A stretch of DNA of 36,936 nt from Bacteroidales bacterium. GTDB taxonomy: Bacteria > Bacteroidota > Bacteroidia > Bacteroidales > ML635J-15. The stretch covers positions 1-36,936 of the forward strand of contig JAQIBY010000184.1 of NCBI GenBank assembly GCA_027858835.1. The letters run 5' to 3'. Every line of letters starts with the position of its first letter. The stretch's first letter is position 1. A program made the translations under genes and the position numbers. Of this stretch, positions 1 through 36,936 are shown one piece after another. The notes beneath the pieces are model-generated. The model was not told the origin of the DNA. It ran no database searches and saw nothing but the letters and a program-made list of their open reading frames with translations.

Positions 1-17
1 GGAAATCATCAGACAAA

Positions 18-458
18 TTAATCCGTCTTTGATTCCGGACGAAATTCCAATGAAATAGAATTCACACAATGTCGGGTGTTTTTATTCGTAAACCCCTCTC
101 CTACAAAAACATGACCAAGATGTCCGCCACAATTGGTACAAATAATTTCCGTTCTGACTCCATCAGCATCCAGAACATGTTTCACCGAACCAGGAATTTC
201 ATCGTCAAAACTCGGCCATCCACATCGTGCATCAAATTTCGTTTCTGAGTTATACAAAGCAGCTCCGCATTGCTTGCAAACATAAACCCCTGACTCCCAG
301 TGCTCTTCATATTCACCACTAAAAGGACGCTCTGTCCCTTTATGGATAATTACTCGTTTTTCCTCTTCACTGAGTTGTCTGTATTCATTGTTTTCTGATT
401 GGGCCATAAGCTTAATGTTAAATGTCGATACAATTAAAAAAATCAGTAAGATTTTCAT
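18..458 (-). CDS. msrB: Peptide-methionine (R)-S-oxide reductase MsrB, predicted exported
   Basis: ORF 18..491; likely start is the internal ATG at 458 ([20 protein letters not shown] signal peptide). MsrB motifs [26 protein letters not shown] and [11 protein letters not shown] with catalytic Cys. Confidence 0.93.
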
Positions 459-641
459 GATTCCATTTATTTGGAGTAACAGAAATTGCATTGACTTTGT
501 TCATGGAAAACAGGATAAAATTCTGGCGACAAATCGGCCAAAAACCTAACAGACAGCCCTTTAAAAAAATAAGTACTTTTACTTATGAAATAGTTTATAT
601 TTTCACAGATTATAATTTGCTGCGAAGTAAGTGAAAACGTT

Positions 642-1016
642 ATGGTAAAAAAAACAGATGCCTTTAAAGCAGCACGAGCTAAACGTAAGGCCAAACAAAA
701 AGCAGAACGCATTTCAACAGTTCGCGATCGACCTGTAAAAAGCGTTTTAAAAGCAATCACCTGGCGGGTTATCGCATCTGCCACCACTTTTGCTTTGGCG
801 ATGTTTTTTTTCGGGACAGATCCCTATGCCCTTGAGAAAGCGACAGGCGTAGCAGTGGCTGAATCAGGAATTAAAATGGTTTTATATTTTCTGCATGAAA
901 GAGCATGGACCAGCGTACGTTGGGGCAGAATGCGGGTTATTATCCGTCGAAACTCTATGATTCGAAGAAAAATTATTAAACGCATCAAATTAACATCACC
1001 AAAAAATATACAATGA
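642..1016 (+). CDS. DUF2061 membrane protein
   Basis: Motif VKSVLKAITWRVIASATTFALAMFFFG...ESGIKMVLYFLHERAW typical of DUF2061; overlaps the start of cysH by 4 nt (ATGA). Confidence 0.85.
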   Translation: MVKKTDAFKAARAKRKAKQKAERISTVRDRPVKSVLKAITWRVIASATTFALAMFFFGTDPYALEKATGVAVAESGIKMVLYFLHERAWTSVRWGRMRVIIRRNSMIRRKIIKRIKLTSPKNIQ

Positions 1017-1717
1017 CAGAATTAGCAGAATTAAGAGCAGAAATTAAACAGAAATCCATTCCGGAAACATTGCAAATTATGGCAGAAGCATTTCCCGGAA
1101 AACTCATATTCACAACAAGTTTTGGTATTGAAGACCAAGTGCTGACACATTACATTTTCACTCACAATATTCCTGTGCGCGTTGTCACAATTGACACAGG
1201 CCGTATGTTTGAAGAAACCTATAAAGTATTCAACAGAACTCGCGAACGCTACGAGCGGGAAATTGAGGTAATGTTTCCGAAGCACAAAGCAGTTGAAAAA
1301 TTGCTAAGCACAAAAGGTCCGTATAGTTTTTATGAATCAATAGAAAACCGAAAAGAATGCTGCAATATCCGTAAAGTAGAGCCCCTGAAAAGAGCATTAG
1401 AAAACATGGAATGCTGGATTACAGGTATTCGCAAAGATCAAAATCAAAACCGCACCGAAATGGAAATGTTGGAATGGGACGAAGGTTACGGACTCTACAA
1501 AATTAATCCACTCATCGACTGGACATTAGAAGATGTTGAAACCTTTCTGAAAAAAGAAAACATACCATATAATAGCTTGCACGACAAAGGCTTCGTTAGT
1601 ATCGGATGTGAACCATGTACACGAGCAATAAAACCGGGAGAAGATTTCCGCGCCGGTCGTTGGTGGTGGGAAAATAATTCCGGGAAAGAATGCGGATTGC
1701 ACACCCATGGTGAATAA
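1013..1717 (+). CDS. cysH: Phosphoadenylyl/adenylyl-sulfate reductase
   Basis: TSFGIEDQVLTH, IDTGRMFEETY, CCNIRKVEPL, GCEPCTR and C-terminal KECGLHTHGE; Cys pairs suggest a 4Fe-4S APS-reductase-type enzyme. Confidence 0.93.
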   Translation: MTELAELRAEIKQKSIPETLQIMAEAFPGKLIFTTSFGIEDQVLTHYIFTHNIPVRVVTIDTGRMFEETYKVFNRTRERYEREIEVMFPKHKAVEKLLSTKGPYSFYESIENRKECCNIRKVEPLKRALENMECWITGIRKDQNQNRTEMEMLEWDEGYGLYKINPLIDWTLEDVETFLKKENIPYNSLHDKGFVSIGCEPCTRAIKPGEDFRAGRWWWENNSGKECGLHTHGE

Positions 1718-1729
1718 ACAGATTTCCAA

Positions 1730-1768
1730 AAAAAATCGAGCTCTGACACTTTCAAAGCTCGATTTTTT
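1730..1768 (+). terminator. Rho-independent terminator after cysH
   Basis: AAAAATCGAGCT-ctgacactttca-AAGCTCGATTTTTT inverted repeat ending in a T-run just after the cysH stop. Confidence 0.85.
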
Positions 1769-1789
1769 AATGTTTTACATTTACTATAA

Positions 1790-2329
1790 TCAGGAATTAA
1801 TCAGAGATACAATTTTCTCATCCTGAGGCTTTACTTTTGAGGAAAAGGATTCCAATAATTCTCCATTTTCGGAAATCATGTATTTCTGAAAATTCCATGA
1901 AACCTTAGAATCTTGCACCCCATTTTTTGCTTTTTCGGTCAGCCACTGATAAACAGGATGCTTTTCATTGCCTTTTACCGCAACTTTTGACATCATCAAA
2001 AATTCCACACCATAATTTTTCTCACAAAATGCCTGAATTTCTTTTTCTGTACCCGGTTCTTGCTTCAAAAAATCATTGGACGGAAAGCCAATAATCACAA
2101 AATCTTCACCGGCATAATCCTCATGCAATTTTTGCAAGCCTTCATATTGTGGTGTAAACCCACATTTACTGGCGGTGTTAACGATTAAAATTTTCTTCCC
2201 TTTAAACTGAGAAAAATCAACCATCTCACCGGTAATATCTTTGGCTTTCAAATCGTAAAAAGATTCCTGTGCCTGTAACGTGCCTGTCATCATAACTGCC
2301 ATTAAAATTATTAAACTTTTCATAATCAT
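1790..2329 (-). CDS. Glutathione peroxidase family protein, predicted exported
   Basis: NTASKCGFTPQYEGLQKLHEDY, GFPSNDF, SWNFQKYMI; N-terminal signal peptide. Confidence 0.92.
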   Translation of the reverse strand: MIMKSLIILMAVMMTGTLQAQESFYDLKAKDITGEMVDFSQFKGKKILIVNTASKCGFTPQYEGLQKLHEDYAGEDFVIIGFPSNDFLKQEPGTEKEIQAFCEKNYGVEFLMMSKVAVKGNEKHPVYQWLTEKAKNGVQDSKVSWNFQKYMISENGELLESFSSKVKPQDEKIVSLINS

Positions 2330-2356
2330 TCATTTTTAAAAGAAACCAAAAATCAG

Positions 2357-2364
2357 TAGCTTTG
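2357..2364 (+). promoter_or_regulatory. Bacteroidetes -7 element TAGCTTTG upstream of fRMsr
   Basis: Matches TAnnTTTG, 20 nt upstream of the ATG at 2385; -33 element not clear. Confidence 0.5.
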
Positions 2365-2384
2365 TTTAAACAAACAGAAATAAA

Positions 2385-2852
2385 ATGGACAATCATAAAA
2401 AAGCGGCACGATACGATCGGGTTTATCAGCAAGTCTCTGATTTAATTACTGATATAAACAATCCAATATCTCGCATGGCGACAATTTCCGCCATATTGCA
2501 TCATAAATTTGATTATTATTTCTGGACCGGATTTTATTTACTCAATGAAGCCGAGGAGCTTCTGGTTGGACCGTATCAGGGGCCGCTAGCCTGCTTGAAA
2601 CTTAAACCACATACAGGGGTTTGTTGGGCAGGCATTGACAATAAAGCACCGATTGTTGTTGAAGATGTGCACTCCTTTCCGGGGCACATTGCATGCAGTT
2701 CCAAATCACAATCTGAAATTGTGGTACCATTATATGATACGTCAAGAGAAATTATTGGAGTATTAGATGTGGACAGTGAAACAAAAAATACTTTCAACGA
2801 AATTGATGAGCAATGGCTCACAAAAATCTGTGAATTAATTTTCAAATCGTAA
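2385..2852 (+). CDS. msrC: GAF-domain free methionine-(R)-sulfoxide reductase (fRMsr/MsrC)
   Basis: FDYYFWTGFYLL, GPYQGPLACLKL, GVCWAG, VEDVHSFPGHIACSSKSQSEIVVPL, IGVLDVDS; the three family cysteines are present. Confidence 0.9.
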   Translation: MDNHKKAARYDRVYQQVSDLITDINNPISRMATISAILHHKFDYYFWTGFYLLNEAEELLVGPYQGPLACLKLKPHTGVCWAGIDNKAPIVVEDVHSFPGHIACSSKSQSEIVVPLYDTSREIIGVLDVDSETKNTFNEIDEQWLTKICELIFKS

Positions 2853-2858
2853 CCGAGA

Positions 2859-3281
2859 CTAATCTTTATCTAAATCATCAAAATCCACATCAGTGAAATC
2901 AGGATTCGGGATTTCATTGTCCTCAGGTTTTTCGTCCTGTGCCTTTTGAGCATCAACCACATCTTCTGCTTCAGGCTTAGATGCCTGCAAAGGTGTTTCC
3001 ATTTCTGGGTTTTCGAGAAAATCTTCAACATTTTCATCAATAAAATTCACGGAATTATTCAGTGATTCAGTGAATTTATCAAAATCTTCCTTATACAAAA
3101 ATAGTTTATGTTTTTCAAAATGGAAAGCCCCTTCCTTATCAAACATTTTCTTACTTTCTGTAATTGTCAAATACAAATCCCCTTTTCTGGTTTTCTTGAC
3201 ATCAAAGAAGTACGTACGCCTTCCTGCCCGAACAACATTCGAAAAAATCTCTTGTCTGCCTTTTGAATCGTTACCTTCCAT
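2859..3281 (-). CDS. DUF3276 / PUR-alpha-like nucleic-acid binding protein
   Basis: GRQEIFSNVVRAGRRTYFFDVKKTRKGDLYLTITESKK. ORF track starts at 3389, but a -7 box TATATTTG (minus, 3309..3316) favours the internal ATG at 3281. Confidence 0.85.
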   Translation of the reverse strand: MEGNDSKGRQEIFSNVVRAGRRTYFFDVKKTRKGDLYLTITESKKMFDKEGAFHFEKHKLFLYKEDFDKFTESLNNSVNFIDENVEDFLENPEMETPLQASKPEAEDVVDAQKAQDEKPEDNEIPNPDFTDVDFDDLDKD

Positions 3282-3308
3282 CACCTTAGGTTTATTGGTC
3301 TTTACTGA

Positions 3309-3316
3309 CAAATATA
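3309..3316 (-). promoter_or_regulatory. Bacteroidetes -7 element TATATTTG for the DUF3276 gene
   Basis: Reverse complement of caaatata at 3309..3316; matches TAnnTTTG about 28 nt upstream of the proposed start. Confidence 0.5.
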
Positions 3317-3408
3317 AAAATGATTTTGATAATATGAAAAAGGAATCAAAAAAAATTGCACATAAAAGAAAAAATGCACAGCTTTGCACGCTATAAAGGT
3401 TCTCAAGA

Positions 3409-4362
3409 ATGATTAGCAGACGACTACTAAGAATTAAAGTTATGCAGGTGTATTATTCAAACCTGCTCAGGGAAAATGGTGATTTAGAACTTGCTGTTAA
3501 AGAGTTGGATAACAGTGTTCATTACAGCCTAGAATTGTATTATGAATTATTGGCCATCATTACCTATATGGCAAATTATGCTGAGCAAAAAATTGCTACA
3601 GCGCTGGAAAAACGACTTCCGACCGAAGCGGACTTGAATCCAAATCGACGTTTTGTTGACAATCCGGTAATTGAAGGAATTCGCAATGCAGATTGTTTTA
3701 AAAAACAAACCAAGGCTCCAAGAATTCCATTTGATGCTCACAAAAGCTTAATTAAAAATTTGTGGAATGATTTCACCGCTACAACTGAATATCAGCGCTA
3801 CATGATAAAACAAAGCGTCGGTTTACAAGAGCACAAAGAAATTATTGCATTCTTTATTCGTGAGTATTTCCCTGAAAACGAAACCATTGACAGTCTCATT
3901 GAGGAACATGGAATTTACTGGAATGACGACATTGGTTTTGCAAGCAGTTTATTGGAAAAATCCATCATGCGCTTTAAACGCCCAACCAATGATGCCTTCT
4001 TAATTATGAAGGAATATAGTTGCGAAGCAGATCGTCGGTTCGGAAAACAATTACTCGTTAATGCGATGAAGCATGACAAGGAGTTTGAAAACTTAATCGA
4101 CCACCACAGTAAAAACTGGGATGTGGAGCGCATTGCCATCATTGATAGAATTATCATGAAACTTGCAATTACGGAATTCATGCATTTGCCTGATGTTCCG
4201 ATCAAAGTAACAATCAACGAATATCTGGAAATCAGCAAGTTTTACAGCACAGAAAAAAGCAATGCATTTATTAACGGTTTGCTTGATCAGATTGTTACAG
4301 CACTCAAAGCTGAAGACAAAATAAACAAATCTGCAAGAGGCTTAGTTGATAATTCAATATAA
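3409..4362 (+). CDS. nusB: Transcription antitermination factor NusB (long Bacteroidetes form)
   Basis: MISRRLLRIKVMQVYY...; C-terminal DVERIAIIDRIIMKLAITEFMHLPDVPIKVTINEYLEISKFYSTEKSNAFINGLLDQI is a clear NusB domain. Confidence 0.93.
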   Translation: MISRRLLRIKVMQVYYSNLLRENGDLELAVKELDNSVHYSLELYYELLAIITYMANYAEQKIATALEKRLPTEADLNPNRRFVDNPVIEGIRNADCFKKQTKAPRIPFDAHKSLIKNLWNDFTATTEYQRYMIKQSVGLQEHKEIIAFFIREYFPENETIDSLIEEHGIYWNDDIGFASSLLEKSIMRFKRPTNDAFLIMKEYSCEADRRFGKQLLVNAMKHDKEFENLIDHHSKNWDVERIAIIDRIIMKLAITEFMHLPDVPIKVTINEYLEISKFYSTEKSNAFINGLLDQIVTALKAEDKINKSARGLVDNSI

Positions 4363-4406
4363 ATTTGTCGCACGAAGTATAAAATTGTATTTTTACGAAA
4401 AATTTA

Positions 4407-4880
4407 ATGAAAATGAAGCAGATAAATATCATACTCGGTTTTGCATTAATTGTATTGCTTTCAACTGCTTGCAATGATAAGAAAAGCGAGAGCAATTCTG
4501 ACGGGCAAATCTCAACAGAAGATGTGCAGAATCCAATTACTGCAGATGGAGATGCCGACATGAGCAGCTTACCGGAGTTTGACTTTCCCGTGAAAGAATA
4601 TAATTTTGGCACAGTAATTCAAGGTGAAAAAGTCGCCTATACCTTTACATTTACCAACACTGGGGAGTCTGAGTTAATCATCAACAATGTAAAAACTTCG
4701 TGTGGCTGCACCTCTCCAAAATACTCCAAAGCCCCCATCAAACCGGGAGAAACAGGAAACATAGAAGTGATTTTTGATAGTCACGGAAGAAACGGAGAGC
4801 AAAACAAAACCATCAAAGTTTTTGCAAACACACAACCAAAAACCGAAGAGTTAAGAATTCTTTGTAATATTGTATCGTAA
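4407..4880 (+). CDS. DUF1573 lipoprotein
   Basis: Lipobox LLSTAC; FPVKEYNFGTVIQGEKVAYTFTFTNTGESELIINNVKTSCGCTSPKYSKAPIKPGETG. Confidence 0.92.
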   Translation: MKMKQINIILGFALIVLLSTACNDKKSESNSDGQISTEDVQNPITADGDADMSSLPEFDFPVKEYNFGTVIQGEKVAYTFTFTNTGESELIINNVKTSCGCTSPKYSKAPIKPGETGNIEVIFDSHGRNGEQNKTIKVFANTQPKTEELRILCNIVS

Positions 4881-4909
4881 ATTAGTAACACTTTAAATTT
4901 AAAGATTAT

Positions 4910-5233
4910 ATGAACATTTTAGGAATTATTTTAATGGCACCACCTGCAGAGGGTCAAGAAGGTGGCAGATATCAGAGTTTTATTTTTCTGATTCTGATTC
5001 TCGTTGTTTTTTACTTTTTCATGATTCGTCCGCAAATGAAACGTCAAAAAGAGATGCGGAAGTTCCGTGAAGCACTTGGCAAAGGCGATAAAGTTGTAAC
5101 AGCCGGTGGAATTCATGGCAAAATAAAAGCAATGAACGAAACCACGATTGATGTTGAAATATCTGATGACGTAGTGATAACCGTTGAAAAATCAACAGTA
5201 AATCCGGTTGGAGCACCACAAAAAAAACGCTAA
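4910..5233 (+). CDS. yajC: Preprotein translocase subunit YajC
   Basis: FFMIRPQMKRQKEMRKFREALGKGDKVVTAGGIHGKI. Confidence 0.95.
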   Translation: MNILGIILMAPPAEGQEGGRYQSFIFLILILVVFYFFMIRPQMKRQKEMRKFREALGKGDKVVTAGGIHGKIKAMNETTIDVEISDDVVITVEKSTVNPVGAPQKKR

Positions 5234-5239
5234 TCAAGT

Positions 5240-6235
5240 TTGGAAAACAAAACCAACATATTACTTGTCTGGTTTCAACGTATAAAGACAATAAGAATAA
5301 ACCGAAACTCTTTGATTTTCGGTTTATTTCTTCTTATTTCATCAATTCTATGGTTGCTAAATGCCTTAAACAAAGATTATGTTGAAAGGTTAAAATACCC
5401 GGTAAAATTCACCAATATTCCAGAAGAAATTCAAGTGCAAAATCGCCTTCCGGATTATTTGTATCTGGAAATCAACGGTCATGGTTACGACATTTTAAGT
5501 TATAAAATCAATTACTCAAAACCGCCAATCCGCATTAACCTAAAAAAAACCCAATTAAGAAAGAAAGCAGATGGGGAGTTTTATCTTTTAGGGTCAGATC
5601 TCGGTGATATCGCAAACAGCCGACTTAAAGGGGAAGTTTCTTTGATTCGAGTACTCCCTGATAGTATTCATTTTATCACAAAACATGCGGAGACTATTAA
5701 ACTCCCGGTAAAAGCAGACATTGAATATTCTGCGGCGAAACAACACATGATTATTTCAAAACCTGAATTAACTCCCGATAGCATTGAAATCAAAGGCATA
5801 CCAGAAAAATTAGAGAAATTAGAGTATGTGACTACAGAAAAAAAATCGTTTTATAATCTGACAGCAGACACAAAACGCTTTGTCAAGATAAAGTCCATCC
5901 CAGGAGTTAAAATGAACCCCGACCGTATTCAAATAAATATCACAGTTGAAAAATATACCGAAGCAAATATTAAGGTTCCGGTAAAAATCGTCAATGTGCC
6001 GGCAAACTATTCAGCAACAGCCATTCCCGGGAATGCCACACTCAATGTACAAGTACCACTTTCAGAATTCAAATCATTAGGACCGGAAAAATTTTCGATA
6101 GAGGCAGATTTTAAAAAAATAAAGAATGGAAAAACCGAGCTAATCATTTTCAAAAAACCGGACAATATCCAAAGCATTGAGATTACACCAAAACAAGTTC
6201 AAATTATTCTGAAAAAATCGTCACAGGAAGAATGA
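5240..6235 (+). CDS. YbbR-like / CdaR family protein
   Basis: Single N-terminal TM helix followed by repeated YbbR-type beta units; position between yajC and coaE typical for Bacteroidetes. TTG start. Confidence 0.82.
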   Translation: MENKTNILLVWFQRIKTIRINRNSLIFGLFLLISSILWLLNALNKDYVERLKYPVKFTNIPEEIQVQNRLPDYLYLEINGHGYDILSYKINYSKPPIRINLKKTQLRKKADGEFYLLGSDLGDIANSRLKGEVSLIRVLPDSIHFITKHAETIKLPVKADIEYSAAKQHMIISKPELTPDSIEIKGIPEKLEKLEYVTTEKKSFYNLTADTKRFVKIKSIPGVKMNPDRIQINITVEKYTEANIKVPVKIVNVPANYSATAIPGNATLNVQVPLSEFKSLGPEKFSIEADFKKIKNGKTELIIFKKPDNIQSIEITPKQVQIILKKSSQEE

Positions 6236-6813
6236 AAGTCGGAATAGCAGGAGGCATAGGAGGTGGCAAATCAAGCATAGCCAAAGCATTTGAAAACCTG
6301 GGAATTCCGGTTTTTTATGCCGACCCGCAAGCCCGTGAGCTAATGAAAAACTCACCACAGATTAAAAGCAAACTTATTCAGGCTTTCGGATCACATATTT
6401 ATCATGGGAATCAACTCAATAAAGCAGCTTTATCTAAGCTCATATTTAGTGATGATAAAGCAAGAGAAACTATCAATAAAATTGTGCATCCTGAGGTCAG
6501 ATTAGCGTTTGAACGTTGGGCAAAATCATGCCATTCTGACACTGTGATGATTGAAGCAGCCATCCTTTTTGATACAGGGCTTTACAAAACACTTGACGCA
6601 ACAATACTCGTCTTAGCTAATGATAATCATCGACTTAAGCGAATAATGTCGCGAGATAATATGAGTGAAGAAGAAGCAAGAAAACGCTTCGCATCGCAAC
6701 AAAATCCGGAAAATCATAAAAAACTGGCAACATTTTTGATAAACAATAACGACGAAGCAGAAGTGCTTCCTCAAATTTTAAACATTTATAATAAAATCAA
6801 ACAGAATGGCTAA
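6232..6813 (+). CDS. coaE: Dephospho-CoA kinase
   Basis: [32 protein letters not shown]-loop; IVHPEVR; overlaps the previous ORF by 4 nt. Confidence 0.95.
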
Positions 6814-7516
6814 ATACGGAAAATGGCTGGGAGCAGGCTTAGGCTGGGCGCTCGGAGGCCCAATCGGCGGAATTTTAGGTTTTACAATCGGCAGTATTTT
6901 TGACGGCTCACAAACAAGTAGCATGTACGGAGCTGCACGTGGCAATTTTGCTGCATCACTGATTGTGCTTATTGCTGCTGTTATGAAAGCAGATGACAAG
7001 GTAATGAAATCTGAGCTGGATTATGTCAAAGCGTTTTTCACCCGAAGTTTTGGACATGAAAAATCTGCAGAAGCCTTAGTAATGCTTCGCGACATTTTGA
7101 AAAAAGACATTCCGTTAAACGATGTTTGTGAACAAATTCAACGAAATATGCCATATAGCGAACGGCTTCAACTTATTCACCTTTTGTTTGGTGTCGCTAA
7201 CGCAGATGGCAAAATCATAAAAATAGAAATTGACAAAATTGAACATATCGCACGACTCTTAAGAATCGATGAAAAAGATTTCATTTCGATAAAATCAATG
7301 TTTGTTAAAGATGCTAATACAGCTTATAAAATCCTCGAAATCTCCCCCGATGCCGACGATCAGGAAATTAAAAAAGCCTATCGGAAAATGGCAATAAAAT
7401 ATCATCCGGACAAGGTCGCTCACCTCGGAGAAGATTTCCAAAAATCAGCAAAAGAGAAATTTCAAAAAGTAAGTGAAGCTTACGAAACACTAAAACAACA
7501 ACGCAATATTGCTTAA
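6806..7516 (+). CDS. TerB-like plus DnaJ domain protein (DjlA-like)
   Basis: Gly-rich N-terminus [18 protein letters not shown], TerB region and C-terminal J domain [32 protein letters not shown] (HPD). Confidence 0.92.
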
Positions 7517-7533
7517 ATTATTAATCTGATAAA

Positions 7534-7986
7534 TTGAAGAAGAGTATGTATTTGGAAGGAATTTTATCAATCGCCGGAAAACCGGGACTTTACAAAATGG
7601 TAAATCAGGCGCGAAATAGTTTGATTGTTGAATCGTTGGATACAAAAAAACGCTTCCCGACATTCGCAACAGCAAAAATATCTGCCTTAGAAGACATCGC
7701 GATATACACTAAAACTGAAGAAAAACCCTTAGTTGAGGTTTTTAATACCATTTTTGAACTTGAAGAAGGAAAGCAAACCATATCTCACAAATCATCAAAT
7801 GATGAACTCATGAGCTTTATGGAACGAATCATGCCGGATTATGATAAAGACAGAGTACGTCTTGCTGACATGAAAAAACTCATTCAATGGTACAATATCC
7901 TTATTGAAGAAGATCGCTTGAACGAAAAAGCCATTGAAGAATACGAGAAAAAAATCGCTGAGGAAGAAGCTGAAGAAGAAAATTAA
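7534..7986 (+). CDS. DUF5606 protein
   Basis: LEGILSIAGKPGLYKMVNQARNSLIVESLDTKKRFPTFATAKISALEDIAIYT. Confidence 0.85.
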   Translation: MKKSMYLEGILSIAGKPGLYKMVNQARNSLIVESLDTKKRFPTFATAKISALEDIAIYTKTEEKPLVEVFNTIFELEEGKQTISHKSSNDELMSFMERIMPDYDKDRVRLADMKKLIQWYNILIEEDRLNEKAIEEYEKKIAEEEAEEEN

Positions 7987-8008
7987 CATGACTCAAATGA
8001 ATGAAAGT

Positions 8009-8047
8009 GAATCAGCAGCATAGTTAATGTCTTGCTGATTCGCTTTT
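8009..8047 (+). terminator. Stem-loop terminator downstream of the DUF5606 gene
   Basis: GAATCAGCA (8009..8017) pairs with TGCTGATTC (8033..8041), followed by gctttt. Confidence 0.7.
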
Positions 8048-8181
8048 AGTAATATTGCATATCATTTCCGATGGTAAAATCGGTAGTTGGATATCAAAAA
8101 AAACCGTCTAATTTATAAACGAAAGCAACAAGCAAATTTTTGCATCCCACTAATATTACTCCAAAATATGTATCTTTGTGT

Positions 8182-8877
8182 ATGCAAGACTTTATAAACA
8201 CAAAAAATTGCATCAATTGTGAACACAAGTCGGCCTGTTTCAACACCTTGTTACAGGAAGAATTGCAATTCATTAATGAAAATAAAATACAGATTCAATT
8301 TTTCCCGGGAGAAAATTTATGCAAGCAGGGTGCTTTTGCTACCTATGTCATGTTCGTGACAAGCGGGATGGTAAAATTGTATGTCGAAGGCGGGGGACAA
8401 AAACAACTCGCAGTGAAACTGCTTAAACAAGGTGATTACATTGGCTTATCAAGCCTATGGGGCAGTAAGCTTTATCAATATACTGCGCAAGCACTTAAAG
8501 CCACGGAAGTTTGCATGATTGAGCAAGCTGATATTAAATCTCTGCTTGAAAGAAATATTAGCTTTTCCAATGAGCTATTAAAAGCTGTTTCTGCAGATGA
8601 ATCGCAACTATTTACAAAATTAAGAACTTCATCGCTGAAACAAACAAGCGGAAAAATGGCCTCTACCCTATTATATTTGGGACAAGATAATTTTGCGGAT
8701 GATTCTCCTTTTCAATATCTAAACAGAAAAGACATTGCTGATTTTGCCGGGATCTCAATAGAAGGAGGAATTAAAATCCTCAAAGAATTTGAAGCAGAAA
8801 AGCTTATTAAAATCAGCAAAAAATCCATTGAAATTGTCGATAAAGAAAGACTTGCGCAAATCGAACGATACGGATAA
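8182..8877 (+). CDS. Crp/Fnr-family transcriptional regulator
   Basis: cNMP-binding fold (FFPGENLCKQGAFATYVMFVTSGMVKLY) and HTH (NRKDIADFAGISIEGGIKILKEFEAEKLIKI); N-terminal CxxCxxKxxC segment. ORF track start 8140; internal ATG 8182 preferred. Confidence 0.88.
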   Translation: MQDFINTKNCINCEHKSACFNTLLQEELQFINENKIQIQFFPGENLCKQGAFATYVMFVTSGMVKLYVEGGGQKQLAVKLLKQGDYIGLSSLWGSKLYQYTAQALKATEVCMIEQADIKSLLERNISFSNELLKAVSADESQLFTKLRTSSLKQTSGKMASTLLYLGQDNFADDSPFQYLNRKDIADFAGISIEGGIKILKEFEAEKLIKISKKSIEIVDKERLAQIERYG

Positions 8878-8880
8878 GTT

Positions 8881-11340
8881 TTACACAAACAAATTCCCCA
8901 CCGCAACAATCAGATAACTCACTGTCCAAGCGAAACTCAAAGGAAAAGCAACGGCAAACAACATCCATGCCCATGAGTTTATTTCCCGACGCATAGCCGC
9001 TAAAGTTCCAAAGCACGGGAAATACAGCAAAATGAAAACAAGAAAAGCAAAATACGTCAATCGGGATTTTTCATGTCGTGTTTGCTCAGCGCGTAAATTT
9101 TCAACTAAACTTATACTGCCTTCATCATTGCCTTGCTCGGATTGATACAAAACACCCATTGTGCTGACAACCACCTCTTTTGCCATGATTCCCGTTAAAA
9201 TACTCACAGACATTTTCCAATCAAAACCCATCGGTTCAAACACCGGCTGAATGGCTTTTCCTGTTTTACTGATGTATGAATTTTCCAATAATTCAGCTTG
9301 CTTTTCAGTTTCAAGTCGGTTTATCTCGTCAGTGTACCATTCAATAGAATCCTCAGATCTTGTTTGATCCTGCATGACTTGTATCAAATCAATTGAATCA
9401 TCATATTTTGCAATGGTCTCTTCGCTTCTCGGGAAATAACTTAAAGCCCATACAATAATGGAAGCACCAAGAATAATGGTTCCCATTTTCTTAATAAAGT
9501 GCAGCGACTTCAACCATGTATGTTTCAGCAGTGATTTTCCGCCCGGCATCCGATAAGGAGGCAGTTCCATAATAAACGGACTAACATGTTTTGAGAAAAC
9601 TGTCTTACTCAAAACCAAGGATGTCAGAAACGCGGCAAGAATTCCAATACCGTAAATCGAGAATAAAAGCAAAGACTCATGTGCCGGAAAAAATGCACTG
9701 ATAAACAACACATAAACCGGCAATCGTGCGGAACAAGACATAAACGGGATCACCATCATGGTTAATATACGATCACGTTTATTTTCAATAGTTCGGGTTG
9801 CCATAATGGCAGGCACATTACAACCAAATCCCATTAACAGCGGGATAAACGATTTTCCGTGCAATCCGGCTTTTTGCATGAATTTATCCATCAAAAACGC
9901 AGAGCGGGACATGTACCCGGAATCCTCCATCAAGCTAATCATGAAAAACAAAATCATGATGCTCGGCAGAAAAACCAGCACACCTCCTACTCCACCGATG
10001 ATTCCGTTAATTAACAAATCGGAAAATACTCCGGGGTTCATCCAATTGCTTAACCCGGCACCCAAACTGCCAATCCCACTTTCTATCCATTGCATGGGAT
10101 ATTCACCCAAGCGGAATGTCAAGAAAAACATTAACCAGACAAACAGGAAAAAGATGGGAAGCCCGAGTCGCTCGTGTGTAAGGACTGAGTCTATCTTTTG
10201 TGAGATATTTTGCTTGTGGTTATCGCCGGATTTATAAACTTTCGCAAGAATACTTCGGATATATGAGTAACGTTTTTCAACAATTCTGCGCTCTAGTTCA
10301 GCATCACTGAATTCACAGTTTTCCAGGATAATTTTGGATCGAATCGAAAGCAATTCATTTTTGTGTGCATGAAATTCAGGGATTGTCCATAAATAAGATT
10401 CGCCGGCAAATAAAGAAACGGCATAAAACCGCTGGAGAAATTGCCCCGGGAGCTCAATATTTACATTTTGCTCAGCAAAGCGTTTAATTGCATATTCAAT
10501 TTCAGCAGAATATTGCAACTGTGCAGTTTTTTTTATAAAAACCGGTTTCTCATGATATGCTGCTGCAGTTTTAAAAAGACTTTTAACTGCTTTACCTTCT
10601 TTCCCAACTGTTGGAACAACGGGGACTCCGAGCAGTTCTTCAAACTTTTCAAGATCAAGACTGGCTTTGTCATCTTCCAACTCATCGTACATATTTAAAG
10701 CAATCACGGTTTTAATTCCAGTTTCGCGCAATTGAGTTGTTAAATAAAGATTTCGCTCAAGATTTCCGGCATCAACCACATTGATAATTAAATCCGGGGT
10801 TTCGTGAAGCAATGAGGCAGCAACAAATTTTTCATCAGGAGATTGCCCTGACAAAGAATAGGTTCCGGGTAAATCGATGAGTCTGATTTTTTTGCCATCC
10901 ACTTTTAAAACCGCTTCTTTTGCAGCAACGGTAACACCGGAATAATTTGCAACCCGTTCTCTCGAGCCGGTTGCAAAATTGAAGATACTGGTTTTTCCAC
11001 AGTTCGGATTACCGACAAGTGCGATTGTTATATCCGGGTTGGAAGCATTTCTCAATGATGCGCCTTCCTGATTTTCCTCAAATATTAAATCATCTGTTAA
11101 TTTGTCAGGCTCATCATCAATGCTAATATTAACAAGATCTGCTTCTGCTTTTCTAAGTGAAATTTTAAATCCGTCCAAATCATATTCCAACGGCTCCGAG
11201 AAAGGGGCTCTTTTTATCAACACGATTTTCTTCCCGCTGACAAAGCCCATTTCCATTAAGCGTCTGGAAATTTCAGTTTCTCCGGACACGAACAAGACTC
11301 TTGCCTTTTCTCCTCGTTTCAGTTCCGTCAGCTTCATCAT
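8881..11340 (-). CDS. feoB: FeoA-FeoB fusion ferrous iron transporter
   Basis: N-terminal FeoA domain (LTELKRGEKARVLFVSGETEISRRLMEMGFVSG), FeoB G domain (LVGNPNCGKTSIFN, DLPGTYSL) and FeoB membrane domain. Confidence 0.96.
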   Translation of the reverse strand: MMKLTELKRGEKARVLFVSGETEISRRLMEMGFVSGKKIVLIKRAPFSEPLEYDLDGFKISLRKAEADLVNISIDDEPDKLTDDLIFEENQEGASLRNASNPDITIALVGNPNCGKTSIFNFATGSRERVANYSGVTVAAKEAVLKVDGKKIRLIDLPGTYSLSGQSPDEKFVAASLLHETPDLIINVVDAGNLERNLYLTTQLRETGIKTVIALNMYDELEDDKASLDLEKFEELLGVPVVPTVGKEGKAVKSLFKTAAAYHEKPVFIKKTAQLQYSAEIEYAIKRFAEQNVNIELPGQFLQRFYAVSLFAGESYLWTIPEFHAHKNELLSIRSKIILENCEFSDAELERRIVEKRYSYIRSILAKVYKSGDNHKQNISQKIDSVLTHERLGLPIFFLFVWLMFFLTFRLGEYPMQWIESGIGSLGAGLSNWMNPGVFSDLLINGIIGGVGGVLVFLPSIMILFFMISLMEDSGYMSRSAFLMDKFMQKAGLHGKSFIPLLMGFGCNVPAIMATRTIENKRDRILTMMVIPFMSCSARLPVYVLFISAFFPAHESLLLFSIYGIGILAAFLTSLVLSKTVFSKHVSPFIMELPPYRMPGGKSLLKHTWLKSLHFIKKMGTIILGASIIVWALSYFPRSEETIAKYDDSIDLIQVMQDQTRSEDSIEWYTDEINRLETEKQAELLENSYISKTGKAIQPVFEPMGFDWKMSVSILTGIMAKEVVVSTMGVLYQSEQGNDEGSISLVENLRAEQTRHEKSRLTYFAFLVFILLYFPCFGTLAAMRREINSWAWMLFAVAFPLSFAWTVSYLIVAVGNLFV

Positions 11341-11423
11341 AAAATCGCGCTCGCTTTCTTCTTTATCAGCAACAAAAATAATGGAACAGCTTGAAATTAC
11401 CTATCCCCAAATTTTGTGATTTT

Positions 11424-12191
11424 TCAAATTTCAATTATCCCTTCAAACACAAAATTCACAGGTCCTTTTAACCAAATATTCACGAATCGACTTTCATTCC
11501 GGTGTAAACTCACCGACAAATCACCCCCTAGCATATGAACCAGAATTTCAGCATCGTCAAGCTTATGTTTAATTGCCTGATAAACAGCACCTGCAACGGC
11601 TCCGGTTCCACAGGCTAAGGTTTCATCTTCAACCCCGCGTTCGTAAGTACGTTGATGTATTTCAGTTGGTGATAAAGCCTCAATAAAATTCACATTACAA
11701 CCTCCGGGCGCAAATCGTTCATCAAAACGGATTTTCCGTCCTTCACGAACTACATCAAAATCAGGCAAATAAGTTACTTCCTCAACATAATGCGGACTGC
11801 CGGTCTCAAACAGTTGAGCGTTTGATTTCTGTGGAATATCGACATCTATCATTTTTAATTTGACCTGATTTTTTAAAATAATTGCAGAATGGGCTCCATC
11901 AACCGCATCAAAGCGACAACGGTCTTTAATCAATCCCAAATCAGCAGCAAACCTGACAATACTTCGGCCACCGTTTCCGCACATGCTTGCGAGTTTCCCG
12001 TCGGCATTGTGATAATGCATGCTAAAATCAAATTTACTTGACTGGCGCAGAAAAATGACACCGTCTGCTCCAATTCCGAACCGACGATCACATAATTTTT
12101 CAATCTGAGCTTCACTCAAATTCGCTGATTTATCCATTTCATTAAAAAGGATAAAATCGTTTCCTGCCGCTTGATACTTATAAAACTTCAT
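11424..12191 (-). CDS. dapF: Diaminopimelate epimerase
   Basis: MKFYKYQAAGNDFILF, MCGNGGRSIVRFA, ERGVEDETLACGTGAVA; internal ATG at 12191 preferred over 12227. Confidence 0.95.
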   Translation of the reverse strand: MKFYKYQAAGNDFILFNEMDKSANLSEAQIEKLCDRRFGIGADGVIFLRQSSKFDFSMHYHNADGKLASMCGNGGRSIVRFAADLGLIKDRCRFDAVDGAHSAIILKNQVKLKMIDVDIPQKSNAQLFETGSPHYVEEVTYLPDFDVVREGRKIRFDERFAPGGCNVNFIEALSPTEIHQRTYERGVEDETLACGTGAVAGAVYQAIKHKLDDAEILVHMLGGDLSVSLHRNESRFVNIWLKGPVNFVFEGIIEI

Positions 12192-12323
12192 TAGCATAAT
12201 CCAATCGTTAATCTCATCGGACAGCAATCAATAGAAAGCTTTCCTAAAATTTTGTTAAAAACAAAACAGTTTAACTATCTGTTTCGTTCATTGAATAGCA
12301 AAATTAATTAAATATTTATCGTT

Positions 12324-13784
12324 ATGAATGCAAAACAGATTTTGATGTCCGTATTTTTTGGAATAATCGGTGGAGTGATTGCATTTTTTGCAGTTCAGGC
12401 AATCTCCGACAAACCATCTAAAACAACCAGCCAATCAGCAGAACATACACTCATAGAAGCTTACAAATCGCCAGAACATTATGCAAAGCAGACAGCTCTT
12501 TCGAGTTTCGGTAATAATGCATATCCTGATTTTAATGAGGCTGCCGAATCCAGTTTGACTTCTGTTGTGCATATTACCACCCAATACAATCAAACAAATT
12601 ACAGCATTTATGATTTCATTTTCGGTACTGGGCCATCTTCAAATCGTCCCGTAACAAGCTCTGGATCTGGGGTCATTGTTTCTCCTGACGGATACATTGT
12701 TACCAACAATCATGTCATTGCAAAAAGTCAGCGCATGACCGTTGTGCTGAATGATAAGCACAGTTATACGGCGGAATTAGTAGGAACCGATGAAAGCACA
12801 GATATTGCTCTGCTAAAGGTTGATGCCGAAAATTTGCCCTATATGAAATACGGTGACAGCGATGAAATAAAAATCGGAGAATGGGTTTTGGCTGTCGGAA
12901 ATCCGTTTAATTTAAACTCAACGGTTACAGCAGGCATAGTATCCGCGAAAGCGAGAAATATCAACATTTTATCAGGGCAATACGGAATAGAATCATTCAT
13001 TCAAACCGATGCAGCCGTAAACCCCGGAAACAGTGGAGGAGCACTTGTCAACACCGACGGACAGCTGATTGGCATTAACACTGCCATCGCAAGTAAAACA
13101 GGATCTTATGTCGGATATTCGTTTGCAATCCCAGTAAATATTGTCCGGAAAATTGTTGCTGATATTATGGAATTCGGCGAAGTGCAACGCGCATATTTGG
13201 GAATTTCCATGGCAGATATTGATGCAAAACTCGCAAAAGCAGCAGACATCAAAGAGATTAAAGGCGTGTATGTTGCATCTGTTATTGAAGACGGAGCAGC
13301 AAACAAGGTCGGAATTAATGCCGGAGATGTTATTCTGGGATTTGACGACAAGCCAATTAACAGTACGAGTGAACTTATGGAGCAGTTAAGTAAATATCGT
13401 CCCGGTGATAAGATGAAGATTTCTGTTCGCAGAGAAAACAAAATCAGAGATTTTCGTGTTGAATTACAAAATAAATTTGGAAATACTGCCATTGTTCAAG
13501 CCGACAAGCTTGATGAGCTCGGAGCAAGTTTCCAAAGTTTGAGTGATGAAGAAAAGCGAATTTACCGTTTGCGTAACGGAGTGAGAGTGGAAAAAATTTA
13601 TCCTGGGGTGTTTATGGACAATCGAGTAAGAGAAGGTTTTATCATCACATCAATGAATAATCAAGCGATTAATTCAGGAAATGACATTCGAAATGTTTTA
13701 AAAGACAGTAAAAATGAACAAATTTATATGGAAGGGCTTTATCCGAACGGTCATATTGCTCAGTACACATTCACAATCGAGTAA
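12324..13784 (+). CDS. HtrA/Deg-type serine endoprotease with PDZ domains
   Basis: TNNHVIAK, STDIALLKV, NPGNSGGALV catalytic triad; PDZ segments RAYLGISMADI and GVYVASVIEDGAANKVGINAGDVI. Confidence 0.95.
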   Translation: MNAKQILMSVFFGIIGGVIAFFAVQAISDKPSKTTSQSAEHTLIEAYKSPEHYAKQTALSSFGNNAYPDFNEAAESSLTSVVHITTQYNQTNYSIYDFIFGTGPSSNRPVTSSGSGVIVSPDGYIVTNNHVIAKSQRMTVVLNDKHSYTAELVGTDESTDIALLKVDAENLPYMKYGDSDEIKIGEWVLAVGNPFNLNSTVTAGIVSAKARNINILSGQYGIESFIQTDAAVNPGNSGGALVNTDGQLIGINTAIASKTGSYVGYSFAIPVNIVRKIVADIMEFGEVQRAYLGISMADIDAKLAKAADIKEIKGVYVASVIEDGAANKVGINAGDVILGFDDKPINSTSELMEQLSKYRPGDKMKISVRRENKIRDFRVELQNKFGNTAIVQADKLDELGASFQSLSDEEKRIYRLRNGVRVEKIYPGVFMDNRVREGFIITSMNNQAINSGNDIRNVLKDSKNEQIYMEGLYPNGHIAQYTFTIE

Positions 13785-13935
13785 TATGTATTTTATTTCA
13801 CGGAATTTGTCGCAAAGATTTATTTTTCTAAAAAAAATGGTATAATTTTACAACCTTTTTTGAATACATACGTATTGACTGAGGTGTAATAATAAATTTG
13901 AGTTTAAATAACAGTTTTATCGTTGAAGGAAATAT

Positions 13936-14796
13936 ATGAGACAGCTAAAAATTACGAAATCGATTACCAATCGTGAGAGTGCATCATTAGATAAGTATTT
14001 ACAGGAGATTGGTAAGGAAGAATTAATTACCGTCGAAGAGGAGGTCGAACTCGCACAGCGGATTAAACAAGGCGACCAAAAAGCATTAGAAAAGTTGACT
14101 AGAGCGAATCTTCGTTTTGTTGTCTCTGTTGCAAAACAGTATCAAAACCAGGGATTAAGTCTGCCCGATTTAATTAATGAAGGAAATTTGGGACTGATAA
14201 AAGCAGCTGAGAAATTTGATGAAACCCGTGGATTTAAGTTTATCTCTTATGCAGTGTGGTGGATTCGTCAGAGTATTCTTCAGGCTTTAGCCGAGCAGTC
14301 AAGAATTGTACGTCTGCCACTGAATCAGGTTGGTTCTTTAAATAAGATTAACAAAGCATTTTCAAAATTTGAACAGGAAAACGAACGGAAACCGACATCT
14401 GAAGAACTGAGTCAGGCATTAGAAATTCCTCCAGAAAAAGTTTCTGACACACTCAGAGTTTCAGGGCGACATGTTTCTGTCGATGCTCCTTTTGTTTCCG
14501 GTGAGGAAAATTCACTCCTAGATGTACTTGAGAATTCAGATTCTCCCGCTGCAGATAACGGACTGCTTAACGAGTCACTCAGTCGTGAAATTTACCGTGC
14601 ATTAGCAACACTTACTGAACGGGAACGCGACATTATTCGCTACTTTTTCGGTATCGGATGTCAGGAAATGACACTTGAAGAAATTGGAGAAACGTTTTCA
14701 TTAACCCGTGAACGTGTAAGGCAAATCAAGGAAAAAGCAATCCGTCGTTTACGACATACTACACGAAGCAAATTATTAAAAACATATTTAGGTTAA
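13936..14796 (+). CDS. rpoD: Primary sigma factor RpoD/SigA (short Bacteroidetes form)
   Basis: [56 protein letters not shown] and region 4 [28 protein letters not shown]. Confidence 0.95.
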
Positions 14797-14830
14797 AATA
14801 AATTTATTTTACATTATTGGTTAATACTTA

Positions 14831-14862
14831 ACTGCCTGAAAATTTTCAGGCAGTTTTTTTTT
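14831..14862 (+). terminator. Rho-independent terminator after rpoD
   Basis: Perfect 24-nt palindrome ACTGCCTGAAAATTTTCAGGCAGT followed by a T-run. Confidence 0.92.
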
Positions 14863-14934
14863 GTATGGTTTCATTTTTGCAAATCAATGAACTTTTATTT
14901 TCAGAAAGTGTTCTTTAGAAAACAAGATTTCTAA

Positions 14935-15573
14935 ATGAAAAACTTAGGAAACATACGTCAGGATTATGATAAATACCATCTGGATATAAGCAAGTTATCT
15001 AAAAACCCCTTCGACTTATTCAAATTGTGGATGGAAGATGCAGAAACAAATCAAATTCCCGATTATAATGCAATGGTTTTAACGAGTTCAGACGATAATA
15101 ATCAGCCCAATGCCAGAGTCGTCCTTTTGCGTGAACTCACAGAAAACGGGCTTATCTTTTTTACTAATTACAAGAGTCGAAAAGGGCAAGAAATTGCCAT
15201 GAATTCCAAAGTGCATGTCTTATTCTTTTGGTCGGATTTACAGCGCCAAATTCGTATAGAAGCGATTGCAGAGAAAAGCAGTAAAGAAATTTCGGATGCA
15301 TATTTTGCAAGTCGTCCACGAGAGTCACAACTATCTTCATGGGCATCCATGCAAAGTCAAGAACTGGAATCACCGGAAGTATTGAGAAATACACTAAAGG
15401 CAATAGAAGCTAAATTTAAAGATCGGGAAGTTCCTCGTCCTGAATTTTGGGGAGGATACCTGCTTAAACCGAAACGATGGGAGTTCTGGCAAGGACAAAC
15501 CGCCAGATTGCACCAACGTGTGGTATATGAAAACAAAAATCAGCCTTGGAATCGGCAATTACTGTATCCTTAA
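14935..15573 (+). CDS. pdxH: Pyridoxamine 5'-phosphate oxidase
   Basis: NAMVLTSSDDNNQPNARVVLLRE, FFTNYKSRKGQEI, ASRPRESQLSSWASMQSQ, C-terminal NQPWNRQLLYP. Confidence 0.95.
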   Translation: MKNLGNIRQDYDKYHLDISKLSKNPFDLFKLWMEDAETNQIPDYNAMVLTSSDDNNQPNARVVLLRELTENGLIFFTNYKSRKGQEIAMNSKVHVLFFWSDLQRQIRIEAIAEKSSKEISDAYFASRPRESQLSSWASMQSQELESPEVLRNTLKAIEAKFKDREVPRPEFWGGYLLKPKRWEFWQGQTARLHQRVVYENKNQPWNRQLLYP

Positions 15574-15666
15574 ATATTCACTTCTATCAGGTATGCCGGG
15601 GATAACAATACGGGGTCTGCTGACTGTAGTATTTCGTCCACTGTTGACCAGACAAGTGCGGAATAA

Positions 15667-17265
15667 CTAAATATCAATCAGCTTATCAACTTCAGATTCA
15701 AACGCTTTCAAATGAGTAGCCATAAGTATGCTCATTTCAGGATAAGAATACTTAATGTTTCGGAAAATTTCAATTGCATTTTCTGTACTGATGCCAGCGG
15801 TCGGTTCATCGACAACCAATAATTGTGGATTTTTCAACAGCGCTTGTGCCAACAACAATTTCTTACGCTGTCCGCCACTTAGCGTTTCGCCATTTTCACC
15901 TAACCATGTGTCCAAACCGTTTGGAAGTGATAAATACCAACTTGTCAAATCAACCGTTTTCAGTGCTTGCTCAATTGGCTTGGCATCATATCCCTCAAAG
16001 TTTTCACGCAAAGTTCCAGTGAGCAAATAAGCTTTTTGAGTAACATAAATACACTCAGGAACAGGTAAATGAGCTATCTCTTCCTCGCCGTTCCATCTTA
16101 TGCTGCCGGTATGCCGGTATTCCGGGTAAAACAAGCTATTCAAAATAGTGGTTTTCCCTTTTCCGGTTTCTCCGTACAAGGCAATCCATTCTCCTTTTCT
16201 GATTTCCACACTTACTCCCTCAGTAAGAACAGGTGTTTCTGGAATTTTTGCACTGACAGCTCGTAAACTTAAACTTTCGAAACCTATATTGACTTGCACG
16301 CTTTCATGAACCTGTTCCTTAGGTTTAATAATCGAATTGATATCTTTAATTTGATGAGCGACTGAGCTTTTTTCTGATTTCCCGGAAAATAGCATTTCAG
16401 ACAGCTCTGCCTGTGCCATAATTCCAAAAAATATCCCGATTGCCATCGCCGCACTAATGTCATAATTACTTGAATTCCAAAGAATAAAAATAGCAATGCA
16501 GCTAAAGCCAAAACCTACAATCGTTTGCAGAGAGAACGAATTTATTTGTAATTTGCTTTCTAAACGTTCGATTTTCAACATGCTGTCTTTTTGCTGGTTA
16601 ATGGCTTTCTCCTCTAAGTTATATTTTGTAATTTCTATTCTGCCTCTAAAGCTTTGAATGAGCGCTCGGTTATTTTCCTCACGCTGCAATTTCAGTTTTG
16701 CATAAAGTTTTCGGTTTTTCAGAAAAATGAATTGCGGAATAATGAACAGAAGCACAGCGGATGAAATCAAAAACTCAAGCGCAATTACTGTCGAAAATAC
16801 ATTTAAAAAGAAGAAATAGATGACAAGTGAAACAATCAGCGCAGAAAACGGCAAAAGCCAAAGTAGAATATGATTTAAAATCAAGTCAATGCCGTAGGTG
16901 CTGTTTTCCAGTATAGACGAGTTGTTATTGACTTGCTTTTTAAAATATGGAAATCTTGCAACCGACCGAAAAATCTTTAATTGCAAACTTCGTTGTGCTT
17001 CCATGGTTGTTTTGTGATTTTCTAGGCGCTCAAAATATCGGGTTGCCGTACGCAGCAATGCCAATAAGCGGATAATTGCCGAGGGAACTAAATACGAAAA
17101 GAACGCATTTGCCGTAATAAAAGCCAAACTACAGGACGCAAGAAACCATCCGGAAATCGCAGGTAGCGCAATGAAAGAAATTGTCCAGATGAGCAAGAGA
17201 AAAACACCTTTCAACCACCTCCCCGCTAAGGGCTGTATGATATGTTTAAAAATAAATTTATTCAT
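15667..17265 (-). CDS. cydC: Thiol reductant ABC exporter subunit CydC
   Basis: ABC exporter with Walker A GETGKGKTT and signature LSGGQRKKLLLAQALLKNPQLLVVDEPT; N-terminal LLALLRTATRYFERLENHKTT as in CydC. Confidence 0.88.
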   Translation of the reverse strand: MNKFIFKHIIQPLAGRWLKGVFLLLIWTISFIALPAISGWFLASCSLAFITANAFFSYLVPSAIIRLLALLRTATRYFERLENHKTTMEAQRSLQLKIFRSVARFPYFKKQVNNNSSILENSTYGIDLILNHILLWLLPFSALIVSLVIYFFFLNVFSTVIALEFLISSAVLLFIIPQFIFLKNRKLYAKLKLQREENNRALIQSFRGRIEITKYNLEEKAINQQKDSMLKIERLESKLQINSFSLQTIVGFGFSCIAIFILWNSSNYDISAAMAIGIFFGIMAQAELSEMLFSGKSEKSSVAHQIKDINSIIKPKEQVHESVQVNIGFESLSLRAVSAKIPETPVLTEGVSVEIRKGEWIALYGETGKGKTTILNSLFYPEYRHTGSIRWNGEEEIAHLPVPECIYVTQKAYLLTGTLRENFEGYDAKPIEQALKTVDLTSWYLSLPNGLDTWLGENGETLSGGQRKKLLLAQALLKNPQLLVVDEPTAGISTENAIEIFRNIKYSYPEMSILMATHLKAFESEVDKLIDI

Positions 17266-18904
17266 ACTCCATCTGCTCCCCCCAGTTTAAATTGAGAATT
17301 TCAGTCGCAATTTGCTCAAACTTAACCTCGTGTGAAGCAAGAATAACCAGCTTATTTTCAGCCAATTTCTCAATTTGCTCAAAAACAATTTCAACTGTCC
17401 CGCTGTCTAGATTCGCAGTCGGTTCGTCCAATATGGCGATTGGTTTCGGATACAGCATCATGCGGGCAAGTGTTACCAATTGTTTCTCGCCTCCTGAGAG
17501 CTGTTTCCCATCATGACTCAGCATGCTTTGCCATCCGTCATCCTTTTTAGCCAAAACTTTATCTAAAAACGCGGGATATTGGTTTTCATTTTTAAATTCC
17601 TTGTCGAGAAATACATTGTATCGCAATGTTCCGTCAAAGATAAACGGAAACTGATTCATGTAAGACGAATTTGTTTTAAGCCATTGCAATGACTGTTGGC
17701 TGTTATTTCCATTTACGGATATCCTGCCATCATCAAGGATTAAATTGCCCGAAAAGATTTTCAACAAAGTCGATTTTCCCGATCCTGATATGCCTTTTAT
17801 CAGTACCAGACCTTTCCTTGGTAGCTTCAAATGAATATTGTGCAGCACTTTTTCCATGCTATTCGGATATGCAAAACTCAAGGCATTGATTTCAAGCGTC
17901 GAAAACGGTTCATTGTCAATTGTGGAGGGCGCTTCAATCTCCTCATTGTCCAATAAGGGCATCAATAATTTAGCCGATGCCAGCGCTTTATTTCTGTCAT
18001 GATATGCACTCACAAATTTCCTCAAGTAAAAGAAAAAATAAGGAGCCAAAATGAGCAAAAAGAGCGCAATATGAAAATCATATCCTTTGCCGTAATTGCT
18101 TCCGGGAATGATTCCGAGAAGACTTAACCCAAGATAAATCGCAACTCCGGCAATGGCAATTGAAACAAATAACTCCAATAATGCCGAAGACAAAATGGCA
18201 ATCCGCATGACATTGGAAGTTGCACTATTGAGCGCCTTGCTTTTTTTCGACAAAAAACGGGATTGCAATTTTAGGTTATCTAAATTCACGATTTCGGCAA
18301 TTGTATGAAGACGATTGTAAAAGACTGCCGAATATTTCATAAACAAATTGATGTGTTTTTTATGCAGCGATGTCGCGCCAACGCCAATCATTTTCATCAA
18401 CAAAGGAATCACCAGTATGGAAACCAAAAGAGTTATTCCCACCCATATTTCAAGCCAAAAACTCAGACCCAACAAAAGCACTCCAACCTCTACTGACGCA
18501 ATGGCATAAGGAATAAAAAATGAAAAGAAAGGTTTTAAATCATCGCTAACTCTCGTAACCAACAAAGTACTTGAGACCGAATCTTTTTGACTGGTGTTTA
18601 ATAAGTTAGGATAAAGCTTCTTTTTAATTTCGGATACAATAAAATTTCCTGCCTGATAGTTAATTATTGAGGAAAAATGGGCAAAAACATATCTGCCCGC
18701 AAGGAAAGCAAATGCATAAAGCAGTTTGTCAGGGAGTATCAGCCCCTCATTCAGCCAAATTGTAGCAAAATCGGACAAATACCAACTAAAAACGACAAAA
18801 CATCCGGCACTTAAAAGTGTAAAAACCGAAGCAGAGATATACGAGCGTTTTGCTTCGCGTATCCATTGAATGAGCCAGCGGGATGCACTTTCCGGATTTT
18901 TCAT
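17258..18904 (-). CDS. cydD: Thiol reductant ABC exporter subunit CydD
   Basis: ABC exporter with GISGSGKSTLLKIFSG and LSGGEKQLVTLARMMLYPKPIAILDEPT; overlaps the downstream cydC by 8 nt. Confidence 0.88.
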   Translation of the reverse strand: MKNPESASRWLIQWIREAKRSYISASVFTLLSAGCFVVFSWYLSDFATIWLNEGLILPDKLLYAFAFLAGRYVFAHFSSIINYQAGNFIVSEIKKKLYPNLLNTSQKDSVSSTLLVTRVSDDLKPFFSFFIPYAIASVEVGVLLLGLSFWLEIWVGITLLVSILVIPLLMKMIGVGATSLHKKHINLFMKYSAVFYNRLHTIAEIVNLDNLKLQSRFLSKKSKALNSATSNVMRIAILSSALLELFVSIAIAGVAIYLGLSLLGIIPGSNYGKGYDFHIALFLLILAPYFFFYLRKFVSAYHDRNKALASAKLLMPLLDNEEIEAPSTIDNEPFSTLEINALSFAYPNSMEKVLHNIHLKLPRKGLVLIKGISGSGKSTLLKIFSGNLILDDGRISVNGNNSQQSLQWLKTNSSYMNQFPFIFDGTLRYNVFLDKEFKNENQYPAFLDKVLAKKDDGWQSMLSHDGKQLSGGEKQLVTLARMMLYPKPIAILDEPTANLDSGTVEIVFEQIEKLAENKLVILASHEVKFEQIATEILNLNWGEQMEYE

Positions 18905-18983
18905 TGACTAGTCCGTTTTTTTTCTTTGTACGTTTCAACCGGCTAAGTTAATAATTTACATGAAAATTGCGGGAGGGAGATCC

Positions 18984-19508
18984 TTAACGGGTTTCCAGCA
19001 TGGTAATTGTCTTTTTATCGACATGAGGAAGGGCTTTTATCGTTTTTTTATTCGGCAAAAATTTTGAATCGAGACTACCCAATTTTACGATAAAACCGGC
19101 TTGATTTCTTACCATTTCAACAAAATCACTGTATTCTATAATCGCCTCATAACGATAGACATAAGCATTTTTTATCGGCTCAGCATACACTTTTTCTGCA
19201 GCAATTAAGGATGTCTCATTTAAACCAACTGCACATTCTGAATGTCCTGACAAAGCTGCTTCAGAATACACGCTAAACATCATCCGCACTTGTGGTGAGT
19301 CAACCGTATCGCGAAAGGTGAAATCAACACTTGCTTCTAATTCATCATTGCTTTCATAATCCAATGGTTTCACAAAGTACTGAACAGCACCAATATCGGT
19401 ATAAAACAGATGCACGTATTTTTCTGTTTTTCCGGTGCTTTTAATGCCGGTACAAGAAAATAGAAATAAGGAAATTAAACTAAAAAATACGATTTGCCGG
19501 AGTTTCAT
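18984..19508 (-). CDS. Hypothetical lipoprotein
   Basis: Lipobox LFSC after MKLRQIVFFSLISLF; no family recognised. Internal ATG 19508 preferred over 19526. Confidence 0.7.
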   Translation of the reverse strand: MKLRQIVFFSLISLFLFSCTGIKSTGKTEKYVHLFYTDIGAVQYFVKPLDYESNDELEASVDFTFRDTVDSPQVRMMFSVYSEAALSGHSECAVGLNETSLIAAEKVYAEPIKNAYVYRYEAIIEYSDFVEMVRNQAGFIVKLGSLDSKFLPNKKTIKALPHVDKKTITMLETR

Positions 19509-20061
19509 TATTTTGGAATTTTTCATAAATAAATGCAGAATCTTTGCTCACAAAGCTAAACAAATAATTTTGATTTTTTTTAATCAGATATCTTACCGAA
19601 TACAGAGAGTCATGATGATTTAGCAAACGAATAACTTTTTCGGTTTCAATCATCTCAAGAAAAGCCGTGTCATTTGTTTCATATACCTGCGCCAAATCGG
19701 TGATGGATTTCCCGATAATCATGCCAATAAACAGCTCATAGTTTTCTGAAACGACATACCGGTTTAATGGAATTTGAGCAGTGGGTAAATCGTTATATAA
19801 GAAATACTTTTCAATAATTGATGAATCAATTTCACCTTCTGTTTCCATGCTATCCAATTGAAAAGAAAGATTATTTCCGAAGCTGATTTTTTCAATTTCA
19901 ACATATACACCGGCCACTGAATCGTAAATAGAATCTGTTTGATAACCTTTCAAATGCGAGAAGCCTTTAACCTCTTGATTATCTGGTTGTTTTGGTGATT
20001 GGCAAGCGACGAGCACTCCCAGTGCTACTACAATTAATATGGATAGCTTTTTCATTTTCAA
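19480..20061 (-). CDS. Hypothetical lipoprotein
   Basis: MKMKKLSILIVVALGVLVAC lipobox; its 3' end overlaps the start of the following lipoprotein gene. Confidence 0.72.
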   Translation of the reverse strand: MKMKKLSILIVVALGVLVACQSPKQPDNQEVKGFSHLKGYQTDSIYDSVAGVYVEIEKISFGNNLSFQLDSMETEGEIDSSIIEKYFLYNDLPTAQIPLNRYVVSENYELFIGMIIGKSITDLAQVYETNDTAFLEMIETEKVIRLLNHHDSLYSVRYLIKKNQNYLFSFVSKDSAFIYEKFQNNETPANRIF

Positions 20062-20220
20062 AAAGAATTAACGGAAAATATTCAGTAAAATAAACTCTGA
20101 CTCTGATAAGAAAACGTCAAAGATAATGTGCTATATTGCGATGTACTGATCCATCCGCCGACGAGGAAGTGAGCAATTGTCAAAATACAATATTTGGCGT
20201 TTTCTTGCAGAAACTAATTA

Positions 20221-20256
20221 AAAAAAAGCTGTCTAACAAATAGTCAAACAGCTTTT
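20221..20256 (-). terminator. Terminator downstream of the TRL-like gene
   Basis: AAAAAGCTGT ... ACAGCTTTT inverted repeat with a T-run on the minus strand. Confidence 0.75.
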
Positions 20257-20273
20257 CATAAAAACACAAAGTC

Positions 20274-20555
20274 TTATTCTCCTGTTACAATTGTTTCATA
20301 AGTAACGATAATATTCAAAACATTTTTTTGTTTCATGTCAACTGTAGAAATTTTGGTGATTCCACCATTTCTAGCAGCTTTTTGAATACTAGCATCTTGG
20401 TTAAAGAAAAGAATTCCTAAATAACCAGTTGCAGATGAAGTACCAACTTTTGAACCCATTGAGTTACTAGTTGCATTCACGGGAAGTACAACTGAACATG
20501 CAGCAAATAGTGCAGCAGCCATAACAGTAAGAGCAATTGCTTTAATTTTTTTCAT
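20274..20555 (-). CDS. TRL-like family lipoprotein
   Basis: NATSNSMGSKVGTSSATGYLGILFFNQDASIQKAARNGGITKISTVD matches the TRL-like family pattern; lipobox FAAC. Confidence 0.83.
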   Translation of the reverse strand: MKKIKAIALTVMAAALFAACSVVLPVNATSNSMGSKVGTSSATGYLGILFFNQDASIQKAARNGGITKISTVDMKQKNVLNIIVTYETIVTGE

Positions 20556-20583
20556 AATATTACTTTTTTGATTTAGTTTGCTT

Positions 20584-20614
20584 CAAAAGTAGTACATATT
20601 TTTAAAAATACAAA
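20584..20614 (-). promoter_or_regulatory. Bacteroides-type promoter TTTG-N19-TACTTTTG for the TRL-like gene
   Basis: On the minus strand: -33 TTTG (caaa 20611..20614), 19-nt spacer, -7 TACTTTTG (caaaagta 20584..20591). Confidence 0.65.
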
Positions 20615-23091
20615 CGAATTGCACCAAAAATATTTGTACCTGCTTGCGGGAAATAATAAGCCCATGTTTTTTCAGTCAATGCACCATCTTCAGTTTCAAA
20701 CCACAAACCGCCATAGGCATCGGAACTATACACCTCATTAAAAATGTTATTTACTTGCAATCTTAATTCAATTTTTGGGATAATCTTTGTAGAAAATTGA
20801 TAAAATAACTCCAAATCATTCACAAAATATGCATCTAACATGCGATTTTCGCTGGAAGTATTATCAAAATATTGTTTTCCGACATATTTACTGATTAAAC
20901 TTACATCCAAACCTTGAAAAATATGAAAACTGAGTTTCGAGCTTCCCACAACAGAGGGGGAATACGCAATATCTGTTTCAGACAATGTCCGAGGCTCGTA
21001 AGTTTCATTCCAATCCGCATCGTAATAACTTGCCCAATAAGTGAAATTTCTGATTTTATTTTGACTAAGCGTTAAATTCGCATTCCAATCAAGAAAATCG
21101 AAGGCTTTAATACCGGCCATCATTTCAATTCCTGCACGGTATGAATCTTCTACATTCGTCATAATATCATAACCGACAGCTGATTTTTCGCCGGTCGGGA
21201 CGAGCTGGTCCGTGTAATCCATATAATAGAAGTTCACACTGAGAGCAAGTTTATTCGCCTGATATTTATATCCAAATTCATAATCCAGCATTTGTTCTGC
21301 TTTCGGTGTTTTATTTGGATCTCCGGCGGCATCTTTAAAATGTGTCCGTGTCGGCTCTCTATGCCCCATTGCAAAGGATGCATAAGTTGCCATACGATCA
21401 GATATCACATAATGGACACCTGTTTTGGGATTGAAAAAATCAAATTGATGTGTTTGGGTTAAATCCGTTTGCGAACCATCAGGCATAAGGTCATCACTAT
21501 CTCCGGTCAGAGAATAATTAATGTGTCGATATTGCAGATCGCCGAATGTGCTCAAGTTTTCATTAATCAGATAATTGAGTTTTGCGTATGCATTGGCATC
21601 ATCTTTTGTCCCATTATTAAAATAATATTCATGTCCTTTATCGGTATCACCGGCATATCGCATCCAAATTAGGCGTCCAAAATGATCACCGTCGTAACGA
21701 TTCCATCCGCCACCGAAACTTGCATCAAAGCGTCCTGCATTGTAATTTACAGAAGCAATTGCTCCGTAAAAATCATTTCCCATCCATTTCCGGCGAACGA
21801 GGTCTGTATGTTGAATTGTTGTATCTCCAATCATAACATCAGGCAATTGATAATAAGCGAAACTCATGTTCTGCAAATCACCGAAACCATAGGTGTTTTC
21901 ATAATCAACATCAAAATATTGCTCATAATATCCGTCACCACGGGTATAATGACCAGACACATTAAAATTCAATTTATTGGAAACCACATGCGTATAATGC
22001 AAATGATAATGCGTTTGTTTGTAATTATCGGTTTGCCCGGGATATGCTTTCAAATTTCCGTCGGCATCGAGATATAATCCGGCAGGGTTAAACTGACGGT
22101 TTGGGTTTTCTGAATTGAGCGAATCCTGTGGAACACCCCACCAAGTAATACCTGTTGTTTGGTTGCCCCGAATTATACTTGCTTTCAACAAATCATTTTC
22201 ACCACGATAAGCCGCCGAAAGTTGAAAAGATTCATGATCGACAAATGCTCTTTCAATCCAACCGTCTGAAAGCACACGAGAAAAGCGGGCATCCATTGTA
22301 AAATGCTTATTAATTAAGCCGGTTCCTGCCATTGCGGTTGCTTTTAAGGTGTTAAATGACCCACCAAGCGCCTCAAATTCTGCATAAGGTTTTGCATTCA
22401 GTGCTTTGGTTTTAAAATTCATGCTTGCCCCGAAAGCTCCTGCCCCATTTGTTGATGTTCCAATTCCACGCTGAATTTGCACCGACGACACGGAATTTGC
22501 AAAATCAGGCATATTCACAAAATAGGTTCCCTGCGATTCAGCGTCATTGTAAGGTATTCCGTCAATCGTAACGTTTACACGTGTCGGGTCGGTTCCCCGG
22601 ATACGAAATGAAGAATATCCAATTCCGGTACCGGTTTCGGATGTTGCAACCACAGAAGGACTTAATTGCAAAAGATACGGAATATCGCGTCCCATATTAT
22701 TGCGTTTCAGCTCCTCCCCGCCAATATCATCATACGATGTTGATGCTCTTTCGCCGACACGAGTAGATTGCACCAAAACATCCTCTGTAACATGGGCTTT
22801 CCGCGTCAACTGCACATTCATTTCAACATCTTTTGATGCGATTTGAAAGGCTTTAATTAAGGGTTCATATCCGATAAAACTGAATTTAACCTGATATTTT
22901 CCCGATTTCAATCGGATGCTGTACTCGCCGGAAACATTACTGAATGTCCCGCTGTATGCATCCACAATTTCGATGTTTACTCCCGGTAAAGGCTCCTGAT
23001 TTTCATCACGTACGATTCCGGTTAAACTTTGCGCAACTGCACCGATTGCGCCCAAAAACATAATTACCACAATAAGAAATACTCGTCTCAT
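20602..23091 (-). CDS. TonB-dependent receptor with N-terminal carboxypeptidase-regulatory-like domain; putative thiamine or thiamine-precursor uptake
   Basis: LTGIVRDENQEPLPGVNIEIVDAYSGTFSNVSGEYSI, plug domain, beta-barrel C-terminus ending in aromatic F; preceded by a TPP riboswitch. Confidence 0.92.
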   Translation of the reverse strand: MRRVFLIVVIMFLGAIGAVAQSLTGIVRDENQEPLPGVNIEIVDAYSGTFSNVSGEYSIRLKSGKYQVKFSFIGYEPLIKAFQIASKDVEMNVQLTRKAHVTEDVLVQSTRVGERASTSYDDIGGEELKRNNMGRDIPYLLQLSPSVVATSETGTGIGYSSFRIRGTDPTRVNVTIDGIPYNDAESQGTYFVNMPDFANSVSSVQIQRGIGTSTNGAGAFGASMNFKTKALNAKPYAEFEALGGSFNTLKATAMAGTGLINKHFTMDARFSRVLSDGWIERAFVDHESFQLSAAYRGENDLLKASIIRGNQTTGITWWGVPQDSLNSENPNRQFNPAGLYLDADGNLKAYPGQTDNYKQTHYHLHYTHVVSNKLNFNVSGHYTRGDGYYEQYFDVDYENTYGFGDLQNMSFAYYQLPDVMIGDTTIQHTDLVRRKWMGNDFYGAIASVNYNAGRFDASFGGGWNRYDGDHFGRLIWMRYAGDTDKGHEYYFNNGTKDDANAYAKLNYLINENLSTFGDLQYRHINYSLTGDSDDLMPDGSQTDLTQTHQFDFFNPKTGVHYVISDRMATYASFAMGHREPTRTHFKDAAGDPNKTPKAEQMLDYEFGYKYQANKLALSVNFYYMDYTDQLVPTGEKSAVGYDIMTNVEDSYRAGIEMMAGIKAFDFLDWNANLTLSQNKIRNFTYWASYYDADWNETYEPRTLSETDIAYSPSVVGSSKLSFHIFQGLDVSLISKYVGKQYFDNTSSENRMLDAYFVNDLELFYQFSTKIIPKIELRLQVNNIFNEVYSSDAYGGLWFETEDGALTEKTWAYYFPQAGTNIFGAIRLYF

Positions 23092-23153
23092 AATACATTT
23101 TTTAAGTGAACAAATATTTCTTAATGGACCTTAATAAAAATCTGACAGATTAC

Positions 23154-23234
23154 TCTTTTTCCCTGCGCCGGCATTATCCGTATCAGGTTCGAAGGGTTTG
23201 ATCTCAGCCTGGTATTTAAGGCACCCCATTAAGA
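23154..23234 (-). ncRNA. TPP riboswitch (THI element)
   Basis: Minus strand: TCTTAATGGGGTGCCTTAAATACCAGGCTGAGATCAAACCCTTCGAACCTGATACGGATAATGCCGGCGCAGGGAAAAAGA contains the THI-box signatures GGGGTGCC, GGCTGAGA, ACCCTTnGAACCTGAT and GGATAATGCCnGCGCAGGGA. Confidence 0.97.
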
Positions 23235-23239
23235 TGCGA

Positions 23240-23271
23240 CAAAGTTAAGAGATTTATTTTGAATAAAACAA
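23240..23271 (-). promoter_or_regulatory. Promoter (TTG-N21-TAACTTTG) driving the TPP riboswitch and receptor
   Basis: Minus strand TAACTTTG (caaagtta 23240..23247), TTG (caa 23269..23271). Confidence 0.6.
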
Positions 23272-23412
23272 GGAAAATATCAGGAAAAGTGTTTTTGTTG
23301 AATCCAGTTCGGCGAATATCGCTTTATTGATAGCTAAAAAAACCTAATGCACTGATTATCACATACAATTTTTTAGGGCGTTATTCTGATGTACAAAACA
23401 GGAGTAAATCCA

Positions 23413-23446
23413 ATAAAAAATCCCAACAAAATAATTTGTTGGGATT
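23413..23446 (-). terminator. Terminator downstream of the outer-membrane protein gene
   Basis: AATCCCAACAAA-ataa-TTTGTTGGGATT with an A-run on + (T-run on minus). Confidence 0.85.
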
Positions 23447-23466
23447 ACTTATTTATTTGACATCAT

Positions 23467-23934
23467 TTAAAAAGTATATCGTATGGAAAGGGCACCATTA
23501 TCTCCCCAGAACCCGGTATATCCGATAATATTAAAAGCCGGTTTCCAGTCGATACTTAAACTTATCGGGACGACATCAAAAACATATTCCAATCCGATAA
23601 TTGCATCAACACCAACGACTATATAATCACCATCGGTTTCAAACCATGGATTATAACGAGAATCCTGCCAAAACCCAACATGACCACCTGCCCCGTAAAA
23701 CCAATATAATCCGGGGACCTCACTAATGTTATTTTGGCGTTCAAACAAGAGCGTCAAATTCAATCCACGATAGCGAGTTGCTGCGATCACTTCAAAAGCT
23801 GAGCCACCCATCACATTTTTATAAGTAATTCCATTTGACAATCCGCCACGAATTCCAATTGCTGCATTATATTGAGCATTCGCGGCAAATACACCCAAAA
23901 ACACAAATCCGAAAATTAAAATCAATCGTTTCAT
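23467..23934 (-). CDS. Small outer-membrane beta-barrel-like protein
   Basis: Signal peptide MKRLILIFGFVFLGVFAANAQ; alternating beta pattern, C-terminal SIRYTF. Start at 23934, supported by the -7 box TATTTTTG at 23949..23956 (minus). Confidence 0.75.
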   Translation of the reverse strand: MKRLILIFGFVFLGVFAANAQYNAAIGIRGGLSNGITYKNVMGGSAFEVIAATRYRGLNLTLLFERQNNISEVPGLYWFYGAGGHVGFWQDSRYNPWFETDGDYIVVGVDAIIGLEYVFDVVPISLSIDWKPAFNIIGYTGFWGDNGALSIRYTF

Positions 23935-24075
23935 AATTTCATTTTTTACAAAAATATCGTTTAACATATACTCCAACAAGGAAATAAATAATATGTTCTT
24001 TAAGTTTTAAACATTCGCTGTTCATGAATCATTAGCGCTATTTTAGAAAATTTTCTTAGCTTTGATTTTTCATCA

Positions 24076-25029
24076 ATGCTGATACTTATGTATGATAAGC
24101 TAAAGTTAATGGATCAGGCACAGTTGAATTTTAGTGATGGAGGATTGGCTGCCCTGAATATTGCAATTGCATTTATTATGTTTGGAGTGGCTTTAAAAAT
24201 CACTCCGCAAAGCTTAAAGAATCTGATTGTTAAACCGAAAGCGACAATTGTCGGTGTGATATCGCAATTTGTTTTATTACCCGCAGTCACTTTCGGACTT
24301 GTCATGATTTTACATTCACTCGGCATAATTACCGTCGGTGTGGGCATGGGAATGATATTAGTTGCAAGTTGTCCCGGTGGGAATGTTTCGAATTTCATTT
24401 CGACATTTGCTAACGGAAATCCTGCTTTATCAGTCGGACTAACAGCCATTGCAACCATAGGTGCAGTTTTTATGACACCAATTAATTTCATGTTTTACGG
24501 CGGATTATTTGCGGCAAACTCGGAGCTTCTACAACCGATTAGCATTGATCCGGTTACCATGTTTAAAACCGTTATTTTGTTATTGGGAGTCCCTATTACG
24601 CTGGGTATTGCTTTCAACTGGAAATTTCCAAAAACTACAGAGAAAATTTATAAAACCATTCAAAATATTTCATTGTTTTTCTTTTTGGGAATGGTTGTCA
24701 TGATTTTCTCAAATAATTTTGATCATTTTTTGAATTACATCGGAGCAATTATTCTTGTTGTTTTTCTTCACAATCTAATTGCGCTATCAACAGGATACGG
24801 ATTTGCAAGCCTCTTCAAGCTAAAAAAGCGGAATCGTCGTACGATTACAATTGAAACCGGAATACAAAACTCAGGACTTGGATTGGTTTTAATTTTTACC
24901 AGCGGATTGTTTGACGGCATGCAAGTTGGCGGCATGGCAGTAATCACCGCATGGTGGGGCGTTTGGCATATTCTTGCCGGACTGGGAATTGCAAGCATTT
25001 GGAAACGAATACCTTATACAGATGAATAA
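24076..25029 (+). CDS. Bile acid:sodium symporter (BASS/ASBT) family transporter
   Basis: MFGVALKITPQSLKNL, VASCPGGNVSNFISTFANGNPALSVGLTAI, ETGIQNSGLGLVLI are BASS-family motifs. Confidence 0.92.
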   Translation: MLILMYDKLKLMDQAQLNFSDGGLAALNIAIAFIMFGVALKITPQSLKNLIVKPKATIVGVISQFVLLPAVTFGLVMILHSLGIITVGVGMGMILVASCPGGNVSNFISTFANGNPALSVGLTAIATIGAVFMTPINFMFYGGLFAANSELLQPISIDPVTMFKTVILLLGVPITLGIAFNWKFPKTTEKIYKTIQNISLFFFLGMVVMIFSNNFDHFLNYIGAIILVVFLHNLIALSTGYGFASLFKLKKRNRRTITIETGIQNSGLGLVLIFTSGLFDGMQVGGMAVITAWWGVWHILAGLGIASIWKRIPYTDE

Positions 25030-26398
25030 AAAACAAATCAAACATATCACAAGTTACTCTTGGTCATATCGAATTCTCAGCATTTTCGTGGATTTAATGC
25101 ATACGCTGTTTTACAGAAAAATTGTGGTTGAAGGAAAAGAAAATATTCCCAAAGATGCATCGGTTATTTTTGCACCGAATCATCAAAATGCACTGATGGA
25201 TCCGCTTGCAATTACTTTTTCGGCCAGGCAACAAGTGGTGTTTTTGGCAAGAGGAGACATTTTTCAAATTCCACTACTCCCCGCTTTTTTTCGTTGGTTG
25301 AAAATTCTGCCGGTCTTTCGTATCCGAAACGGGATTAGCAGCTTAAAAGGCAATGATGACAGTTTTAATTCTGCAATGCAAGTGCTGGAAAAAAAACGAC
25401 CAATCTGCTTGTTTCCCGAAGCAGCACACAGCAACAAGCGACACCTGCTTAGCTTTAAAAAAGGAATTCCCCGCATTGCATTTTTGTCCGAAGAAAAACA
25501 CAATTTTCAATTGGGTGTACAAATTGTCCCGGTAGGAATTTTCTACAGTAAATACAACACTTTCCGCAGCATTTTACATGTGCGTTACGGAAAACCCATC
25601 AATGTGTCAGATTACAAAGCGGATTATGAGGAGAATCCGAATCAGGCAATGCTTAAGCTTCGAGACGACATGAAAGAAGCAACGAAACCACTTGTCATTC
25701 ACATAAATACCCTCGATTTTTACGATTTATACGAATCAGTACGCACCATGTATTTTAAAAACATGGCAAAACGGCTAAAATTTGACAAGCTCAATCAAAA
25801 TAATCGGTTTATTGCCGATCAGATGACGATAAAAATGCTGGATAATTTTGCCGAAAAGTATCCGGAAGAGATGGGAATTTTGAATCAAAAGATGAAGGAT
25901 TACACCGAGTTACGAATAAAATATGGACTCAAAAATCAGTCAATTGCTAAAGAAAAAATCAATGCGTTTCGATTAATCTGGAATGCTTTTTTACTTGTGA
26001 TTTTTTCCCCTGTATTTATTTACGGATTAATTAATAATTTACTGCCGTATGTCACTCCAAAACTCCTAGTCTTAAAGATAAAAGACAAGCAATTCCATTC
26101 ATCCGTGAAATTTGTTTGGGCATTATTTGTCTTGCCGATTTTATATTTGGCTCAGGCAGGCATATTCTGGGCAATTACCGATAATTTTTTGTGGGCGGTT
26201 TTGTATCTAATTTCCATTGGGATTTTTGGATTGTTGGCACAATTGTACGCCGAGTGGCTTGCACTGATTCGCAGAGACTTAGGCTTCTATCGAATCAAAA
26301 AAGCGAAACCCAAAGTTTACCGAAAAATCAAATCTTTACATGCCGATATTTTGCATTATCTGGATAGAATTCAAACGCCTGAAGTTGAGATTGATTAA
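25022..26398 (+). CDS. PlsC-type 1-acylglycerol-3-phosphate acyltransferase domain protein
   Basis: FAPNHQNALMDPLAI (NHxxxxD-like), LFPEAAHSNKR; start ATG 25022 overlaps the upstream stop (ORF track start 24974). Confidence 0.85.
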   Translation: MNKKQIKHITSYSWSYRILSIFVDLMHTLFYRKIVVEGKENIPKDASVIFAPNHQNALMDPLAITFSARQQVVFLARGDIFQIPLLPAFFRWLKILPVFRIRNGISSLKGNDDSFNSAMQVLEKKRPICLFPEAAHSNKRHLLSFKKGIPRIAFLSEEKHNFQLGVQIVPVGIFYSKYNTFRSILHVRYGKPINVSDYKADYEENPNQAMLKLRDDMKEATKPLVIHINTLDFYDLYESVRTMYFKNMAKRLKFDKLNQNNRFIADQMTIKMLDNFAEKYPEEMGILNQKMKDYTELRIKYGLKNQSIAKEKINAFRLIWNAFLLVIFSPVFIYGLINNLLPYVTPKLLVLKIKDKQFHSSVKFVWALFVLPILYLAQAGIFWAITDNFLWAVLYLISIGIFGLLAQLYAEWLALIRRDLGFYRIKKAKPKVYRKIKSLHADILHYLDRIQTPEVEID

Positions 26399-26403
26399 AG
26401 ACT

Positions 26404-26488
26404 GAAGCGGGCTACAAGCCTTGAACCTGCCTGCCTGCAGGCAGGTTTACTGCAATCTCGGATATTATTTTCATACATTGTTAGTGGC
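26404..26488 (-). repeat. Cassette boundary A: right half of an attC-like element, carrying a 20-nt palindrome insertion
   Basis: gaagcgggctacaagccttgaa-[CCTGCCTGCCTGCAGGCAGG]-tttactgcaatctcggaTATTATTTTCATAC-ATT-GTTAGTGGC; same backbone as boundary B at 36881..36936. Confidence 0.8.
26426..26445. repeat. 20-nt GC-rich palindromic insertion, copy 1
   Basis: CCTGCCTGCCTGCAGGCAGG, exactly absent at the matching position of boundary B (ttgaa|tttactgc). Confidence 0.85.
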
Positions 26489-26490
26489 TT

Positions 26491-26835
26491 TTAGCCTTTC
26501 ATTTTTTTCTTGCTTTTTCTCTTTTTCGGTTTAGGTTCGGGAAGTTCTTTAACAGTAATCCTTACTAAATTGCTAATCCAGTTTCGATCTTCCAATTTAT
26601 CTTCAATAAGGAAACTCGGTTTAGCTCCAGTATATGGTGGTGCTTCAACAACATCTTTTATAAATGACCTTCCAGATTCGGTTGGTTTTATAAATAGTTT
26701 GTTATCGCATATGAGTGCAAAAATTTTCCTGTCAGAGAATATTCCATATTCTCCAAACATCCCTTTAACAGTGATTTCTCCTGCATTTTCAATTTGGTCA
26801 ACAACGAAATCTACAAACTCCCTATCTGATGCCAT
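26491..26835 (-). CDS. TfoX/Sxy N-terminal domain protein
   Basis: FVDFVVDQIENAGEITVKGMFGEYGIFSDRKIFALICDNKLFIKP. Confidence 0.85.
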   Translation of the reverse strand: MASDREFVDFVVDQIENAGEITVKGMFGEYGIFSDRKIFALICDNKLFIKPTESGRSFIKDVVEAPPYTGAKPSFLIEDKLEDRNWISNLVRITVKELPEPKPKKRKSKKKMKG

Positions 26836-26846
26836 TTTTTTAATTA

Positions 26847-27317
26847 TTATTTCAACTTAAATACAGGATTATAAATCAGTCCAATAACATTTCCCCAAGG
26901 GTCTTTAACAGATGCTACTATAATTGGTTCACCTACGCTATGTGGCTTTTCATTTTCTATAGCACCTGACTCAAGAAAGTGTTTATAAACTTTTTCAATT
27001 TCATTCACTCCCCAATAAGTAAGTACACTTTCGGGTTTATCTGTTGTTGGATTCTCCTCTGGAAGAAGTCCAAGTTCATAACCGCCAATATTAAATCCGA
27101 CATAGAAAGGTTCGTCAAAGTATGGTTCAGTTCCAAATGCTTTTGCGTACCATTTTTTTGCTTTATGAATGTCCTCTACTTTGTAGATAGTCGTTCTTAA
27201 TCCGAGTATGCTTTGTTTTTCCATATTATTAATACGATCAGTTTGTTCAGTGTTCTGTTGTGAAAATCCGGTTTGAAAACCAAAAATTAGAATTCCAATA
27301 AATAATATGCTTTTCAT
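26847..27317 (-). CDS. VOC/glyoxalase-like domain protein with N-terminal signal sequence
   Basis: GLRTTIYKVEDIHKAKKWYAKAFGTEPYFDEPFYVGFNIGGYELGLLPEE...VKDPWGNVIGLIYNP; MKSILFIGILIFGFQTGFSQ leader. Confidence 0.85.
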   Translation of the reverse strand: MKSILFIGILIFGFQTGFSQQNTEQTDRINNMEKQSILGLRTTIYKVEDIHKAKKWYAKAFGTEPYFDEPFYVGFNIGGYELGLLPEENPTTDKPESVLTYWGVNEIEKVYKHFLESGAIENEKPHSVGEPIIVASVKDPWGNVIGLIYNPVFKLK

Positions 27318-27680
27318 ATTTAGTTCATTTTAATTGCCACTAAATCATTTACATACACAAACCTCTCACAAAAGTCTGTGCTCTAAAACTATATTCGTAG
27401 GTTAAGCATTTGCAAACGAGTTAGCTTGTGGTTTCTTGCGTAAGATAGCATAAATTATGCAATATGCGTGAGGTTTTGTGAAGATTTTTGGATGCTTTGT
27501 TTGCATTGCACAGAGTGCATGCTTTCTATTGCAGAAAACGGGCAGGAAATTTTGAGCGTATTAAATGGTTTCGTTTAACGGATTTGTTTATGAAACGTTT
27601 GGTATTTCGGAGCACTTTTCCGTCAAATCGCCACAAAGCTTATTAGATTAAACACCCTCCTCTCTTGAAATTAGCACTAT

Positions 27681-27712
27681 CCGCTCAATGATTTATACAC
27701 ATTGTTATAGCC
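27681..27712 (-). repeat. Cassette boundary C: attC-like arm plus cassette end (HK unit)
   Basis: CCGCTCAATGATTTATACAC-ATT-GTTATAGCC aligned with CCGCTATTATTTTTATAC-ATT-GTTGTACAC at 33984..34013. Confidence 0.7.
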
Positions 27713-27755
27713 ATGTGCTTTATTTTCAGTCGTATAATTGCCTGTTTAGTATTAA

Positions 27756-30700
27756 TTATTTATTGAAATACTTTTGCATCAATACCAGTAATTCATCTTT
27801 CTTAATTGGTTTTGAAATATAATCGTTGCATCCCACTTCAATTGCTTTTTCTCTGTCACCTGTGAGGGCAAAAGCAGTTTGGGCAATTATAATCACATCT
27901 TTATTAAACTCGCGGATTTTGTGGGTGGCTTCATATCCATTCATTCCGGGCATTTGAATGTCCATTAGCACTAAATCAATATCAGGATGTTGGCGGCAAA
28001 TTTCGATGGCTTCTAATCCTGTAGTTACTTTAAGTATTTCTTTGCTAAAATTCTCCAGTTCTATTAAAATTAACATTTCAGAAGTTTCATCGTCTTCAGC
28101 AATTAAAACTTTCAAGCCCGAAATTTCAGGAGTTATTGGTTTTTCTTCACTTTCATCCATAAAAGCAGTAGAGATATTGATTTTCTCTTTTGAATCTAAA
28201 TTGCAGGGAAGGGTAAAAAAGAAGGTTGAGCCCATAGCTTCTTCGCTTTCCACCCAAATTTTACCGCCTAACATTTCCATGTAAGCTCTCGAAATGGCCA
28301 AACCTAGACCCGCACCTTGTCTTGCCATTTTATCGATAATATCCGCCTGAATAAAACGCTCAAAAATAGCTTCCTGTCTTTCTTTTGGAATTCCTATTCC
28401 TGTATCTTTCACATAAAATTCAAATTCTTCTCCTTTATAAACATATCCAAACTCTATTGTTCCTGAATCGGTATATTTTATTGCATTTTTAACCAGATTA
28501 GAAATAATTCCATAAAACTTTTCACTATCTGTTTTAATCATTGCTTCTTTTTCGGGTAATGCACAATTAAAGGATAGATTGAGATTTTTATTATCGGCAT
28601 CAAGTATTAATGAATCGTAAACAAATTGCAACTGATTGTTTATATTCGTTTCTGAAAGATTAATGTCGACTATACCCGATTCTATCTTGGAAATACTCAC
28701 AATATCATTTATAATGTTAAGCATACGAGCACCACTTTTCTCGATAATCTGAATGTACTTTTGTTGTTGTTCGCCAGACAATCCAGGTTCTTTCAGTAGG
28801 CCCGCAAAACCAAGAATACCATTCATAGGCGTACGTATTTCGTGACTCATATTGGCAAGAAATGCAGATTTCAGGCGGTCGCTTTCTTCGGCTTTTTCTT
28901 TAGCTTTTAAAAGTTCTAATTCAATTTCTTTGCGTTCGGTAATATCTTCTTTTACTGCTAAATAATTGGTAATTTCGCCTGTTTCATTAACAATTGGGGA
29001 GATAGTGGCAAATTCCCAATAGAGTTCCCCGTTTTTCTTTTTATTGTGAAACTCGCCACTCCATATTTTTTTTAATAGAATCATATCCCACATTTCTTTA
29101 TACGTTTCTTTAGGCATATCCCCAGATTGTAAAATCCTTGGATTTTTCCCTTTTACTTCGTTAAAGGAATAACCGGTTAGTTCAATAAATTCAGGGTTTA
29201 CATATTCTATGTTCCCTTCTAAATCAGCAATGATAATGGAAACAGGACTTTGCTCAACAGCTTGTGACAGCTTCAATATTTCACTTTCTGCTCGTTTACG
29301 TTCGGTGATGTCATGGGAAACAAGAAGTATGGTTTCAGAAGATAAAGGAGTAAGACTTGCAGAAAACCAAATCGTTTCATTTTCTATTTCCAATGTATAG
29401 TCCATTGTAACCAATTGCTGCATAGCTACACATTGGTTGATATAATCTTGAAAGAAATCGGCTTGTTTTTTGGGGAAAACATCCTGTACTGTCTTTCCTA
29501 ATAATTCCTCGAAAGGTATATAAAGCAAAGATGGATTGGTAGGCGCAATTTCAAGATAACGCCCATTTTTGTCTAAAACAATAATTACATTATGCATGGC
29601 TGAAAAAATAGCCCGCAATTTTGCTTCTGATGCTTTTAATTCTTCTTCAGCACGTTTTCGTTTTGTAACATCTTGTGATTTTACGGCTACACCAACGATA
29701 TTCCCACTTGTATCTTTTATTGGACTGTGTTTTACCTCAAAATACTGCCTCGAGAGTGATTCTTCTCCTGAAAAGGAGTTGTCAGTTATACTTTCCCCAG
29801 CTAATGCACGGTCAATATTATTTTTAGCTATTTCACGATCATTTTTAACCAGCATGTAATCCAATAAACTTTTGCCTAATTCGATATCTGCATCATAAAT
29901 GACTTTCATCACTGCAGCATGATTTTTATTAAAACTTGTATAACAGTAGTTTTTGTCGAGCGAAAAAATTAAATCATTGGTACTTTCGATAATTCCCAAA
30001 AGGATATCATATTGATTTGACAGTTTTTCTTTAGCGAGACGGGTAGCTGTAACTTCTCTCTGAATTCCAAAATGTCCGGTAATTCTTTTTTGCGAATCGT
30101 AAAGGCAAATATAATCGCCTTCAACAATCATGTCTGTCCCGTCGAATTTTTTTTCGTGTGTATCAATATGCAGTTGACCATTATCAAAAAAATCTTTCCA
30201 AACCTTCCGGCCATGTTGTATATCGTGTGTAAATAAATCGTTGGGTGTAAGCCCGATGAATTGTTCTTTGGAAGCACCATACTGTTGAAGCATGGCACTG
30301 TTGATTTTAGTTACTCGCTGATGTTTGAAAACGTAATCGAGTGTTTTTTCTTTATCAATGCTACTGTTCCAAACTACGGGTTCATCAAGTATCATAAAAA
30401 AGAACCCGTCTAAGGACTGGGCTAAGAAAAGTTCAAGTCGTTCTTCGCTTTGTTTTAATTTTTCTGTAGCATGCTTACTTTCGGTGATGTCGCAAATAAT
30501 ATGGACAATCTCGGTTATTCGCCCCATGTTATCTAATATTGGGTCAATCGTAATCTCGAACCATTTTTCGTTAAATAATAATTGCATGGTTTCCCTTTGT
30601 TTGCTCAATTGCATTTTCACAAATGGGCATCCTTTGATACGGCAGTCGGTTTGATGAACAATTTCGTGGCAATGTTTACCTAACAGCTCAGCTTCATTCT

Positions 30701-31340
30701 TTTGAAACAGAATGTATGAAGCTTTGTTGGCCTGTAGTATGACTCCATTAGTATCCAATAGAAAAATAGCATCCTTCATTCCGTCAAAAGTAGTTTGCCA
30801 TTTTGCATTTGTCAATAATAATTGTTCTTGAGCCAACTTGATGGACTGTTCGTTGGCCTTGCTTTCGGTAATATCTTCAACACTCGACCAGATGAATTTT
30901 TCACCCATTCGCTCAATAATTGAGCCCTGTAACCTAACGGGGATGAGTTGTCCGTTTTTATGAATGTATTCCTTTTCGTATGGTCCGTAAGTGCCTTTTA
31001 AACGAAGAGCTTCCAATTGTTGTTTTTCTTGCTCCGCATATTTTTCAGGGGTAATATCCCAATAGCTAAGTTGCAAGGTATCTTCAATGGTTCGTCCAAT
31101 TATGTTAGCATAAGCTTGGTTTACATCGATCAATTTTCCGTCCATGGAGGTCAGCGCAAGTCCGATAACTGATTGTTTAAAAAGCATGCGGTTATAAGCC
31201 TCGCCTTCTGTTTGCTTTGTTGCAATCAGGCTGCGCTCTTTGCTTTCTTTGTTGTATAATGCCTGTAAAGCATTGTACTCATTTTGCAAATGCTCTAACT
31301 CATTTAAGAGTTCTTTTTTGGTTTTATTCTGATTGTCCAT
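27756..31340 (-). CDS. Hybrid sensor histidine kinase with about six PAS domains and a C-terminal receiver
   Basis: Repeated PAS segments, each ending in a DITE/DVTK-like motif; HisKA ANMSHEIRTPMNGILGF; N box NLVKNAIKYTD; G boxes DTGIGIP and GAGLGLAISR; receiver LVLMDIQMPGMNGYE...KPI. Confidence 0.95.
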   Translation of the reverse strand: MDNQNKTKKELLNELEHLQNEYNALQALYNKESKERSLIATKQTEGEAYNRMLFKQSVIGLALTSMDGKLIDVNQAYANIIGRTIEDTLQLSYWDITPEKYAEQEKQQLEALRLKGTYGPYEKEYIHKNGQLIPVRLQGSIIERMGEKFIWSSVEDITESKANEQSIKLAQEQLLLTNAKWQTTFDGMKDAIFLLDTNGVILQANKASYILFQKNEAELLGKHCHEIVHQTDCRIKGCPFVKMQLSKQRETMQLLFNEKWFEITIDPILDNMGRITEIVHIICDITESKHATEKLKQSEERLELFLAQSLDGFFFMILDEPVVWNSSIDKEKTLDYVFKHQRVTKINSAMLQQYGASKEQFIGLTPNDLFTHDIQHGRKVWKDFFDNGQLHIDTHEKKFDGTDMIVEGDYICLYDSQKRITGHFGIQREVTATRLAKEKLSNQYDILLGIIESTNDLIFSLDKNYCYTSFNKNHAAVMKVIYDADIELGKSLLDYMLVKNDREIAKNNIDRALAGESITDNSFSGEESLSRQYFEVKHSPIKDTSGNIVGVAVKSQDVTKRKRAEEELKASEAKLRAIFSAMHNVIIVLDKNGRYLEIAPTNPSLLYIPFEELLGKTVQDVFPKKQADFFQDYINQCVAMQQLVTMDYTLEIENETIWFSASLTPLSSETILLVSHDITERKRAESEILKLSQAVEQSPVSIIIADLEGNIEYVNPEFIELTGYSFNEVKGKNPRILQSGDMPKETYKEMWDMILLKKIWSGEFHNKKKNGELYWEFATISPIVNETGEITNYLAVKEDITERKEIELELLKAKEKAEESDRLKSAFLANMSHEIRTPMNGILGFAGLLKEPGLSGEQQQKYIQIIEKSGARMLNIINDIVSISKIESGIVDINLSETNINNQLQFVYDSLILDADNKNLNLSFNCALPEKEAMIKTDSEKFYGIISNLVKNAIKYTDSGTIEFGYVYKGEEFEFYVKDTGIGIPKERQEAIFERFIQADIIDKMARQGAGLGLAISRAYMEMLGGKIWVESEEAMGSTFFFTLPCNLDSKEKINISTAFMDESEEKPITPEISGLKVLIAEDDETSEMLILIELENFSKEILKVTTGLEAIEICRQHPDIDLVLMDIQMPGMNGYEATHKIREFNKDVIIIAQTAFALTGDREKAIEVGCNDYISKPIKKDELLVLMQKYFNK

Positions 31341-31386
31341 AGCAAAATTTGTTTAAATAATTAAATTTCATGTCGCTCTTAGCATT

Positions 31387-31395
31387 GGCTATAAC
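31387..31395 (-). repeat. Outer end of the HK cassette (partner of boundary C)
   Basis: GGCTATAAC is the exact reverse complement of GTTATAGCC at 27704..27712 (10 nt with the flanking T/A). Confidence 0.6.
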
Positions 31396-31587
31396 TCGTT
31401 TATCACCCAATAATTTATAAGCTTATTTCACCCAGGAGTGAAAAAACCCCCATGTTTTGTGCAGGCTTATACACAAAACTAATCTTTTTTAAATAAATCA
31501 GCATACAGACTCTGAATGTTCTGTAAACTTTTTCTGTTATTTGTTTTCACTATTCTATCAATACTGAATTGTAAAAAACAGCCGGTT

Positions 31588-31644
31588 AAACCCGACATTT
31601 ATGTCGGGGTTTTTAAGGCAAAAAACACAAAGGGCTTTAGCCCT
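31588..31644. repeat. Two short palindromes downstream of the DUF4143 gene; possible terminator or dispersed palindromic repeat
   Basis: AAACCCGACAT-tt-ATGTCGGGGTTT (31588..31612) and AGGGCT-tt-AGCCCT (31631..31644). Confidence 0.65.
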
Positions 31645-31679
31645 GATATGATTTCATAAAAAATATTAGGCACTGGCAA

Positions 31680-32801
31680 TTATTCAATTATTACAAATTC
31701 CCTAAAATTATCTTTATCAATTACTATACTCTTTGCATTATAGGTTTCAGTAAAAGTTTTTGGTAATTTTTGATTTTTCTTTTTTTCCCATTTAAATTCA
31801 TAACCAAATATTTCACCTTTATTTTCTTCTACAAAATCGACTTCTTGTTGTTGTTTTGTTCTCCAAAAATAAGTGTGTGCAAGGCTTTGTTTATATTCAA
31901 TTTGCTTAATCCGTTCTGAAATCAGAAAATTTTCCCAAAGAGCACCTTTGTCAGTCCTGAGTTCAAGTGGATTGAAATTTCCAATAACCATATTTCTGAT
32001 GCCATTGTCATAGAAATATATTTTTTTATTAGTTTTTATTTCGTTTCTAACGTTTCGACTAAAACTACTCAACTTAAAAATGATATATCCTTTTTGTAAG
32101 ATATCAATGTATCTGCTAATTGTGTTTTTATCAACATTTACAATTTGAGCAAGTTCAGAGTAGTTTACTTCATTACCTATTTGGAGTGCAAGAGCCTGAA
32201 CCAATTTTTCAAGCACTTCGGGTTTTCTAATGTCTGCATATGATAGAATATCTTTATATAAATAGCTATTCACTAAATTTCGTAAGATACTTATTTCGTC
32301 GCCTACATTGTTTAAAACATCTGGGTAAAATCCGTAAAGTAATCTGTTTTCTAAATTTTGCTCAGAGTACAGATATCCATGGTGGTTTTCATATTCTTCC
32401 CATGAAATTGGGAACAATTGATATTCCCATTTTCGTCCAGTTAAAGGTTCATTTATTTTATTTGATAAATCAAAAGAAGATGAACCACTTGTAAATAACT
32501 GAACATCTTTAAATCTATCCGTAATAATTTTCATTGTTAGCCAAATTCCCTCAATTCTTTGTGCTTCATCGATAAAAATAAACTTATATTTTCCCAAAAT
32601 GGTTCTAATTTGTTCAGTGTTGGGCTCTGTCAACAAAGTTCTAGTTATAGGGTCGTCTCCGTCAAGAAGTAAATAATCCTTTGTTTCAAGGATTGACTCA
32701 ATCAGAGTTGTTTTTCCCACTTGTCGAGGTCCAATAACAACAATAGCTTTTCCTGAATCAATTCTCTTCTTTATTCTATCGTTTATAATTCTTGAATACA
32801 T
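31680..32801 (-). CDS. AAA ATPase with DUF4143 C-terminal domain
   Basis: Walker A VIGPRQVGKTTLIE, Walker B KFIFIDEAQRI, TSGSSSFDLSNKINEPLTGRKWEYQLFPISWEEY, C-terminal FWRTKQQQEVDFVEE. Confidence 0.93.
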   Translation of the reverse strand: MYSRIINDRIKKRIDSGKAIVVIGPRQVGKTTLIESILETKDYLLLDGDDPITRTLLTEPNTEQIRTILGKYKFIFIDEAQRIEGIWLTMKIITDRFKDVQLFTSGSSSFDLSNKINEPLTGRKWEYQLFPISWEEYENHHGYLYSEQNLENRLLYGFYPDVLNNVGDEISILRNLVNSYLYKDILSYADIRKPEVLEKLVQALALQIGNEVNYSELAQIVNVDKNTISRYIDILQKGYIIFKLSSFSRNVRNEIKTNKKIYFYDNGIRNMVIGNFNPLELRTDKGALWENFLISERIKQIEYKQSLAHTYFWRTKQQQEVDFVEENKGEIFGYEFKWEKKKNQKLPKTFTETYNAKSIVIDKDNFREFVIIE

Positions 32802-32809
32802 TTTTCTTG

Positions 32810-32817
32810 CAAAGATA
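32810..32817 (-). promoter_or_regulatory. -7 element TATCTTTG immediately upstream of the DUF4143 ATPase
   Basis: Reverse complement of caaagata; 8 nt from the start codon, implying a very short leader. Confidence 0.5.
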
Positions 32818-32938
32818 TAACTTCTAATTATTTAATTCACTAAAAGTTATATTATTTAGTGATTACGCGCTTTTTTTGCTTGTGCCAAACGTTTGATGGA
32901 ATGGTGTCGTACGGGATTCCGAAGCGACTTTCTATCAG

Positions 32939-32958
32939 CCTGCCTGCCGGCAGGCAGG
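32939..32958. repeat. 20-nt perfect GC-rich palindrome, copy 2
   Basis: CCTGCCTGCCGGCAGGCAGG followed by TTTAC, as in copy 1 at 26426..26445 (one central base differs). Confidence 0.85.
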
Positions 32959-33198
32959 TTTACACCAACTTTTTTTACGAGCTAAAAACGCTCGCAAACC
33001 TCTGAAACCCGCATGAACCATGCCATGTGTTGAACTAAATCCACCACAGGCGGATAGCTTGTTTTACCCAAAGATAATCATCTTTTTCAAAAACTGTTGC
33101 GTATATCATAATGTAAGCTGCCTTTTAGCAAATAATCAAGCTGCAAAACACACAAAACTGTCTTAAAATGCATAAGCCGGCAAAAGGATTTGGTTCAA

Positions 33199-33266
33199 CC
33201 AGCCTGTCCAGGCTACATTCCGGGAGGAATACTCGCTGGTTTCACGAAATGTCGGGACAAGGCTGG
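33199..33266. repeat. GC-rich compound stem-loop
   Basis: CCAGCCTGTCC (33199..33209) pairs with GGACAAGGCTGG (33255..33266, one bulge); internal hairpin ATTCC-ggga-GGAAT; competing AACCAGC/GCTGGTT pairing. Confidence 0.55.
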
Positions 33267-33271
33267 CGCAG

Positions 33272-33297
33272 CGCTCATATTCCTATATATTAGCGGC
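33272..33297 (-). repeat. Cassette boundary E (degenerate attC-like arm, RDD unit)
   Basis: CGCTCATATTCCTATATATTAGCGGC aligns with CGCTATTATTTTTATACATTGTTAGTGGC with a 3-nt loss at ATT|GTT; overlaps the RDD stop codon. Confidence 0.55.
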
Positions 33298-33784
33298 TGA
33301 TTTTATCTTCGTCCGTTTTCAAGTTTATTTGTTCTTCAGCATATTGCTCAAAGTCGGATGTGTCAACAACAACTGTCTTTGCCAACATATCTCCAATACG
33401 TTGATGTTTTTCTGAATTTTTAATTGCAATAATTGCAGGTATTCCATAAAAGAAAAAGTCAATTAGGTCAAGCAAGTGTCTTTTAAATGCTTGACTAAAA
33501 CTAATTTCTTTTCTGTCGAGTGTTAAAACTTTTAGTTCAAATGCCTGATGACCAAATGTTCCACCGTAAATTGCTTCTATGATTACAAAGTACAAAAAAT
33601 AAAAAACAGGAACCACTAAAGCAAGAAGTCCGTGAATAGATTTTCCACCTTTACCATTGTCTTCTCCGCAGAACATGATATATAAAAAAGTCAATAGTAT
33701 GAAAATAGCATAGTCAATAAGTGTAGCAAAAATCCTTTTCTTGAGATTTGATTTAAATCTTAAAGTTATAGAATCATCTGACAT
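33290..33784 (-). CDS. RDD family membrane protein
   Basis: LKKRIFATLIDYAIFILLTFLYIMF, GTFGHQAFELKVLTLDRKEISFSQAFKRHLLDLIDFFFYGIPAI. Confidence 0.92.
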   Translation of the reverse strand: MSDDSITLRFKSNLKKRIFATLIDYAIFILLTFLYIMFCGEDNGKGGKSIHGLLALVVPVFYFLYFVIIEAIYGGTFGHQAFELKVLTLDRKEISFSQAFKRHLLDLIDFFFYGIPAIIAIKNSEKHQRIGDMLAKTVVVDTSDFEQYAEEQINLKTDEDKISR

Positions 33785-33877
33785 AAAAAGTAATTTTAAG
33801 TTTCTATTATTAATGTTTTTCTTGCTTTAATTTCGTTTCTTTTTTGCCAATTCTGTTTCCGAGTTTCAACAAAATTT

Positions 33878-34013
33878 GCCGCTAACGGTCTCGTATAAGA
33901 ATAGTAGCGGATTATTACACACTAACTTTTCGGTTAAACACAGACCTTTTTTATTATTATCTACTTTTGTTTTAGCGATTAAACCGCTATTATTTTTATA
34001 CATTGTTGTACAC
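33878..34013 (-). repeat. Cassette boundary D: complete attC-like element (136 bp) between the PHP-SMC and RDD units
   Basis: GCCGCTAAC-ggtctc-GTATAAGAATAGTAGCGG (33893..33910) / 73-nt loop / CCGCTATTATTTTTATAC (33984..34001)-ATT-GTTGTACAC. Arms pair at 18/18 positions on the + strand (16 Watson-Crick, 2 G.T). Confidence 0.85.
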
Positions 34014-34116
34014 TGGCTTTCTTCCATTCTGCGTTGGCTAAAGACATACTCTTTTGCAATTTTTGGTTGAGCTTTGGCTGGTGCAAACTGCAAATGTGTA
34101 TGGCTTTGTGCGTTGG

Positions 34117-36699
34117 CTATTCCATTGCAATCGCGTATTTCCTTTCTCTTTGTTTGAAAGCTTCATTTCCGCCTTCAAGTATCTCGCAAACGTGTTCTTT
34201 AATACCTTTTGAATCAAGAGTAATCTTAACAGAGTCATCAAATTCTCGTGTATTTTCCAAACTACCAGAAGCATATTGAAATTTGATGCCGTTCTTGTTG
34301 GGTGAATCATTACCATTTTGATTGGCAACAATAACTAATTCTGAATCCGAACCGACTACAATATTCGGATTATGAGTTACAAGTATTATTTGACGTTCTT
34401 TTTTCTTTTTAACTAAGTCCTTGTAAATAGCTCGGTTGTCTAAATCATCTTCAGGTTGGTCAATTAAAATCGGACAATCTTTATTACTAAAATCAAGCAA
34501 AAGCAGAAGAACAACAAAAGCCTTTTTACCTTCTGACATCTGATTGAAAATGTCATCATAAACTATTTCGTATGATATTTCAAAGAAGTTACTAGCCATC
34601 AACTTTTGACATAGTGAGTTGTGACTGTATTGGCTTTTAAGTGTAAGGTTTTTTTCTAAGAGTTTATCAAATAGCTGATTAACAGATGTGAAATAATTTT
34701 CGTTAGTTTCTAACTCAACTCCAACAATGTTTTGTCCTTGATGACTTTGTTGATTGATACTGCTGTATAACAAATCCTTATATGCACGTTTATTTAGTTT
34801 AGCAGATGCTTTGATTTCGAGTTTATCTCTTGAAACACTTAAGTCTTCCTTAAAAGTCTCAATTTTGTTTAAATATTCTCGGTGGGCATCCTTGATAGAG
34901 GTTTTGAAAGATTCAATTTGCCCTTTTAGCTTGTCAACTTCGCCTTTTATTATAAGTATGTCAGCAAGTTTGTCTTTTTGAATTTTTAACTTGCTCTCTA
35001 CTTCACGATACTGAGTATTATTCTGAAAGGCTTCTAGACCTTTAATATAAATAGGGTTTTTATCTATTACATCAATTGCTTTTTCATTTGCCTTTCTGGC
35101 AGATGAGTTGTTAGCTTGTATTTTATTTATTTCCGCTTCCCATTCTTGTTGAAATCTTGCTCTTAATTCATCAAATTTTCCTTTGATTTCCTTGCGATTA
35201 TTTTCAGAGATTGAAACCAGTTCAAAATCAATTTCTTTGTTGATGAAGAACTTTTCTTTAAGATTTTCAATTCTTGCTATTTCATCTCCTAAAAACTGAT
35301 TAGTTTTCGATAGTGAATCTTTTTGTGTCCTTAACTTGGAATAATTTTCCAAATCATCTTCTGATATTTGTGATTTGCTTTTCAGCTCTGTTAACTCTTT
35401 TGTGAGTTTTTCAATTTCAGTTTCAATTCCTTTTCTATCTCCCTTTTCCTTTAAGAGATTACGCCTTTTGACCAAATCTTCTTGTAACTGAAAAATCTTA
35501 TTAACCTTATTAGTTATATCAGTGTTGTTTTCGCTACTAAAGGTTTCATAGTTTGAAATTAGTTGATTTTTAGAACTGTCTTGTTTTATAATGCTTTCTA
35601 TGAGATTATCAAGTTCTTTGTTCTTATTTCTTGCTAACGTGTACATATAGCTTTGTGGAAAGTATTCAATGTCTCTTTTGTCATTGACAGTTCCATCTTT
35701 CCACGTAACAACTAAGTTGGACACGACCTCATTTACAAAGTTTATGTATTCTTCATTTCCATATTTTACTTCTTTATCACTATTAAGCTTCTTTGCTATT
35801 GCACCTAATAGAATTGATTTACCAGTTGAACGGCCACCGATAATTGAATTTAAGTTTTGGTTAAAGTGAATGTTTTGTGAATGGAAGTCGCTATGTGATA
35901 TTTTGACTGAATCGATTACTTGATATCCTGCTTTTTCGTGCGGTTTTAATGCTTGAATTCTTACTCTTTGTTTTGCTTCATAAACAACTTGTTTCAAACC
36001 TTCAAATGTTTTATCAGCTTTAATCCAACAATTTTCTTTTAAAATATATTTATTAATATTATGATTATCAGAGCATATAATCATTGGAATATGCTTTTTA
36101 ATAGCAGGAAATACAACGTTTAAGTAGCCTTCTTTATCTTCGGGTTTGCCCAGTTCGTAAAAATCAATACTTTTAGCAACAAGCGTTTTCTGAGCTTCAC
36201 CGTGTGGTATAGAATGAGTTATGTTTTCAACTGTATTTGACTTCTCACCAGCGTGAATAGTCGTAAGACCACCTAACTCTTTGATAAGTTCAATTGTTGT
36301 TTCGAGATTACAGAAAACTTCATTAATTTTTGCTCCTTCGCCATTAATTTTTGAGATATTAGTTTTGTTCTCAATTTGTCCCCAGATATGAGTTAAGTTG
36401 CAATTTTCGGCAAAGATTCCAATAAAGTGTATAGGTGCTCGACCTCTTGAGTCTGACAAAAATTCGATTCCTGGTAGAACGGTTATTCCCTTAGCTTTTC
36501 CTAAACTTTGAAGTTCAGTAATTCTTTCAATGTCAATTACGTGATGGTCTGTAATAGCCACTACAGAAATGTCATTTGCAAAAAGAGTATCTATGATTTC
36601 TTGATTAGTCACAGATTTATCTCCGTAATCATATGATGAAGGTGTATGAAAATGTAAATCCCATTTTCTCCACTGTGAACCTTTTTCTATTTTTTCCAT
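34117..36699 (-). CDS. PHP-domain plus SMC/RecN-like ATPase (putative nuclease-ATPase, defence-like)
   Basis: PHP metal motifs DLHFHTP, ITDHH, GIEFL, TIHAGE, CSDNHN; Walker A GGRSTGKS; long coiled coil; MSEGKKAFVVLLLLL signature-like segment; Walker B CPILIDQPEDDLDN; switch His VTHNPN. Confidence 0.9.
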   Translation of the reverse strand: MEKIEKGSQWRKWDLHFHTPSSYDYGDKSVTNQEIIDTLFANDISVVAITDHHVIDIERITELQSLGKAKGITVLPGIEFLSDSRGRAPIHFIGIFAENCNLTHIWGQIENKTNISKINGEGAKINEVFCNLETTIELIKELGGLTTIHAGEKSNTVENITHSIPHGEAQKTLVAKSIDFYELGKPEDKEGYLNVVFPAIKKHIPMIICSDNHNINKYILKENCWIKADKTFEGLKQVVYEAKQRVRIQALKPHEKAGYQVIDSVKISHSDFHSQNIHFNQNLNSIIGGRSTGKSILLGAIAKKLNSDKEVKYGNEEYINFVNEVVSNLVVTWKDGTVNDKRDIEYFPQSYMYTLARNKNKELDNLIESIIKQDSSKNQLISNYETFSSENNTDITNKVNKIFQLQEDLVKRRNLLKEKGDRKGIETEIEKLTKELTELKSKSQISEDDLENYSKLRTQKDSLSKTNQFLGDEIARIENLKEKFFINKEIDFELVSISENNRKEIKGKFDELRARFQQEWEAEINKIQANNSSARKANEKAIDVIDKNPIYIKGLEAFQNNTQYREVESKLKIQKDKLADILIIKGEVDKLKGQIESFKTSIKDAHREYLNKIETFKEDLSVSRDKLEIKASAKLNKRAYKDLLYSSINQQSHQGQNIVGVELETNENYFTSVNQLFDKLLEKNLTLKSQYSHNSLCQKLMASNFFEISYEIVYDDIFNQMSEGKKAFVVLLLLLDFSNKDCPILIDQPEDDLDNRAIYKDLVKKKKERQIILVTHNPNIVVGSDSELVIVANQNGNDSPNKNGIKFQYASGSLENTREFDDSVKITLDSKGIKEHVCEILEGGNEAFKQRERKYAIAME

Positions 36700-36726
36700 T
36701 TTTATTCAATTCGAGCGTTGGTTAAA

Positions 36727-36786
36727 ACAGCACATTTTGTTTTTTTTAGCGTTGGCTTGTGTCTCGGAAAAAACCAAATGTGCTGT
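36727..36786. repeat. Long hairpin in the 5' region of the PHP-SMC gene
   Basis: ACAGCACATTTTGTTTTTT (36727..) pairs with GGAAAAAACCAAATGTGCTGT (36766..36786); terminal 11 bp perfect; loop contains GCGTTGGCT. Confidence 0.75.
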
Positions 36787-36811
36787 TTGTGCTGTTGGCT
36801 TTTCAGAGCTT

Positions 36812-36936
36812 GTGTACAACGTTAAGTATAAGAATAGTAGCCGACTGCGTGGCTCTTTACTGTCAAGTTACAAAAAATTTGAAGCGGGCTACAACCCTTG
36901 AATTTACTGCTATTTCGACTATTATTTTTATACATT
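36812..36936 (-). repeat. Cassette boundary B: attC-like element truncated by the window end
   Basis: GTGTACAAC-gttaa-GTATAAGAATAGTAGCCGA (36826..36844) / 70-nt loop / TCGACTATTATTTTTATAC (36915..36933)-ATT[end]. Confidence 0.82.

Follow-up and report, generated by a model that had tools for sequence, protein, structure and literature searches.

Recombination of hairpin attC sites by the integron integrase IntI needs the I2 helix (PMC7790495). Acquisition of this helix is held to have created single-strand recombination, and intermediates are lacking (PMC7790495). In Bacteroidetes proper, IntegronFinder 2.0 reported complete integrons only from Salinibacter (PMC9024848). Against this background, we conclude, with a probability of about 0.9, that the region described here is a decaying, sedentary, integron-like gene-cassette array. 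It lies in a 36,936-nt contig (the window, analyzed at its full length; JAQIBY010000184.1, assembly GCA_027858835.1) of a Bacteroidales bacterium (ML635J-15). More broadly, a system for the capture and shuffling of single genes that resembles an integron in look and layout, but uses a different recombinase, appears to be widespread in Bacteroidota, Flavobacterium among them. Judged from sequence, this system is very probably a novel variation on the integron principle; we found no published description of it in open-access full text, a search that excluded preprints and whose silence is not proof.

Layout of the array in the window

Read on the minus strand, the array runs from cassettes 1 to 3 through an integrase remnant, an attI-like site, cassette 4, an attC-like site, and cassette 5 to half an attC-like site and the chromosome (Table 1). 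A covariance model detected four attC-like hairpin sites in the window (best E value, 3e-24), and further degenerate ends are present. Site B is the attC of the next upstream cassette, and the contig stops inside it; its left box, AAC, is at 36818, and its junction reads TTAACG/TTGTACAC (the slash marks the cut point). The DNA fold of site D has an energy of -14.6 kcal/mol, with a z score of -3.15 on the plus strand versus -1.64 on the minus strand. The left arm of site C is AACGGATTTGTTTATGAAACG at 27577. Site E is a strongly degenerate end with the R'' box GCCGCTAA at 33297-33290, and half site A, which shares the loop sequence GAAGCGGGCTACAA..TTTACTGC with site B, has lost its left half against a chromosomal gene that ends at 26398. 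The first-pass annotation had listed five motif places (A to E), all of which are present, and had credited D and B with an opposing arm, which both retain as full hairpins; the listing overlooked the left arm of site C, the fourth full site, and the attI-like site with its integrase remnant.

TABLE 1 Features of the cassette array, in minus-strand order
Feature	Coordinates	Strand	Content	Cassette start (position); own R'' box (position)
attC-like site B	36818..36936	+ (folding strand)	Covariance model R2, 101.8 bits, E 3e-24	
Cassette 1	33885..36819	-	PHP/SMC-like ATPase gene, 34117-36699, 860 aa; PADLOC Ppl match, 88 bits	TTGTACAC (36819); GTGTACAAC (34013)
attC-like site D	33884..34007	+	Full hairpin, E 5e-21	
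Cassette 2	33282..33885	-	RDD-family membrane protein, 33290-33784, PF06271; closes with degenerate site E	TTAGCGGC (33885); GCCGCTAA (33297)
Fourth full attC-like site	32888..33031	+	Enlarged loop, E 9e-7	
Cassette 3	31662..32889	-	AAA_14/DUF4143 ATPase, 31680-32801, PF13635; PADLOC PDC-S01 match, 543 bits	Junction AACG/TTTGGCAC (32889) versus GTGCC.AA (31673); decayed R'' GTGCCTAAT (31673)
Integrase remnant	31479..31545	-	C-terminal ~20 codons of a tyrosine recombinase gene, ..RKSLQNIQSLYADLFKKD and stop	
attI-like site	31393..31478	-	..GGGTGATAAACGAG/TTATAGCC, with the cut placed between 31395 and 31394	
Cassette 4	27705..31394	-	Hybrid histidine kinase, 27756-31340, 1194 aa, HisKA/HATPase/PAS/REC domains; at attI	TTATAGCC (31394); GGCTATAAC (27712)
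attC-like site C	27577..27706	+	Full-length, E 5e-17	
Cassette 5	26480..27343	-	Glyoxalase-fold protein (26847-27317, PF00903) and TfoX_N protein (26491-26835, PF04993)	TTAGTGGC (27343); GCCACTAAC (26488)
attC-like half site A	26404..26482	+	Array end beside chromosomal acyltransferase gene	

The motif is not a chance feature of the window, because its 16-mer GTATAAGAATAGTAGC recurs across the 3.6-Mb genome (exactly five occurrences, and one more with a single mismatch) and the covariance model matches 27 sites in that genome at E<1e-3. Site orientation is unambiguous, at 130 bits versus 29 bits on the opposite strand for the one site compared. The starts of cassettes 1, 2, 4, and 5 are complementary to their own R'' boxes; because first bases complement the cassette's own last R'' box, we regard the site boundaries as real cassette ends. 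A domain search recognized no transposase family among the cassette genes of the window.

The array had been proposed to be CALIN-like, with no integrase nearby. It is not strictly so, because, unlike a CALIN, it holds an attI-like site and degraded integrase codons (31393-31545). The remnant is homologous to the C terminus (..EKSLQKIQSPYDDLFKND and stop) of an intact integrase on another contig of the same genome, C116, and the attI-like site is homologous to the attI there (..GGGGGATAAACGAG/TTACAGCC); alignment of the remnant plus attI DNA to C116 scored 182, versus a shuffle maximum of 69. The genome holds one intact recombinase, this 441-aa enzyme of C116, and the homologous attI comes directly after its gene. 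No attC was detectable in the 0.7 kb downstream of the integrase on this short contig.

Site structure and the recombinase

The attC-like sites are about 122 nt long and consist of a 19-bp stem and a loop of about 71 nt, the length of which is conserved. The stem is flanked by R'' (..AAC) and R' (G/TTR..), and the folding strand is the bottom strand, opposite to the cassette genes (plus in the window). Stem sequences drift while covarying: in two site sets, 92 to 94% of cells are paired, versus 58 to 59% after shuffling, with 485 and 737 both-side changes. One G-C pair occurs in all sites, and a G.T pair is nearly invariant (83/84 and 119/124 distinct sites in the two sets); the modeled 19-bp stem has no conserved bulge of extrahelical bases, the feature that selects the bottom strand in integrons. 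The G/TT cut point is invariant. All 50 cassette starts examined fit GTTR and only 4 fit GTTRRRY, in agreement with the earlier remark that the end boxes depart from the integron consensus. Complementarity between the cassette start and its own R'' averages 5.9 of 9 positions, versus 3.0, and none of 10,000 permutations was as high; for the first-cassette start against the first R'', it is 5.7 of 7, versus 2.96 when shuffled.

The recombinase retains the catalytic residues R, K, H-x-x-R, H, and Y. The IntI-specific insert of about 40 aa (I2) is missing from every family member aligned with IntI, so the enzyme is not an IntI. Its score against the IntI profile TIGR02249 (211.9 bits) is below the cutoff of 265, and the family forms its own clade (support, 97/99), separate from an IntI clade (100/100), in a tree with few outgroups and long branches. 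The gene is transcribed toward attI and the array, with attI at its 3' end. An N-terminal domain of its own carries a KWS..WHxPD motif; Pfam gave no clear family for this domain (weak DUF5710 only), and the top Foldseek match, the SMARCAL1 HARP domain (E 0.67), is a lead only. The suggested search for a tyrosine recombinase near an array end thus found one, without the additional domain of IntI.

It seems very improbable that the array is an ordinary IntI integron and that the assembly merely lacks its integrase. True IntI proteins, over the NCBIfam cutoff, do occur in 105/396 genomes of the phylum, but no genome of the order in that sample passes the cutoff, and the TIGR02249 matches in the genome of the window are subthreshold and Xer-like. 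The rarity of GTTRRRY starts also argues against it, as do the sites themselves, which adjoin integrases of the C116 type, whereas covariance model R2 finds one site in 30 IntI loci.

Distribution and movement of cassettes

In a covariance search of the kind proposed earlier, beyond the sites in the genome itself, attC-like sites were found in 205/393 genomes of the order. They are present in 32/40 genomes with strong integrase relatives, versus 173/353 others (p 1e-4). Co-occurrence is imperfect, with both orphan arrays and integrases without sites. Around 80 loci with recombinase relatives, mostly from Flavobacterium, 193 sites are downstream and 4 upstream of the gene (5.1 versus 0.06 per 10 kb), 197/198 sites are on one strand relative to the recombinase, and the median intersite gap is 702 nt. 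Among 48 integrase loci with room for a site, 41 carry one. A simple pattern finds an attI-like junction in 72/80 loci, although a few of these picks are visibly wrong. The system also occurs on Chryseobacterium plasmids; phage records yielded distant integrases only.

Natural insertions mark the same points. Four loci (L189, L193, L197, and L198) are 97 to 99% identical as far as AAGTT (attI) and unrelated beyond, with the break at G/TT; the post-attI identity of 0.70 to 0.78 is background, since that aligner gives 0.73 for unrelated stretches. In two Chryseobacterium plasmids, divergence likewise sets in at this attI point. One 594-bp cassette is found in L193 and L198, from two species and in different neighborhoods. 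Breakpoints thus coincide with attI and with either end of a whole cassette; the moving unit is the gene plus its site, not the hairpin alone.

The sites are palindromic, repeated, and intergenic, as would be expected if they were terminators, REP-like repeats, or miniature transposons placed between genes by chance. We consider this extremely improbable in view of the cassette-specific end complementarity, the strict orientation to one recombinase, the breakpoints at attI and both cassette ends, and the lack of any Rfam match at E 0.1. Many copies separating unrelated open reading frames were observed, and none of the outcomes that the first-pass annotation named as contrary to an integron-like array (a motif confined to this locus, invariably next to the same genes, or belonging to a transposon) was seen. 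All computational tests that were run support its reading of the locus, among them the single orientation, a recombinase at array ends, the attI, the end complementarity, and the insertion breakpoints.

Proposed mechanism and comparison with known systems

A cassette comprises a single gene, or rarely a pair, with an attC behind it. We propose that the bottom strand of this attC would fold into a hairpin and serve, as a single strand, as the substrate. The catalyst would be a C116-family tyrosine recombinase that cuts between G and TT. Cassettes would be excised as circles, which would restore full R''/R' complementarity, and be inserted at attI just 3' of the recombinase gene or at another attC. 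The choice of strand is probably set by the G.T pair, whose counterpart in the opposite strand is an A.C mismatch, and the N-terminal domain may act as the hairpin reader.

Alternatively, the recombinase could move cassettes as double-stranded DNA at a short Xer-like core, with the hairpin only a terminator or relic. This seems unlikely to us. The recombinase is XerA-like and lacks I2, and Xer enzymes use double-stranded sites (PMC7790495); the need of IntI for the I2 helix in hairpin recombination likewise counts against hairpin use by the present family (PMC7790495). On the other hand, a covarying stem, a conserved loop length, and a retained G.T pair would all be needless for a double-stranded core, and a GTT core beside AAC lacks the length that an Xer site with two arms requires. 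We lean toward single-strand recombination by a second integron lineage not derived from IntI, in which an XerA-like recombinase without I2 would use its own N-terminal domain and, as strand mark, a fixed G.T mismatch in the site.

If so, cassette hairpin recombination arose, or works, without the IntI domain, and the present recombinase would be a missing relative of IntI, without I2 and next to hairpin sites. Because such an enzyme is found beside hairpin sites, the I2 question becomes directly testable. Its attC box differs, as does the integrase profile, so standard tools are expected to miss the system. Found in roughly half of the genomes sampled from one order and in numerous Flavobacterium, it would give a dominant phylum a major platform for gene exchange, with defense-like cassettes.

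The best sequence and structure match of the catalytic half is XerA (NCBIfam NF040815; PDB 5hxy and 4a8e; 226 bits). Unlike the present system, XerA acts in chromosome dimer resolution on a double-stranded site, has no cassette array, and lacks the KWS..WHxPD N-terminal domain. Tyrosine recombinases associated with IS91 (TnpF-like, from Acinetobacter plasmids) are 48% identical in the catalytic part, but the match has no N-terminal domain. On plasmid L260, a tyrosine recombinase is annotated next to an IS91-family transposase. With integrons, the system shares attC sites that form hairpins, bear R''/R' boxes, and have their cut point at G/TT; it also shares cassettes of one gene each that all point the same way, long arrays, an attI at the integrase, integrase-less array remnants, and plasmid-borne copies. 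It differs from them in its recombinase, which is without the IntI-specific domain, belongs to another clade, carries an N-terminal domain of its own, and has a gene that runs toward attI; in an R' of GTTRNNN rather than GTTRRRY; and in a near-invariant G.T pair within a site of fixed length (~122 nt) with a conserved loop.

attC-like sites and their hairpins

All five boundary-motif places (A to E) that the first-pass annotation claimed are present in the window sequence. The 16-mer GTATAAGAATAGTAGC occurs as five exact copies and one copy with a single mismatch in the 3.6-Mb genome (assembly GCA_027858835.1), several of them close to contig ends, as expected for an assembly-breaking repeat. 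The covariance-model search proposed earlier found many copies: with a model built from five sites (R1), there are 30 sites at E<0.1 in this genome, 27 having E below 1e-3, and 205 of the order's 393 genomes carry sites, scoring being capped at nine candidates per genome. R2, a model based on 85 sites, recovers four full sites in the window, the next best match having E 0.18. Contig 17 of genome G266 (loci L099/L100) carries a dense array: about 13 sites share a single strand within 21 kb.

Full attC-like sites in the window
Feature	Position	Model
Full attC-like site	36818-36936	R2
Full attC-like site	33884-34007	R2
Full attC-like site	27577-27706	R2
Full attC-like site	32888-33031	R2

Across 84 distinct sites, a 19-bp stem has 93.8% of its cells paired, compared with 59.3% after shuffling and no more than 54% after sliding, and 485 changes affect both of its sides. 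In another set, of 124 distinct sites, 92.0% are paired against 57.6% shuffled, with 737 both-side changes. Fitting the two alignments to a model that already contains this structure favours pairing, but the values of the slid and shuffled controls lie far away. At one stem position the pair is G.T in 83 of the 84 sites and in 119 of the 124, and G-C once over both sets, and the pairs beside it vary freely. It is A.C on the opposite strand, and the G.T-bearing strand lies opposite the genes of the cassettes. For site D, single-strand DNA folding agrees with the G.T strand (z -3.15 versus -1.64 for the other); for the sites on contig C113 of the same genome, the strands differ little.

The loops of site A and the fourth full site hold a short palindromic repeat, CCTGCCTGCxxGCAGGCAGGTTTAC (window 26426-26455 and 32939-32968), as if a REP-like element preferred such sites. 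At the end of contig C179 (L021 14760-15881), tandem repeats (AACCGCTTTACCCC.., each unit a few hundred bp long) fill the roughly 1 kb between a single attC half-site and the contig end. In the G045 arrays (L110 10753-11179, L111 5638-9051), a segment of about 400 bp with an attC-like site is repeated several times at 88-89% identity and ends in ..CATAGCACTGCG|; in this site subtype the conserved part is longer.

Cassette units and natural insertions

On C113, two sites flank a RelA/SpoT-domain gene, in a unit that starts with TTAACGGC and ends with GCCGTTAAC plus the site. Window cassettes pair their start with their own R'' (the box at the cassette end) in the same pattern: TTGTACAC..GTGTACAAC, TTAGCGGC..GCCGCTAA, TTATAGCC..GGCTATAAC and TTAGTGGC..GCCACTAAC. 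In 58 intervals, each running from one site to the next, the nine bases that follow GTT agree with the complement of the interval's own R'' at a mean of 5.9 positions. The mean is 3.0 with other intervals and 3.6 with the R'' belonging to the same hairpin in the array; none of 10,000 permutations was as high as 5.9. Circles cut at G|TT, excised and reinserted, would produce this complementarity. Among the products of cassette genes are a Ppl-like PHP/ATPase, a DUF4143 ATPase with a 543-bit match to the candidate defence family PDC-S01, and a RelA/SpoT-domain protein that matches PDC-S33 at 60 bits.

Four Flavobacterium loci (L189, L193, L197, L198) are 97-99% identical along 600 nt to AAGTT and unrelated immediately beyond, where the same aligner gives unrelated stretches a baseline identity of 0.73. 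Lutibacter loci L190/L192 break at the same point after 99% identity, and plasmids of Chryseobacterium sp. SNU WT5, with six sites behind the integrase, and C. oryzae are about 90-100% identical to ACAAG|TT, then unrelated. One 594-bp cassette common to L193 and L198 (96% identical) has AACG|TT at either end and different neighbours. On the Chryseobacterium plasmid L259 (18299-22081), an IS110-family transposase and a group II intron reverse transcriptase adjoin attC-like sites (19508, 22576); both kinds of element are known to target attC hairpins in classical integrons.

The candidate recombinase and its putative insertion site

The genome encodes one intact recombinase candidate (contig C116 9460-10785, locus L023; 441 aa). 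It fits the XerA-type family NCBIfam NF040815 (226 bits, cut-off 220) and falls below the integron-integrase (IntI) profile cut-off (211.9 of 265) because positions 181-238 are missing. Next to IntI proteins from its own phylum, its family aligns with a clean gap at the IntI insert of about 40 aa. A 43-sequence tree recovers the family as one clade (97/99) and IntI as a separate one (100/100), any sister relationship being tentative because the outgroups are few and long-branched. Of 396 genomes of the phylum, 105 have true IntI genes, and just one of these 105 belongs to the window's class. Acinetobacter and Rhizobium plasmids commonly carry relatives (48% identical; matches H4-H20) that lack the N-terminal domain, one of them named TnpF; on plasmid L260, a recombinase lies beside IS91 transposases.

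Family members carry an N-terminal domain of about 55 aa (pattern W-S..W-H-x-P), predicted as strand-strand-helix-strand-strand-helix (pLDDT 84); its top fold match, the SMARCAL1 HARP domain, is non-significant (E 0.67). The C116 protein looks to have two copies, the second at residues of about 83-130 (SKWNGNAYRWELPNY). Our guess is that this domain reads the hairpin in place of the IntI-specific additional domain I2.

A search for a tyrosine recombinase near an array end had been proposed, and a scan of genome contigs located close relatives at 80 loci, mostly in Flavobacterium and also in Pedobacter, Chryseobacterium, Lutibacter, Cyclobacteriaceae and Bacteroidales. Where at least 1.5 kb follows the integrase, a site lies downstream in 41 of 48 loci. 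Of the 197 R2 sites with clear position, 193 are downstream and 4 upstream, with more upstream than downstream sequence examined; 197 of all 198 share one strand, and median spacing is 702 nt. Part of these loci supplied R2 sites, which favours detection there, but position and strand were unused in model building; 30 control IntI loci gave one R2 match.

About 100 nt past the integrase stop lies the putative insertion site (attI), a hairpin-like stretch ending TATA(A/T)AC(G/A/T)AG|TT; a pattern match picks it out at 72 of the 80 loci, with a few visibly wrong picks. The bases that follow its G| agree with the R'' of the first attC at 5.7 of 7 positions (shuffled 2.96; 0 of 5,000 as high).

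A decayed system and its relation to integrons

The array had been labelled CALIN-like, that is, attC-like sites with no integrase nearby. That label does not strictly hold: window minus strand 31545-31393 contains the last codons of a C116-family integrase (..KSLQNIQSLYADLFKKD and stop) and an attI-like site, and the window thus represents a decayed complete system rather than loose sites alone. This attI-like site is homologous to the C116 attI (score 182, shuffle maximum 69), and the histidine-kinase cassette begins exactly there; the integrase body is lost, replaced by the cassettes now upstream.

The system behaves as an integron in all respects accessible to sequence analysis, with putative recombinase catalysis and folded-strand use. 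Nevertheless it cannot be classed as an IntI integron: tests for the IntI domain and for GTTRRRY, both defining features, show that they are lacking; the end boxes had correctly been described as off the canonical GTTRRRY. Integrons use the bottom strand, to which the G.T-bearing strand of the attC-like sites corresponds. The usual intI gene is divergent from attI and the cassettes, whereas the C116-type gene, with attI 3' of its stop, reads toward both.
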